Origin: Chloroflexi bacterium HGW-Chloroflexi-2
Lineage (GTDB): Bacteria > Chloroflexota > Anaerolineae > Anaerolineales > Anaerolineaceae
Assembly: GCA_002840735.1 (NCBI GenBank)
Contig: PHBY01000018.1
Coordinates: 1-57,625 of the forward strand
Direction: 5' to 3'
Length of the DNA stretch: 57,625 bases
Positions 1 through 57,625 of the stretch are shown one piece after another. The notes under the pieces were generated by a model, which did not search any database, was not told the origin of the DNA, and saw nothing but the letters and a program-made list of their open reading frames with translations. The position numbers and the translations under genes are program-made. Position 1 is the stretch's first letter. Each line of letters opens with the position of its first letter.

Positions 1-75
<75 letters not shown>

Positions 76-114
76 TGAGTTGGGATTTTCTTCCCATCGT
101 GTTTCTGGCGCGCT

Positions 115-490
115 CCAGGTCTCCAGGTTCTGCCACCCTGGCCGATATCCCCAGGTTTTTGGCATCCTGGCGCAGCGCTCCCCATGGTCTGGTGGTCTGG
201 CTTTGGCGCAGGTCTCCAGTTTCTGCCCTCTGGTTGTGATCCCAGGTTTTGGCATCCTGGCGCAGCGCTCCCCATGGTCTGGTGGTCTGGCTTTGGCGCC
301 GGTCTCCAGGTTCTGCCGCCTGGCCTAGATCCCCAGGTTTTGGCATCCTGCCACAGCGTTTCCCATGGTCTGGTGGTTTGGTGGTCTGGCTTTGGCGCAG
401 CTCCCCAGGTTCTCGCCCCCTGGCTGAGGTCTCAGGTTTTTGGCATCCTGGCACAGGTCTCCAGGTCTGGCGCTTTGGTGGTTTTTTCTT
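115..490. repeat. Minisatellite, about 93-bp unit, about four copies
   Basis: Units begin near 118, 211, 301 and 400, with a truncated fifth near 456. Spacings are 93, 90, 99 and 56 bp. The block TTTGGCATCCTGGCGCAG, then CCATGGTCTGGTGG, is nearly identical between the first two units; the 99-bp unit carries an extra 9 bp of GGTGGTTTG type. The plus strand is strikingly poor in A and full of CCAGG and TGG words. Reading frames cross the block on both strands, but none has a ribosome binding site and all follow the repeat period, so I treat it as non-coding. It lies directly upstream of the promoter of the accessory operon and could be an iteron-like or protein-binding array; that is speculation. 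Confidence 0.85.
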
Positions 491-509
491 ATTTTGTTCT
501 TTTTGGTTC

Positions 510-538
510 TTGACTTAATATGTATTCCGCTATATAAT
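510..538 (+). promoter_or_regulatory. Sigma-70-type promoter of the accessory operon
   Basis: The -35 box TTGACT is at 510-515 and the -10 box TATAAT at 533-538, with the ideal 17-bp spacer. A ribosome binding site AAAGGAG and the ATG at 563 follow. The first 20 bases (510-529) recur exactly at 3128-3147 in front of the ribbon-helix-helix gene, so the two units probably share a regulator. Confidence 0.8.
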
Positions 539-562
539 ACTATATAGAAAGGAGATTCAATC

Positions 563-1126
563 ATGATAAAAATTCATTTTGGTGGTTCAAGGTCTTTGTC
601 AGATTCTTATATCCCGTTAGTTTCTGATGTCGTTGCTGCTCCCATGCAGTTAGGTTGTTATGTTAATGTCGGTTGTGCCATAGGCGCAGATGAAGCAGTC
701 ATCGAAGCTGCTTTGGGATGGGATCCCTCGCGCTTGTCTGTTTTTGCCCAGTTTTCAGCATCTGGCGAAGGTTCTTTTTCAGGTTCTGCTTATATCCCTG
801 TGATCGCTGCAAAAAAAGAAGGTGCTCAGGTTTCTTTTTTGTCTGGTGGTCCTTTAAACATTCCACTTAAAACCCGTCTTATGCGTCGTTCAAAAATTGC
901 CCTGGCAGGTTGCGCCGGTTCTGTTTTTTTTCTTTCAAAAAGCTTTAGCCCCGGTTCTCTTAAGGTCGCAGCTGAAGCAGTCAAAAAAAATCAAATCGTT
1001 TATGCCTTCCCCTGTGGTTTCTCCGGTTCTCCTGTCCCGCTCCGCTCAGTGTCCGGTTCCTGGCGAGAGTCTCATTTTTTTGGTTTCCCTTGCTTTCAGT
1101 GGTTCACAGGTCAGCCATTATTTTAA
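563..1126 (+). CDS. SLOG/DUF2493-like nucleotide-binding fold protein
   Basis: A 187-residue protein preceded by a good AAAGGAG site. The N-terminus has the GGSR motif (residues 7-10) and a GCAIGAD motif (37-43), the pair expected of the SLOG Rossmann-like fold, in which related proteins bind nucleotides or nucleotide-derived ligands. The C-terminal third is rich in Ser, Gly and Phe and does not resemble a known domain. The gene is the first of the accessory operon. Its codons are T-rich (TCT, GTT, TTT), unlike the A-rich codons of the four genes behind it. SLOG proteins of this kind are common on plasmids and phages; the role here is unknown. The fold call is from motifs only. Confidence 0.6.
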   Translation: MIKIHFGGSRSLSDSYIPLVSDVVAAPMQLGCYVNVGCAIGADEAVIEAALGWDPSRLSVFAQFSASGEGSFSGSAYIPVIAAKKEGAQVSFLSGGPLNIPLKTRLMRRSKIALAGCAGSVFFLSKSFSPGSLKVAAEAVKKNQIVYAFPCGFSGSPVPLRSVSGSWRESHFFGFPCFQWFTGQPLF

Positions 1127-1138
1127 TTCCCCAGTCAT

Positions 1139-1192
1139 CAAGCCGGATGGATCCCAGCCCATCCGGCAAAAAACAAAAAAAGAAAGGAATCC
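1139..1192 (+). promoter_or_regulatory. Hairpin plus RBS leader, copy 1
   Basis: A 9-bp perfect stem (arms 1142-1150 and 1159-1167, 8-nt loop) is followed by an A-rich linker and AAAGGAATCC, with the ATG of the next gene 4 nt further on. The 54-nt block is repeated at 1493-1546 with one base different. The lack of a T-run argues against a terminator; an RNA processing, stability or translation element is more likely. Confidence 0.75.
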
Positions 1193-1196
1193 GATC

Positions 1197-1487
1197 ATGA
1201 CAAATCAAATCCCCCCAACCCTAATCAAGTTTAGAAACAGAAGTAAAAAAAATCAAGAAATTTCTAGTCAGGTTAATCAGGTAATTCAAAAAGCTTACAG
1301 TGATTTTTTCGATGCAATGCCAGAAATTTTAGATCCGGATATAGATCCTTATTTGTCCATGTGTCTGGATGAAGCATGGACGAAGTTATCAAGTCTCCGC
1401 GATATGTTCGATACTGCCGCACACTCCAGAGAAAAGGATTTTTTAGGTTTCGAGCAGATGATGAAAGCATACCAGGAAACAAATTAA
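1197..1487 (+). CDS. Hypothetical 96-aa protein of accessory operon
   Basis: I do not recognise this protein. The ATG at 1197 is preceded by AAAGGAATCC within the repeated leader, which fixes the start although the frame stays open much further upstream into the SLOG gene. The product is 96 residues, hydrophilic, with no signal peptide and a predicted helical character (many Lys, Gln, Glu, Asp). Residues 41-50 are acidic with Pro (ILDPDIDPYL). It sits between two copies of the hairpin leader. The N-terminal Lys/Arg-rich stretch (KFRNRSKKNQ) could contact nucleic acid, but this is not evidence of function. Confidence 0.65.
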   Translation: MTNQIPPTLIKFRNRSKKNQEISSQVNQVIQKAYSDFFDAMPEILDPDIDPYLSMCLDEAWTKLSSLRDMFDTAAHSREKDFLGFEQMMKAYQETN

Positions 1488-1492
1488 AAAAA

Positions 1493-1546
1493 CAAGCCGG
1501 ATGGATCCCAGCCCATCCGGCATAAAACAAAAAAAGAAAGGAATCC
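1493..1546 (+). promoter_or_regulatory. Hairpin plus RBS leader, copy 2
   Basis: A near-exact copy (53 of 54 bases) of the leader at 1139-1192, with stem arms 1496-1504 and 1513-1521, an A-rich linker, AAAGGAATCC and then the ATG at 1551. The duplication of a whole translation-initiation leader suggests that genes in this operon were added as cassettes. Confidence 0.75.
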
Positions 1547-1550
1547 TACC

Positions 1551-1865
1551 ATGTTGAAAGAGATCGAAAGTATAAAAATCCAAGAAGCCATCAGAGATGT
1601 AGAAATAAACCAAGCTTATTATGAACAGGCAAAAATTAAAAGCGCAGCAGCTTGGCATTTCTTTCAGAATTTCGTTGATGAAGATCCCCGCTTTGAAGAC
1701 GCAAACGCGCCAGAGGAGGAAATCGAAGATTTCCGCATGCGATGCGATCAGTATTTATCTTTGGCTTACAAATATGAAGAAGAGATGTATATAGCCCATC
1801 ACGACGTAGACGCAGCAAAAAATAGATTGCTGGCTTTATATGATGAGGAGGAGAAATCAAAATGA
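1551..1865 (+). CDS. Hypothetical acidic helical protein
   Basis: A 104-residue protein started by the second copy of the hairpin/RBS leader. It is strongly acidic and rich in Glu, Ala and Gln, with heptad-like spacing over residues 1-45 and 65-100, so it is probably helical and perhaps a coiled coil. No signal peptide or known motif is visible. Its stop overlaps the next start by 4 nt (ATGA at 1862-1865), so the two are probably translationally coupled. Function unknown; small acidic proteins are frequent in plasmid and phage operons, some as DNA mimics, but nothing specific supports that here. Confidence 0.65.
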   Translation: MLKEIESIKIQEAIRDVEINQAYYEQAKIKSAAAWHFFQNFVDEDPRFEDANAPEEEIEDFRMRCDQYLSLAYKYEEEMYIAHHDVDAAKNRLLALYDEEEKSK

Positions 1866-2191
1866 AACTGAACACAATGTTTCCCCGTAAATACGCCACC
1901 GGCGCAGATTTAAACGGACAAACCGTTAATGTGACGATCGAATCTCTGCATGTTGAGAAGCTCAGCCCTCACCCTGGGCAACCACCTATGGACCGTTTTG
2001 TCCTGTATTTCAAAGGAAAGCAAAAAGGAGTGATTTTGTCCCGTACGCTGGCAGAGCAGATCGCCAGCATCCTGCAATCAGATGACACCGATCAATGGAT
2101 TAACCGCACGATCTCGCTTTATCCCCAGCAAATGAACGTAGCCGGAAAAAGCCGAATCGCGATCAGAGCCAAAAAAGCCGCTCAGGTTTAA
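1862..2191 (+). CDS. Phage/plasmid-type conserved hypothetical protein
   Basis: A 109-residue protein whose ATG overlaps the previous stop by 4 nt, with GAGGAG upstream. The pattern (MFPRKY near the start, then ADLNG, VTIESL, a run ending VLYFKGKQKGVILSRT, DDTDQWINR, ISLYP) resembles a family I recall from phage and plasmid replication or recombination regions, whose function is not established. There is no signal peptide, and the C-terminus is basic (RIAIRAKKAAQV). The downstream neighbour is an ArdC-like protein, which fits a mobile-element operon. Family recall is from memory and needs a profile search. Confidence 0.6.
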   Translation: MKLNTMFPRKYATGADLNGQTVNVTIESLHVEKLSPHPGQPPMDRFVLYFKGKQKGVILSRTLAEQIASILQSDDTDQWINRTISLYPQQMNVAGKSRIAIRAKKAAQV

Positions 2192-2200
2192 CCACATTAA

Positions 2201-2250
2201 GCCAGCTGGTGCCCCCAGCTCACCAGCTGGCATCTTCAAATAAAAAGGAA
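2201..2250 (+). promoter_or_regulatory. Hairpin plus RBS leader, variant 3
   Basis: A perfect 11-bp stem (2201-2211 with 2221-2231, 9-nt loop) is followed by an A-rich linker and AAAGGAATCC, then the ATG at 2259. The hairpin sequence differs from copies 1 and 2 but the layout is the same: GC stem, A-rich linker, AAAGGAATCC, ATG. Conserved architecture with changed stem sequence suggests the structure is what matters. Confidence 0.6.
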
Positions 2251-2258
2251 TCCCAGCA

Positions 2259-3083
2259 ATGAAAACCCCAGCAGAGAAAACAACAAAGCAAAACAGCCCG
2301 GCAGAATTAAATAAAAAACTGACCGCATTTATTAAAGACCTGGCAACAGAGACCGACGCCGCGAGGATCTCGGATGTCATGCAGAATTATTTAAAATTCT
2401 GTGCATCCTTCCATAGATACAGTGTATCAAACCAATTCTTTATTTACCTGGCCAAGCCCGACGCCACCCATGTGGCCGGTTTTCATGATTGGTTGAAGAA
2501 AAAGCGCTACGTGAAAAAAGGAGAGAAAGGGATCCCGATTCTTGCTCCCTGTCCAAGAACTTTCAAAGATGAAAACGACAAGATCATTGCCCAGGAGCTG
2601 AGATTTAAAACCGTTTATGTTTTCGATATCTCCCAAACCGATGGAGAACCCTTACCCGAAGCCCCTGAATGGAAAAGTTTTGAGAAATCCCCAGAGCTTG
2701 AAGACATGCTGATCAATTATGCAAAATCCCTTTATATCAAGGTCGATATCAAAGACTTAAGCAGCCATGGAGGAGCCCAGGGATACAGCTCAGGAGGAGA
2801 AATCGCCCTCGACCCGACCGCCGGCACCAAGACCCTGATTCATGAAATCGCGCATGAACTTCTCCACCAAAATGTAAAATCCAAACTCAGACCACGCAAA
2901 GAAGTTGAATTAGAAGCCGAAGCCGTCGCCTATGTTGTGGCCAGAGCCCTGGAAATCAAAAACCTGCAATCTCCCAACTATCTGGCGCTTTGGGACGCAG
3001 ACGGAAAGAAAATCCTGGACCGCTTAGACCTGATCCGAGAAACAGCAAATAAGATCCTGACCGCAATCTTTCCAGTAAAGTAG
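2259..3083 (+). CDS. ArdC-like antirestriction protein with ImmA/IrrE metallopeptidase domain
   Basis: A 274-residue protein with two parts. Residues about 15-115 match the ArdC N-terminal (DUF1738) pattern: a YSVSNQFFIYLA stretch, ATHVAGFHDW, then VKKGEKGIPILAPC. Family members bind single-stranded DNA and protect incoming plasmids from restriction. Residues about 150-270 form a zinc metallopeptidase domain with HEIAH at 195-199 and a later EAEAVAYVVARAL helix, as in ImmA/IrrE proteases that cleave repressors. It is the last gene of the accessory operon, followed by a strong terminator. The length is shorter than plasmid ArdC proteins, and its target is unknown. Confidence 0.8.
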   Translation: MKTPAEKTTKQNSPAELNKKLTAFIKDLATETDAARISDVMQNYLKFCASFHRYSVSNQFFIYLAKPDATHVAGFHDWLKKKRYVKKGEKGIPILAPCPRTFKDENDKIIAQELRFKTVYVFDISQTDGEPLPEAPEWKSFEKSPELEDMLINYAKSLYIKVDIKDLSSHGGAQGYSSGGEIALDPTAGTKTLIHEIAHELLHQNVKSKLRPRKEVELEAEAVAYVVARALEIKNLQSPNYLALWDADGKKILDRLDLIRETANKILTAIFPVK

Positions 3084-3093
3084 ATAGATCGCC

Positions 3094-3124
3094 AAAAGCA
3101 GCCAGGTCAAATCTGGCTGCTTTT
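3094..3124 (+). terminator. Intrinsic terminator of accessory operon
   Basis: A 12-bp perfect stem (3094-3105 with 3113-3124, 7-nt loop) whose 3' arm ends in TTTT. It separates the ArdC-like gene from the next promoter, which starts 3 nt later. Confidence 0.85.
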
Positions 3125-3127
3125 CAA

Positions 3128-3156
3128 TTGACTTAATATGTATTCCGTAATATTCT
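3128..3156 (+). promoter_or_regulatory. Promoter sharing a 20-bp element with position 510
   Basis: The -35 box TTGACT is at 3128-3133 and TATTCT at 3151-3156, with a 17-bp spacer. Bases 3128-3147 are identical to 510-529, and the identity ends just before the -10 region. Identity limited to the -35 and spacer suggests a shared operator rather than a recent promoter duplication. The gene it drives encodes a probable DNA-binding protein, so autoregulation is plausible. Confidence 0.65.
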
Positions 3157-3189
3157 TTATAATATTTTGAAGAATAAGGACTAAATCAA

Positions 3190-3618
3190 ATGGCGATTGA
3201 ACTAAATAGAATTGTTAAAGGTCACCGGTATGACACAAGTATTTCAATTTTATTAGCATCCGATGAACTGATTTCGAACAAAACACAAACTACTACATAT
3301 CTTTACCGCACAAGAAGGGGATTATTCTTTTTGGTTCGTCAATTTAATGATAGTTCCAAAAAACCAAAAATTTTACCACTGGAGAAAGATCAAGCTATTG
3401 AACAATTTAACAAGCTTCCAGAGAAATTTCAAGACTTCACCGAAGCATTTTCGGATCCGGAAGATATCCATGGTAGACCCCCATTATTTGAAAAACCTTT
3501 GATCAAAACATCATTGTGGCTTAAGGAAGAAATGTTAGAATGGCTTAAGAAACAACCCGGCACCATGAGTGAGGTAATAAGAAAACTGATCCAAGACGCC
3601 ATGGACAAGAACCCTTGA
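3190..3618 (+). CDS. Probable ribbon-helix-helix regulator with N-terminal domain of unknown function
   Basis: A 142-residue protein read from its own promoter. The N-terminal half (RYDTSISILLASDE, then TYLYRTRRGLFFLV, later ILPLEKDQAIEQF) resembles a short domain I associate with uncharacterised plasmid and ICE proteins. The C-terminal 40 residues have the beta-strand plus two-helix spacing of ribbon-helix-helix proteins: IKTSLWLKEEMLEWLKKQ, then TMSEVIRKLIQDAM. That would make it a DNA-binding regulator or antitoxin-like protein. The upstream spacer is AT-rich and the start has an AAGGA site about 9 nt before the ATG. Its promoter shares a 20-bp element with the neighbouring operon. No toxin partner is visible. 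Confidence 0.6.
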   Translation: MAIELNRIVKGHRYDTSISILLASDELISNKTQTTTYLYRTRRGLFFLVRQFNDSSKKPKILPLEKDQAIEQFNKLPEKFQDFTEAFSDPEDIHGRPPLFEKPLIKTSLWLKEEMLEWLKKQPGTMSEVIRKLIQDAMDKNP

Positions 3619-3946
3619 CCCAACCGCTCGCCTGGCTGGACGCTCCGCCCGCCCTTCGGGACGACCTCCGCGCCAGCCAACCTCGCTGCTAGTTGTTCCA
3701 TTCGTTTCTATTCGTTTCCTTAAAAAATGATTACAAAAGAGAGAATCAGTATATAATCTAACCAGTCAAACAATGCCACACATTATTATTGATATTTTTA
3801 TCTAAATGTACTAAATATTTGCCAAAAAAAAAATTAAAAATCCGAACCTTAACAAAACAATACATAAGAAACTAAGCAACAATGAAGCAGTGTAAGGATT
3901 TTTAATTAAGATTTTTCTGAATCTTAAAATTTTGACAATCACTTGG
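3619..3946. other. Intergenic region with a GC-rich structured island
   Basis: No gene seen. Bases 3619-3690 are GC-rich inside AT-rich surroundings and can fold: TGGCTGG (3633-3639) pairs with CCAGCCA (3673-3679) and encloses CCCTTCGGG (3652-3660). There is no T-run. The remainder (3700-3946) is very AT-rich with a C8A9-like homopolymer region near 3823-3835 and nothing else I can name. This is the right boundary of the accessory module. Confidence 0.5.
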
Positions 3947-3975
3947 TTGACAGTCAATTTTGTTTATAGTAAACT
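3947..3975 (+). promoter_or_regulatory. tRNA-Lys promoter
   Basis: TTGACA at 3947-3952 and TAAACT at 3970-3975 with a 17-bp spacer, ending 22 bp before the tRNA. A second TTGACA at 3932-3937 has no suitably spaced -10 box. Confidence 0.6.
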
Positions 3976-3997
3976 TGGCTTCGTTCGGTTCTTTCAC

Positions 3998-4069
3998 GGG
4001 CGCGTAGCTCAATGGTAGAGCAGTGGCCTTTTAAGCCATTGGTTCAGGGTTCGAGCCCCTGCGCGCTCA
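3998..4069 (+). tRNA. tRNA-Lys (anticodon UUU)
   Basis: A full cloverleaf can be drawn: acceptor GGGCGCG with CGCGCTC (one G-U pair), D-stem GCTC/GAGC, anticodon stem GTGGC/GCCAT around loop CTTTTAA, and T-arm CAGGG-TTCGAGC-CCCTG. The anticodon is TTT. The discriminator is A and the CCA end is not encoded. The gene is 72 nt, with no intron. It stands alone between the accessory module and pepF. Confidence 0.96.
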
Positions 4070-4071
4070 CT

Positions 4072-4107
4072 AAAGTATTTTTGATGGATTTCAGAAATAC
4101 TTTTTTT
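4072..4107 (+). terminator. Intrinsic terminator after tRNA-Lys
   Basis: A 9-bp perfect stem (AAAGTATTT 4072-4080 with AAATACTTT 4095-4103) followed by further T residues to 4107. Confidence 0.8.
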
Positions 4108-4388
4108 GTTAATTAATCTTGTAAAAAGTTTTTACTCATCTTCTCTGTTTTTCTCGTTATCAAGTTGTCAAGGTTCTGAAAATTGTAATAAATATATTAC
4201 GTAATTTCAAAATTTTTTTCATAAGTTACTTAATTTCTTAGTTTAATTTTACTTTTTTGTTTAAACTTATGAATATTTTGAAAATAAATCTCTCTTTCAT
4301 AAGCAATTCGAAATTTCCACTATAATTACTCTGGATGGATGGGGTGAGATGTGCTTACAATTTTATATTTATTTAAACCGAGGTAAAA

Positions 4389-6200
4389 ATGGAAGCTAAC
4401 CAAGTGTTGAAACGTGCTGAAGTTCCGGTGGAACAGACCTGGAACCTGGAAGCTATCTTTCCGTCCGTAGAAGAGTGGGAAAAGGCCTTAAGTGGCATTG
4501 AAGCTGAAATCGAAAAGATTGTCCCTTTTAGGAACACTCTATCTCAAAGCTCTCAGCAATTGTATAAATGTCTGAAGGAAACCGAGCGCATCAGCCGGGC
4601 AATGGAGAAGATTTTCCTTTATGCCAATCTGGGTAGTGCCGTCGATAATTCTGATCAGGCTGCTCAGGCACGTGCAGTGCAGGCCAGAGGAAAATATGCC
4701 AAACTGCATGCCACCACCGCTTTTATTGAGCCGGAATTGATCGCGGTTGGATTCCAAACTTTAAAAGAATGGTGCCAGCAGGATCCGGATCTGGCGCTTT
4801 ACAAAACCTACTTTGAACAACTCGAACGCAAACAAACCAAAGTCCGCTCCTTTGAGGTCGAAAATGTACTCGCCATGGCATCCGAACCGATGAGTACCGT
4901 GGTGCAGACCTATAATAGCCTGACCAATGTGGATATCAAATTTGGCGTTGCTACCGATGGAAAAGGACAAACCTACCCGATCGAGCAGGGAAACTATGGA
5001 GCTCTACTCAGTCATGAAGACCGCAATGTGCGCAAATCAGCCTGGGAAAACTATAACGATGCTTTCTTGAAAAACAAGAACACGTTGGCCGGGTTACAGA
5101 TTGCTGGATTACAAAAAGATATTTTCGTTGCAAATGTGCGCGGTTTCAAGAATTCTTTGGAAGCTTCCTTATTCCCGAACAATATTCCTGAAGAAGTTTT
5201 CCATAATTTGATCAGTGTATTTCGAAAGCATCTTCCCACCTGGCAAAAATATTGGCGCATCCGCAAACAATGGTTGGGACTGGATGAATTTCAGGAGTAT
5301 GATATCAAAGCACCCCTGACCGATCAAAAACCGGTGGTCTCATACCAGCAGGCGATTGAGTGGATCACTGCAGGAATGCAGCCTTTAGGCGAAAAATATG
5401 TTGGTATTCTCAATAAAGGCGCTACGACTGAACGCTGGGTGGATTGGGCCGTCAATCAGGGAAAGCGCCAGGGAGCTTTTTCGAGTGGGGTGTATGATAC
5501 CAGTCCATTCATCATGATGAGCTATAACAATGATGTCTTCAGTCTGAGCACATTGGCGCATGAACTGGGGCATTCGATGCATTCCTATTACACCAAGCAC
5601 ACCCAACCCTACATCCATGGACGTTATGCTTTGTTTGTGGCTGAAGTGGCTTCTAACTTCAATCAGGCTATGGTGCGGGATTATTTATTACGCACCCAGA
5701 CAGATCCTGTTTTCCAACTGGCGCTCATCGAAGAAGCCATGTCGAATTTCCATCGCTACTTCTTCATCATGCCCACCCTGGCGCAATGGGAATTGGATAT
5801 GCACCAACGTCTGGAGCAGGGCAAAGCCATGAATGCCAAAGTCATGATTGACCGTTGTGCCGAGTTATTCCACGAGGGCTATGGCGATGAAGTAGCTTTC
5901 GATCATGAGCGCGTTGGTATTACCTGGTCACAATTCAGCCATATGTACATGAACTATTATGTGTATCAATATGCCACCGGTATATCCGGAGCACATGCCC
6001 TGGCTGAAAATATTCTGGCCGGCCAACCTGGCGCTGTGGATCGCTATCTCACTTTCTTAAGTGCAGGAAATTCGGTCTATCCTTTGGAAGCATTACAAGC
6101 TGCCGGTGTAGATCTAACCTCGTCCGAACCGGTGGAAAAAGCGTTCAATTATCTGGGCAGTATTGTAGAACGCCTGGAAAATTTATTAGCTGAGAAGTAA
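4389..6200 (+). CDS. pepF: Oligoendopeptidase F (M3 family)
   Basis: A 603-residue cytoplasmic zinc endopeptidase that degrades peptides, normally 7-20 residues long. The zinc motif HELGH is at 391-395 and the third ligand is probably E419 in FVAEVASN, matching the M3 layout HExxH plus a downstream Glu. The length is typical of PepF. A GAGGT site precedes the ATG. A TATAAT at 4321-4326 is a possible -10 box, but no good -35 is present. The gene is monocistronic and ends at a bidirectional terminator. There is no signal peptide, so it is probably intracellular and serves peptide turnover. Confidence 0.95.
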   Translation: MEANQVLKRAEVPVEQTWNLEAIFPSVEEWEKALSGIEAEIEKIVPFRNTLSQSSQQLYKCLKETERISRAMEKIFLYANLGSAVDNSDQAAQARAVQARGKYAKLHATTAFIEPELIAVGFQTLKEWCQQDPDLALYKTYFEQLERKQTKVRSFEVENVLAMASEPMSTVVQTYNSLTNVDIKFGVATDGKGQTYPIEQGNYGALLSHEDRNVRKSAWENYNDAFLKNKNTLAGLQIAGLQKDIFVANVRGFKNSLEASLFPNNIPEEVFHNLISVFRKHLPTWQKYWRIRKQWLGLDEFQEYDIKAPLTDQKPVVSYQQAIEWITAGMQPLGEKYVGILNKGATTERWVDWAVNQGKRQGAFSSGVYDTSPFIMMSYNNDVFSLSTLAHELGHSMHSYYTKHTQPYIHGRYALFVAEVASNFNQAMVRDYLLRTQTDPVFQLALIEEAMSNFHRYFFIMPTLAQWELDMHQRLEQGKAMNAKVMIDRCAELFHEGYGDEVAFDHERVGITWSQFSHMYMNYYVYQYATGISGAHALAENILAGQPGAVDRYLTFLSAGNSVYPLEALQAAGVDLTSSEPVEKAFNYLGSIVERLENLLAEK

Positions 6201-6220
6201 GAATGCGAAAGTAGATAATT

Positions 6221-6264
6221 AAGCCCAAATGAATGGGGTTTACCTCATCGTTTGGGCTTTTTTT
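6221..6264. terminator. Bidirectional terminator between pepF and tlpA-like gene
   Basis: Arms AAGCCCAAA (6221-6229) and TTTGGGCTT (6251-6259), with a T-run on the plus strand. It lies between two convergent genes and can serve both. Confidence 0.8.
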
Positions 6265-6817
6265 ATTGTAAGAAGGGCAGGACTTTTTTGTTCAAGTCTG
6301 CTGGAAAGATCATGCCAATGTGAATCATGGCAACTTTTCCTTCCGGATCGATCAGAATCGATGTAGGAAACCCCGTGATTCCCAGACTGTTTAATACGGT
6401 ACCATCAGAGTCTAAAACAACTTTAAATCCCAATCCGAGCGACTCCGCAAATTGTGCAGCAACATCTCTGGTTTCGCCGGCATTGATTGCCAGGATTTCA
6501 AATCCCTTATCCTGATGTGCCTGATGAAATTCATTCAAATCTGGCATCTCTGCCCGGCAGGGGGGGCACCAGGTTGCCCAGGCGTTCAACAAGACATATT
6601 TGCCCTGATAATCACTGAGATGGATGGTTTCGCCTTCCAGGTCTGTCAGTGCAAAGTCTCCAACGGATTTTCCCTGGATGGCTTTTTGGACACCTGCCTG
6701 TTGGGAATTTTGTGAGGATAATAACAACACACTGACCATTAAGACTACGATCCCAATGATAATCTGAACGTTCCTATTTTGCTTCTTTTTGTTCTTTACA
6801 GGCTTTTTAATTTTCAT
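6263..6817 (-). CDS. TlpA/ResA-type membrane-anchored thioredoxin-fold protein
   Basis: A 184-residue thiol-disulfide oxidoreductase facing the outside. A Lys-rich N-terminus precedes one membrane segment (about residues 17-35), then a thioredoxin fold with WCPPC (Cys 84 and 87), the TlpA/ResA active site, and the cis-Pro region GFPTSILID. Proteins of this family reduce apocytochrome or other exported thiols. The ATG at 6817 overlaps the stop of the reductase-like gene as ATGA, so the two are translationally coupled and probably form an electron-transfer pair. An earlier TTG would add three residues but has no better support. Confidence 0.9.
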   Translation of the reverse strand: MKIKKPVKNKKKQNRNVQIIIGIVVLMVSVLLLSSQNSQQAGVQKAIQGKSVGDFALTDLEGETIHLSDYQGKYVLLNAWATWCPPCRAEMPDLNEFHQAHQDKGFEILAINAGETRDVAAQFAESLGLGFKVVLDSDGTVLNSLGITGFPTSILIDPEGKVAMIHIGMIFPADLNKKVLPFLQ

Positions 6818-7797
6818 TTTGACCAATCAACTATCATCTGTTTTCGTCCATGCAGTTCTTTCTCAACGGCTATCGCAGCAATTGCACCTTCTGCGGCGGC
6901 AATAATTGCCTGTTTGACATGATTACAGAGCACATCCCCAACAGCATAAACACCAGGGATGGCTGTTTGAAATTCCTTATCGACAATTAAACATCCGGTA
7001 TCGCTAATTTCAATCTGACCTGCCAAAAAATCGGTGATCGGTTTGCCACCTTGCAGGTAAATGAAAGCTCCTTTGACGGGGATTGTTTGAACATTCTGTC
7101 CTCGTTGTGAGAAAACAACGGCTTCCACATTTTTCTTACCAATCACTTCCCGCAGAATGGCACCGGGATAATAACTCACCTTTTCGTTGTGCAGTAACTC
7201 ATCAATTAAATGCTGTGGCGCTTTAAGATCCGGGGTTGGAGATAGGAAATGAACTATATTCACAAATTTTGTCAGAAATAAAGCTTCTTCAATCGCTTCA
7301 TCGCTGGAACCGGCTACTGCCACTTCCATATTTTTGAAGAAAGCTGCATCACATGTCGCACAATATGATACGCCATGACCTAATAATTCATCTTCGCCTT
7401 TGACGCGTTTCCCTCGTCCCATCGAACCGGTTGAAATAATGATCGAGCGGGTATTAAATACATCGTTATTGGTGAAAACAGTCTTTATTTCACCATTCAA
7501 TTCTGTTCCAATCACCTTATCAGAAACATAAACAGCTCCAAAACTTTCAGCCTGGTTACGCATATTTTGTAGTAAATCGGCACCACTGATTTCTTCTTTG
7601 ATGCCAGGATAGTTGGCGATTTTTGAGGTGATCCCCAAAGCACCTGCTGTCAATCCTTTATCAATTACCAGGGTGGATAAACCGGCTCTGGCTGTATAAA
7701 TAGCTGCAGTTGTACCAGCAGGTCCTCCCCCAATGATGAGCACATCCCAGGTTTTATGATTGTTTGTTGGCATTTCAAAATTGAATGATGTTTCCAT
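6814..7797 (-). CDS. Thioredoxin-reductase-like flavoprotein, atypical NADPH site
   Basis: A 327-residue FAD protein of the TrxB family. The FAD-binding GGGPAG is at 23-28, the redox pair CATC at 146-149 and the second FAD motif VYAVGD near the C-terminus. In the pyridine-nucleotide domain the usual GGGxSA/HRRxxxR elements are replaced by GSSDEA (163-168) and VHFLSP (182-187), so the arginines that hold the NADPH phosphate are absent. It may use NADH, ferredoxin or another donor. The ATG is 6 nt after AAAGGA; a TTG two codons earlier is less likely. It is coupled to the TlpA-like gene downstream. Confidence 0.85.
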   Translation of the reverse strand: METSFNFEMPTNNHKTWDVLIIGGGPAGTTAAIYTARAGLSTLVIDKGLTAGALGITSKIANYPGIKEEISGADLLQNMRNQAESFGAVYVSDKVIGTELNGEIKTVFTNNDVFNTRSIIISTGSMGRGKRVKGEDELLGHGVSYCATCDAAFFKNMEVAVAGSSDEAIEEALFLTKFVNIVHFLSPTPDLKAPQHLIDELLHNEKVSYYPGAILREVIGKKNVEAVVFSQRGQNVQTIPVKGAFIYLQGGKPITDFLAGQIEISDTGCLIVDKEFQTAIPGVYAVGDVLCNHVKQAIIAAAEGAIAAIAVEKELHGRKQMIVDWSK

Positions 7798-7883
7798 GTA
7801 CAATCCTTTTCAAAGATTTAAAAGATACATTTATTAGATAACTTTTAAAGCAAAAGGTTGCAATTTGGAGAAAAAATTCCAAT

Positions 7884-8489
7884 TTAGAGCCAATTGACCG
7901 GTAGTTCCTGATTGAGATGCAACAGTTTTCCCTTTCCCCCGGCAATTGCTAAGGTTGATATGGATGCAGGGGCGATTCGAATTTGATTCAGGTTTTCCAA
8001 AGGTAGTCCAATAAAATAACTGATGGTGTGCCGGATAATGCTACCATGTGAAAAGATGGCAATCACTGCATCCTGTGGGTGTTGGCTTATTAAATTAAAA
8101 ATTGCCATGGATACCCGTTCTCTGACCATAAAACCATCCTCACCGCCAGGTATTTTGGCCAAAGCAGGATTTTCCTGGAATATTTTCCAATTCGGATCCT
8201 GGATCAGTTCATCAAAAGATAGACCTTGCCAATCACCAAAATTCACCTGGTTCAATTCATGGTTTATTTTCATGTCCAATTTTAAGAATTTTGCTAATGG
8301 CTGTGCTGTTTCCTGGGTACGTTTCAAGGGGCTGGCATAAATGGCATCTATGGATAGGTGTTTGAGTGCTTCAGCAACACAAAGAGATTGCACGAGACCC
8401 TCAGCATTTAAAGGGCTGTCGATCCGTCCAGCCAAAGCTTCATCGACATAATCTGTGTCACCATGGCGAATCAATAAGATTTTAGTCAT
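7884..8489 (-). CDS. Histidine phosphatase (phosphoglycerate-mutase-like)
   Basis: A 201-residue enzyme of the histidine phosphatase superfamily. The catalytic LLIRHGDTD is at the N-terminus, the YASPLKRTQETA motif follows, and the second catalytic His is in FSHGSIIR. Members range from phosphoglycerate mutase to broad-specificity or alpha-ribazole phosphatases, so the substrate is open. I chose the ATG at 8489, which has AAGGA at proper spacing; a longer frame would run into the preceding gene. It is a paralogue of the gene directly upstream. Confidence 0.85.
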   Translation of the reverse strand: MTKILLIRHGDTDYVDEALAGRIDSPLNAEGLVQSLCVAEALKHLSIDAIYASPLKRTQETAQPLAKFLKLDMKINHELNQVNFGDWQGLSFDELIQDPNWKIFQENPALAKIPGGEDGFMVRERVSMAIFNLISQHPQDAVIAIFSHGSIIRHTISYFIGLPLENLNQIRIAPASISTLAIAGGKGKLLHLNQELPVNWL

Positions 8490-8499
8490 TCTCATTCCT

Positions 8500-9162
8500 T
8501 CATTTCCCTTTGGAAGTTTTTTTAGAAGGTTTCTTTTCCACTTCTGTAAATTGTGATGCAAATTTGTTCATATCGATCAGATTTACGAATGGGACAGAAA
8601 TATGCTCCTTTGTCAGTATCAATGTACTGATGGAAGCAGTGTTAATATGAATTCGCTGGAATGAATCCAGGGGGACATTAAGATAATAGGCAACCAGCAA
8701 CCGGATGGCATCTGAATGACTGAAACAGGCAACCAGGTCGACCGGTTCATGCTTTTCCGAAATCTGTGTAACACAATCCACTAGACGGTTTTGGGCACCG
8801 ATGAAACTCTCTCCATTGGGAAATTGCATTTGGGAGGGATGGTTTTGGACAGTCTCCCATAATTTTAGTCTGCGCATTTGTTTGATGGTTTTCCCCTGCC
8901 AATCTCCAAAATTGATTTCGCTCAGGTTTTCGCAGATGGAGATTTCCATCTTTTTTACATCTGCCATTGGTCGGGCAGTCTCCAGCGCTCGTTCCAACGG
9001 ACTGCTGTAAATGGCTTTGATGGGCATGTTTTGCAGAGTTGCTGCCAATGCTTTTGCCTGGTTCAGTCCATTCTGATTGAGATGTACCCCTGGCAGTCTG
9101 CCTGCCAATTTTTTCCCAACCCAATCATTTTCCCCGTGACGGATTAATAAAATAATGGCCAT
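8500..9162 (-). CDS. Histidine phosphatase, paralogue of downstream gene
   Basis: A 220-residue protein with LLIRHGEND, then IYSSPLERALETARP, INFGDWQG and CFSHSDAIRLLVAYYLN, the same order of motifs as its downstream neighbour. It ends in a basic tail (KKPSKKTSKGK) that the neighbour lacks. The ATG follows AAAAAAGGA. This copy resembles the family known as MSMEG_4193-type putative phosphomutases, an assignment from memory. Three minus-strand genes (rarA and the two phosphatases) are spaced by 2-10 nt and are probably one operon. Confidence 0.85.
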   Translation of the reverse strand: MAIILLIRHGENDWVGKKLAGRLPGVHLNQNGLNQAKALAATLQNMPIKAIYSSPLERALETARPMADVKKMEISICENLSEINFGDWQGKTIKQMRRLKLWETVQNHPSQMQFPNGESFIGAQNRLVDCVTQISEKHEPVDLVACFSHSDAIRLLVAYYLNVPLDSFQRIHINTASISTLILTKEHISVPFVNLIDMNKFASQFTEVEKKPSKKTSKGK

Positions 9163-9164
9163 AT

Positions 9165-10544
9165 TTATTCCTTTTTTAGCGGTGGTTTTTGAGCAGGTTC
9201 CTGATTATGCTTCAGCCCATCCGTTTGTTTTTTTCGCCAATCTTCTACCCGTTTTTGCACATTGGCTTCATATCCCTGGTCTGATGGTTTGTAAAAATGA
9301 GTGCCTGCCAGATGGTTGGGTAAATATTGTTGGGGTACAAAATGACCTTCGAATGAATGCGGATATAAATATCCCTTGCCATGTCCAAAACCTTTGGCAT
9401 CGCGGCTGCTGTCCATCAAATGGATGGGTACCTGTCCCATACCCTCCGCTTCCATGCGTTTGAGAATATCAAAGTAAGCCATAACAGAGTTGGATTTTGG
9501 TGCGGTAGATAAGTATAACGTGGCTTCAACGATCGGAAAAATCCCTTCCGGTAAACCTATAAATTCGTAGGCATTTGCGGCCGCATTTGCTACCACCAGC
9601 GCCTGTGGATCAGCCAAACCGATATCTTCCCCTGCCAGAATAATTAATCTGCGTAAAATAAAACGCGGATCTTCTCCGGCTGTCATCATTTTTGCCAGCC
9701 AATAAAGCGCTGCATCCGGGTCACTGCCACGCACCGACTTGATAAAAGCAGAGATGGTATCGTAATGAACATCGCCGCTCTTATCATATAAAACAGCACG
9801 TTTTTGGATGGACTCCTGAGCAACATCCAGTGTGATGTGGGTGGTCTTGGTTTTATCGGGAGCTGTGGTCTCAATGGCAAGTTCAAGCGCGTTCAATAAA
9901 TTCCGGGCATCCCCACCACACATCTGAATCAAATGATTACGGGCATCATCGTCCAGAATGATGGCGTGTTTCCCATAGCCATAGTCCGGATCAAATAGAG
10001 CCCGATCAATGATTTTTAAGAGATGCTCCTCTTCAAGAGGTTGTAGTTGAAAAACGCGTGAACGAGAAACGAGTGCCGGAATGACATCAAAATAGGGGTT
10101 CTCCGTGGTGGCACCGATCAGTGTAACCATACCAGATTCAACATGCGGGAGTAGCGCATCCTGTTGGGCTTTGTTCCAGCGATGCACTTCATCAATGAAG
10201 AGAATGGTTCGCTGTTGATATAATTTTCGTCTTTCTTCGGCTTCATTTATGACGCGGCGTAGTTCGGCCACGCCTGCCAATACGGCCGATATGGTTTCAA
10301 AATGGGCTTTGGTATGTAAAGCAATTAATTGCGCCAGAGTGGTTTTGCCGGTGCCAGGAGGACCTGTAAAGATAATGGATGAAAATAATCGGTCCGCCTG
10401 AATAGCCCGGCGTAGAAGTTTTCCTTCTCCAATGATATGTTCCTGCCCGATAAAATCGTCAAAAGTCCTCGGGCGCATCCGGGCAGCCAGCGGGGTTTCC
10501 TGTTGCATTCGTTCGCCCAGTGCATGGTCAAACAAATCATTCAT
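9165..10544 (-). CDS. rarA: Replication-associated recombination protein A (RarA/MgsA AAA ATPase)
   Basis: A 459-residue AAA+ ATPase that acts at stalled replication forks. Near the N-terminus is [13 protein letters not shown], then Walker A GPPGTGKT (61-68), Walker [11 protein letters not shown] and sensor 1 in GATTENPYF, then the C-terminal tetramerisation part with [19 protein letters not shown]-like features. The ATG at 10544 follows AAGGAG by 6 nt; the frame extends upstream, but without a site. The last 35 residues are basic and variable. It heads the operon with the two phosphatases. Confidence 0.93.
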
Positions 10545-10640
10545 GCAGATCTCCTTGTTTTTACTGATTGCAAGCAAACAATCATCCCCCTAATTTTACA
10601 TTAATTCTTTGCTTATTTGTTCTATAAATTGGGCAGAAAC

Positions 10641-11012
10641 TTATTCTTTATTCCAGGGTTTGAACCCCAGCAACTCTTCCGGATCAAACCACTCACCTTT
10701 AAATTGAATGGCTCGATCGTCAATCGTCAGGAAGGCTTTCGGTTTATCTTTGGAAAATTTTACTTTGGGGAAACCATGTTTTTCCATCCAGGCTTGCATG
10801 GCTTCAATCCCGGCTTCAGAACTGGAACGAGAGCTGAACACCACGATGGTGAAATAATTCTGAGCATTCTCGATGAATTCTTTGGCACCCGGCACTGGAT
10901 CATCATCGATGACGGTTGTGCCCTTCCAGCCATTGCGATACCAATGGATCACACCATCGAAATCCATGGAGAGAATCGGTTTATACGTACGTTTTTTTCT
11001 GATCGAGGTCAT
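10641..11012 (-). CDS. Small HAD-like hydrolase
   Basis: A 123-residue protein with the HAD motif I DFDGVIH (SMDFDGVI), motif II in VVFSSRSS and a C-terminal TIDDRAIQF that could supply the acidic motif IV. It lacks a cap domain and is shorter than typical HAD phosphatases. Similar short HAD proteins are often seen as phage or plasmid genes and as nucleotidase-like enzymes. The start overlaps the stop of the LiaF-like gene by 4 nt (ATGA), so the two are co-translated. Substrate unknown. Confidence 0.75.
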   Translation of the reverse strand: MTSIRKKRTYKPILSMDFDGVIHWYRNGWKGTTVIDDDPVPGAKEFIENAQNYFTIVVFSSRSSSEAGIEAMQAWMEKHGFPKVKFSKDKPKAFLTIDDRAIQFKGEWFDPEELLGFKPWNKE

Positions 11013-11554
11013 TCAATGTTCCGATGCTCTTTGATTTCAACTTCAGAGACAAAAGATAAGGACTGAATGTTGATCTTTCTGGTTTGAAGTGCATAATCCG
11101 GGGTCTCATATTCAAAAGGTGCAAAAATATGATCTTCTTTGTATCCTTTGACTTTTGTGTCATGCACAAATCCCCTGGCTTTCAGTCTCAATCCGGTATC
11201 TAGTGGTAGTATGATTTCAAGATCGTTGACAAAACTATACATAACGATGTTTGTCTCACCTACAGGAATAACGGCTTGAGAAAAGTCTAATTTCATATTG
11301 CCAACGAAACTCCAATACTCGGCGGGTTCTACCGTCCAATCATGTGATTTATTGGTTTCACCCACAAAACGCAGGATAAAATTTGTACCTCCTGGTAAAG
11401 TTTTCGGTCGAAAGAGAATGAGAAATCCCAACCCGATCAGAATCAATGGGAAAATTAACCTCCAAAGATTAATACCAAAAAGTGCGTCAATAATGGAAAA
11501 AGCACCCAGAATGATTAAAATACTTCCAATCAGTATCGCAGTCCTGTTTTTCAT
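11009..11554 (-). CDS. LiaF-like membrane protein
   Basis: A 181-residue protein with two N-terminal membrane segments (about 7-27 and 32-48, both with the ILIGLGFLIL type of sequence) and a C-terminal beta-rich domain (GNMKLDFSQAVIPVGETNIVMYSFVNDLEIILPLD) that matches the cell-wall-active antibiotic response/LiaF C-terminal domain. In Firmicutes LiaF modulates an envelope-stress kinase; here no kinase pair is adjacent, so the role is open. It is coupled to the small HAD gene. Confidence 0.75.
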   Translation of the reverse strand: MKNRTAILIGSILIILGAFSIIDALFGINLWRLIFPLILIGLGFLILFRPKTLPGGTNFILRFVGETNKSHDWTVEPAEYWSFVGNMKLDFSQAVIPVGETNIVMYSFVNDLEIILPLDTGLRLKARGFVHDTKVKGYKEDHIFAPFEYETPDYALQTRKINIQSLSFVSEVEIKEHRNIE

Positions 11555-11635
11555 CCTTTACCTCCGAATCATGCAATAATTAAAATAAATGGTCAAATCA
11601 TGCAAAAAGTGTTAACTTGAGAAAATATAAAATAC

Positions 11636-12529
11636 TCACCGCTTTTCAGCTTCAATCAGGTGTTTGGGTGAGAAGTTAGCCTGAGCCAGTAAGATCGCTG
11701 CCATTACCAGGATCCCTCCGATCAGTTGTTCGCTGCTGAAACGTTCACTCAAGAACACGAATCCAAAAACCGCAGCAAAAACAGCTTCCATACTCAAAAT
11801 TAAAGCCGCATCTGTGGGGGGTGCATATTTTTGTGCCACACCCTGTAAGGTAAAACCGATTGCTACAGAAGCAATTCCATTATACAAAATTGTCCACCAT
11901 AAGGATGAAATTTGAGTTAAACCCTGTGGATCGATGATGAATCCGGTACCAAAATTCAGAATGGCGCAAACCATAAATTGCCCAATTGCAAAATGAAGAG
12001 GGTGCATACCCTGAACCGTACGACCCACAACAATCACGTGCATAGCCCATAAGATGGCGCCAATCAATTCCAGACGATCACCGGGGGCTAAATTGAGCTT
12101 ACCACCGGTACTGAGCAATAGCATCCCGATGACTGCCACTGCTGCAGCCATCCATACATTCCATTTTTGTTTATCCCGCCAGATCAACCACAGAAAAATG
12201 GGAACAAATATCACGTAAAGTCCTGTGATAAATCCGGCATTTCCGGCCGTTGTGGTGATCATGCCAGCCTGTTGAAATGCACCAGCCGAAAAAAGCAAGA
12301 AGCCAGCTAGCAGGACTCCGGAAAACTTCTTTTTCTCAATGTGAAGCTTGAAGCGAACCAGCGGTATCAATAACAGCGCTCCTAAGAGGAAACGACCACC
12401 ATTGAAATAGAAAATATTCATGTTAGGGGCTGCGATTCTTTGCGCAATAAATCCACTCCCCCAAACAGCTGCTGTGAGCAATAGTAATAAGTCGGCTTGA
12501 ATGCGCGTCAATTGTCGTCCGGTTTGCAT
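11636..12529 (-). CDS. EamA/DMT-family transporter
   Basis: A 297-residue membrane protein with two repeats of five transmembrane helices, as in the drug/metabolite transporter superfamily. Conserved features include AAVWGSGFIAQR near the N-terminus and PTDAALILSMEAVFAAVFGF in the second half. The frame extends upstream into the next gene, but the ATG at 12529 with AGGAC is the sensible start. Substrates of this family (amino acids, metabolites, nucleotide sugars) cannot be predicted from sequence. Confidence 0.88.
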   Translation of the reverse strand: MQTGRQLTRIQADLLLLLTAAVWGSGFIAQRIAAPNMNIFYFNGGRFLLGALLLIPLVRFKLHIEKKKFSGVLLAGFLLFSAGAFQQAGMITTTAGNAGFITGLYVIFVPIFLWLIWRDKQKWNVWMAAAVAVIGMLLLSTGGKLNLAPGDRLELIGAILWAMHVIVVGRTVQGMHPLHFAIGQFMVCAILNFGTGFIIDPQGLTQISSLWWTILYNGIASVAIGFTLQGVAQKYAPPTDAALILSMEAVFAAVFGFVFLSERFSSEQLIGGILVMAAILLAQANFSPKHLIEAEKR

Positions 12530-12593
12530 GAATTGTCCTGAATAAATAACGCCAATTTTCTCAGGGAAATGTCGATTTGGGAAGGCTGATCTT

Positions 12594-13736
12594 TTACCCA
12601 GGATTGATAATGTGAGGGTATTCTGCATCCCGGTTTTGAAACGAGAGGATTCTCGGATCTACAATTCTTCCGTTCTGGATCTGAATGGCTCTGCGGATGG
12701 TTTCATCTTTCTCCCAATAAGGGGCACCACGTGCAATGGTTGAAAGGTATGGCAGCAAACTGATCGAAATTTCCCAGGAAGAGATATTCCATAAGTAGGA
12801 AGATGTATGATCAACAGCATAATACCAGGCTTCACCAACCGTAAAGATGGGATTCATGAATGAGGTAGGTTTTGAGAATGGAAAACCCATCCCTTCGTCA
12901 CGGGCAATATCGATAATCAATGCAGAACGTTTCAGTCGGCTGATTTCTTCATGACTCATGAACATGATGGGTTGTTTAAAATCCTGCCGGATTCCATTCA
13001 GGATGATATCTGATTGGGCGATTTCCTCAATGAACAAATTCCTGCTTCGATCGGCGTGAATGGCCATCAGCCGGCCATTTTCATCCATTTCCAATTGATG
13101 ATAGGTGGCTTCATAAGATTGAGGTGCAATAAAAGTTTTCGAAGGGCGATTGTAAATGTGAATGTCTTTAAAACCCATTCCTTTGAAGGCCTGTAAAGCA
13201 CCTCTGGAAACTGACCCTGAACCAATAATCATAACCCGGCGAGGTGTTCCATAATGGCCATCGATGCCACGTAGTTGCAAAGCGTGAATTACACCTGCAT
13301 AACCAGCAATTTCGTTATTCTTGTGGAAAATATGATATTGAAATTCATTTTTTCGGTTCCACTTATGCATGGCTTCCCAGGCAATCATTGTCAGATTTTT
13401 ATTGATAGCTGCATTTGTAATCCAGACATCTTCGATACAATGTAACCAACCCCAAAGTGTTTTTCCGGGGTGTATGAAGGGGATATCTTTTGGATCAGGT
13501 TTAATGAGGATAATTACATCACAGTGCTCAAATATCTCATTTCTTTGCATTAACCCCCCGGTTCTATCATTGATCCAATCATCAGAAATCTGGAATCGTT
13601 CGCCATACCCAAATTCAAAGAACATTCTTTTACGAACACTCAGATCAATCCAATCCAATTGTTCTGGATGAATCGGGACTCGTAATTCGTTTTCTTTGAA
13701 TGATGAACCAACAACACCTAAGGTCAATGAACTCAT
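12594..13736 (-). CDS. Alanine dehydrogenase/CEOS-like NAD(P) oxidoreductase
   Basis: A 380-residue protein of the alanine dehydrogenase/transhydrogenase fold. The N-terminus has ENELRVPIHPEQ, the substrate-binding pattern of this fold, and the Rossmann motif is VMIIGSGSVSRGA. The rest resembles N5-(carboxyethyl)ornithine synthase, which reductively condenses an amino acid with pyruvate, more than alanine dehydrogenase itself; I hold that at moderate confidence. The ATG follows GGGAG. It is transcribed divergently from the YcgN gene and is followed by the EamA transporter after about 64 bp, which suggests the exporter may handle its product. Confidence 0.65.
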   Translation of the reverse strand: MSSLTLGVVGSSFKENELRVPIHPEQLDWIDLSVRKRMFFEFGYGERFQISDDWINDRTGGLMQRNEIFEHCDVIILIKPDPKDIPFIHPGKTLWGWLHCIEDVWITNAAINKNLTMIAWEAMHKWNRKNEFQYHIFHKNNEIAGYAGVIHALQLRGIDGHYGTPRRVMIIGSGSVSRGALQAFKGMGFKDIHIYNRPSKTFIAPQSYEATYHQLEMDENGRLMAIHADRSRNLFIEEIAQSDIILNGIRQDFKQPIMFMSHEEISRLKRSALIIDIARDEGMGFPFSKPTSFMNPIFTVGEAWYYAVDHTSSYLWNISSWEISISLLPYLSTIARGAPYWEKDETIRRAIQIQNGRIVDPRILSFQNRDAEYPHIINPG

Positions 13737-13815
13737 AAATATCTCCCTGTAATGAATACAGTTTGTCCACTTCTAAAGAATGATAAAATCAAAATGACTT
13801 CATCCATTATGATAC

Positions 13816-14349
13816 ATGATTGATGTTTTATTGACAACACATGTAAACAAAAAAACTGGACTAAAAAAGAATTCAAAAAGGAAAAGTGCTTTGGAAGCAA
13901 ATCCATTCTGGAAAGCGAAAAAATTAGAAGAATTCACGCAAGAAGAGTGGGAGTCTGTCTGCGATGGCTGTGGAAAATGTTGTTTATTCCGTCTGGAAGG
14001 TGAGGAAGGGCAATATTACACGACCAATGTCATCTGCAAATTGTTTGAAGAGTCTACCTGTCAATGTACTGATTATATGAACAGGCAAATGATTGTTCCC
14101 AATTGTCTCGTATTGGATGCAGAACTAATTCAAACATTGGATTGGATGCCAATTACCTGTGCGTACCGTTTGCTGGCAGAAGGCAAGGACCTACCCTGGT
14201 GGCATCATCTGGTGAGCAGCAACCGCGATACCATTCATCAAATTGGCGTATCGGTGCGGGGAAAAATTGAGTATGAAAAAGATGTCGATCTGGATGATCT
14301 TGAGGATCATGTGGTTGATTGGTTTGACCAATCCTGGATGGTTGATTGA
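13816..14349 (+). CDS. YcgN/UPF0260 family Cys-cluster protein
   Basis: A 177-residue protein whose body matches E. coli YcgN closely: FWKAKKLEEFTQEEWESVCDG, CGKCC, then the ITCAYRLLAEGKDLPWWHHL core and HQIGVSVRGKI. The CxxCxxCC-like cluster suggests iron or zinc binding (YkgJ-type fold). Function is not established in any species. The N-terminal 29 residues before NPFWKAK are extra and basic (KKTGLKKNSKRKS); no Shine-Dalgarno site is seen for the ATG at 13816, so a later start is possible. Confidence 0.88.
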   Translation: MIDVLLTTHVNKKTGLKKNSKRKSALEANPFWKAKKLEEFTQEEWESVCDGCGKCCLFRLEGEEGQYYTTNVICKLFEESTCQCTDYMNRQMIVPNCLVLDAELIQTLDWMPITCAYRLLAEGKDLPWWHHLVSSNRDTIHQIGVSVRGKIEYEKDVDLDDLEDHVVDWFDQSWMVD

Positions 14350-14351
14350 AA

Positions 14352-15137
14352 TTATTTTTCGGTTGATTTGACGATTTCTTTTATTTCCGACAGAGCATAA
14401 ATCTCAAAATCCGGTTTTACATCAAACCCAAATTCAGTGCCTTTATGAATGGATCGCCTTGTAATCCAGATGGATGGCATATTAACCTGATTTGCGCCTA
14501 AGATATCCATATCCAATCGATCGCCAACCATAAAACAATCCTGTGGTTCTGCCTGGAATAGTCGCAATCCTTCCAAAAAGATTTCTCGGTGAGGTTTACG
14601 CATTCCAAAATCAGCGGATATGATGATATGCTCGAAATATTCGGTCAGATTGAATTTACCCAATAATGCATAAACATCATCCACATCGGATGCATTGGAG
14701 ATAAGACCCAGCCTGAAATCCTGTTCCTGTAGGAAGTGGAGCGTCGGCAAGGTATCTTCTTCCAAATTCCAGAATTCCTGCGATACAGAATACAAAGCCT
14801 TGAGAGCATTTCTGATAATTTCTGGTTCCGGTTCTGGGAATCCCAGATCCATGAGACAATCTTGTAGAACCCTGGCGCTGGTATATTCAACCAGATTCTT
14901 ATTGCGGTCCATATAATATTTGCGCATTCTATCTGAAAAATCACGAGAAAATTGTTCCCGGTTTAATGGATAACCCGAAGCAACCAGTTTCTTCCACAAA
15001 CATTCGGTGGATCTTTGCAAGACTTTGGTCCAGTCACCATCAAAATAAATTAATGTATCACCGAGGTCAAAAAATACAATACGAGCGATAAAGAGAGATG
15101 ATTTATTCTTTCTGGTGTCTAAAGGAGGTAAATTCAT
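14352..15137 (-). CDS. HAD-superfamily hydrolase
   Basis: A 261-residue HAD phosphatase with motif I FFDLGDTLIYF, an alpha-helical cap (YSVSQEFWNLEEDTLPTLHFL), motif II in RLGLISNASD, motif III MRKPHREIF and motif IV CFMVGDRLDMDILGA. Proteins of this type act on small phosphorylated metabolites such as phosphoglycolate. It lies 10 bp downstream of the 2-hydroxyacid dehydrogenase on the same strand and is probably the last gene of that unit. No Shine-Dalgarno is evident for the start, which could lie a few codons later. Confidence 0.85.
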   Translation of the reverse strand: MNLPPLDTRKNKSSLFIARIVFFDLGDTLIYFDGDWTKVLQRSTECLWKKLVASGYPLNREQFSRDFSDRMRKYYMDRNKNLVEYTSARVLQDCLMDLGFPEPEPEIIRNALKALYSVSQEFWNLEEDTLPTLHFLQEQDFRLGLISNASDVDDVYALLGKFNLTEYFEHIIISADFGMRKPHREIFLEGLRLFQAEPQDCFMVGDRLDMDILGANQVNMPSIWITRRSIHKGTEFGFDVKPDFEIYALSEIKEIVKSTEK

Positions 15138-15147
15138 GCGTTACAGA

Positions 15148-16179
15148 TTAATAACCCACATCTGGATCAAAAGTATTGAGTAAATTGGTGTTATTCAAAT
15201 ATCTTTTCAGGTTTTCAATAATTAGATTGACGGAACGCTCGTTATAATGAAGACTGACACCAGCAATATGGGGGGAGATAATAAGATTTGGGGTATCCCA
15301 CATCGGATGATCCTTTGGAAGAGGTTCCTGTTCAAACACATCCAGCACTGCGCCAGCCAATTTCTTTTCCTGTAAGGCTGCTTTAAGGGCTGAATTTTTC
15401 ACAATGCCACCCCGGCTGACGTCCACCAGATAGGCTGATGGTTTCAGAACAGCTAATTCTTCTTCCGCAATCAAATGATGAGTTTCATTAGTGAGCGGTA
15501 CGGTTACGACGACAAAATCGCATTCTTTCATCATAGATTTGATGGCCTGATATGGATATAGGCGCGAAAATAAATCGCCATTGGGATCTCCAAGACCAGC
15601 AATCTGATAACCGTCATCCTGTGTCTGCATGACATTTTTTTTGCAGGCCAGTATTTTTACACCAAAAGGCGTGAGAATTCTGGCAATTTCACGCCCAATA
15701 CTTCCATAACCAATCAATCCTACCGTGCTGGAACGGATTTCTCTGGGGGTGAAACGTACAAATCGATCCGGAGGCCATTCATGGTTCATTTGAAATTTCA
15801 AAATGGATGGCAATTTGTGAGATATCGCTAACATCATCGTGAGCGCAAATTCAGCCACCTGTGGAGCAGCAGCACCACTCAAAGTGGTGACCTGTAAGGA
15901 TCTTTTTTCGAAAATTTCTTCATTGAGCGCAAAATCAATTCCTGCATAATTGAATTGAATCCATTGTAGTGCAGGTGCTTTATCCGATGGTGGTATTACC
16001 CGTTCTGTGATTAAGATTTCGGTTTTTTTCCAGACCTCTTCATCAATTTCCTGTGGGGACTTCGCCGGAAGCACTGTGATGTTTAATTGTGGTGAGACTT
16101 CTTTGATTTTATTGATCAATTCCTCAGAAAGGGGAAAGGTTATTAAAATTTCTATATTTTGATTGGTTTCTTCATTCAT
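15148..16179 (-). CDS. D-isomer-specific 2-hydroxyacid dehydrogenase
   Basis: A 343-residue NAD-dependent dehydrogenase. The nucleotide-binding motif is TVGLIGYGSIGREIA, followed by VDVSRGGIVKNSAL and the C-terminal DVFEQEPLPKDHPMWDTPNLIISPHIAG with the catalytic His. It reduces a 2-oxoacid or oxidises a D-2-hydroxyacid in the cytoplasm. Its ATG overlaps the stop of the CoA-transferase beta gene (TGATG), so the CoA transferase genes and this enzyme form one operon. In glutamate fermenters the 2-hydroxyglutarate dehydrogenase belongs to this family, which fits the context, but no substrate residue proves it. Confidence 0.9.
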   Translation of the reverse strand: MNEETNQNIEILITFPLSEELINKIKEVSPQLNITVLPAKSPQEIDEEVWKKTEILITERVIPPSDKAPALQWIQFNYAGIDFALNEEIFEKRSLQVTTLSGAAAPQVAEFALTMMLAISHKLPSILKFQMNHEWPPDRFVRFTPREIRSSTVGLIGYGSIGREIARILTPFGVKILACKKNVMQTQDDGYQIAGLGDPNGDLFSRLYPYQAIKSMMKECDFVVVTVPLTNETHHLIAEEELAVLKPSAYLVDVSRGGIVKNSALKAALQEKKLAGAVLDVFEQEPLPKDHPMWDTPNLIISPHIAGVSLHYNERSVNLIIENLKRYLNNTNLLNTFDPDVGY

Positions 16180-16934
16180 CAGATATAAATTCCTGTTGGA
16201 TCCAGATCTTCTCTCAGAATCCGTAATTCTTCAGCGCTAGGTGGTTGAGTTTCACGTAAGTTTACTGAAACTTTAACTTCCCAACCTGTATTTTGTTGAA
16301 TCATATCAATATTTGCTCCTGGATGCAAAGCAGCCAGTACCATCTCTCCATTCTCATCTGGTTCAAGAATACCCAGGTGTGTAACAACGCCCTGGGGACC
16401 TTTCCCTCTGGCACCGCTGGCTTCTCTTTCCTTTCGATGAGAGAGGAAGCCGGCTGAAGTTATAAAATCCACTTTTTCGGGAAATCTACGTTTTTGATGC
16501 GGGGTTATGATGTAACAGCGGTTTGCCCATCCGGCAATCTCCATGGATCCGCCAGATCCGGGCAGGCGGGTCTTGGGCTGATTGTAATCTCCGATGACAG
16601 TGGCGTTGATATTGCCAAAACGGTCTATTTGAGCTCCACCCAGGAACCCTACATCCACATTTCCTCTCTGCAAATAGAAACTAAAGATATCATACATACT
16701 GCAAACGGCTGTAGCGCCACTGACCAGACAGGGATCTCCAATAGAGAGTGGCAGGCGTGATGGTCGAGCGCCGATTACACCTGCTTCGTAAATCATGACT
16801 AGATTGGGTGCATGGGTTCGTCGGGCAAGATTGCAAGCCAAATTGGGAAGACCCACCCCAACGAAGACGACATCCCCATCGCGAAGTAGCCTGGCTGCGT
16901 TGACTGTCATTAATTCAGCATTGTTGTAATTCAT
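16179..16934 (-). CDS. CoA-transferase, beta subunit (glutaconate-type)
   Basis: A 251-residue subunit of a two-subunit acyl-CoA transferase of the glutaconate/IpdB type. YEAG (about residues 49-52) holds the probable catalytic glutamate, and LPGSGGSMEIA and the GPQGVVTHLG segments are family signatures. The start at 16934 has GGAG upstream; a start at 16949 would overlap the alpha gene without a site. It follows the alpha gene directly. Relatives transfer CoA to glutaconate or open steroid rings, so the substrate needs context. Confidence 0.85.
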   Translation of the reverse strand: MNYNNAELMTVNAARLLRDGDVVFVGVGLPNLACNLARRTHAPNLVMIYEAGVIGARPSRLPLSIGDPCLVSGATAVCSMYDIFSFYLQRGNVDVGFLGGAQIDRFGNINATVIGDYNQPKTRLPGSGGSMEIAGWANRCYIITPHQKRRFPEKVDFITSAGFLSHRKEREASGARGKGPQGVVTHLGILEPDENGEMVLAALHPGANIDMIQQNTGWEVKVSVNLRETQPPSAEELRILREDLDPTGIYI

Positions 16935-16935
16935 A

Positions 16936-17838
16936 TCAATAATCTCCATAGTCGATTGGTGAGCTCAAACGAGGGCTGACTTTTAATCTGTTGTGCGTTT
17001 CTTCACCGAGTTTCTCCCAATACTCATCGCGATCTTTCACGCCATATACCCATTCATCCAGCCAATTTTGTATTTTTTCTGTGGATTGGCTGATTTCGTC
17101 CCAAGCCAGATAAAAAGGATTATCTCGGTCGTAGTACCCCTGCGTATAAGAAGGATGGGCAGAGAATGGTACTTGACAGACCGCATCCACAATGATGGAA
17201 GGTATCACCGTGCGGTTTGGATCACTGCGGATGATATCTTCCTCTACAATCTCTTCCGCGGTGATAATGACATGTTTTGAAGCAAAAGCAGCTTCTTTTT
17301 GTTCACCCACGATGCCCCATATTTGTGAATTGCCATGCTTATCACAACGTTGAACATGAACAATCGCTACATCAGGATTCAAAGGCGGGACAACAATCAC
17401 CTCTACCCCTGTAAAAGGGTCCGTGATTCGTTTGATATTGGGGTTGGCTTTCTCCAGACTGGGAGCACCGGTTTGATTCATTGGCATGAAGGGTAAGCCT
17501 GTGGCACCTGCCTGCAAGCGTGAGATCATTCCAAAATGAGAATATTCTTCCCATTCCATTTCTCCTTTTTCAATCGCATCGCGCATAATACGTAAAGATC
17601 CCACCCCCGGATTGCCCATGTATGAAAAAATAACCTTCTTCACACATCCGGCGGCTGTGAGCATATCATAAATCAAATCAGGTGTAGCGCGTGCGACAGT
17701 AAGATTCTTCTTCTTTTGGCGGATGATTTCATGCGCTGCGGCAAATGGAATCATATGCGTGAACCCGGCTGCATAGATAACATCACCATCGTGAACGTAT
17801 TTTTTAATGGCTTCTGATAATGTATGTAGTTTTGACAT
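16936..17838 (-). CDS. CoA-transferase, alpha subunit (glutaconate-type)
   Basis: A 300-residue subunit with the family pattern VHDGDVIYAAGF near the N-terminus, RATPDLIYD, the long VIVVPPLNPDVAIVHVQRCD segment with HGNSQIWG, and ITAEEIVEEDI. It follows a GAGGA site 4 nt before the ATG. It is the first gene of the run alpha, beta, 2-hydroxyacid dehydrogenase and HAD phosphatase. Partner of the beta gene downstream; together they move CoA between carboxylic acids or hydrolyse a CoA thioester. Confidence 0.85.
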   Translation of the reverse strand: MSKLHTLSEAIKKYVHDGDVIYAAGFTHMIPFAAAHEIIRQKKKNLTVARATPDLIYDMLTAAGCVKKVIFSYMGNPGVGSLRIMRDAIEKGEMEWEEYSHFGMISRLQAGATGLPFMPMNQTGAPSLEKANPNIKRITDPFTGVEVIVVPPLNPDVAIVHVQRCDKHGNSQIWGIVGEQKEAAFASKHVIITAEEIVEEDIIRSDPNRTVIPSIIVDAVCQVPFSAHPSYTQGYYDRDNPFYLAWDEISQSTEKIQNWLDEWVYGVKDRDEYWEKLGEETHNRLKVSPRLSSPIDYGDY

Positions 17839-17861
17839 TGTTTTCCTCTTTTGAGGTGGAT

Positions 17862-18152
17862 TTAGGATCTTCTGGATCGTCTGGATTGTCGATCTTCCTG
17901 TTCATCATGATCTTTGAATCTGGAATTTTGGTATTTTCCCCGACGGTTCCTTTTTGAATCAGACGCATCAGGTTCAGATTCTTTAACTTTTGTTTTCTTT
18001 CTTAAGATTGTACCAAAAAGAATTAGCAGTATACCAGTGATAATCAGATAAAAATTCGCGCTATCTGCAATCATTGAGAAAACAAACAATAGCAAAAAGA
18101 GCCCCCCCATGATAATAAAAAATTTTCCAAATTTAAATCTTAATTCATTCAT
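17862..18152 (-). CDS. Small membrane protein with basic tail
   Basis: A 96-residue protein with two hydrophobic segments (about 9-30 and 33-51, FFIIMGGLFLLLF and FYLIITGILLILFG) and a long charged C-terminal tail rich in Arg, Lys, Asp and Ser (KRNRRGK, RQSRRSRRS). It is not a family I recognise. I chose the ATG at 18152 because an upstream start would fall inside the terminator hairpin. It sits between P5C dehydrogenase and the CoA transferase alpha gene. Confidence 0.55.
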   Translation of the reverse strand: MNELRFKFGKFFIIMGGLFLLLFVFSMIADSANFYLIITGILLILFGTILRKKTKVKESEPDASDSKRNRRGKYQNSRFKDHDEQEDRQSRRSRRS

Positions 18153-18158
18153 AAATAA

Positions 18159-18185
18159 AATGCTGCCCACTAGCAGGACAGCATT
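18159..18185 (-). terminator. Intrinsic terminator after P5C dehydrogenase gene
   Basis: Arms AATGCTG (18159-18165) and CAGCATT (18179-18185) with an inner GC pair, read leftward into a T-rich stretch (18148-18158 complement). It lies 26 bp past the stop of the aldehyde dehydrogenase. Confidence 0.6.
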
Positions 18186-18211
18186 ATTCTAATACAGAGT
18201 TTCTAAATGGA

Positions 18212-19801
18212 CTATATTTTCTTTACCAGATTATAAACCTGTTCGCGCATGTACATTTGCAGATAATGAACACCACCAGCGTTCTTTCCAGTGGCTCCTG
18301 AGCCCTTCCAGCCGCCAAAAGGTTGGAATCCTGGCCAGGCACCGGTGGTTGCGCCTTGCGGTCGGTTGGCGTAATTAACACCTGCTTCAATATTATCAAA
18401 GAACCATTGAGCTTCTTCCTCAGTGCCGTAGAAACCAGATGTGAGACCATAATCTACATCGTTGGCGATATGCATGCCTTCTTCGAGATTCTTGATCTTA
18501 CCAATGGTTGTGATCGGCAGGAACATTTCGTATTTCCATAAGCGATGGGAAAAAGGAACATCCGCGAATAGCGTTGGAGTGACGAAATAACCGTTGGCAT
18601 AATTTCCATTGGTCAGCACTTTGCCACCGGTTAGGAGGCGTCCAGCCAATGATAATTCAGCTGAAAAGTCCTGGAAATCTTTGTAGGAATTTTTGTTGAT
18701 CACTGGTCCCATAAAAACACTGCGTTCGGTAGGGTCACCAATGGCTAATTTTTCAGTGAGAGCAACCATGCGCTCAATAAGTTGATCGTGAATCGATTCT
18801 TCTACCAATACTCGGGAACAGGCAGAACATTTCTGTCCCTGTAATCCAAACGCAGAACGAACAATTCCTAAGGCAGCATCTTCAATATTTGCGTTTTTTG
18901 AGACGATGGTAGGGTTCTTACCACCTAATTCCAGAATGGTTGGTCGAACATAACGACCGTTCTGAGCAAAGGTTCGGAAAATTCCCATGCCAACATCAAA
19001 CGAACCGGTGAAAGTAACTCCAGCCACATCCGGATGGTTCACCAACGCATTTCCCAGAGTGCTACCCGGACCGGTAACGAAATTAAAGACGCCATCCGGA
19101 ATGCCTGCATCTAAAAATGCTTTTGCCAGCAGATATGGGGTCAGAGGTGTGTCTGTCGCTGGCTTCATAACAACAGTGTTCCCAGCTACCATGGCAGCGC
19201 CAGCCGGTCCACCGGTCAACGCACCCGGGAAGTTAAAGGGGCTGATCACCAGCCAGACCCCATAGGGGCGCATAACGGAAAGATTGGTGGATTTTAACCC
19301 GACGAATGGATCACTGCTCATCTGGATTTCAAATCCATTATTCTTTTCCAATTGATCGCAAGCATATCGAATTAATTCAGCGATTTCAACGGCATCGCCA
19401 ATGCCTTCCATGCGATTTTTACCAACTTCCAGGGACATGGCTGCACCGATGTAATAGCTGCGCTCTTCAATCAGATCGGCAGCTTTTCGCAGCAACCTTA
19501 CCCGTTCCTGCCAGGGTGTTTTTCTCCAGAATTGATATGCTTTTTTAGCAGCCGCGATGGCATCATTGGCGTTTTTCTCGTTGCCTTTTTGGAATACCCC
19601 TAATACCTGATTGGTATTAATGGGCGAGCGATTCTCAAATTTTTCGGTGGCTAAAACTTCTTTCCCATCGATGATCATGGAATATTCCTGGCCAAATGTT
19701 CTTCGTAACGCAGCCAGGTTTGACTCGTACGCAACGTGAAACTCTTCAGGTGGATTGAACATTGTTCCATACGTTAATTTAAATTTCCCTTCAGATCCCA
19801 T
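18212..19801 (-). CDS. 1-pyrroline-5-carboxylate dehydrogenase (aldehyde dehydrogenase)
   Basis: A 529-residue ALDH-superfamily enzyme that oxidises P5C (from proline or arginine breakdown) to glutamate. The motifs are FNFPGALTGGPAGAAMVAG, TFTGSFDVG, the catalytic glutamate in LELGGKNPTIV and the catalytic Cys 325 in GQKCSAC, which is the RocA/PruA form of the motif. It is a stand-alone dehydrogenase without a proline dehydrogenase domain. AAGGAGGT lies 6 nt before the ATG. No proline dehydrogenase is seen in the window. Confidence 0.9.
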   Translation of the reverse strand: MGSEGKFKLTYGTMFNPPEEFHVAYESNLAALRRTFGQEYSMIIDGKEVLATEKFENRSPINTNQVLGVFQKGNEKNANDAIAAAKKAYQFWRKTPWQERVRLLRKAADLIEERSYYIGAAMSLEVGKNRMEGIGDAVEIAELIRYACDQLEKNNGFEIQMSSDPFVGLKSTNLSVMRPYGVWLVISPFNFPGALTGGPAGAAMVAGNTVVMKPATDTPLTPYLLAKAFLDAGIPDGVFNFVTGPGSTLGNALVNHPDVAGVTFTGSFDVGMGIFRTFAQNGRYVRPTILELGGKNPTIVSKNANIEDAALGIVRSAFGLQGQKCSACSRVLVEESIHDQLIERMVALTEKLAIGDPTERSVFMGPVINKNSYKDFQDFSAELSLAGRLLTGGKVLTNGNYANGYFVTPTLFADVPFSHRLWKYEMFLPITTIGKIKNLEEGMHIANDVDYGLTSGFYGTEEEAQWFFDNIEAGVNYANRPQGATTGAWPGFQPFGGWKGSGATGKNAGGVHYLQMYMREQVYNLVKKI

Positions 19802-19881
19802 AAAATTACCTCCTTTAACGGGAATATGATTTCTTTTTATCTAGTATACCTGATGGATGGGGTCAAAAACAAAAAAATGAA

Positions 19882-19914
19882 CAGGCTTGCTTGTCTACTG
19901 ACAAAGCAAGCCTG
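19882..19914 (-). terminator. Intrinsic terminator after metalloprotease gene
   Basis: An 11-bp perfect stem (CAGGCTTGCTT 19882-19892 with AAGCAAGCCTG 19904-19914) about 30 bp past the stop, followed on the minus strand by T-rich sequence (complement of 19863-19880). Confidence 0.8.
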
Positions 19915-19943
19915 ATAATTATGTTTTATTTTTAAGAATTTAA

Positions 19944-21830
19944 TTATTGTTTTGATGTCAAAGGCAAATATATCACTTCTCTCATCGTTTGCACTGTAAT
20001 TGGATCATTGACCGTTGTGCCAAATTCATTTGTAGCTGTAATGGTTATGATGTAGGTGGTTCCTTTTTCTAATCCGGCGAGTGTAATGGGCAGTTGATTA
20101 ATTTCAAGTCCTTGATCCAATGCCATCATTCGTGAGAGTTCATCCTGAATTTGAACAAGATAAGTTATGTTGTCATTGGTTGTTTGCCAGTCTAATGTAA
20201 TGCTTGAAATGGAGGGTAAAACTCTTATGTCTGTCAAAGGTGCTGGAGGACTGCAGTCTATCAATCCTGTGCTGGCTATATTACTGTAGGAAGAATTTCC
20301 ATTCTGGTTATATGCATAAACCCGATAGAAGAATTGGCTGGCACAAACAGGGCTTTGATCCACGAATGATGTCGTGTTCGCTGCTAACGTCAGGAAGGAT
20401 GACCAGGTAGCCCCATCTGCTGAGCGTTCCACTTTGAATCCCAATTCGTCTGTGCTATTGTCTGCAAATGTTACAGTGATATCTGTAGATTTTACATTCT
20501 GGACAACCAGGTTTGTCGGAGCGACCGGTACTACTTTTGTTGCTCTGAAGTTTGATACGATCGGAGCTGTGTTGTTCAGTGTCAATCGATTATCAGCACT
20601 GTTACTGGCTGTGGACACGACCCCGGTTGGTTTTCCATTATAAAGAACTTCGGGATTAGACCAATTGTTAACGCGTGAGCAACCAGTACTGCAGTTATAC
20701 GCCATAATCGTTCGGAAGCTCGAATCCGGAGCTTGATAGCCATACGAATAACTATACATGGCAGTCCCGCCACCGGTGTTCAGGCGATCATGATGAGCAC
20801 CCATATTGTGTCCGGTCTCATGAGCGAAAGAATAGTATCCAGTTGTACAGGCACGGGAAACCAGGCTATTACCCACAGAGTCATAAGTATATCCAGGAGT
20901 CATCAACCAACCAATGCCGCAGAAAGTCATGTTATTAACAATCATTACGACAAGATCTGCTCCATAGGTATTTCGCAAACTACGTACTTCGTCGATCACA
21001 TTATCTTGATTGGTTAATTGGGATAGTGCAGTTCCCCAACCAGTACTGGTGGATAAGATGGATTCGTCATAATTAATCTCGGCGGTATACACCAATCTCA
21101 TTCTGGAAAAAATTCCGCTACGCTCGTATCCAGTGTTCGTTTCACTGACAGCCAGATTTATCTGGTTGAGCATATTGGTAGTACTACCAGCACCTGAACG
21201 GGCTGCAGCAGTATAAACGACCAGAACATCGATGATATATCCGCTATCAGCTGAGGTAGTTTCCAGTAATGGTTCGAAAATACCATCTGAGGATTCAGAT
21301 AAATCCGGGATAATATCCAATTCCTCTGGAAACTGGGTCTGGTCAACTTCTTCGAATCGATACAAACCCTGTCCGTTGTCTCTTAATTGATATTGTTTTC
21401 CTTGAAACTCAAGGTTTGCGCTGACAGTTCCATCAGTAGAAACGATCAGAATGGAACTGTCTGGATCATTATTTAAAATTCCAGACATGATGTAACCTGC
21501 GTGAATCGTGTGATCTATTTGATTGAAAGTCGCATCCAGAGTCAGTTCTGGAAAAATCTGGAAACGGGCTGTTTGTTTTGTGTATATATCGCTGAATAAA
21601 TTTTGAGCGATTGTTTCAAAAGCGGATGTATTCAAATTTACTTTTTGTGTTCTGGCAACCCCAATTTCCTGTTTTGTAAATGAAAATGGGATATTGTTAT
21701 TTCGATCAATTGTTGTAATTACGGGCTGGGTGTTCGTATTAGCATTTACTTGAAAAATATTTGAACCCAGAGATACGATTACGCCAAGTACCACCATAAT
21801 TCGAAAAATTTTTATTAAAAACAACTTCAT
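19944..21830 (-). CDS. Secreted metzincin zinc protease with fibronectin-type domains
   Basis: A 628-residue secreted protease. A signal peptide (basic start, hydrophobic core IMVVLGVIVSLG, cleavage near NANTN) is followed by a propeptide-like region and a reprolysin-like zinc domain with HETGHNMGAHHD (His 337, Glu 338, His 341, His 347) and a Met-turn in TIMAYNCSTGCSR, as in M12-type metzincins. The C-terminal 200 residues hold two fibronectin-III-like domains (NLVVQNVKSTDITVTF and ISSITLDWQTTNDNITY). No sorting signal is seen. The start at 21830 has AGGAG upstream; the frame goes 9 codons further without a site. A role in external protein breakdown is likely. Confidence 0.85.
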   Translation of the reverse strand: MKLFLIKIFRIMVVLGVIVSLGSNIFQVNANTNTQPVITTIDRNNNIPFSFTKQEIGVARTQKVNLNTSAFETIAQNLFSDIYTKQTARFQIFPELTLDATFNQIDHTIHAGYIMSGILNNDPDSSILIVSTDGTVSANLEFQGKQYQLRDNGQGLYRFEEVDQTQFPEELDIIPDLSESSDGIFEPLLETTSADSGYIIDVLVVYTAAARSGAGSTTNMLNQINLAVSETNTGYERSGIFSRMRLVYTAEINYDESILSTSTGWGTALSQLTNQDNVIDEVRSLRNTYGADLVVMIVNNMTFCGIGWLMTPGYTYDSVGNSLVSRACTTGYYSFAHETGHNMGAHHDRLNTGGGTAMYSYSYGYQAPDSSFRTIMAYNCSTGCSRVNNWSNPEVLYNGKPTGVVSTASNSADNRLTLNNTAPIVSNFRATKVVPVAPTNLVVQNVKSTDITVTFADNSTDELGFKVERSADGATWSSFLTLAANTTSFVDQSPVCASQFFYRVYAYNQNGNSSYSNIASTGLIDCSPPAPLTDIRVLPSISSITLDWQTTNDNITYLVQIQDELSRMMALDQGLEINQLPITLAGLEKGTTYIITITATNEFGTTVNDPITVQTMREVIYLPLTSKQ

Positions 21831-21979
21831 TTTTACTCCTACAATACTTTTGTACATATTTCAGAGTAAAAATAGCACGCAGCAAGCAATCCAGGGTGCT
21901 GTTGTTAGGTGATTGTAAGGGGATTATTTACAAATCACTTTATTGTTAAGTTATTTCAAAGTGATGGAGGAGTGAATCG

Positions 21980-23197
21980 TTAAGAGAAAAACTGTTTGTA
22001 AAATTGAGCCAACTGATCTCGAACTAATTCGGCATCCGCCGTGGATACCAGTAATTCTTTGTTGAAAATTCTTGCTTTTTGTCTGAATTCAGGATTCTCA
22101 TATGCTGTTATTATTGCGGCTGCCAGTTCATGTGGACTTTGCGGAGAAACAAGATATCCATTCACGCCAGGGATGATCCATTCTCTTAATGACTCAATAT
22201 CACCGACGATTGGAAAACAACCACATGCCATTGTTTCCAATAAGGTGTTGGGGGTGCCATCATGTTTGGTGATGGAAACAGATATTTGGGAACGATGAAA
22301 GGTGGACCATAAAATATCTTGAGGCAGGGTTGGTAACAATAAGACATGTTCTTTTATCCGCAATCGTTCCACCCATTGATGAGCTTCAGGTTTTCCCTCC
22401 ATCCCTGGACAAAGGAAAATAGCACTAGGCAGTTTTTCGAGAACCATTGGAATGGATTGGAAGAATACATCTGTCTGTGCGTAAGCCCGAATGCCGCGTG
22501 GATTGATAATCACCGGTGCTTCGGTTGGGAGATCAAGGTTGGGAATCGTTTCATGCCTGGCGGCTTCAATTTCATTAAACAGGATGCCCCCCCCGCCAGG
22601 CACAACCAGGGCAGGTTTATTTTCAGAAAATCCCCATTGGTGTGCCAGTCGAATATCTCGGTGCACATCTGCCAGAACGCCATCTGCCCTGTGCATCACT
22701 TGCTCTGTAAGATTCTTCATCTTGCGATTCGCATTGGCATGCAATGTAAAGTCATTTCCCCATACAGAAACCAACAATGGAATTTCCTGAGGGGTAATGC
22801 TGGCCAGCATGCCTTCGTATGGGATACGCAATGCATGTACGAGATCGGGTTTGGTCTCAGAAATAATTGCCAGCAACTCTTGCTGATATTTTGATAAGGT
22901 GGTTGGACCAAGAAGATAGCGAACTTCCATCGCAATCGGTCGGGCGTGTTGGATCAGCGACTTCTTCCAATTTTTTCGGGACTGATTGTTCGGATTAATT
23001 GGCGTGGATTTATAGCTTTCTTCTCCGGCAGCGCTGAATGCCACCGGTAAGATAAAAATCGGATCTACATCCGGCTTTGACGTCAATGGATACGTGGATA
23101 CCAACGAAACCCGAAAATCCAGTGAGTGCAGCATATTAATCCATCTTTTTGTGATAGCACTGCGGCCGTCTGCGATTAATAGTATATTGCTGCTCAT
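21980..23197 (-). CDS. Glycosyltransferase (GT-B fold, family 4-like)
   Basis: A 405-residue GT-B enzyme. The C-terminal half has the nucleotide-sugar-binding pattern ITKHDGTPNTLLETMACGCFPIVGDIESLREWI, as in family 4 glycosyltransferases, and the N-terminal half has KPDLVHALRIPYEGM. Its ATG overlaps the preceding gene's stop by 4 nt. The acceptor is unknown; a membrane-associated cell-surface glycan or glycolipid is the usual target. It ends the operon of six genes (21980-30797) that starts with the C39-like gene. Confidence 0.85.
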   Translation of the reverse strand: MSSNILLIADGRSAITKRWINMLHSLDFRVSLVSTYPLTSKPDVDPIFILPVAFSAAGEESYKSTPINPNNQSRKNWKKSLIQHARPIAMEVRYLLGPTTLSKYQQELLAIISETKPDLVHALRIPYEGMLASITPQEIPLLVSVWGNDFTLHANANRKMKNLTEQVMHRADGVLADVHRDIRLAHQWGFSENKPALVVPGGGGILFNEIEAARHETIPNLDLPTEAPVIINPRGIRAYAQTDVFFQSIPMVLEKLPSAIFLCPGMEGKPEAHQWVERLRIKEHVLLLPTLPQDILWSTFHRSQISVSITKHDGTPNTLLETMACGCFPIVGDIESLREWIIPGVNGYLVSPQSPHELAAAIITAYENPEFRQKARIFNKELLVSTADAELVRDQLAQFYKQFFS

Positions 23198-24306
23198 TGC
23201 CTATTCCCCCTGGTATAAGCATCCAGACTTGCGTTTAAGAAAACAGAAACCATCTGGTCGATATTCACCCTGGTTTTGACTGTTTGATAAGCAGCCAATC
23301 CTTTTTGTCGTAACTTTTCTGGTGAACTGAGCGCTGATGAAATAGCGTCCATTAATGCTTGTGAATCATTGGGAGATATATTCCACCCATTTTCATCGGT
23401 TACCAGGTCCGATTGCGTCCCGTCTCCCTCAGCAACGATCACAGGCAATGCGTGTGCCATTGCCTGTTGAACCGCCAGCCCCCCCGTTCCAGGTAAGACA
23501 AACAAATCTGCCTGATTGAAAATTGAATCCAATTCTTCACCAAATGTTTCACCCCAAAATTTTGTTTTGGGATAAGTTTTGGCTGCCAGACTTTCTAATT
23601 CAGAACGAATAGCTCCATCCCCGACAATCCACAAATCTGGTTGCATTTTTTCGGGTAATTGTGAACACACACTAATAAGCGCATCCAATCTTTTTCTGGG
23701 TTGTAATCTGCCGACATACAGAAGAATGGGGGTGTAATCCGAATGCCAAATTAACCGGTTCGGTGGGGGATTCGTGGGGGAAGCCGCGGTGGCGTTCATG
23801 GCGACATAAACTTTTTTTGGATCAAACCCAGCCTGAATATAACCCTGGGCACCTCTCTTGCTGTAGGCAATCAGACTGTTGAATGATTTCAAAAATTGTG
23901 TGCGAGCGTAGTTGCGAATAAAGAAAACTGGTCTGGAAGATTGGGGAACACCTAACCCCCAACCAATCACTGGTTTTTTTTGGCTTTTCATCCATCGTTG
24001 GGCGGAAGGTGTTGATCGATAGCGCGGATTGGCTTCCACAATCAGTACATCTGGCTGCCAATTTTTTACCCACGCTGGAAATTGAGGTTGGAGACAAAAA
24101 TAAAACTTGCCATGCAACAAATGAATATTCTTTGTGAATTGATAATCTACTCCTTCCAGTTGATCCACAATCTTAATCATTTCTCCGGGCTGTGGTGCAC
24201 CGGCAATCACTCCCAGCTCAATTTCTGGTTGTTTTGCCAATAATTCCAAAAAAGGAGCCCGGTAAGCCGGGATGACTCGTTGCTGAATAGCTAAACGGAT
24301 TTTCAT
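23194..24306 (-). CDS. Glycosyltransferase (GT-B fold, family 4)
   Basis: A 370-residue GT-B enzyme with the family pattern PILLYVGRLQPRKRLDALI, then LWIVGDGAIRSELE, WGETFGEELDSIFNQADLFVLPGTGGLAVQQAMAHA-type segments (broken here for brevity) and a donor-site glutamate equivalent region. It overlaps SbcC upstream and the second glycosyltransferase downstream by 4 nt each, so it is translationally coupled to both. Two coupled glycosyltransferases suggest successive sugar additions to one acceptor, which I cannot name. Confidence 0.85.
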   Translation of the reverse strand: MKIRLAIQQRVIPAYRAPFLELLAKQPEIELGVIAGAPQPGEMIKIVDQLEGVDYQFTKNIHLLHGKFYFCLQPQFPAWVKNWQPDVLIVEANPRYRSTPSAQRWMKSQKKPVIGWGLGVPQSSRPVFFIRNYARTQFLKSFNSLIAYSKRGAQGYIQAGFDPKKVYVAMNATAASPTNPPPNRLIWHSDYTPILLYVGRLQPRKRLDALISVCSQLPEKMQPDLWIVGDGAIRSELESLAAKTYPKTKFWGETFGEELDSIFNQADLFVLPGTGGLAVQQAMAHALPVIVAEGDGTQSDLVTDENGWNISPNDSQALMDAISSALSSPEKLRQKGLAAYQTVKTRVNIDQMVSVFLNASLDAYTRGNRQ

Positions 24307-26873
24307 GAATACACGATCACTTCTGCCTGGGAACCAGATGGCGTTTTTTCTACCTCGATTCTTCCAGGAAAGGCATCTTTTAGTTCTTCAAGGTGGGTAA
24401 TAATCAAAATTTTTGAGAAATCCCGTTTGACCTGATTAATCGTTTCAACCAGGCGACTGCGGCCGGTGTGATCCTGACTGCCGAAGCCTTCATCAATGAC
24501 CAGAGTTTGGAGGCGGGCACCAGATCGTTTTGCCAGAACCTGTGAAAGTGCCAGCCGGATCGCGAAATTAATGCGGAATGCTTCACCGCCAGAAAACATC
24601 TCGTAAGCTCTGGTATGACCATTGGCATCATTGATCAGGATATCGAGAGTCTCTTTTTTATCCTGTCTCTTTTTATCTTTATATTCACTTTGCGTTTCGA
24701 AATGGATGGATAACTGACCTATTGTCAATCGATCCAGTAGCTCATTTGCATGTGCTTCAATTTCTGGCAAAGCCTGTTCGATTAACAAAGCCGGAACACC
24801 GTTCTTGCCAAAAGCTTCTTCCAATTTTTGATACCGGCTGATTGCTACAATCAGCTGATCCAACTCTGCTTGTATCTTTTCCTTGTCGACTTTTTTGCGC
24901 TCAATCGTATCTAATCTTTGCTTATCCGCACCTAATCGGCGGCTGATCTGACTGAGCTCAATGTCTATTGAATCCAGTTCTTTTTTTAATTGGAGAATAT
25001 CAGGTAAATTTGCATACAGTTTTTCAAACTCATTCTGCATCTTTTTGAGCTTTTCAGATTTGTCTGCAAGTTCCTGTTCATCGTTTTTGATATCACCCAA
25101 TAAATCAGTCAATTGTTTCGTAATGGGCTCCAGCTTCCCACGCGCTGTTTCCAGATTGCGGTATTTTTCTTCAGTGCCACGCAGTTGATTTTCCAATTGT
25201 TGAAAGGATGAGTGTTTGTCTTCATCGAAATTAATCTCTTCTATTTCCTGATGAAGTGAAGCCATTTGCGATTGATACTTTTCTTCAAAGAATCGATTTT
25301 CTAATTGTTGTAAGATCGTTTGATATTCGGAAGATTGTTTTTTCTGCCACTCATCGATTGAATTTTGCATGTGATTTTTGTTCACGCGTCTTTCAGTTAT
25401 TTGATTTTGCGTTAGCGTAGATTCATTTTCAATCGCTTCTATTTTCTTAAGTTCAATTCGTGCTTCATTAATTTCTTTTGTAAATTGTTCGATTAATTTA
25501 TTTTCTTCTTCAATGATTCCTTTGCGCTCCACACCCTCTTTGATGATCAAATTCTCGTATTTTTGTTTATGATCCTGGGTAAGTGGTTGGCTACAAAACG
25601 GGCATTCCGGTCCTGCCCCGCGGAATTCTTTCAAGTGTTCACGTTTTTCATTATTGAGATGCTCCAGGTGTCTGATTTTTTCTCGTCTGGCTGAGATCTC
25701 ACCCTGTAGATTTTGAATCTTCTCATGTAGTTTTTGCTTGTTCGAAATAAAGATCGAGAACTCATCCTGCTTTTTTATGAAAAAGGCTAACTCTTGTTCA
25801 ATTTCAGGTAGTGTTCGTTTGTATTGTTCAATTTCAATATGTTTTTCATCCAGAAATTTCTTCTGTGTACTGAGAGATTTATATTCATTGTCGATTTCGT
25901 GTTGAATATTGATTAATTCCTGTTTGGCTTTTTGATAAACGACTGATTTTTTGTTTAATTCATCTAGCTCGAGGCGAATTTGTAACCACTGTTTATAATT
26001 TTCTTCAATTTGCGCTGCATTTTGGACCTGGTTTTGTAGTTTTTCTAACTGCATTGATAATTCATGCTGTCGTTTTCTGGTTTTATCCAGGGTTGAGGAA
26101 ATTTTTTCAATGTCTGATTTTTGTTGTTTAATTTGTGATTCAGCGTTTACTCTGGCCGAATCCAATAGTTTGGCCTGGTCAATGAGTAGATTATGACTTT
26201 CTTTTGATTTATTCTTTTCAACCAGATCTTTTTGGGTCTGTGCCAATTGAATTTTGAGTTGCTCTTCATCTGCTAACTCTTTATCTATTTCAAACAGAAT
26301 GCTTTCCAGCCGTTTTTTCTCAAATTCCAGATCTTTTCTAATTTCTTTTGTTTTTTTGAGATATTGTTCCCAAATTTCCAATCCAAGAATGTTTGACAGA
26401 ATCGCTTTGCGATCGCCAGGAGTTAATTGTGTAAATTGATCCGCTTTTCCTTGCAGGAAAAAGGATGCGTTGATGAAGGTATCATAATCCATGCGCAATG
26501 TGGATTGAATTCTTTTTTGTGTATCACTCACAGAATGCTCGGTAAGTGCACGCCATTGTTGTGCGTCCTGATCTCGAATATAGAATTCAAGGATTTGCGT
26601 TTTATCCAATTGTTTTGTGCGGCGAACTCTGAATAACTGTTGTTCATATTCAAAATCCATTACAACCAGGGCTGTTTCAGATTGTTGGTTGATCACCTGA
26701 TCATTTCTTGCTCTTGCATACCCAAAAAGAGACCATGTCATGGCATCTAAAATGGATGATTTACCCGCACCATTTGGACCCGTAATGCTAGCCAGATGTA
26801 ATTGTTCAAAATTGATATCAACCAATTCTTTATAGGATAAAAAACCCTGAATTTTGAGATTTACAGGAATCAT
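24303..26873 (-). CDS. sbcC: SbcC/Rad50-type exonuclease ATPase subunit
   Basis: An 856-residue SMC-like ATPase that works with SbcD on DNA ends and hairpins. Walker A GPNGAGKSS lies near residue 35, long coiled coils rich in Glu, Lys and Gln run from about 170 to 690, the zinc hook CPFC is at 424-427, and the signature MFSGGEAFRINFAIRLALSQ precedes Walker B in TLVIDEGFGSQD. It is shorter than E. coli SbcC (about 1050) because of shorter coils. It is coupled by 4-nt overlaps to neighbours on both sides. Unusually, its partner sbcD is separated from it by a CorC-type gene. Confidence 0.95.
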   Translation of the reverse strand: MIPVNLKIQGFLSYKELVDINFEQLHLASITGPNGAGKSSILDAMTWSLFGYARARNDQVINQQSETALVVMDFEYEQQLFRVRRTKQLDKTQILEFYIRDQDAQQWRALTEHSVSDTQKRIQSTLRMDYDTFINASFFLQGKADQFTQLTPGDRKAILSNILGLEIWEQYLKKTKEIRKDLEFEKKRLESILFEIDKELADEEQLKIQLAQTQKDLVEKNKSKESHNLLIDQAKLLDSARVNAESQIKQQKSDIEKISSTLDKTRKRQHELSMQLEKLQNQVQNAAQIEENYKQWLQIRLELDELNKKSVVYQKAKQELINIQHEIDNEYKSLSTQKKFLDEKHIEIEQYKRTLPEIEQELAFFIKKQDEFSIFISNKQKLHEKIQNLQGEISARREKIRHLEHLNNEKREHLKEFRGAGPECPFCSQPLTQDHKQKYENLIIKEGVERKGIIEEENKLIEQFTKEINEARIELKKIEAIENESTLTQNQITERRVNKNHMQNSIDEWQKKQSSEYQTILQQLENRFFEEKYQSQMASLHQEIEEINFDEDKHSSFQQLENQLRGTEEKYRNLETARGKLEPITKQLTDLLGDIKNDEQELADKSEKLKKMQNEFEKLYANLPDILQLKKELDSIDIELSQISRRLGADKQRLDTIERKKVDKEKIQAELDQLIVAISRYQKLEEAFGKNGVPALLIEQALPEIEAHANELLDRLTIGQLSIHFETQSEYKDKKRQDKKETLDILINDANGHTRAYEMFSGGEAFRINFAIRLALSQVLAKRSGARLQTLVIDEGFGSQDHTGRSRLVETINQVKRDFSKILIITHLEELKDAFPGRIEVEKTPSGSQAEVIVYS

Positions 26874-28207
26874 ATCTCCGAGGCCGATTCATCATTTTGT
26901 TGAACATCAAGGTTGATGGGATGTACCAATACTTTATCAACCCGTTTCCCATCCATATCCACGATTTCGAAGCGCATATTGTAGACATCAAAATATTGAC
27001 CAACCTCAGGGATGCTATCCAGCATGGTCATCATAAAACCACCCAAAGTTTGAAAGCCGACCCGGTCTTCCTCAGGCAGTGTTTCGATTCCCAGCAACTC
27101 TTTAATATCGTCGATGTCCAATAATCCATCCAATAACCAGGAACCGTCTTCTCGTTGAATGATCTGAATTTCTTCCTCTTCTCCAGCGGTAGGGATCGAT
27201 CCTACGATTGATTTCAGCACATCATACAGCGTTACCATACCCAGTACACCACTAAACTCGTCAATGACCAATGCTGCATGGGCTCCAGCTTCTTTGATCA
27301 GATCCAAAGCTTTTAAGGCTGATGTGCTATCCGGGACAAATAAGGGTGTTTGAATAATGTCAGGTATGGATGGAGTTGCACCATTCAGACTCTTGCTCAG
27401 TAAATCTTTACCCAACAACATACCTTGCACATTATCCAATTCACCGGTTGCTACCGGAAAACGACTATGATTGGAATTGATGACCTGTTCCAATATCACT
27501 TCGAAAGGCTCATCAAGATCAATCCATTCGATTTCAGTGCGAGGAGTCATGATCGAGTCGATATATCTTTCGCCCAATCGAAAGATTCCAGTTACCATAT
27601 CTTCTTCAGCGGACTCAAATATTCCTGATTGCGTCCCTTGCTTCATTAATATTTTTATTTCTTCTTCAGTAATGATGGGATCTTTTGATTTCTCAATCCC
27701 AAGAATCTTTAATCCAATATCGGTTGAAGCACTCAACAGCTTCACAATCGGTGATGTCAACCAGGAAATGGCTTTCATTGGCATGGCTACGGCAGAAGCA
27801 ATTTTTTCTGGGGAGTTCATGCCCAGACGTTTAGGAATCAGTTCTCCAATAACCAGGGAAAAATATGTGGTCAACAAGACGACAATGGCAACCGATAATA
27901 TCTCGCTATAGGGTTTCAACCAGGAGACATCCTGGAAAATCAAGCTTAAATCGGAGGATATGGATGCCCCTCCAAGCGCACCTGACAAAATACCAATTAA
28001 TGTAATACCGATTTGAACTGTGGAAAGAAATTTATTCGGATTTTCAGAAATATCCAGTGCCACCTGAGCAGATCGCACGCCATCTTTGGACATCTGTTGT
28101 AAACGGACTTTTCTGGCAGAAATGAGCGAAATTTCTGACATCGCAAATATTCCATTGATGATGATCAATAAGAAAATTATTAATATACTAAGAAAAATGT
28201 TGTTCAT
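26870..28207 (-). CDS. CNNM/CorC-type membrane protein with CBS domains
   Basis: A 445-residue integral membrane protein: a DUF21/CNNM region with about four helices (residues 1-190), a CBS domain pair (about 205-330, with MTPRTEIEWIDLD and ALVIDEFSGVLGMVTLYDVL) and a C-terminal CorC/HlyC FAD-binding-like domain (about 345-430). Relatives take part in magnesium or cobalt homeostasis and are often misnamed hemolysins. It separates sbcC from sbcD in the operon, with 4-nt overlap to sbcC and a 10-bp gap to sbcD. Confidence 0.9.
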   Translation of the reverse strand: MNNIFLSILIIFLLIIINGIFAMSEISLISARKVRLQQMSKDGVRSAQVALDISENPNKFLSTVQIGITLIGILSGALGGASISSDLSLIFQDVSWLKPYSEILSVAIVVLLTTYFSLVIGELIPKRLGMNSPEKIASAVAMPMKAISWLTSPIVKLLSASTDIGLKILGIEKSKDPIITEEEIKILMKQGTQSGIFESAEEDMVTGIFRLGERYIDSIMTPRTEIEWIDLDEPFEVILEQVINSNHSRFPVATGELDNVQGMLLGKDLLSKSLNGATPSIPDIIQTPLFVPDSTSALKALDLIKEAGAHAALVIDEFSGVLGMVTLYDVLKSIVGSIPTAGEEEEIQIIQREDGSWLLDGLLDIDDIKELLGIETLPEEDRVGFQTLGGFMMTMLDSIPEVGQYFDVYNMRFEIVDMDGKRVDKVLVHPINLDVQQNDESASEI

Positions 28208-28217
28208 ACTCCCTTAT

Positions 28218-29492
28218 TCAGTTTATTATTTCTGGTTCATTCTGATTATAGATTATTTCCTTGGCGATTAATTCCAATATGTCAATTTCTTCCGGTGAGA
28301 CTTTCTGGCTCTCCCAGTAAAGCTCAAGTAATTTTTCATGTGGCAGATTTGATATGCTTTCATCATCTCCTAAGCGAAGACGCGTAGAAAAAATTGGTTT
28401 TCGAAGGAGATGAAAATCCAATGCTGTCTCAAAACGTTCCTGAAACCAATGATCATCGATGAGATTGTCCCAATCCTTCGGGTATACCAATGTCATACGC
28501 ACCATCGCATTTTCAACCTCATAAGAATCAATTAAAGTTTTTTCCAGGTGATTTTTAATTTCGATTGGCGTTGGTAAAGTTTGATTTTCACTTGCGTTAA
28601 TTTCTCTTAAGTCCACCGGGATATCAATAAAGGGGCGACCATCTAATAATCGCCACGAGATTTGGCTTTTTCCTTTATCGACTTCTGCGATCACAAAATA
28701 TTTATTGTCTTTTGCTTCTCCAAAGTCAACTCTTTCAATCGATCCGGAATAAATTACATGCGGATGATCGTTTTCGTTCAGATCCTGTGCTTTATGAATA
28801 TGTCCCAGGGCTACGTAATCAAATTCTTTACGATTGACCAGGCTGATGGGTAAGACAATATCATGGCCCAGCATGATACTGCGTTCAGCGCCGTAGACCG
28901 CTCCCTGGATGGATGCATGTGCAGTAAGAATTGTTGGCAAGGTCGGATCCAGATTTTCCATGAGGTGATCGATAATTTGCGAGGTGATTGACTCAATGTT
29001 TATGTCGATTTCATCTATTTTCAGATAATCATCCTGATGTGCTGATAAAAAACCACTGCGGGTGATCCATGGAATGGCGATAACCTGGATCGGCAAATTA
29101 TTCAATTGCTGCGATGAAATAAATTCAGGTTTTGATACAAGGTGTACATATGGCACTGAGAGTGTGCTGAATTCCTGCAGGGCTGTTGCTCTTCCAGCAG
29201 CAGGGGAGATATCATGGTTTCCTACCAATAAAATGGTCGGTATCCCTGCCTGGGAAAGACGCATGATTCGTTTACCCCATTCGCGTTGAAATGTGGGTAC
29301 CGGAGTACGATCTTTGTAAGCATCACCTGAAAAAATAACGAGATCAATTTTCTCATTGATCGCTGTATCAACGATGGTATCTAATGCTTTCAGAAAATCA
29401 AGCACTCGAATTGGTAATCCGGTTTGAGGATCACGTTTTCCTTGTGATGCTATATCAATATGGGCATCTGAAAAATGTAAAAGTTTAATCAT
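28218..29492 (-). CDS. sbcD: SbcD/Mre11-type exonuclease
   Basis: A 424-residue metallophosphoesterase nuclease, partner of SbcC. The metal-binding motifs are in order: FSDAHIDI near residue 8, SGDAYKDRTP, VGNHDIS, the AHASI segment and GHIHKAQ. The C-terminal part (EEIDILELIAKEIIY) is the region that binds the SbcC coiled-coil base in relatives. It lies two genes upstream of sbcC in the same operon. Confidence 0.93.
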   Translation of the reverse strand: MIKLLHFSDAHIDIASQGKRDPQTGLPIRVLDFLKALDTIVDTAINEKIDLVIFSGDAYKDRTPVPTFQREWGKRIMRLSQAGIPTILLVGNHDISPAAGRATALQEFSTLSVPYVHLVSKPEFISSQQLNNLPIQVIAIPWITRSGFLSAHQDDYLKIDEIDINIESITSQIIDHLMENLDPTLPTILTAHASIQGAVYGAERSIMLGHDIVLPISLVNRKEFDYVALGHIHKAQDLNENDHPHVIYSGSIERVDFGEAKDNKYFVIAEVDKGKSQISWRLLDGRPFIDIPVDLREINASENQTLPTPIEIKNHLEKTLIDSYEVENAMVRMTLVYPKDWDNLIDDHWFQERFETALDFHLLRKPIFSTRLRLGDDESISNLPHEKLLELYWESQKVSPEEIDILELIAKEIIYNQNEPEIIN

Positions 29493-29504
29493 GTAGGCGG
29501 TTGA

Positions 29505-30797
29505 TTAGGGGGTATATCCAAGCTGCTTCATTAATTCTACACTAGGTATAAAATTCGGATGATATTCTAACGATTTCTTGAGATCCTCAATTGCGTTTTG
29601 GGTGTAACCAATCGCTACATATGCCTGAGCACGCCAATAAAAACTTTCTTCCAGATAGGGTTCACTGGCTGAATCGATGGTTAGCGTTGCTAAATTAATG
29701 ACATCCTGGTATCGACCACTATAATAATAGGCAAAGTACGGACCTGTCTGGTACCACATCATACGCCATGGACGGTCTTTTTCAGGTAATTGAGAATAAA
29801 CCTGAAAGGCTTGATCGTAGGATTGAGCAGCTCCGGCGTAATCCTGTAATTGCACCATACTGGTTCCCCGATTAAACCATGCGTAAAATAAATCATTTCC
29901 CTGGGTCGTATAAATTTCCTGATTGGCATTCTGGTAGGCGATCTGGTCTGCATCATGATCATCTGCATATTCACCCAGAACAGTGATTAATTTTGACTCC
30001 ATATCTGCTGTAAAAATTACCATAAAAATGTAATTAAATGATCGCCACTGTGTGAGCAGATCTTCATATGAAACAGGATAATCAGGTCTGAAATAGGAAT
30101 CCTGCGTTAAAAATTCCTGTTTAGCATCATCATATCCATTTAAAACGGCATAGTGCCCCATCCAGGAAATCTTGCCATTGACATCACGAATAAAAACACC
30201 TTTTTCCACTAAAACTGGAAACCCATTGGCAATTAATTTTTTCAAAAGGTCAATATTTCCACCAGAGCGCGTTATTGCCTGATACTCTGTGTGATCAATG
30301 ACGTAATTCGCCATTTCATATAACATAACATTTTTGTCTTTTTCGAAAGGTTTTAGAACAACTCCTGTATCCATGCGGTCACCTTCCCATCCCCAGAATG
30401 AAAGTTGCATAGAAAGGGTGGCTGGAGCACAATAATTCCATAAACCATGTTGATCCTGGTATCGTATTCCATCCAGATTGAAAGCAGATGGAAGGGGGGT
30501 AGGTTCGGACGTTGGTGTCGGTGTATCGATGGGTGTATCAATAGTGATAGTTAGCGTTGGATGTGGCGTAAATGTTGGAGAGGCTTGCAGAATTGGTGCA
30601 AATTGCACCTGCTCAGCATCCGGTACAAATACAACAGCTTCAGGGGGATTTAATGCATAATCGATTTGAATTTTCCATTGATCCACCCGCCACAATACTC
30701 TTTCCCGTAAACTGGGAACGGAAAAAAGGACGATCACCACCAGGGAAATAATCAGGATCGTTCCAAGAATAATTCTGGCGAAGTTTTTATTAAACAT
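29505..30797 (-). CDS. Membrane-anchored C39-like peptidase with TPR tail
   Basis: A 430-residue protein facing outward. An N-terminal membrane segment (residues about 5-27) is followed by a Pro/Thr-rich linker (TPTPTSEPTPLPS), a papain-fold C39-like domain with the probable catalytic Cys 123 in WNYCAPATLS and His 215 in GHYAVLNGYD, then about three TPR-like repeats in the last 150 residues (FYAWFNRGTSM, AAQSYDQAFQVY, YWRAQAYVAIGY). C39-like proteins cleave or hold peptides; partners unknown. The ATG at 30797 has a TATAAT box only about 8 bp upstream, so the transcript could be leaderless, or the true start is 13 codons earlier. Confidence 0.8.
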   Translation of the reverse strand: MFNKNFARIILGTILIISLVVIVLFSVPSLRERVLWRVDQWKIQIDYALNPPEAVVFVPDAEQVQFAPILQASPTFTPHPTLTITIDTPIDTPTPTSEPTPLPSAFNLDGIRYQDQHGLWNYCAPATLSMQLSFWGWEGDRMDTGVVLKPFEKDKNVMLYEMANYVIDHTEYQAITRSGGNIDLLKKLIANGFPVLVEKGVFIRDVNGKISWMGHYAVLNGYDDAKQEFLTQDSYFRPDYPVSYEDLLTQWRSFNYIFMVIFTADMESKLITVLGEYADDHDADQIAYQNANQEIYTTQGNDLFYAWFNRGTSMVQLQDYAGAAQSYDQAFQVYSQLPEKDRPWRMMWYQTGPYFAYYYSGRYQDVINLATLTIDSASEPYLEESFYWRAQAYVAIGYTQNAIEDLKKSLEYHPNFIPSVELMKQLGYTP

Positions 30798-31005
30798 ATC
30801 CCGATTATAACACTTGTAAAAAAGGAGATTATTCATCCAGAAACTTAATTAAAGGGAAATAAAAATGATAAAAGAATGAAAAGTGGAAAAAAAGAAGCTT
30901 ACAGTAAGGTCTTTTACCTTGCACATTTTCACTTTTATTGGTATTTTTATTTTATTGTCTAACAGCAATTATCTATTCAATGACGAATAAATGAGAGAGA
31001 GAAAA

Positions 31006-33165
31006 ATGGTTAAAAACAGATACAAAATACCCGTTAGCTTCAGTTTGCCACGTAGAATTCAAAGATTATCAGAATTATCCTTCAATATGTGGTGGGTTTG
31101 GAATCAGGATGCTCAGCAATTATTTAGATTAATTGATAAACCATTATGGGATAAATTGAACCATAACCCGATCGCATTTTTACAACAGGTGGATCGTGCT
31201 TTACTAAATAAATCGATTAATGATTTATATTTCTTAGATCGCTATGATGCTGTTATGAAGAAATATGATCAATATCTGGAAGGGAAAAATACCTGGTTTT
31301 CGGAAACATATCCTCAATTAGAAAAGGAACAAATCGCTTATTTTTCCTTTGAATTCGGTTTGCATGAAAGTTTGCCAGTTTACGCCGGTGGCTTGGGCAT
31401 ACTGGCTGGTGACCACCTAAAAACCTCCAGTGATCTTGGTTTACCTTTGGTCGGTGTTGGATTTATATATAAAAATGGTTATTTTATGCAATCCATTACA
31501 GAGGATGGCTGGCAGGAAACACGAAATTTTTATCTTAATTATTCCGAAGTGCCAATTATTCCATTAACAGATGAACAAGGGAATTCACTGACAATTTCCA
31601 TTGATTTACCAGGCAGATTGGTTTTTGCTCGGATCTGGCAGGTAAATATTGGCAGAAATTTCTTATATTTGCTGGATTCTGATCTGGATGAAAATTCACC
31701 TAATGATCGCCAATTAACATCGAGATTATATAGCAACGATCTGGAAGTTCGAATTTCACAGGAAATTTTATTAGGAATGGGTGGTGTGCGCGCGTTACGC
31801 ATTTTGGGATACAAACCGACAGTCTGGCACATGAATGAAGGTCATTCTGCGTTTCTCGCTTTAGAACGTATTCTGGAGATGATTGATAACGGAAAAACCT
31901 TTGAAGAAGCCGCAGCAATCGTTAAAAAGAATAATGTATTTACTACCCACACACCGGTTCCTGCTGGGAATGATCAATTTCCAATCTGGTTGATTGATAA
32001 ATATTTTTCACAAATTTGGCCAAAATTAAACCTCTCCAGAGATCAATTTGTTGATTTAGGAAAACAAGCACAAACCTGGGGGGAAACATTTGTTATGCCG
32101 GTTCTGGCGCTTAGGCTCTCAGAACACATGAATTCAGTTTCTGAATTACATGGTGATGTTTCCCGAAAAATGTGGAACTGGTTATGGCCTGATAGAGGTG
32201 AAAACGAAGTTCCAATTACCCACATCACCAATGGGATTCACACAGGCACATGGATTGCCAGACAGACGAATCTTTTATTCCAGAAATATCTTGCTCCTGA
32301 TTGGATGGACCGGGCAGATGACCCTGAAATCTGGGAAAACATCGAAAGAATTCCTGACTATGAGCTCTGGGCAGTCCGAAAACATTTGAAACGAAAATTG
32401 ACTGTTTATTGTAATGAGGTTGCAAGGCAAAAATGGCAGCAAGGTAGTTTTCACCCCGTTCAGGTTGTTGCCAGTGGTGTTTTGATGGAACCGTATTCTT
32501 TAACCATTGGTTTTGCCAGACGTTTTGCGACCTACAAAAGAGCTAATCTGATTCTGAGAGACTACGAAAGATTACTCAAATTAGTGACCAATGAGCGTAT
32601 GCCTGTGCAAATTATTTTTTCTGGTAAAGCCCATCCGGCAGATGAGCCTGGAAAATTGATTATTCAGGAAATCTATCGCGCTGTCAAAGATGCCCGTATG
32701 GGTGGCAGGTTGATTTTCCTGGAAGATTACGACATGAACGTTGCCAGATTATTGGTTCAGGGTGTGGATGTGTGGTTGAATACGCCGCGCAGACCAAATG
32801 AAGCATCCGGTACATCCGGTATGAAGGCAGCTTTGAATGGTGTATTGAATTTCTCGGTTTTAGATGGTTGGTGGCGTGAAGGGTACAATGGCAAAAATGG
32901 GTGGCCGATAGGCGATGACACTGAATATGTGGATACTAATCAACAGGACGAAATAGATTCGAGGGATCTTTATGAGACCCTGGAAAATGAAATTGTTCCA
33001 TTGTACTATCAATCCAGATCGGCAGATAATTTGCCAAATGAATGGATTGCCCGCGTAAAAGAAACAATTCGTTCCAACGCACCAAAATTCTCCACTAGAA
33101 GGATGGTGAAAGAATATATGAATAATCTATACGCTGGTGCTGTAGAAAATAATGTTGATAAATAA
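31006..33165 (+). CDS. glgP: Alpha-glucan (glycogen/maltodextrin) phosphorylase
   Basis: A 719-residue PLP enzyme that releases glucose-1-phosphate from glycogen or maltodextrin. The N-terminal part (LPRRIQRLSELSFNMWWVWN) is the DUF3417 segment of the short MalP-type enzymes, and the PLP lysine lies in SGTSGMKAALNGVLNFS near residue 600. FSFEFGLHESLPVYAGGLGILAGDH is the catalytic N-terminal core. Two ATGs compete (30991 and 31006); I chose the second because relatives begin near it and a GAGAGA stretch precedes it. The UPF0316-type gene follows after 9 bp. Confidence 0.92.
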   Translation: MVKNRYKIPVSFSLPRRIQRLSELSFNMWWVWNQDAQQLFRLIDKPLWDKLNHNPIAFLQQVDRALLNKSINDLYFLDRYDAVMKKYDQYLEGKNTWFSETYPQLEKEQIAYFSFEFGLHESLPVYAGGLGILAGDHLKTSSDLGLPLVGVGFIYKNGYFMQSITEDGWQETRNFYLNYSEVPIIPLTDEQGNSLTISIDLPGRLVFARIWQVNIGRNFLYLLDSDLDENSPNDRQLTSRLYSNDLEVRISQEILLGMGGVRALRILGYKPTVWHMNEGHSAFLALERILEMIDNGKTFEEAAAIVKKNNVFTTHTPVPAGNDQFPIWLIDKYFSQIWPKLNLSRDQFVDLGKQAQTWGETFVMPVLALRLSEHMNSVSELHGDVSRKMWNWLWPDRGENEVPITHITNGIHTGTWIARQTNLLFQKYLAPDWMDRADDPEIWENIERIPDYELWAVRKHLKRKLTVYCNEVARQKWQQGSFHPVQVVASGVLMEPYSLTIGFARRFATYKRANLILRDYERLLKLVTNERMPVQIIFSGKAHPADEPGKLIIQEIYRAVKDARMGGRLIFLEDYDMNVARLLVQGVDVWLNTPRRPNEASGTSGMKAALNGVLNFSVLDGWWREGYNGKNGWPIGDDTEYVDTNQQDEIDSRDLYETLENEIVPLYYQSRSADNLPNEWIARVKETIRSNAPKFSTRRMVKEYMNNLYAGAVENNVDK

Positions 33166-33174
33166 GAGGTTCAT

Positions 33175-33696
33175 ATGCCATTACCTTCCTCTCCAATTCT
33201 GATTATTCTGATCATCTTTTTATTACGCGTATCGGATATGTCATTGGATACAATCCGGGTACTATTTGTATTCCGGGGTCGCAAAGGGTTAGCATGGGTA
33301 TTAGGCTTTTTTCAATCCATGTTGTTTGTGATTGCAATCACATCTGTGTTAGCCAATATGGACAATTTTCTCAATATCATAGCCTATGCAGCAGGCTTTG
33401 CGACTGGAAATGTTGTGGGGATGACCATTGAAAACAGATTGGCTGTTGGACATATTCACATGACAATTTTCAGTCCAATGGCTGGACCAAGAATTGCGGA
33501 TGCGCTCAGAAATTCTGGATTCGCTGTGACTGAAGTCTCCGGAAGAGGGAGAAGCGGGATGGTTTCTGTTCTTCACGTGGCAGTATTGAGACGGAAAGTG
33601 GATGAAGTGGAAACAATCGTCCTTGAGATGGATAAGGATGCCTTTGTTACAGCAGAAGATGTCCGGCCGATTAGACGGGGTTTTTGGCGGGCATAG
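33175..33696 (+). CDS. UPF0316/DUF2179 membrane protein
   Basis: A 173-residue protein with an N-terminal membrane region of about three helices (ILIILIIFLLRVSDM, FQSMLFVIAITSVL, NIIAYAAGFATGNVVG) and a C-terminal DUF2179-like domain (GFAVTEVSGRGRSGMVSVLHVAVLRRKVDEVETIVLEMDKDAFVTAEDV). The Cys-poor fold is common in bacteria with no assigned role. GAGGT precedes the ATG and it lies 9 bp from glgP, so the two are probably co-transcribed. A strong terminator follows. Confidence 0.85.
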   Translation: MPLPSSPILIILIIFLLRVSDMSLDTIRVLFVFRGRKGLAWVLGFFQSMLFVIAITSVLANMDNFLNIIAYAAGFATGNVVGMTIENRLAVGHIHMTIFSPMAGPRIADALRNSGFAVTEVSGRGRSGMVSVLHVAVLRRKVDEVETIVLEMDKDAFVTAEDVRPIRRGFWRA

Positions 33697-33711
33697 CTAA
33701 AGAAAAGATAG

Positions 33712-33737
33712 GCAGGGTGTTTATCACCCTGCTTTTT
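33712..33737 (+). terminator. Terminator between glgP operon and nfeD
   Basis: An 8-bp stem (GCAGGGTG 33712-33719 with CACCCTGC 33725-33732) and TTTTTT. The convergent nfeD stop is only a few bases away. Confidence 0.85.
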
Positions 33738-33739
33738 TG

Positions 33740-35062
33740 TTAAGATTTTTCAATTCGTTTTACGATTAATGAAATACCACGTTTATCAATCACTTGAATA
33801 GGTGTTCCAGCAGGTAAGTTTCCAAAATCTTCGGTAATGGCACTCCATTCTTCTCCAGCCAGTTGAATCGTACCGTTAGGTTCCAATGGCGAAATGACAA
33901 AACCAGTTAAACCCATCAATGATTCCATTCCTGTTCGGATGGGTGTTGTTAGGGCCCGAATTGCAAATCGCAGTACGACGAAAATACCACCCGCCAAGAA
34001 AATTCCGGTTGAAACAACCAGAGGTACCGATACTTGCGGAAATCCCGGGGTCTCGATTGAATTGAAAAGCACTAACGATCCAATGATAAATGATATTGTT
34101 CCTGCAGCCGTTAATGCACCATGAGTAGGCGCGTTTATCTCTAAAATAAAGAGAATAAATGCAGTAATCAGAAATAAAATACCAAACCAATTAACGGGTA
34201 GGACTCCAAGCCCATATACTGCCAGGATCAGACAAACTGCTCCAATAAATCCTGCGACCCACCCTCCTGGATTGGATAATTCAATAAAAATTGCCTGGAC
34301 ACCAATGGTCAATAAAATAAACAGAATATTCGGATTGGTTAATAATTGCAAGAGATTCTCGATAAAGCTCATTTCTACAGGAAGAAGCACGGAATTATCA
34401 AGATTGAGTACTCTTGCTCCTGAAGCCAACTCAACGGTGCTTCCGTTGATTTTTTCAACCAGATCATTCAAATCTGTAGCAATCAGGTCAATTAAACCCA
34501 CTGCCAATGCTTCTTCGGCAGATGCAGCTTTAGCATTTTCGATTGTATCCTCAGCCAAAGCCACTGCTTCCGCACCTCTATTTGCAGCCAATGATCTGAC
34601 AGAAGCTTTTAATATCTCTTTTTGTTTCGCTTCGATGGTTTCTCCCAGGTCCTCTCCCTGACCACCCACAGGACTAGCAGCGCCAATAGCAGTTTCCGGA
34701 GCCATAGCAGCGATATGCCCGGCCAGGGTGATTAATGTTCCTGCGCTTCCTGCGATCGCTCCTCTGGGCGCAACATAAACCACGACTGGAATTTCACTCG
34801 AGCGTAAGTTCTGGACAATGGTATTCATTAAATCAATACTGCCACCGGGTGTATCTAATTGCAGAATCAATAATTCAGCACCCTGCCTTTCAGCAGTTGA
34901 TAATCCGCGATCAATATATCCAACTAAAGCTGGAGTTAAAGGACCTTGAACCTGGATGGTAATGACGATCGGAGACAAAGTCTGTGCATACACAGACTGG
35001 ATTGGAATAATTATGGCAATTAATATCCATGATGTTATGGTGATTAACCTGATTAATTTCAT
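33740..35062 (-). CDS. NfeD-family membrane serine protease
   Basis: A 440-residue protein with a signal peptide (LITITSWILIAIIIPIQ), a ClpP-class protease domain with the nucleophilic serine in IAGSAGTLITLAG (residues about 105-117) and the lysine further on, then four to five membrane helices and a C-terminal OB-like NfeD domain. Family members (1510-type proteases) cleave membrane-associated proteins such as stomatin. No stomatin gene is adjacent here. Divergently oriented to dnaK with 261 bp between. Confidence 0.9.
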   Translation of the reverse strand: MKLIRLITITSWILIAIIIPIQSVYAQTLSPIVITIQVQGPLTPALVGYIDRGLSTAERQGAELLILQLDTPGGSIDLMNTIVQNLRSSEIPVVVYVAPRGAIAGSAGTLITLAGHIAAMAPETAIGAASPVGGQGEDLGETIEAKQKEILKASVRSLAANRGAEAVALAEDTIENAKAASAEEALAVGLIDLIATDLNDLVEKINGSTVELASGARVLNLDNSVLLPVEMSFIENLLQLLTNPNILFILLTIGVQAIFIELSNPGGWVAGFIGAVCLILAVYGLGVLPVNWFGILFLITAFILFILEINAPTHGALTAAGTISFIIGSLVLFNSIETPGFPQVSVPLVVSTGIFLAGGIFVVLRFAIRALTTPIRTGMESLMGLTGFVISPLEPNGTIQLAGEEWSAITEDFGNLPAGTPIQVIDKRGISLIVKRIEKS

Positions 35063-35157
35063 TTTTTCCTCATTTCCTAATCAGATTATAAATAGCCTTT
35101 CAGATAAAAACAAGAACAGTGAAAGAAATTAATGTGTTCTTTCAATAATTAGCGGTA

Positions 35158-35195
35158 GGGTGTTTTTGGCGTGCACTCGCACGCCAAAAACACCC
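35158..35195. repeat. 17-bp perfect inverted repeat upstream of dnaK
   Basis: Arms 35158-35174 and 35179-35195 are perfect complements around a 4-nt loop (ACTC). Four more pairs can form outside after a 3-nt bulge (GGTA at 35154-35157 with TACC at 35199-35202). It has no adjoining T-run, so it is not an ordinary terminator, and it does not fit the CIRCE operator. It lies between the start of nfeD and dnaK. Confidence 0.9.
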
Positions 35196-35323
35196 GCATA
35201 CCACGATTAATTGAGATGACACAAATTTATGTATATCTAATTCTTATTTTTTGTTAATAAGATTCTATTGTATGGACATTACTCTTATAAGTAACGATTT
35301 TATATTGCTACAGGAGGTTGTAA

Positions 35324-37198
35324 ATGTCAAAAATTATTGGTATCGATTTAGGTACAACAAACAGTGTCGTAGCCATTATGGAAGGCGGTGATCCAATCGT
35401 AATCAATACGATTGAAGGTTCACGTCTTTGTCCATCCGTGGTCGCGTTTAACAAAAATAAAGAAAGATTGGTAGGTCAAAATGCAAAACGCCAATCCGTT
35501 ATAAATCCTGAAAACACAGTTACATCCATCAAGCGCTTTATGGGCAGAAAATTTAATGAAGTGCAACCGGAAATTGATATGGTGCCTTACAGTGTAGTAA
35601 AAGGTCCATCTGGTGAAGCACGTGTCCACATTCCGGTCACAGGTAAGGAATATTCACCTCAAGAAATCTCGGCTATGATTTTAGCAAAACTCAAAGCAGA
35701 CTCAGAATCCTATTTGGGACAACCGGTGACGAAGGCAGTTATTACGGTACCAGCATATTTTAATGATAGTCAACGTCAGGCTACCAAAGATGCTGGAAAA
35801 ATTGCCGGTCTGGAAGTTTTACGGATCATCAATGAACCAACTGCCTCAGCATTAGCCTATGGATTAGACAAAAAAATCAATGAAAAAGTGTTAATTTTTG
35901 ATCTGGGTGGTGGCACCTTTGATGTTTCCATTTTGGAAGTAGGTGACGGTGTATTTGAAGTCAAATCCACAAATGGTGATACCCATTTAGGTGGTGATGA
36001 TTGGGATGAAGTATTGGTTAATTGGGCTGCAGAAGAGTTTAAAAAAGAAAACCTGATCGATTTACGATCTGACCGTCAGGCTTTACAACGGTTGCGCGAA
36101 GCCGCCGAGAAAGCAAAAATTGAACTTTCTTCGGTTTTAGAGACCGAAATAAATTTACCTTACATCACAGCGGACATGAATGGGCCTAAGCATTTGATTT
36201 TAAAAATCAGCCGTGCTAAATTTGAGCAAATGTCTTCTCATCTGGTAGAGCGGTTACGGAAGCCAATTGAAACTGCTTTGAAAGATGCTGACCTGTCAAC
36301 ATCCCAAATTGACGAAGTGGTTCTGGTTGGTGGTTCATCACGAATGCCAATGGTTCAGGATCTTGTCCGATCAATCACAGGAAAAGATCCGAACAAATCC
36401 GTAAATCCGGATGAAGTTGTTGCCCTGGGTGCTGCAGTGCAGGCTGGTGTGTTATCAGGACAGGTCAAGGATGTTCTTTTGCTGGATGTAACCCCATTAT
36501 CACTGGGTGTTGAGACCTTAGGTGGTGTAATGACCCGGGTGATTGAAAGGAATACGACCATCCCGGTTAAAAAATCACAAATTTTCTCCACAGCAGAAGA
36601 TCATCAACCAGCGGTCGATGTTCATGTTCTTCAAGGAGAACGGCAGCTTGTATCCGATAATATCAGCCTGGGACGATTCCGTCTGGAGGGAATTCCAGGG
36701 GCACCGCGTGGGATTCCTCAAATCGAAGTGACGTTCGACATCGATGCAAATGGTATTTTGAATGTCTCAGCACAGGATAAAGCATCTGGTAAAGAACAAA
36801 AAGTTATCATCACTGCTTCCACAAACCTGGATAAGACAGAAATTGACCGATTGGTGCAGGATGCGAAACAACATGAATTTGATGATTTGCGCAAACGAGA
36901 ATTAATTGAAGCGAAAAATATTGCAGATCAAATCATCTACCAGGCTGAAAAGGAATTGAAGGATGAATCCGCTGAGATAAATAATCAAATGAGGCAAAAC
37001 CTGGAAACGAAAACCCTATCCCTGAGGGAGATTGTCCAGGGAGACAACACGGCAGGAATAAAAGAAGCAACAAAGGAAGTAGAACAAGTCCTAAAGGAAT
37101 ACATCGCTGTTAAGACAGCACCCGCTGGCTCACAGGATACAAACCAGGGTCACGAGCATGATGATGAGGTAATAGAAGGTGAATTTCAGGATGTGTAA
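35324..37198 (+). CDS. dnaK: Molecular chaperone DnaK (Hsp70)
   Basis: A 624-residue Hsp70. The ATPase domain opens with [18 protein letters not shown], then has [17 protein letters not shown] and [17 protein letters not shown]; the substrate domain contains [16 protein letters not shown]. The C-terminus ends in [10 protein letters not shown], close to the usual EEVD-like bacterial tail. AGGAGGT precedes the ATG. No grpE or dnaJ follows: the gene ends at a terminator facing pyrH, so this may be a stand-alone or second copy. Confidence 0.97.
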
Positions 37199-37220
37199 AA
37201 ATTAGCCCGGGTAGAGGGTA

Positions 37221-37250
37221 AAAATTGGGCTGTAATTTCAGCCCAATTTT
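37221..37250. terminator. Bidirectional terminator between dnaK and pyrH
   Basis: A 12-bp stem (AAAATTGGGCTG 37221-37232 with CAGCCCAATTTT 37239-37250) with A and T runs outside, between convergent genes. Confidence 0.88.
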
Positions 37251-37252
37251 TG

Positions 37253-38026
<774 letters not shown>

Positions 38027-38030
38027 CTAA

Positions 38031-38642
38031 TTATTCTTCTTCAGAAGTGGTCTCACCCAATGCCCAACGGGCAAATCGTCGCACGACAATATTTTCACCC
38101 AATGCAACAACTTTTTCGTTAATTAATTGTTGGATGGTGATGTCTTCATTACGAATATATGGTTGACGCATCAACACAACTTCGTTTTTGAATTTTTCTA
38201 AAGTTCCTTCAACAATACGTGGAAGGATAGCTTCTGGTTTTCCATCTTCACGTGCCTTGGCAGCTGCGATTTGCGCTTCTTTATCCAAAACTTCCTGGGG
38301 AATATCTTCTTCACGAATATACTCTGGTGATGAAGCTGCTATTTGCAGAGCAATCTCATGAGCAAGCTCACGGAAAGCTTCAGAGCGACCGACGAAGTCG
38401 GTTTCTACATTTACTTCTACCATTACACCAACGCGACCATTGCCATGATTGTAAAGTTCGACGACGCCTTCAGAGGCATTGCGTGATGCACGTTTGGCAG
38501 CTTTAGCCAAACCTTTTTCGCGTAAGAAATCCAATGCTTTGTTTAAATCTCCGTTTGCGCTTTCCAGTGCTTTGCGGCAATCTAAGATGCCAGCGCCTGT
38601 GGATTCTCTTAATTTTTTGATATCTTCAGTTGAAATTGCCAT
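38031..38642 (-). CDS. tsf: Elongation factor Ts
   Basis: A 203-residue short-form EF-Ts, the exchange factor for EF-Tu. TEDIKKLRESTGAG and the DCRKAL helix form the N-terminal domain, and the TDFVGRSEAF motif contacts EF-Tu. The short form is usual in Thermus, Chloroflexota and some other lineages. Downstream of rpsB by 46 bp and probably co-transcribed with it. Confidence 0.97.
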   Translation of the reverse strand: MAISTEDIKKLRESTGAGILDCRKALESANGDLNKALDFLREKGLAKAAKRASRNASEGVVELYNHGNGRVGVMVEVNVETDFVGRSEAFRELAHEIALQIAASSPEYIREEDIPQEVLDKEAQIAAAKAREDGKPEAILPRIVEGTLEKFKNEVVLMRQPYIRNEDITIQQLINEKVVALGENIVVRRFARWALGETTSEEE

Positions 38643-38688
38643 TTTTTAAAAATCCTTATTATTCTTACATTCCAAATAAAGGAATGGC

Positions 38689-39765
38689 CTACTCTTCATC
38701 CAAATCTTCAGATTCGACTGATGCATCTTCTTCAACATCTTCAGCAACTACTTCGGTCAGTGTTTCGGCTTTTTTGGTTACTTTGGCTTTTGTTGTCTTT
38801 TTGTCTTTTGTTGCAGGTTTTTTAACAATAACTTCTTCCTCTTTGACAACAACAAGATCTTCAACAACAATATCAGTTTCTTCTTCTGAAACTTCTTCTG
38901 CGACTTCTTCTGTAACTTCTTCTGTAACTTCTTCTTCTTTTTCAACATCAAGTTTTGCTAAAGTTGAAGCGCCTAATAATGTCTCATCAGCTAATTCTGC
39001 ATCTTCTTCCATGCGACGTCGGACAACCACCGGTTTTTCTTCGCCAGGTGTCATTTCTTCATCTAAATCTTCATCTTTGCGTAATGATTTACCTTCAATT
39101 ACTGCATCAGCAATTTTGGAAACCATTAATTTAATAGCTCTAATTGCATCGTCATTTGAAGGAATCACATGGTCAATGTTGCGTGGATCGCAATTTGTGT
39201 CGACCATTGCGATGATGGGAACACCTTTCAAGTTCGCTTCATGAACAGCTGTCTCTTCACGGCTAACGTCGATTATGAAGAGCAAATCAGGGATTTTCTT
39301 CATGTTGCGAACACCGCTTAACCGGATCATCAAACGGTTAATTTCACGATCGATCATCAAGGCTTCTTTTTTGGTGTAAGAATTGATTTCACCAGTTTCG
39401 TGTAATCTTTCTAGCCGTTCAAGTTCGCCAATTCGTTGGCTGATTGTTGACCAGTTGGTCAATGTGCCACCCAACCATCTTTCTGTAACGTAAGGCATAC
39501 CGCAACGCATCGCTTCTTCTTTAATTGTTTCTTGCGCCTGGCGTTTTGTGCCAACGAACAGAATTGTTCCACCAGCGGCTACAGTATCGCGAACGATATT
39601 ATAGGCTGAATTGATAGCCTTGACTGTTTGTTGCAGATCAAGGATATGAATACCATTGCGTTCCGTAAAGATAAACGGACGCATTCCAGGGTGCCACTTA
39701 TTGGTACGGTGACCAAAGTGAACACCACTTTCCAAGAGCGCTTTCATGGAAATAACAGATGCCAT
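38689..39765 (-). CDS. rpsB: 30S ribosomal protein S2 with long acidic C-terminal extension
   Basis: A 358-residue S2. Residues 1-225 form the normal core ([20 protein letters not shown], then [16 protein letters not shown] and [19 protein letters not shown]). The remaining 130 residues are an added tail: a Glu/Val-rich acidic stretch with repeated EEVTEEV units, then a Lys-rich block ([18 protein letters not shown]) and a final acidic end. The GC-poor repeats at this site show on the DNA as CTTCTTC repeats. It starts the ribosomal operon. Confidence 0.95.
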
Positions 39766-40073
39766 ATTGTTTTTACTTTCTCCTTATTAATTTTCGTTAG
39801 TCCTCCGCTCTCTTCAACCCATTTGATCAGAACATCCAGGATGCACGCTGATATGGTCAGAGAACGTGTGTAATGTACTGGTTTCCGCAGCGAAAATAGT
39901 ATATCACAAAGTTTGTTGAATCGTCCAGAAAAAGCAGAAAAAGCTGATTTTTGAAGAAGTGGACAAGATGAAGTGGACATGTATTCATAAGTTCGGTAGT
40001 GATGGTAACCACACATTCATGCGCCTGAGACGAAAAGCAAGGATGCTACATGGACTCTGTGCTGAATCGATAA
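39766..40073. other. Leader of rpsB and spacer to cupin gene
   Basis: A 308-bp gene-free region. Bases 39766-39897 are the untranslated leader of rpsB. A probable rpsB promoter is at 39898-39927. The rest (39954-40073) has no feature I can identify; a plus-strand open frame there overlaps the cupin gene and has no ribosome binding site. Confidence 0.5.
39898..39927 (-). promoter_or_regulatory. Probable rpsB promoter
   Basis: On the minus strand the -10 box TATACT is at 39903-39898 and a weak -35 box TGGACG at 39927-39922, with an 18-bp spacer. It leaves a leader of about 125 nt. Confidence 0.5.
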
Positions 40074-40517
40074 TCAGCCGTAAGCTTCCCACAGACGCCG
40101 CGCCAGCTCAGCAATTTCTTTCCTCTGTTCCAAGGAAAGTTGAAGGCGCGGCGAATTCGCGGGAGATGTGTCGGCATTTTCTACGACTAGCAATTTAGCA
40201 TCCGGGCTGAAGGTGTGAGAATGCCAGACACCTTTTTTGATGTTGTATAGCGTGAAGGGGAGCATATTCTGAGCAAAGATGCGTGTGACCTCATCGCCCC
40301 CCTCGCCGAGGAACAAAATGCAATGTCCCTGTAGGAGAACAAAGACCTCATCAGTTTCATCGTGACGTTGAAATTCAGTGATTTGGTCGGGAAGCTGATC
40401 AGGCGTGTAGTTCATCAGCGCGACGCGCCAGAGGGGGGAATTAATCAGGTGTTGATAGCCCTGACCCTGGTATTCGTGTGTTTCGAGCAAAGTGGATGGT
40501 ATGGAGAAAATTTTCAA
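40074..40517 (-). CDS. Cupin-domain protein
   Basis: A 147-residue protein with a single cupin fold: EFQRHDETDEVFVLLQGHCILFLGEGGDE is the first cupin motif (His and Glu ligands), and YNIKKGVWHSHTFSPDAKLLVVEN the second. It probably binds a metal and a small acid or sugar. The TTG at 40517 is chosen because AAGGA lies 8 nt before it; no ATG is available. It shares a divergent promoter with the LacI gene and is probably under the same control. Confidence 0.75.
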   Translation of the reverse strand: MKIFSIPSTLLETHEYQGQGYQHLINSPLWRVALMNYTPDQLPDQITEFQRHDETDEVFVLLQGHCILFLGEGGDEVTRIFAQNMLPFTLYNIKKGVWHSHTFSPDAKLLVVENADTSPANSPRLQLSLEQRKEIAELARRLWEAYG

Positions 40518-40550
40518 TGTTAAATTCCTTGACAAGTGAAAAGATTTATG

Positions 40551-40599
40551 ATATTAGTAATGACAATGTTGTCGTCAACGTTGTCATTACTATTATAAT
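40551..40599. promoter_or_regulatory. Divergent promoter and operator of cupin and lacI genes
   Basis: A 16-bp inverted repeat (40556-40571 with 40576-40591, one mismatch) contains two overlapping LacI-like palindromes, GACAATGTTGTC and CAACGTTG. For the lacI-side gene TATAAT is at 40594-40599 with a -35-like TTGTCG at 40569. For the cupin gene TTGACG (40578-40573) and TAATAT (40556-40551) are 16 bp apart on the minus strand. The operator overlaps both promoters, so the adjacent LacI protein probably represses both genes. Confidence 0.75.
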
Positions 40600-40617
40600 G
40601 GATTTTGAGGATAATGC

Positions 40618-41631
40618 ATGGTTACATTAAAAGACGTGGCACGCGCTTCAGGTGTTTCCATAAAAACGGTTTCCAGGGTGGTCAACGGCACTGCCGAAGT
40701 GTCTGCTGAAACGCGCCAGCGTGTGAAAGGGGTAATTTCAGATTTGGGCTACCAACCGAACACGATGGCCCGTAGTTTGGTTAATGGCCGCTCAAACACC
40801 GTGGGGGTCATTATTCCTCATTCGGTCGGTTATATTTTTTCCCACCCATTCTTTAATGAAGTCTTGCGCGGTATCGCTGAAGTCCTGGCAAACAACAATT
40901 TGAATTTACTGTTGCATCTCGCCCACCAGAACACTCCTTATGCACAGTTATACAATCAACGTCGCGTGGATGGCCTGATCTTCATGAGTGTACTAACGGG
41001 TGATCCAAACTTGGATGGGGTGCTAGAAAGCAAATCTCCATGCGTATTCACCTGTCGAATTGTTGAAGAAAACAATCCCACACATTGGGTGGATGCTGAT
41101 TTTGTCGGCGGCTTGGAACAGGCTGTTGAGCATTTGATCTCGCTGGGACATCGGCGCATGGCATTGCTGGCTGGGCCTCGCAATCTCATCTCAGTACTAC
41201 TTCGCGTAAAGGGGTATAGGCAAGCCGTAACGAGGAATGGATTGACAGTGGACGAGGATAACATCCACTATGTAGATTTTTCATCCGAAGCTGGGCATGA
41301 CCTCGCCCTCCAGTTGATGAAAAAACCCAATCCCCCTACAGCCATCCTGTGCGGTGATGACATGATGGCGATCGGCGTCATTCAAGGCTTACAGGAAGCT
41401 GGGCGACGCGTTCCGCAGGATGTTTCCGTGATCGGCTTTGACGATATCAGTCTGGCACGCTTTTCCACGCCGCCGCTTACAACCATCCGCCAGGATACGT
41501 TTCGCAAAGGGCAAATAGCGGCGGAAACGCTCATCCGTCTGATGACCAAAGGAATTGAAAATTCACCTTTCCAACAGATACTCTCAACACAACTCATCAT
41601 CCGCAACACAACTGCACTTGCTCCCCGCTAA
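40618..41631 (+). CDS. LacI-family transcriptional regulator
   Basis: A 337-residue repressor. The HTH and hinge are VTLKDVARASGVSIKTVSRVV at the N-terminus (residues 2-22 region, shortened), followed by the periplasmic-binding-like effector domain (GVIIPHSVGYIFSHPFFNEVLRG, GHRRMALLAGPRN, DVSVIGFDDISLARFSTPPLTT). The effector of this branch is usually a sugar. It controls its own divergent promoter and probably the transport and sulfatase genes downstream. Confidence 0.93.
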   Translation: MVTLKDVARASGVSIKTVSRVVNGTAEVSAETRQRVKGVISDLGYQPNTMARSLVNGRSNTVGVIIPHSVGYIFSHPFFNEVLRGIAEVLANNNLNLLLHLAHQNTPYAQLYNQRRVDGLIFMSVLTGDPNLDGVLESKSPCVFTCRIVEENNPTHWVDADFVGGLEQAVEHLISLGHRRMALLAGPRNLISVLLRVKGYRQAVTRNGLTVDEDNIHYVDFSSEAGHDLALQLMKKPNPPTAILCGDDMMAIGVIQGLQEAGRRVPQDVSVIGFDDISLARFSTPPLTTIRQDTFRKGQIAAETLIRLMTKGIENSPFQQILSTQLIIRNTTALAPR

Positions 41632-41735
41632 ACTTATGAAAAGAAAGGAGGAGAAAGCAACCACAAGAATAACCCTGCTTTACTAAACTGCTAGTTCAAG
41701 GTAATTTATTCACACGTTTATTCAAGGAGATGATT

Positions 41736-43172
41736 ATGAACATAACCACGAAACACAAGCGCCTGACCCTGCATTGGGGTTTGAGCATCTTACTGTTTGT
41801 TTCTTTTAGCCTTGCGGCTTGCGGACCGGCGGTAACCGCCACCAGTGTGCCGACTGAACCGCCGTCAGTGGTGACTGAAGACCAGGCCCCCACTCCCACC
41901 GAGGAACCCCAGGTCACCACTCCCACCGAGGAGCCCCAGCCTCTGCCTCGTATTACGATTCTGATTAATGAATCTCCATGGCTCGCAGGTTTTGAGGCGT
42001 TGGTCAACAAATATGTGGAGGAGACTGGCAATCAGGTCACATTGAACCGCACACCTTTCGCCGGTATGTTGGAGAAGTCGCGCAACGCGGTGCAAGCCCC
42101 GGAGAGCGAGTTCGACATACTTACGTTGAACGAGCAGTGGTACATGCAGTTCTATGACGGCGGGCTGGTGACACCCATCAAGGAAATTGACCCGAACTTC
42201 GTACTCGACTCTCAGATCATCGAGTACGAGTGGGCAACCCGCTGGGATCCCGAATTGGGTTATTCCACGGAGAATGGTGAAATCTACGGTCTGCCGATCA
42301 ACGGCAACATCATGCTCTTCTTCTACCGCAAGGACCTGTTTGAGGCGCAGGGACTGGATGCTCCGCAGACCTGGGCGGACGTGGAAGCCGCCGCTCAGTT
42401 ACTCAAGAACGAGGACATGTCCGGCTACGTGGTGCGCGCCAACCCGCCCAACTGGGAGTTCCAGGCTTTCCTCGCCAGTCATGGCGGCAGCATCTTCAAA
42501 CTTGATGAAAAGACCGGAGAATGGGAAGTAACTCTCAACAGCCCCGAAGCCCTGCAAGCGCTGAATACCTGGTTGAAACTAGGCCGCGAATATGGCCCCG
42601 CCAACTATTCTGATAACGGGCAGGCGGAAATGATCGCCCTGATGGCAAGCGGAAAAGTCCCCCAGATGGTGCTGGTAGGCGCTGCTGCACCTGATTTCGA
42701 CAACCCGGAGAAATCCACTGTGATCGGAAATGTAGCAGCTGTGCCTGTGCCAGGCTTGGTCGCGGGCTCGAATGCCACCATGTCAGGCATCTGGGTGACA
42801 GGTATCCCTCACAACCTGCCTGATGAGCGCAAACAAGCCGCACTTTCCTTCCTGAACTGGGCATTGACCAAGGACGCACAATTGTTCTACGCGCAAGCTG
42901 GCGCCATTCCGGTGCGTCAGGATGTGTACGAGGAAATGTCAAGCGACTCGGAACAAGGCTGGTGGATGAAAGCCATGGCAGACAGCACCGTCTTCATTCA
43001 CGCCCAACCGCGTCTGTCGGAGACACCCCAAATCATCGAAGTAATTGACCGCCGCCTAAAGACAGCTTTGATTTCAGAGATCACGCCGGAACAAGCGCTC
43101 TTGGAAGCCGCGAAGGAAATTCACAAAATCCTGACCGACGCGGGTTACAGGGTCAAGCCGCTGGCTGAGTAA
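41736..43172 (+). CDS. ABC transporter sugar-binding lipoprotein
   Basis: A 478-residue solute-binding protein of family 1 (MalE/UgpB type). It has a lipoprotein signal with the lipobox SLAAC, Cys 29, then a Pro/Thr/Glu-rich linker with repeated PTEEP words, and the mature domain (DILTLNEQWYMQFYDGG, GNIMLFFYRKDLFEAQGLDAPQTWADV). The ATG at 41736 is 6 nt after AAGGAG; a nearer ATG leaves no spacing. It presents substrate to the two permeases downstream. Confidence 0.92.
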   Translation: MNITTKHKRLTLHWGLSILLFVSFSLAACGPAVTATSVPTEPPSVVTEDQAPTPTEEPQVTTPTEEPQPLPRITILINESPWLAGFEALVNKYVEETGNQVTLNRTPFAGMLEKSRNAVQAPESEFDILTLNEQWYMQFYDGGLVTPIKEIDPNFVLDSQIIEYEWATRWDPELGYSTENGEIYGLPINGNIMLFFYRKDLFEAQGLDAPQTWADVEAAAQLLKNEDMSGYVVRANPPNWEFQAFLASHGGSIFKLDEKTGEWEVTLNSPEALQALNTWLKLGREYGPANYSDNGQAEMIALMASGKVPQMVLVGAAAPDFDNPEKSTVIGNVAAVPVPGLVAGSNATMSGIWVTGIPHNLPDERKQAALSFLNWALTKDAQLFYAQAGAIPVRQDVYEEMSSDSEQGWWMKAMADSTVFIHAQPRLSETPQIIEVIDRRLKTALISEITPEQALLEAAKEIHKILTDAGYRVKPLAE

Positions 43173-43185
43173 TTACTATCTATGT

Positions 43186-43216
43186 AGAGGGGACGGACAT
43201 ACCGTCCGTTCCCTCT
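43186..43216 (+). promoter_or_regulatory. Intercistronic hairpin after binding-protein gene
   Basis: Arms 43186-43198 and 43204-43216 form 13 pairs (one G-U) around a 5-nt loop. It is followed by only a short T-rich stretch, so it may stop some transcripts or protect the 3' end of the binding-protein mRNA. This would give the usual excess of binding protein over permeases. Confidence 0.75.
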
Positions 43217-43236
43217 TTATTCATTTTGGAGAACTC

Positions 43237-44169
43237 ATGCAGTCTTCCCTCGATTCTTTCCTCCCCCCCAAACCGCCAAGTCTGGTTGCACGCTTTGGCA
43301 ATTTTGTAGATCGCACTTTTCAATATTGGACTATTGCGCCGCTGGTGATTGTCCTGCTTCTGCTGGTTGCCTATCCCACCTTTCAACTACTTCGCATGAG
43401 CGTTTCAGAGGTGGATATTGTCAAGGGGCAGGCGGTGTGGGAATTTGTCGGATTGAAACACCTCGAGACGGCTCTGCAAGACCCTGTCGTGCCAACGGCA
43501 TTAAAGAATACTCTTGTTTTTGTAATCGCGGTGGTCATTATCGAGACGTTTCTGGCATTAGTTATTTCCATCCTGGTCAGCCGTAGCAAACATCTGGTTG
43601 GTTTATATCGCACCGTGCTGCTTATCCCGCTACTGGTTCCGCCCATTGCCATTGGCACCATGTGGCGCCTGATGTATGATTACAATTACGGCTTTATCAA
43701 TCAGGCGTTAAAATTAATTGGCATTGTCGCCGTCCCCACATGGACCGCTGATCCACAACTGGCAATGCCTTCTGTGGTTCTGGTAGATTTATGGCACTGG
43801 ACCAGTTTTATGTTCCTCATTATTCTGGCGGGGTTGGAATCCATGCCGCAAGAGGTTAACGAAGCCGCCCGAGTGGACGGCGCCTCAGAATTTCAGGTTC
43901 TGCGCTTCATCACCCTTCCGCTCCTGCGTCCGACCTTGATTACAGCAATCATGTTGCGAACCATTTTCGCCTTCAAAGTCTTCGATGAAATTTTCCTGTT
44001 GACTAGCGGCGGGCCTGGCACTGCGACCGAGGTGATCAGTTTGTATATCTATAAAGTATTTTCCGGGCAGTTTCGCCTGGGGTACGCCTCTTTCCTGGCA
44101 TTGGGGCTGTCCGTTATTATCTCGATCTTTGTCATCTTCTATCGGCGTATCGGACGACGCGCCGCTTAA
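43237..44169 (+). CDS. ABC sugar permease, MalF/UgpA type
   Basis: A 310-residue membrane protein with six predicted helices and the EAA loop EVNEAARVDGASEFQVLRFITLP that contacts the ATPase. It is preceded by a GGAG site. Works with the second permease (44191) and the binding lipoprotein. No ATP-binding gene lies in this operon. Confidence 0.92.
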   Translation: MQSSLDSFLPPKPPSLVARFGNFVDRTFQYWTIAPLVIVLLLLVAYPTFQLLRMSVSEVDIVKGQAVWEFVGLKHLETALQDPVVPTALKNTLVFVIAVVIIETFLALVISILVSRSKHLVGLYRTVLLIPLLVPPIAIGTMWRLMYDYNYGFINQALKLIGIVAVPTWTADPQLAMPSVVLVDLWHWTSFMFLIILAGLESMPQEVNEAARVDGASEFQVLRFITLPLLRPTLITAIMLRTIFAFKVFDEIFLLTSGGPGTATEVISLYIYKVFSGQFRLGYASFLALGLSVIISIFVIFYRRIGRRAA

Positions 44170-44190
44170 ACCATGAGGAAACAATCAACC

Positions 44191-45024
44191 ATGAAAAAAA
44201 TTTCTATAGAACCTTTTTTCCGGCATGGATTTCTGATGCTGTTGGTCGCCTTTACGCTGATCCCAATTATTTTTACGCTGTTGACCTCGTTTAAATTTTT
44301 CCGCGACATCACCTCCGGCTCGCTGCGGTTCACACCCACGCTGGTCAACTACCAGAGGATATTCGATCCCGCCCAAAGTAATTTTTTGCGTCTGACTTCC
44401 AACAGCCTGGTCATCGCCGCCGGAACCATGGCTATCGTGTTGGTGATTGCCAGCCTGGCGGCGTACAGCCTCAGCCGATTCCGCTGGCGTCCCTTGTGGA
44501 GTGGACTCCTGCTAGGAACCATTCTGTTCATTCATATGCTTCCGCCAGTTATATTCCTCGGTCCGTTTTATTTGATCGCCCGTTCGCTCAACATCTATGA
44601 TACGGTACTGGCAGTTATGATGGGACACATCGTTTTGAACCTGCCTACCGCCACCTGGATTTTGCTGGACTTCTTCGCGGATATTCCCAAAGAATTGGAG
44701 GAAGCCGCCATGGTGGACGGCGCCAACCGCTTCCAATCCCTGACTCAAGTGCTGATCCCAATTATTCAGCCGGGGATTGCCGCTGCGGGTGCGCTGGCAT
44801 TCATCTTCTCCTGGCGCGATTTTCTCTTCGCGCTTTCGTTGACCAGCACACCGCGCGGCATGACCATCCCGGTCGGGATTTCTGGTTTTGTGCAGGAGTA
44901 CAGCATTCGTTACGGAGAAATGGCAGCCGGAGCGTTCTTCGCCATGGTCCCCGCCCTGCTGATGGTTGCCTTTGCGCAACGCTACATCATCAAGGGACTG
45001 ACGCTCGGCGCGCTGAAAGGATGA
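44191..45024 (+). CDS. ABC sugar permease, MalG/UgpE type
   Basis: A 277-residue membrane protein with about six helices, ending in GLTLGALKG. The EAA loop is KELEEAAMVDGANRFQSLTQV. An ATG at 44173 also exists, but GAGGA sits before the ATG at 44191. It forms the transport channel with the first permease. Confidence 0.9.
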   Translation: MKKISIEPFFRHGFLMLLVAFTLIPIIFTLLTSFKFFRDITSGSLRFTPTLVNYQRIFDPAQSNFLRLTSNSLVIAAGTMAIVLVIASLAAYSLSRFRWRPLWSGLLLGTILFIHMLPPVIFLGPFYLIARSLNIYDTVLAVMMGHIVLNLPTATWILLDFFADIPKELEEAAMVDGANRFQSLTQVLIPIIQPGIAAAGALAFIFSWRDFLFALSLTSTPRGMTIPVGISGFVQEYSIRYGEMAAGAFFAMVPALLMVAFAQRYIIKGLTLGALKG

Positions 45025-45031
45025 TTCGTCT

Positions 45032-45358
45032 GTGACAGATTCCAACCCCGCTCCTTCGCAACAAAACGGTCAAGCATCTCGCAGACGTCGCACCATTCTA
45101 GCTCTGGTGGTAACGGACAACTCGCAGGCAGTCAGTCAAAAGATTATCCAGGAAGTGAAACGCAACGGGTCTCTTCTGTGCGGCCAGGGAATATACGCGC
45201 AGACAGACCGAGACGTGTTGTTGGTAGCGCTGACTGCATAGGAGGCAGCGTATTTGATTGCCATCGTCGGCACCGAAGATCCGCAGGCTTTTGTAATTGT
45301 TGTGCCAGCCCAGGAAGTACTGGGTCGAGACTTTCAATCATTGAAAGAGAACAGGTAG
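45032..45358 (+). pseudogene. DUF2179-domain protein, interrupted by in-frame TAG
   Basis: A GTG start (45032, with AAAGGA upstream) opens a frame of 108 codons. Codons 20-69 read RTILALVVTDNSQAVSQKII and so on to DRDVLLVALTA, a DUF2179 domain. Codon 70 (45239-45241) is TAG, and the same frame continues with EAAYLIAIVGTEDPQAFVIV to VLGRDF, the second half of the same domain, ending at 45358. One amber stop splits an otherwise intact domain, in a position where relatives have a basic residue. The gene may be dead, an assembly error, or a suppressed codon. It follows the permease by 8 bp and precedes the hydrolase by 9 bp, within the same operon. Confidence 0.8.
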
Positions 45359-45366
45359 GTAAATAA

Positions 45367-46110
45367 ATGAATCAAACCCTAACCATGCCAGGCGCTGAGC
45401 CATTCTTGTTCCCGGGTAATCGCACCGGTGTTTTGCTCATTCATGGCTTCACTGGTTCTCCCGCGGCTATGCGCGGATTGGGAGAATATTTGAATCAAAA
45501 TCAGGGCTATACCACTCTTGGCATCCGCTTGCCCGGACACGGCACCCAGGTGGATGATCTGCGCCGTCCCGCCTGGCGCGACTGGCTGACCACCGTTGAA
45601 GATGGCTTGAACCTGCTACGCGGCATGTGCGATCAAGTGTATGTGGCGGGAATTTCCATGGGCGGAGTCCTAACCTTGATTGCGGCCAACCGTTATCAAG
45701 TGCAGGGTGTAGCTGCGCTATCCACGCCCTACGGGTTGACCGGCGATTGGCGTGTGCACCTTATGCGGCCCCTCAGTCTATTCGTTCCAAAGTTCAAAAA
45801 ACCTGCTGCAGTAGGTAATCGTGCCGAAACTTCGTACGCTTATTTTGTCCCGCACGCTATTGCCGAAGCCGCAGAACTGGCAAAAATAATGCAAGAAAGT
45901 CTGACAAAAATCAACATCCCAGTTTTATTGATCCAATCGCACGGCGATAAGGTGATCGAACCGAACGCGCTGGATTTGATCTCCGAGCAATTACATAGGC
46001 TTCACCCCGAAACTCTTTGGCTCGAAAAAAGCGGTCACATCATCACGCTGGATCAAGAACGTGAAATCGTGTATCGCAAAGTAGCTGACTTTTTTACCAC
46101 CATAACCTAA
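45367..46110 (+). CDS. Alpha/beta hydrolase (monoacylglycerol-lipase/esterase-like), copy 1
   Basis: A 247-residue serine hydrolase. LLIHGFTGSP is the oxyanion region, Ser 97 in GISMGG is the nucleophile, the Asp is in the IQSHGDKVI region and the His in EKSGHIITLD. The N-terminal TMPGAEPFLFPGN is nearly shared with the second hydrolase at 53522. It resembles carboxylesterases/monoacylglycerol lipases of the lysophospholipase type. Cytoplasmic (no signal peptide). Substrate unknown; an ester of the transported compound is a reasonable guess. Confidence 0.85.
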   Translation: MNQTLTMPGAEPFLFPGNRTGVLLIHGFTGSPAAMRGLGEYLNQNQGYTTLGIRLPGHGTQVDDLRRPAWRDWLTTVEDGLNLLRGMCDQVYVAGISMGGVLTLIAANRYQVQGVAALSTPYGLTGDWRVHLMRPLSLFVPKFKKPAAVGNRAETSYAYFVPHAIAEAAELAKIMQESLTKINIPVLLIQSHGDKVIEPNALDLISEQLHRLHPETLWLEKSGHIITLDQEREIVYRKVADFFTTIT

Positions 46111-46152
46111 AGGTTTTGAAACTTTTAAAGTATTTAACAAAAGGAGAATGAC

Positions 46153-47490
46153 ATGACCGCACAAAATCAAGAACTTCCCACCGCCGATGTTCCTGCCGTC
46201 AAGGGACGTTGGCGCAATGTGGTAACACTGGCATTCGCCGGTGTCGTGGACGCGGGAGAAGACCAGGCAATGTCTTCCATGTTTCCCGCCATTCGCGCCT
46301 CATTGAACATGACAACCGCCCACCTCGGTACGATCACGAGCCTGGGTAAAATTATGGAGATGATTTTCGGACCCATCTGGGGCGTTCTCGCAGACCGTTA
46401 CAGCCGCAAGCGCATCCTGATCATCGGCTCCGGTCTGTGGGGCCTGTGGACTCTGTTGATTGGGTTTTCCGCCAGTTACGAAATGCTGCTGGCTCTGCGT
46501 GTGGTTGCCGCCATCGGGCTGGTTGCGCTCGGTGCGCCGATGAACTCAATGCTCACCGACCTGTTCCCGCAAAAGGAACGCGGCAAGGTCTTCGGCATTA
46601 TGCGCATGATTTCCACGCTGGCGGTTATTGTCAGCATCCTGTTTTTTGGGCGTATGGCTGAAATTCCCGAAACGGGTTGGCGTATCGGCTTCATTACCTT
46701 CGGTGCATTGAGCATGTTGAGTGGTTTGATCTTTGCCCTCTTCCTGACCGAACCACCGCGCGGCGGCGCGGAAGCAGCCATATATGATGTGGCGCAGAAG
46801 TCGGAAAAAAAGTTTGCCTTTTCCTGGCAAAGCGTTGCCTCCATCTTTCGTGTGCCGACCAACCTGCTGCTTATTTTTGAAAAGATTTTCGGCGTGCCAG
46901 TACAGATTACCATATTGACCTTTGCCGTTACCTGGCTAGTGGATGAACGCGGCTTCCGTCCTGGACAAGCCACCACCGTTCTCACTGGGATTATCATCGG
47001 TTCGGCGCTCAGTACGCTGATCGGCGGTCTGCTGGGCGACTGGGCAGAACGCAAAAATCCGCGCTTCGGACGGCTATTCGTGTTGCAGGGGTCGCGTACC
47101 ATGATGGCTGTGCTAGGCTACTTCTTCTTCCAGCAAATTTCTGGCGGTATGATCAACTTTTTTGCATTTGCAGTGCTTTTTGGTTTGTTCATGGACATGG
47201 CATTTCCCGCCGCCATCGCGCCGATGATTGCCGCCGTCAATGCTCCCGAACAACGCAGCACTGCCTATGCCGTCAACCGCCTTGCCAATGGCTTGATTCA
47301 GGCTGCCATAGCCGGCATTGTCGGCATTGTTGGCAACCAGATTACGCTCACCAACCTGTTCTTCTGGGCAGTGACCGTTTCGCTCACGTTGAGCGTGATC
47401 TCCTGGTTTGCTTTTTATCCGTTTTACCACCGCGACCGTATGGCGCTGAATGACCTGCTGCAAAAACGCAAGGCAGAACTTGTAGAGTAG
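46153..47490 (+). CDS. MFS transporter
   Basis: A 445-residue major facilitator with about 12 helices. The loop motif is GVLADRYSRKRILIIGSGLW between helices 2 and 3, a clear MFS signature, and the GLLGDWAERKNPRFGRLFVL loop lies between helices 8 and 9. AAAGGAG precedes the ATG. Its N-terminus (AGVVDAGEDQAMSSMFPAI) is typical of a family with unknown substrates. In this island it may move the product, or sulfate, across the membrane; direction is not visible in sequence. Confidence 0.9.
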   Translation: MTAQNQELPTADVPAVKGRWRNVVTLAFAGVVDAGEDQAMSSMFPAIRASLNMTTAHLGTITSLGKIMEMIFGPIWGVLADRYSRKRILIIGSGLWGLWTLLIGFSASYEMLLALRVVAAIGLVALGAPMNSMLTDLFPQKERGKVFGIMRMISTLAVIVSILFFGRMAEIPETGWRIGFITFGALSMLSGLIFALFLTEPPRGGAEAAIYDVAQKSEKKFAFSWQSVASIFRVPTNLLLIFEKIFGVPVQITILTFAVTWLVDERGFRPGQATTVLTGIIIGSALSTLIGGLLGDWAERKNPRFGRLFVLQGSRTMMAVLGYFFFQQISGGMINFFAFAVLFGLFMDMAFPAAIAPMIAAVNAPEQRSTAYAVNRLANGLIQAAIAGIVGIVGNQITLTNLFFWAVTVSLTLSVISWFAFYPFYHRDRMALNDLLQKRKAELVE

Positions 47491-47580
47491 GAATGGCAGT
47501 TCAGATTGCGGGCATCGCAGTGCTGTGCAAGTGTTGCCAGGTTGCGCTTGAAGGTTATTTAAATTTTGCCGGTTTACTAA

Positions 47581-47605
47581 CCTCAAGCCGCAGCTGGGCT
47601 TGAGG
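47581..47605 (+). terminator. Hairpin after MFS gene
   Basis: A perfect 9-bp stem (CCTCAAGCC 47581-47589 with GGCTTGAGG 47597-47605) followed by a T-rich stretch. A plausible intrinsic terminator or attenuator between the transport and sulfatase blocks. Confidence 0.6.
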
Positions 47606-47663
47606 AAGTATTCTTTTTGCTTCATTCAGCAAGTATTAATTCGCTTGGGAGCAACATATCAAC

Positions 47664-49235
47664 GTGACTATCAAACCCAACATCGTCATCATCATCGCCG
47701 ACGATCTGCGTGCTGACACGCTGGAGAATCCGATCGTCCGTACGCCCCATCTCACCGCGCTGAGGAAGGACGGCGTGACCTTCGCCCAAAACTACGCCGT
47801 CAACCCGGTCTGCGCACCTTCGCGCATAGCAAACTTTACGGGACTGTATCCGCAGGTCAACGGGCATCGCTCGCTGTATCAGTTGCTGCGCCCGCACGAA
47901 GAAAATCTGTTTAGGATTCTGAAAGAGAACGGCTACGAGACCGTCATGGCGGGCAAGAACGACCTGATGACCACGCCCAGCCTGCGCGCCAGTTTTCGGC
48001 GTCGGCTGTCGGGTCCGCAGAGCGTCCAGATAAAATTAATGCGCCAGAGTCTGCGTCATTTGAAGTTGCGTAAAAAATCGAAAATGCTGGCGCTGGCGTT
48101 TCGCTTGTTTGTGGTGGAGCGCAAGCCGTTGAGCGGCTTATTCGGCGACGAGCGCTTGCAAGAATTCGCGGATATTCTGCCAGCGGCACGTAGTCCCTAT
48201 TCACGAGGACATCGCCTGCAGCATTCATTTTACTTCGGAAAAGCGGAACCCGCCTCCCCAGCCGCGCAGATGGAACCGCTGATTTTCGAGTCCGCCGTGA
48301 GTTGGCTGGCTTCTGGACCGCGCCAGCCCTTCTGCCTTTATATTGCCGCTACCTTGCCACACACACCGTATCAAGTGGAAGAGCCGTACTTCTCGATGTA
48401 TGAGCGCGCCACCATCGCTGATCCCATACCTGCACGGCTGGACGATAAGCCGCATTTTATGCGCGAACTGTATTCGCGCTACGATCTAGCGCAATTGACT
48501 CCCAAAGACTTGCGCGAACTGCGTGCCACCTACTACGGCATGGTCACGAAACTGGACGAGCAGGTGGGGCGTATCGTTGCTGCGCTCAAGGCGCAGGAAC
48601 TATACGACGATGCGCTCATTCTCTTCCTCAGCGATCACGGCGATTATGTTGGCGATTACGGATTGGTTGAAAAGTGGCCAACGGGCTTTCAGGATGATTT
48701 ACTGCGCGCGCCGCTGATCATCAAATACCCCGCCGACGCTCACGCAGGTCAGCGTGTGGATGGCTTCACCCAATCGCTTGACCTTTTCCCTACCGTGTTG
48801 GAGCAGGCGGGTATTCAAACGCCTCATACCCATTTTGGGCAATCGCTTACTTCATTAATGGAAGGCGCTGTGGAACGCGAGGCAGTCTACGCGGTGGGTG
48901 GTTACGATCCGCGCGAACCGCAAGCCTTCGAGGCAGGCATTCAATCGGACGATGACCCGTTTATGGGACATTACTTTGAAAAACTTAAACTCCAGCAGGA
49001 TGACCCCACCACGGTGGCGCGCGCCGCCATGCTCCGCACCCGCGAGTGGAAACTCATCATCCGCACTGCTGGAAAGGAAGAACTGTACGACCTGGAAAAT
49101 GACCCGCAGGAATTGTATAATCTCATTGACGACCCAGCCTTGTCGGAAGTTCGTAACAACCTTCGGGAACGTTTTTTACACTGGTATCTGCGCGCCAGCG
49201 ATAATCCGCACTGGGAACATGAACGCAGTATTTGA
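47664..49235 (+). CDS. Cys-type sulfatase 1 (cytoplasmic)
   Basis: A 523-residue sulfatase. The metal site is IIIADDLRAD, and the active-site sequence CAPSR starts at Cys 50, the residue converted to formylglycine. SDHGDYVGDYG carries the second metal-binding part. The choline-sulfatase/iduronate-sulfatase pattern is the nearest I can see. It lacks a signal peptide. The start is GTG at 47664. Its maturase follows immediately. It cleaves a sulfate ester inside the cell. Confidence 0.93.
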   Translation: MTIKPNIVIIIADDLRADTLENPIVRTPHLTALRKDGVTFAQNYAVNPVCAPSRIANFTGLYPQVNGHRSLYQLLRPHEENLFRILKENGYETVMAGKNDLMTTPSLRASFRRRLSGPQSVQIKLMRQSLRHLKLRKKSKMLALAFRLFVVERKPLSGLFGDERLQEFADILPAARSPYSRGHRLQHSFYFGKAEPASPAAQMEPLIFESAVSWLASGPRQPFCLYIAATLPHTPYQVEEPYFSMYERATIADPIPARLDDKPHFMRELYSRYDLAQLTPKDLRELRATYYGMVTKLDEQVGRIVAALKAQELYDDALILFLSDHGDYVGDYGLVEKWPTGFQDDLLRAPLIIKYPADAHAGQRVDGFTQSLDLFPTVLEQAGIQTPHTHFGQSLTSLMEGAVEREAVYAVGGYDPREPQAFEAGIQSDDDPFMGHYFEKLKLQQDDPTTVARAAMLRTREWKLIIRTAGKEELYDLENDPQELYNLIDDPALSEVRNNLRERFLHWYLRASDNPHWEHERSI

Positions 49236-49243
49236 GAAAAAAT

Positions 49244-50446
49244 ATGACAGACATCCCCCTCCCTCCCGCTTTTCATGTAATGGCCAAGCCCCGCGGCGCA
49301 ATCTGTAATTTGGATTGCGAATATTGTTTTTATCTCCGTAAGGAAGACCTGTACAAAGGCAGTTCATTTCGCATGAGCGACCAGACCCTGGAAAGTTACG
49401 TTCGTCAGTACATTGCTGCCCAGCGCGCGCCTGAAGTAAACTTTGCCTGGCAAGGCGGCGAACCGACCCTGATGGGACTGGATTTTTTTCGCAGTGCGGT
49501 AATGTATCAGAAAAAATATGCGCACCCCGGCAAGATAATTGAGAACGCCCTGCAAACCAACGGTACTTTGCTGGATGATGAGTGGTGCAAATTTTTCGCC
49601 GAGAATCGGTTCTTAATCGGGATCAGCCTCGATGGTCCGCGTGAGGCGCATGACTTTTATCGCAAGGATAAGGGCAGCGCGCCTACCTTTGATCGCGTCC
49701 TGCGCGCCGTTCAACTGATCAAAAAGCATCAAGTGGATTTCAACATCCTGACTTGCGTCAGCGCCGCCAATGTGGAACAACCGCTGGAGGTCTATCATTT
49801 TCTGCGCGACGAAATTGGCGCGGAGTACATCCAGTTCATCCCCATCGTCGAACGTGAGAATACGACAGGCTTTCAAGAGGGGACGGTGCTCACGTCTCGC
49901 TCCATTACGGGCGAACAATATGGGCGTTTTCTGATTTCGATTTTCGACGAATGGGTGCGCCGCGATGTGGGCAAGGTTTTTGTGCAGATGTTCGATACCG
50001 CTCTCGGACGCTGGCTGGGTGCGCCCGGAGGATTGTGCGTCTTTCAGGAAACCTGCGGGCTGGCGCTGGCGATGGAACACAACGGCGACGTGTATTCCTG
50101 CGACCATTTTGTGGAACCGCGTCACCGCCTGGGAAATTTACTCGAAACACCGCTGACCGAACTGGTGGGCAGCGTCCAGCAAAAACAATTTGGGCTCGAC
50201 AAGCGTGAGTCCCTGCCGCACTATTGCCGTGAATGTCCGGTATTGTTTGCCTGCAACGGCGGCTGTCCCAAAGACCGTACCGAATTCACTCCCGATGGTG
50301 AGCCTGGACTCAATCATCTTTGCAGCGGCTTCAAAGCCTTTTTCACCCACGTGGACGAACCAATGCGAATCATGGCGGGCTTGCTTCGTCAGCGCCGCCC
50401 GGCGGCGGAAATTATGAAAATTTACTTTGGAAAGGAAAAACCATGA
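49244..50446 (+). CDS. Anaerobic sulfatase-maturating enzyme (radical SAM)
   Basis: A 400-residue radical-SAM/SPASM enzyme that converts a sulfatase Cys or Ser to formylglycine without oxygen. The SAM cluster is CNLDCEYC (Cys 21, 25, 28). The SPASM auxiliary-cluster cysteines lie in CVFQETCGLALAMEHNGDVYSCDHF and CRECPVLFACNGGCP. It lies between two sulfatase genes; it overlaps the second by ATGA. It should mature all three neighbours. Confidence 0.95.
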   Translation: MTDIPLPPAFHVMAKPRGAICNLDCEYCFYLRKEDLYKGSSFRMSDQTLESYVRQYIAAQRAPEVNFAWQGGEPTLMGLDFFRSAVMYQKKYAHPGKIIENALQTNGTLLDDEWCKFFAENRFLIGISLDGPREAHDFYRKDKGSAPTFDRVLRAVQLIKKHQVDFNILTCVSAANVEQPLEVYHFLRDEIGAEYIQFIPIVERENTTGFQEGTVLTSRSITGEQYGRFLISIFDEWVRRDVGKVFVQMFDTALGRWLGAPGGLCVFQETCGLALAMEHNGDVYSCDHFVEPRHRLGNLLETPLTELVGSVQQKQFGLDKRESLPHYCRECPVLFACNGGCPKDRTEFTPDGEPGLNHLCSGFKAFFTHVDEPMRIMAGLLRQRRPAAEIMKIYFGKEKP

Positions 50447-51900
50447 ACACCATCTTCATCATCATTGACACCCTGCGCCGCGACCACCTCGGTTGTTACG
50501 GCAACGACTGGATTCAAACTCCCAACCTCGACGCACTGGCGCGCAAGAGCACCGTCTTCGAGAACGCCTATCTCGGATCCTACCCTTGTATGCCCGCCCG
50601 CCGCGATATGTGGACGGGACGCTTTGAGTTCCCTTGGCGCGGCTGGGGTCCGCTCGAAACAACCGACCCCGATATCGCCAAAATTGTTACCCAAAACGGA
50701 CATACCAGCATGGTCATTAGTGACCACTATCACATGTGGGAGCGCGGCTCAGGTAACTACTTCTTTAACTTCTCTGGCGCGGAATTTATTCGCGGACAGG
50801 AAAACGACCTGTGGATAACCGACCCCAACATCCCTGTTCAATATCCCGGCGACCCCGAACGCATGGCGCGGCACGCCCTGCGACCGGGTTCCTTTTCGCG
50901 TTACAAACGCAACACCGCTCACTTCCGCGTGGAGGAAGATTACTTCGCCCCACAGGTCTTCCGCAAAGCATCTGAATGGGTTGAGCGCAACCGCACCCAA
51001 AAGGATTTCTTCCTCATGCTGGAAGTCTTCGATCCGCACGAACCCTTTGACCCGCCCTTCCCGTACGACGAAATGTACAACCCCGAGTACAAAGGTCAGC
51101 GCTTCATCTGGCCCACCTACGGCAAGTCCGACTTATATAGTGAAGAGGAACTTAAAGAAATACGCGCCTTGTATGCCGGCGAAGTCACGATGGTGGATCG
51201 CTGGCTCGGACACCTGCTTGATACGGTGGAACACCTTGGATTGATGGACGACACCATGATCATCGTCGTCACCGATCACGGGCATCTCTTCGGCGAACAT
51301 GGCATGATTGGCAAACCCTGGTCAGACTTGGGCGATTCAAATATGTATCAGGAATTGGCACACATTCCGCTGCTGATCTACCACCCCAACGGACAAAAAG
51401 GCAAGCGTGTATCGCATTTGGCACAACCAGTGGATTTGTTCGCCACCATCCTGGATGGATTTAACATCCCACTTCCTGCCGAGACGCATGGGCAGAGTCT
51501 GCTACCTTACATTCTCCACACTGACGAAGGCGCACCCATCCGCGAGACGGCTGTTTTCGGACGCTACGGCGAAGCCATGAACATCACCGACGGTGAGTGG
51601 ACGCTCTACCTCTGGCCGCCGGGTGAGAAAAACGAGCCTCTCTACTGGTACTCGCACCTGCCACCCCAATTCGGTGACGTTCATGTGGATGACGACTTCG
51701 ACGGGGTTCGCTACTCAGCACACGTGACGCGGGGACCCATGTCCAGCGCACTCTACAACATCAAGGACGATCCGCAGCAGGAGCATAATCTCTATGACCA
51801 ACATCCTGAAGTTGTGGATCGGCTTAAGGCGCAAATGCGGGATTTTCTCCTTTCCATTGACGCCCCAAGTGAACAATTAAACCGCATTGGCTTGAAGTAG
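50443..51900 (+). CDS. Cys-type sulfatase 2 (cytoplasmic)
   Basis: A 485-residue sulfatase. IIIDTLRRDHLG is the metal motif, and the active-site CMPAR begins at Cys 49. This variant, together with RRDMWTG, resembles N-sulfoglucosamine sulfohydrolase and phosphonate monoester hydrolases more than choline sulfatases. VVTDHGHLFGEHGMIGKPW holds the second metal site. No signal peptide. It is coupled to the maturase by a 4-nt overlap. Confidence 0.92.
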   Translation: MNTIFIIIDTLRRDHLGCYGNDWIQTPNLDALARKSTVFENAYLGSYPCMPARRDMWTGRFEFPWRGWGPLETTDPDIAKIVTQNGHTSMVISDHYHMWERGSGNYFFNFSGAEFIRGQENDLWITDPNIPVQYPGDPERMARHALRPGSFSRYKRNTAHFRVEEDYFAPQVFRKASEWVERNRTQKDFFLMLEVFDPHEPFDPPFPYDEMYNPEYKGQRFIWPTYGKSDLYSEEELKEIRALYAGEVTMVDRWLGHLLDTVEHLGLMDDTMIIVVTDHGHLFGEHGMIGKPWSDLGDSNMYQELAHIPLLIYHPNGQKGKRVSHLAQPVDLFATILDGFNIPLPAETHGQSLLPYILHTDEGAPIRETAVFGRYGEAMNITDGEWTLYLWPPGEKNEPLYWYSHLPPQFGDVHVDDDFDGVRYSAHVTRGPMSSALYNIKDDPQQEHNLYDQHPEVVDRLKAQMRDFLLSIDAPSEQLNRIGLK

Positions 51901-52030
51901 CCCTTTTTGCTGAATCTGGATAAACCTATGGTTCCCTCATTCCAGTTTCCGTCCTTAACTTTGCGATGCAACGAACTACAATTTAAACCAGCCTGGTAAT
52001 CACAGTTAAGCAACAAGCCTTAGGAGATAA

Positions 52031-53503
52031 ATGAAACCAAATCAAACGAGTAACTCTGAAGAAGACCCGCCTGCCTCAGTGTCCCGCCGTAATTTTCTTA
52101 AGAGCGCCCTGGCAGTGGGTGGAGGAATTACTTTGAGCGGTGGTCTTGGTTATCACTTATCCAAAGTCTTTGGTGGAAAAGATTTTGATCCAGAACGCGC
52201 AAAGACTTTACTTGATAGTATCACGGCTGGCAATCCACAGGTTCTGCCAAATATTGTCCTCATTTTCACTGATGATATGGGATATGGCGATATCAGTCGG
52301 TTTGGCTCTCAAGCCATCCAGACCCCGAATCTGGACCAAATGGCCGCCGAAGGTGCCGTACTGACAAATTTCTACGCTTCCGCCCCTGTTTGCTCTCCCT
52401 CACGCGCCGGGTTGTTAACAGGCCGTTATCCAAGACGTACCCTGGTCTTCGAGGTTATTCAACCCCCCGGTCCATTGGATTGGATATTCCAATATGTTCT
52501 TGGTGCAGTGCCCCATGGAATTCCACAGGACGAAGTGCTGTTGCCCGAAATTTTGCAACTACGTGGTTATCGCACCGGAATTGTCGGTAAATGGCATTTG
52601 GGATTTGAATCCCCGCATTTGCCGAATGAAAACGGCTTCGATTTCTTTTATGGCGGCCTGCTCAGTCATGACACCCACCCCTATAACATCTACCGTAATG
52701 CCAACATTGAGATTGAGGAACCTATTCCATTTGATCATCTGACACAAATGCTCACCAACGAAGCGGTTAACTTCATCACGGATAACAAAGAGAAACCCTT
52801 CTTCCTCTACTACGCCCAGCCGTATCCTCACGTGCCATTGCACGCTTCAGAGGATTTTCGCGGCCAGTCAGAGGGTGGTATATACGGTGATGCAATTCAA
52901 GAACTGGATTGGAGCGTAGGTGAAATTTTAAAGACACTCAAGGAACTGAATCTTGATGAGGAAACGCTGGTCATATTCACGAGTGATAACGGTCCCTGGT
53001 GGGAGGGCGATACTGGTGGATTGAGAGGGCGAAAAAACTTACCATTTGAAGGTGGCTATCGTGTTCCGTTCATCAGTCGCTGGCCAGGCGTCATTTCCCC
53101 AGGTATAACCTCTGACACACCCGTCATGAACTTTGATTTGTTCGCAACTTGCCTGGCTGCGGCAAATCTGCCCACGCCAAAAGACCGAATCATTGATGGT
53201 GTTAATTTATTGCCGCTTCTCGAAGGAGAAAGTAATCTCTCATTGCACGAATCGCTATTCTTTTACAAAGGAAAAAAGTTAATCGCGGTAAGAAACGGAG
53301 ATTGGAAATATTTCCGGCGGCATAACGCCGATAATGGTGCCTACCCGTTTTTCCCTCAGGGGCCTTTTCTATTCAATCTTCAATCTGACCCGCACGAATC
53401 GTATAATTTAATGGAAACATATCCTGAAATCGGTCAAAAACTGGATGCATTGATCGAACAACAGGAGTTTCAAGATACGATCAACCTTCGTGGTTGGATA
53501 TAA
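52031..53503 (+). CDS. Cys-type sulfatase 3 with Tat signal (exported)
   Basis: A 490-residue arylsulfatase-A-like enzyme. The N-terminus carries the twin-arginine motif SRRNFLK (residues 18-24) and a hydrophobic stretch (SALAVGGGITLSGG), so it is probably exported folded and already matured. The metal motif is IFTDDMGYGDISRFG and the active site CSPSR starts at Cys 121. The gene is less GC-rich than its neighbours. AGGAG precedes the ATG. It may act first on an external sulfated polymer or oligosaccharide. Confidence 0.92.
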   Translation: MKPNQTSNSEEDPPASVSRRNFLKSALAVGGGITLSGGLGYHLSKVFGGKDFDPERAKTLLDSITAGNPQVLPNIVLIFTDDMGYGDISRFGSQAIQTPNLDQMAAEGAVLTNFYASAPVCSPSRAGLLTGRYPRRTLVFEVIQPPGPLDWIFQYVLGAVPHGIPQDEVLLPEILQLRGYRTGIVGKWHLGFESPHLPNENGFDFFYGGLLSHDTHPYNIYRNANIEIEEPIPFDHLTQMLTNEAVNFITDNKEKPFFLYYAQPYPHVPLHASEDFRGQSEGGIYGDAIQELDWSVGEILKTLKELNLDEETLVIFTSDNGPWWEGDTGGLRGRKNLPFEGGYRVPFISRWPGVISPGITSDTPVMNFDLFATCLAAANLPTPKDRIIDGVNLLPLLEGESNLSLHESLFFYKGKKLIAVRNGDWKYFRRHNADNGAYPFFPQGPFLFNLQSDPHESYNLMETYPEIGQKLDALIEQQEFQDTINLRGWI

Positions 53504-53521
53504 ATCAAAAGGGACAATTAC

Positions 53522-54316
53522 ATGGCTTCAATTCATTTACTCACTCCTGGCGCTGAGCCTTATCTCTTCCCGGGTGGCAAAAACGCCTGTTTGATCGTTC
53601 ACGGCTTTAACAGCTCTACTCGCGAAAACCGCGATATGGGACGTTACCTTGCCGACCAGGGATTTACTGTGCTGGGTATTCGTCTACCCGGTCATGCTAC
53701 TACGCCTGCCGATATGCGCCGTGTGCGTTGGACGGATTGGTTGGCTGCAGTCGAGGATGGTTTTTCTTTGCTGAAAGGTTCCAGTGAACGGGTATTTATC
53801 ATGGGTCAATCTTTGGGCGGTGTGCTTACCATGACCGCTGCGGCTCGCTACCCGTTTGATGGCGTAATCGGCATCTCTACGCCTTTTGGGTTGCTCAACG
53901 GCTGGCAAGCGCGTCTTGCACGTCCGGGATTGATCAAATTTATTAGCCTGTTTGTCAAAGAGATCAAAAAACCGCCTCTAAGTGACAACTCAGACGAATT
54001 AGACGAACGTGCTCCCGGTGTTGACCTAGATCCCTACCCGCGTTATGTCACTCGGGCGCTGGCTGAAGTTTTAGCGCTGGTAGAGGAAATGCGGGATGGA
54101 TTGCCCAATATTACCGCGCCTGTGCTGTTCATTCAGGGACGCCATGATGCGGTGGTCGAAAAGAACGCTATGCAATTATTCGGCGAGCGTATTACCTCAA
54201 CTCACAAAGAAACACTCTGGCTCGAAAATACTGGACATGTTGTAACATTAAGCGAGGAGCGCGAAATTGCCTTTCAAGCTATAGCCGAATTCATTGCAAA
54301 GCAGGTCAGACTGTAA
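53522..54316 (+). CDS. Alpha/beta hydrolase, copy 2
   Basis: A 264-residue paralogue of the hydrolase at 45367. They share PGAEPYLFPG, the LGIRLPGH stretch and the GQSLGG nucleophile motif (Ser 97 in both), plus the LENTGHVVTLSEEREIAF C-terminal His region. This one has an extra insert after residue 140 (NSDELDERAPGVDLDPYPRYVTR). It closes the sulfatase block 18 bp after sulfatase 3. No signal peptide; substrate unknown. Confidence 0.85.
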   Translation: MASIHLLTPGAEPYLFPGGKNACLIVHGFNSSTRENRDMGRYLADQGFTVLGIRLPGHATTPADMRRVRWTDWLAAVEDGFSLLKGSSERVFIMGQSLGGVLTMTAAARYPFDGVIGISTPFGLLNGWQARLARPGLIKFISLFVKEIKKPPLSDNSDELDERAPGVDLDPYPRYVTRALAEVLALVEEMRDGLPNITAPVLFIQGRHDAVVEKNAMQLFGERITSTHKETLWLENTGHVVTLSEEREIAFQAIAEFIAKQVRL

Positions 54317-54443
54317 GGGAATGTAGCCCGATTGCACGATAATGCCTGCAATGCGCTGATGAAGTTGTTAATCCACTCCCGCGCGGCGGCAAGGATGGCG
54401 GGGTCGGGTTTCCCAAGTTGCGTGACGGTGTGTGATTGAAGTT

Positions 54444-54479
54444 GTAAATCCCTGCCTTTGAGCGATGGCAGGGATTTAC
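54444..54479. terminator. Bidirectional hairpin between hydrolase and MoaD-like genes
   Basis: A perfect 13-bp stem (54444-54456 with 54467-54479, 10-nt loop). It lies between convergent genes and has T-rich flanks on the plus strand. Confidence 0.8.
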
Positions 54480-54500
54480 GATTGGTTGTGTTTTTTGAGG

Positions 54501-54773
54501 CTATCCGCCTCCAATGCCTTGGAGGATGACAATCTCATCTCCCTCCTTCAAGGGGTGGTCCAGGGCGGTGGGTAATTCCAGGTATTCGCCGCACAGCAAA
54601 ATGACGGGATGTTCGCTCCCCTTTCGCAAAATTGCGGACAAATCCGCCCCAATTTGAGGACGTGCGGCTTTAAGCAACTGTGCCAGAGTGGACTGCTCCT
54701 GTAATTGCACGCTGGTATTTAGGCGTAAAACCTGGCCTGCTATAGGACCGTGTATGGTTAGATTAACTTCCAT
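54501..54773 (-). CDS. MoaD/ThiS-like small sulfur-carrier protein
   Basis: A 90-residue ubiquitin-fold protein. The C-terminal GIGGG (residues 86-90) ends in the Gly-Gly-type tail used for thiocarboxylation, and the preceding DHPLKEGDEIVILQG matches the MoaD end. It lies 8 bp downstream of the aldehyde ferredoxin oxidoreductase, a partnership often seen, where it could supply sulfur for the tungsten or molybdenum cofactor. The extra third Gly at the very end would need trimming in a classical MoaD. Confidence 0.8.
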   Translation of the reverse strand: MEVNLTIHGPIAGQVLRLNTSVQLQEQSTLAQLLKAARPQIGADLSAILRKGSEHPVILLCGEYLELPTALDHPLKEGDEIVILQGIGGG

Positions 54774-54781
54774 CGCGTTGT

Positions 54782-56779
54782 CTAGGCGTGGATTTGCTCG
54801 GCGACGTAATCCAGCCCCAATTCAATCAGACGTGCACGGCTGGGACGTCCGCTCGTTGGATCCCACTGCATTTCCCGAAAGAATTCATTGGACATGGTCT
54901 CAATGTCAATTGTGACTTTGGCGTTGGGTCCGGTTTCCAGCGGTGGTTTACCAAGCACACGGGCGGGCAGCACAAAGTCGGATGGCTTGAAGCCTTCTCG
55001 AACGTTGAAGGCCTGGCGCAAGTCCTGGATGCGTTCGCCGGTCTCCAGAAATTCTTCCGCGGTAATGCCCCAGCCAGTGGCTGCGTTAATGATGCCGAGG
55101 TAGGGATATTCGCCGGCCATTGAGGAAAACTCACATATACCCAGCGCATCCATGGTTTCAACGGCCTTGCTGCCAATGGCATGTGCTTTGCCCTTCCCGC
55201 TGAACTCGCGCCGCGGGGTTTGGGGAATTTCGATGCCTGGCAGGGTGATGAGCGGAAGGCCGAATTCGTTGAAACCGGCTCCGCCTTGCGTATGACGTCC
55301 AGGGGTGGGATCGGTGACGTAGGTGGTACCAAAGGACGGGTTCAAACGCGGGTCGTGCATGGCCAATTCTTGCCCGCCAACATGCATGGCGTATTGCTCT
55401 GCACCATTGCCGATCTTTTCGGCGGCTACTTTGACGCCATCGGCCAGCAATTCGCCTAGTCCCGGTTCACGTTTAGCCAGTTTTACCAAAGCTGCAATGG
55501 CAGCTTCATGGTTACCCCAGTTCAATTCCAAGCCGTCAGTCTGCTCTTTGGTCAGCAATCCTTTTTCGTAGCATTCGAAGGCGAAGGCAACCGTTCCACC
55601 GGCAGAAATGGTATCCAATCCATAGGCATTGCAGATACCGTTGGCTTTGATGATGGATTCAATGTTATCGTTCAAGATCATGCCACCAAAACTACCCAGC
55701 GTCTCGTATTCGGGGCGGTGCTCATTTTCGATGGCGTAGGGGCCTTCTTCAACATCCAGCAGAGCGCCGCAGCCAAGAGCGCAGTTGGCGCAGGCATATT
55801 TTTTCTTTGCATAGCGATAAACATTTTCATCGCTGATCTTGCTCGAACGCGTGCGCATGGGAAAATCGCGATAGCCCACGCCGGACCAGTTCTTGATCGG
55901 CATGTCTCCCATTTCGGATGAACCGGAAGCAAGCATGGAGGTACCATGTTTGCCGAAGCCTTCGACCATGGTGGGGACATCGGGCATCGGCATGCCACCA
56001 CGTCGCAACAGCAAGGGCAAAATCGGCTGAAGAATCACACCCAATATCTTGCCAAAGGAAGACGGCTTTTTCTTCATGCGGTCTGCCAGCGAACGATTGA
56101 CTGACAACAGTTCATTCTTGTCAGCCAACTCGATCTTTCCTTTGCCGCGCACAACGACAGCTTTCAAGTTCTTGCTGCCCATCACCGCACCGATGCCCGA
56201 GCGAGCGGCCGCCCGCCCATAATCGTTAATCACCGCGGAGATCAAAGAAAGTTTCTCCCCCGCAGGACCGATCGCGGCAGCGCGCAACGACTTGTCACCC
56301 AATTCAACTTTCAGCGCGTTCAGCGTCTCGGTGATGTCCAGCCCCCACAGTTTGTCTGCCGGGCGGATTTCTACTTCGCCATCTTTAATCCACAGGTAGA
56401 CCGGTTTTTTCGCCTTGCCGTGGATAAAGACAGCGTCAAAACCGGCGCGCTTCAGTTCGGGACCAAAGAAACCGCCTGAATTGGCATCACCCCAGGTACC
56501 CGTCAGCGGTGACTTAGCGACCACGCTGTAGCGGCCTGAGAAATAAGCGCTGCTGCCGGTCAGCAGCCCAGGCAGGAAACCGAGGATATTCTCCGGTCCC
56601 AGCGGGTCAGCGTGTGCCGGCATGTTGCGGAAGAGATAATCCACTCCTAAGCCTTGGCCGCCGAGAAACTTGCGGTAGGTGTCTGGTTGTGGGTGTTCGA
56701 CGCGCGTTTCCCCGCTACTCAAGTCCACGATGAGGATATTGCCCGTGACTGCCCGCGTGCTTGCTTGTTTTGTTTCCAT
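54782..56779 (-). CDS. Aldehyde ferredoxin oxidoreductase
   Basis: A 665-residue tungsten- or molybdenum-pterin enzyme that oxidises aldehydes to acids with ferredoxin as acceptor. The [4Fe-4S] ligands are CANCALGC (Cys 330, 333, 337) and Cys 549 in LGICEFSS. SGIGAVMGSKNLKAVVVRG is a family signature and GGKFL-type N-terminal region GGQGLGVDYLF is present. AAAGGAG precedes the ATG. It marks anaerobic metabolism. The MoaD-like gene follows, while the other cofactor genes are not in view. Confidence 0.93.
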   Translation of the reverse strand: METKQASTRAVTGNILIVDLSSGETRVEHPQPDTYRKFLGGQGLGVDYLFRNMPAHADPLGPENILGFLPGLLTGSSAYFSGRYSVVAKSPLTGTWGDANSGGFFGPELKRAGFDAVFIHGKAKKPVYLWIKDGEVEIRPADKLWGLDITETLNALKVELGDKSLRAAAIGPAGEKLSLISAVINDYGRAAARSGIGAVMGSKNLKAVVVRGKGKIELADKNELLSVNRSLADRMKKKPSSFGKILGVILQPILPLLLRRGGMPMPDVPTMVEGFGKHGTSMLASGSSEMGDMPIKNWSGVGYRDFPMRTRSSKISDENVYRYAKKKYACANCALGCGALLDVEEGPYAIENEHRPEYETLGSFGGMILNDNIESIIKANGICNAYGLDTISAGGTVAFAFECYEKGLLTKEQTDGLELNWGNHEAAIAALVKLAKREPGLGELLADGVKVAAEKIGNGAEQYAMHVGGQELAMHDPRLNPSFGTTYVTDPTPGRHTQGGAGFNEFGLPLITLPGIEIPQTPRREFSGKGKAHAIGSKAVETMDALGICEFSSMAGEYPYLGIINAATGWGITAEEFLETGERIQDLRQAFNVREGFKPSDFVLPARVLGKPPLETGPNAKVTIDIETMSNEFFREMQWDPTSGRPSRARLIELGLDYVAEQIHA

Positions 56780-56838
56780 CTGATCACTCCTTTGGTAGTA
56801 ATTACACTATCTATTCGCTGAAAATAAAATGACTTTCT

Positions 56839-57269
56839 TCAATTTTCTGCCAGTCGTGTACATACGTTGGTCGATAAACCAAGTAATTCCAAAATACGAG
56901 TTTGTAAAGTTGTCAGTGGCGTGATGTGCTCCAGAAAGAGTTTATTCCATTCCACATCACTATTACTTTCATTCGCCAGTAATCCTAGCGTAAAACCGCC
57001 CAGCAGCATTTGACCCGAGCGGGTAACCGTGCCCTTCCACTCAATAATCTGAGGCAACAGAACGTCCAACTACTAGTTTACCAGAATTGAGATGGTATTG
57101 GGAAATCACCAACCCTTTTTTTTTCGAGCAGGCGCAGCAACCCGTACGCTGTGAATGGACTGACCCCAATTCTTTTGGCAAGCACTGAATAATGAATCGG
57201 ACCATTCAATTCGCGATACAGGTCAAGCAAGGATTGAACATAAGTTTCCTGACGGTGGGTGAGTTTCAT
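56839..57269 (-). pseudogene. HTH regulator gene with two frame breaks
   Basis: The N-terminal frame (57269 leftward) reads KLTHRQETYVQSLLDLYRELN and then a winged-helix-like HTH (VLAKRIGVSPFTAYGLLRLLE). An A9 run (complement of 57116-57124) then shifts the frame. With one A fewer the next residues would be EKKGLVISQYHLN and GKLVVGRS, which look like the continuation of a known HTH wing. Further on a second shift is needed to reach the long frame that runs to 56839 (PQIIEWKGTVTRSGQMLL). It lies upstream of AOR on the same strand. Pseudogene, or assembly error in a homopolymer. Confidence 0.65.
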
Positions 57270-57332
57270 GGTTGATTTTTCAAAAAAGACCAAAGAATTG
57301 TTTTATTATAATTTGATTGCTACTGGATGTCA

Positions 57333-57399
57333 ATGGGAGCGGTGACATGGGAGCGGTGACATGGGAGCGGTGACATGGGAGGGGGGACATGGAGGGGGG
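57333..57399. repeat. 14-bp tandem repeat
   Basis: The unit ATGGGAGCGGTGAC occurs three times exactly at 57333-57346, 57347-57360 and 57361-57374, then in a decayed, G-rich form at 57375-57388 and partially to 57399. It lies between the degenerate HTH gene and the start of a possible gene. Confidence 0.9.
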
Positions 57400-57625
57400 A
57401 TTCTGTTCAAGTATCAATTTTGTACAATGTTACTATCAATTATTGAAAAAGGTAACAATCTGGATGAATAAACCAAGGAATGCTAAGAGAAAACAAATTT
57501 CGAAAATATCTTCAGGATTTAATTAGCTTGAATTTGATTCGAAAAATCAACTGTAGATTTTTCAATTCGGCGTAAAATTGGAAATATCAAAAATCGCCTC
57601 ATTACCACAAGGAAAAAACAATGAA
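57400..57625. other. AT-rich region before window edge, with possible gene start
   Basis: No complete gene. A ribosome-binding-like AAGGA at 57609-57613 precedes an ATG at 57621-57623, so a plus-strand gene may begin there and continue past the edge. An AT-rich region upstream could hold its promoter; I see no clear boxes. Confidence 0.35.

What the first reader, a model, noticed from the sequence alone, without database searches (positions are those of the whole stretch)
563..3618. Compact module: SLOG protein, unknowns, ArdC-like metallopeptidase and RHH regulator
SLOG-fold proteins sense or make nucleotide signals, ArdC-like domains counter restriction, and ImmA/IrrE peptidases cleave repressors. 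Their occurrence together with two or three unknown small proteins and no integrase or replication gene suggests a self-contained defence or anti-defence cassette rather than a plasmid remnant. The ArdC domain fused to the peptidase could protect entry while cutting a regulator.
Basis: inference. Interest (0 to 1): 0.7.

Follow-up and report, generated by a model that had tools for sequence, protein, structure and literature searches.

The report
Phage-like element's att-end gene block
The gene cluster is not a stand-alone cassette but the end of a phage-like mobile element that is inserted in a lysine tRNA gene of a Chloroflexota bacterium; it probably helps the element's DNA survive and establish itself in a new host.

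Summary
The six genes are real and lie in the stated order (563-3618); all six recur in order in a relative, G007 (gene 6 shortened). They are not a self-contained cassette. The window is one contig. A 41-bp direct repeat, the 5' half of tRNA-Lys through the anticodon, occurs at window 3998-4038 and at C34:418154-418194 of the same genome. Inside the C34 copy lie a tyrosine integrase, SpoVS, unknown genes and an endolysin; capsid, portal and terminase homologues are on contig C27. G007 shows the same plan in one contig: 83 kb between 46-bp repeats in tRNA-Met. So the block is the att end of a phage-like integrated element. A few IMG/VR contigs carry relatives of genes 1 and 4 with a related terminase, one in a circular genome of about 18.7 kb. 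Gene 1 is a DprA-type SLOG protein, gene 4 probably an OB-fold protein, gene 5 a canonical ArdC, not a new fusion. Genes 1 and 6 share a 20-bp promoter motif found nowhere else in the genome; G007 has another shared motif at both places. Best reading: an early, repressor-controlled counter-restriction and DNA-establishment block. No function was tested. The ribbon-helix-helix call for gene 6 stays unconfirmed.

The parts
116..470 (.). GC-rich tandem repeat, period 90, 3.8 copies, upstream of p1; a diverged counterpart lies upstream of p1 in G007
   Evidence: weak similarity to L031 12131-12253; RNA fold no better than shuffles
510..529 (+). 20-bp motif in the promoter region of p1 (TTGACT at 510-515, TATAAT at 533-538 by eye), shared with the p6 promoter region
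   Evidence: only 2 sites with up to 3 mismatches in the genome, reversed-pattern control 0
563..1126 (+). p1: SLOG protein of the DprA type, 187 aa
1142..1167 (+). intergenic hairpin (GCCGGATGG...CCATCCGGC); near copy at 1496-1521
   Evidence: 61-nt repeat D5 at 1139 and 1493, 95%; hairpin read from the sequence
1197..1487 (+). p2: unknown, 96 aa
   Evidence: 65% in G007; no significant family
1551..1865 (+). p3: unknown, 104 aa; overlaps the p4 start by 4 bp
   Evidence: 37% in G007, 35% in G005
1862..2191 (+). p4: predicted OB-fold protein, 109 aa (phrog_21613, E 3.4e-8)
2259..3083 (+). p5: ArdC, ssDNA-binding-type N domain plus HExxH zincin C domain, 274 aa
3094..3124 (+). perfect 12-bp inverted repeat ending in TTTT after p5, terminator-like
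   Evidence: I14
3128..3147 (+). second copy of the 20-bp promoter motif, upstream of p6
   Evidence: also in G006 (L036 499-524)
3190..3618 (+). p6: putative RHH-type regulator, 142 aa (G007 keeps only a 71-aa form)
   Evidence: RHH by sequence pattern only, no profile support
3619..3719 (.). conserved GC-rich tail with inverted repeat; homology to G006 and G007 ends here
   Evidence: 98-100% over about 100 bp to L031 and L036
3844..3862 (+). 19-bp att-proximal motif (3 mismatches to the consensus), possible recombinase/excisionase arm site or leader element
3998..4038 (+). att repeat (right end): 41 bp identical to C34:418154-418194
3998..4070 (+). tRNA-Lys(TTT), restored by the element; 3' part is native

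Best explanation
The cluster is the att-proximal early block of a temperate-phage-like element integrated in the anticodon region of tRNA-Lys (shown by the att repeat, the split host locus and the integrase next to the other repeat). In the circular form p6 would lie close to the integrase gene (inferred). p1-p5 probably form one operon and p6 a second unit; both start at promoters with the same motif, so p6 most likely represses both and itself (inferred). When the element enters a new cell without p6, the block would be expressed at once: ArdC (p5) shields the DNA from type I-like restriction, while the DprA-type SLOG protein (p1) and the OB-fold protein (p4) bind or process single-stranded stretches of its DNA (inferred from homology and fold). 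Once p6 accumulates the block is shut off (inferred).
For: Att: exact 41-bp repeat in G000 and 46-bp repeat in G007, each holding the 5' half of a tRNA gene with the anticodon. Host locus split: in 6 of 7 relatives in the genus (not G002) a kinase gene lies within about 1 kb upstream of tRNA-Lys, and in G000 it lies beside the other att copy on C34. Element genes inside the repeats: tyrosine integrase, SpoVS and GH25 on C34; capsid, portal and TerL homologues on C27; same order in G007. Virus contigs: p1 relatives in 5 and p4 relatives in 7 of 80 terminase-bearing IMG/VR loci, all 5 with p1 also with p4; one is circular by a 123-bp terminal repeat. Regulation. Folds. ArdC R388: ssDNA-binding, antirestriction against HsdRMS, protease not needed (PMC7213743 abstract and passages).
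Against: G000's element is spread over three contigs; that C27 belongs to it is inferred from gene order in G007 and G005. No expression, excision or restriction data. RHH in p6 has no profile support. The p1 and p4 models come from 3-row alignments and only one of five models of each was confident; p4's best match has only Z 5.9. In the 80 virus loci p5 is present in only 1 and p2, p3, p6 in 0; the 6 loci with the closest terminases (75-95%) show no p1 or p4 in the 5-15 kb held. So the full six-gene set is limited to a few genomes. In G005 no p6 match was found and an excisionase-like gene stands on that side. TerL itself has only a partial, weak profile match (phrog_5713, E 6.8e-6, residues 388-460; no Pfam match), backed by tblastn to an annotated phage terminase.
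Confidence: 0.6

Rival explanations
1. A stand-alone defence or anti-defence cassette that jumps between sites by itself.
For: Compact, conserved order; sharp homology edge at 3717-3719 in two relatives; lies beside tRNA-Lys in G000 and beside tRNA-Met in G007, G006 and G005.
Against: Att repeats enclose far more DNA (83,277 bp in G007) with integrase and phage genes; p1 and p4 relatives sit in virus contigs; no PADLOC match for 6 of 6 proteins.
Confidence: 0.05
2. Leading-region (establishment) block of a conjugative or mobilizable element.
For: ArdC is typical of plasmids: 1574 of 72,556 plasmid records match p5 at E up to 0.01, against 10 of 50,697 phage records; p1 relatives at 32-34% on two Methylococcaceae plasmids; p4 model resembles PrgE of pCF10.
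Against: No relaxase PF03432 and no coupling protein PF02534 in 3 of 3 genomes (other relaxase families not searched); phage structural genes between the att repeats.
Confidence: 0.1
3. The zincin domain of p5 is an ImmA-like antirepressor that cleaves p6 on DNA damage and so induces the element.
For: HExxH and glutamate residues intact; p5 and p6 are neighbours with motif-linked promoters; the ArdC paper likens the domain to IrrE, which cleaves DdrO (passage).
Against: In R388 ArdC the protease activity is not needed for antirestriction and no substrate was proven; in 7 of the 10 ArdC genomes no p6 match was found by tblastn in the stretch held (G067's is only 3.5 kb).
Confidence: 0.15
4. Decayed prophage remnant whose block is no longer functional.
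For: G000's element is large and cargo-laden; p6 is short in G007; G016 has two short p4 relatives near tRNA-Met, one with a stop.
Against: Intact frames for p1-p5 in G000 and G007, very high conservation of p4 (91%), intact integrase frames at 65% identity.
Confidence: 0.15

Closest known systems
ArdC of plasmid R388 (PMC7213743: abstract and passages read)
   Same: ArdC-N domain plus HExxH/E metalloprotease domain
   Different: Here in a phage-like element and shorter; neighbours p1 and p4 differ; no activity tested; no PDB chain matched p5 by phmmer
DprA / SLOG Rossmann fold (PDB 4ljk, 3maj; ShosA 8zva)
   Same: Fold (VIA Z 13.5-14.9), invariant GGSR near the N end (that DprA has such a motif is recalled), Pfam DprA domain sub-threshold
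   Different: Core domain only, 187 aa; 13-20% identity; far below the dprA equivalog cut-off
PrgE, OB-fold protein of pCF10 (PMC11137577: listing and start of abstract seen)
   Same: Best fold match of p4 in both comparisons; small size; mobile-element origin
   Different: 12-14% identity, VIA Z 5.9, so kinship is not shown
tRNA-integrated islands and prophages (Islander, PMC4383910: listing and start of abstract seen)
   Same: Split tRNA gene restored by the element, tyrosine integrase at one end
   Different: Repeat is the 5' half of the tRNA gene, so the element supplies the tRNA promoter and 5' half
Bacillus phage vB_BboS-125 and Thermus phage Riverbug terminases
   Same: The only named phages matched by the element's TerL among 50,697 phage records
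   Different: 33% and 27% identity only

Membership tests
ArdC antirestriction protein | ArdC-N (PF08401) domain | tested here: met
   38.4 bits against cut-off 22.6; phrog_7245 E 7.5e-13
ArdC antirestriction protein | HExxH plus glutamate-helix metal ligands | tested here: met
   invariant in the 6 aligned proteins, window included; definition
ArdC antirestriction protein | protects incoming DNA from restriction | not testable with these tools
   needs a transfer or infection assay
DprA/SLOG superfamily (p1) | Rossmann-like SLOG fold | tested here: met
   Foldseek E 2.4e-5 to 4ljk, VIA Z 14.9, rmsd 3.5, 167 aligned to 3maj; model from 3 sequences
DprA proper | passes the dprA equivalog model | tested here: not met
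   TIGR00732 11.8 bits, cut-off 191
OB-fold ssDNA-binding protein (p4) | five-stranded OB barrel | tested here: inconclusive
   beta3-alpha-beta2 order, pLDDT 73; best match PrgE E 1.8e-3, Z 5.9
RHH/CopG repressor (p6) | RHH domain profile | tested here: inconclusive
   no family above cut-off, no useful PDB match; strand-helix-helix pattern read by eye
tRNA-integrated temperate-phage-like element | direct att repeats in a tRNA gene with an integrase beside one | tested here: met
   (G000 and G007)
tRNA-integrated temperate-phage-like element | terminase, portal and capsid genes | tested here: met
   profiles hit G005's portal and capsid well and its TerL weakly; G000 and G007 homologues by tblastn
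tRNA-integrated temperate-phage-like element | makes infectious particles | not testable with these tools
   needs induction and microscopy; I recognised no tape-measure gene when reading the ORF lists
conjugative element | relaxase and coupling protein | tested here: not met
   PF03432 and PF02534: 0 of 3 genomes each; controls ring in 1 and 5 of 14; other relaxase families not searched
known defence system | PADLOC model match | tested here: not met
   0 of 6 proteins at E up to 0.1

The most novel reading that the evidence does not exclude
A DprA-type SLOG protein (p1) and an OB-fold protein (p4) form the conserved core of a new phage establishment module: they guard and hand over single-stranded DNA of the entering or integrating element, with ArdC added in some members. 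This family of phage-like elements (one circular relative is only about 19 kb) would use a plasmid-like, ssDNA-centred entry programme and serve as a vehicle for defence cargo.
Probability: 0.25. Interest if true: 0.75.

Novelty: new variant of a known kind. Interest (0 to 1): 0.45.

Why it matters
It turns an apparently isolated 'defence cassette' into a mapped part of a family of integrated phage-like elements of Anaerolineaceae that carry restriction and defence-like genes between a packaging gene block and a conserved, probably counter-restriction block. It gives exact att sites, a two-promoter regulon with an operator that differs between relatives, and a small circular relative, all directly testable. 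It also warns that 'no integrase nearby' at a contig edge is no evidence for a stand-alone cassette.

Tried and rejected
A structured RNA in the 90-bp repeats was rejected: the fold is weaker than in shuffles (z +2.0), and Rfam finds only the tRNA (a U4 hit at E 0.25 is far below its gathering score). An integron-like cassette array (repeated GC-rich stretches between genes in L031 and L032) was considered and dropped after the att repeats were found; no attC model was run. PDB sequence searches for p5 and p6 gave nothing useful. p1 and p4 scans of IMG/VR with their own conserved words found no relative, p1 had no match in phages, and tblastn of p4 against plasmids and phages found none; the relatives appeared only through the terminase, so the earlier IMG/VR negatives reflect narrow word patterns. 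The p1 class search found 3 of 396 genomes, own included (no hit from G005 or G007 was listed, so they were probably not among the genomes drawn); the two others (G232, G351, the latter with a stop inside) are distant and on short contigs and were not used further. Paper searches with nothing close: 0 papers; listings only. Whether these elements are already in print was not tested beyond these searches.

The G005 end was not resolved: its tRNA-Met has a 25-bp exact copy of its middle part about 150 bp upstream, and the module lies on the 3' side of the tRNA there.
Full report
What is there. The window is the whole contig C18 of a 4.1-Mb, 40-contig genome; two relatives in the same genus (G007, G005) are an Anaerolineaceae and a Chloroflexi metagenome genome by record title. 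Six same-strand ORFs stand at the stated place. p5 is ArdC, p1 has the DprA/SLOG fold, and p2, p3 and p6 have no significant family. None of the six matches a PADLOC defence model.

Conservation. In G007 the six genes lie in the same order (p1 82, p2 65, p3 37, p4 91, p5 84% identity, then a 71-aa p6 whose last 48 residues match at 65%); in G005 p1, p3, p4 and p5 are present; G006 has the end of p5 (99%) and p6 (73%) at a contig start. In 6 of the 10 genomes with p5 (of 101 searched) p1 and p4 were not found in the stretch held (20 kb each, 3.5 kb in G067); G016, one of these, has two p4 relatives on another contig near tRNA-Met. In G016 and G049 integrase-like and excisionase-like ORFs, read by eye, lie between ArdC and a tRNA-Arg.

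The site. The tRNA-Lys at 3998-4070 has a kinase gene within about 1 kb upstream in 6 of 7 genus relatives (not in G002). In G000 the kinase is on C34, followed by a tRNA-Lys promoter and the first 41 bases of tRNA-Lys, identical to window 3998-4038. So the tRNA gene is split and the element supplies a new promoter and 5' half. G007 has a 46-bp repeat at C3:246884-246929 and C3:330115-330160 in tRNA-Met, 83,277 bp end to end.

The element. Beside the C34 repeat lie a tyrosine integrase (PF00589, 84.0 bits), a 267-aa protein, SpoVS (PF04232), some unknown ORFs (496 and 443 aa without a PHROG match) and a GH25 endolysin. C27 starts with a holin-like ORF (by eye), then homologues of G005's capsid, portal and TerL and a TerS-like ORF (phrog_1889, E 0.0017), and later holds HsdR, HsdS and HsdM. 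G007 has the same genes in the same order up to its integrase, which is 65% identical; its cargo holds a C5 methylase, a ResIII/GmrSD/N6-N4-methylase set, and DrmB- and NERD-helicase-like proteins. In G005 the structural genes, the cargo (an NsnA-like DUF262 protein among it) and the module lie on one contig. The sum of the three G000 pieces is 49,147 bp if C27 is wholly inside. No PF03432 relaxase or PF02534 coupling protein was found in G000, G005 or G007.

Viruses. TerL finds 125 relatives in IMG/VR, of which the best 80 were kept. In these 80 loci p1 occurs in 5 (42-50% identity), p4 in 7 (32-61%), p5 in 1, the integrase in 1, and p2, p3, p6 and SpoVS in 0. All 5 loci with p1 have p4 within about 3 kb; their terminases are 59-64% identical to the query. 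The six loci with the closest terminases (75-95%) show neither p1 nor p4, but only 5-15 kb of each is held. L144 is 18,849 bp with a 123-bp exact terminal repeat, so circular, and holds p1, p4, an integrase, terminase, portal and capsid. Fragments that read as tRNA 3' halves lie near an integrase-like or excisionase-like gene in the 4 contigs that I read for this, of 7 with p1 or p4 (L144, L168, L151, L164; by eye; ARAGORN finds no whole tRNA there).

Regulation. p1 and p6 promoter regions share 20 identical bases (0 of 2000 shuffles reach this; G007: 12 bases, 2 of 2000, with a stretch that was cut inside its palindrome). With up to 3 mismatches the 20-mer has exactly these 2 sites in the genome, and the reversed pattern has none. 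In G007 both places carry ATATAACGTTATAT (three copies, with up to one mismatch none elsewhere in the 11 stretches scanned). The motif changed together at both promoters, which points to a shared regulator; p6 is the obvious candidate but its fold is unproven.

Function. ArdC of R388 binds ssDNA and overcomes HsdRMS restriction, and does not need its protease activity for this (PMC7213743). p1's model is close to DprA and ShosA, p4's to PrgE, weakly. Three of the five probably co-transcribed proteins thus point to single-stranded DNA. I conclude that the block is an early establishment and counter-restriction block of a phage-like element; the location is well supported (about 0.9), the mechanism is inference (about 0.5).

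Limits. G000's element is not in one contig; fold models rest on three sequences, with one confident model of five each; the kinship between p4 and PrgE is not shown; the RHH identity of p6 is open; nothing was tested at the bench.

Noticed in passing
window 3844-3862; L031 9061; L036 1246; L032 11770; L144 4140; L168 146; L164 6943: A 19-bp motif (GAACCTTAACAACCGAATA, up to 3 mismatches) lies within about 300 bp of the att/tRNA sequence in 7 loci; 8 hits in 513 kb (the eighth, L032 15742, is not near a tRNA) against a mean of 0.15 in shuffles. Perhaps a recombinase arm site or a boxA-like leader element.
   Followed up: partly
L144 1-18849 (IMGVR_UViG_3300009083_000133): Circular phage-like genome of about 18.7 kb with integrase, p1, p4, terminase, portal and capsid, and no tape-measure gene that I recognised.
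   Followed up: partly
L223 8655-17062 (G000:C21) and counterparts in G001-G005 and G007: A second terminase-portal-capsid cluster in 7 of 8 genus genomes, between the same flanking genes in G000, G001 and G007; possibly a gene-transfer-agent-like or long-resident prophage block.
   Followed up: partly
L118 14202-14462; L121 9480-9740: A SpoVS-family protein stands near the integrase in both elements.
   Followed up: no
L031 and L032, between genes: Families of GC-rich repeats separate single genes around the module, like a cassette array.
   Followed up: no
window 1-75: The contig starts with an almost pure poly-A run, probably an assembly edge inside the element.
   Followed up: no
L079 and L080, downstream of tRNA-Lys: G006 and G007 hold about 12-13 kb of genes (sugar-transport- and glucanase-like by eye) between tRNA-Lys and the M3 peptidase gene, absent in G000 and G001.
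   Followed up: no
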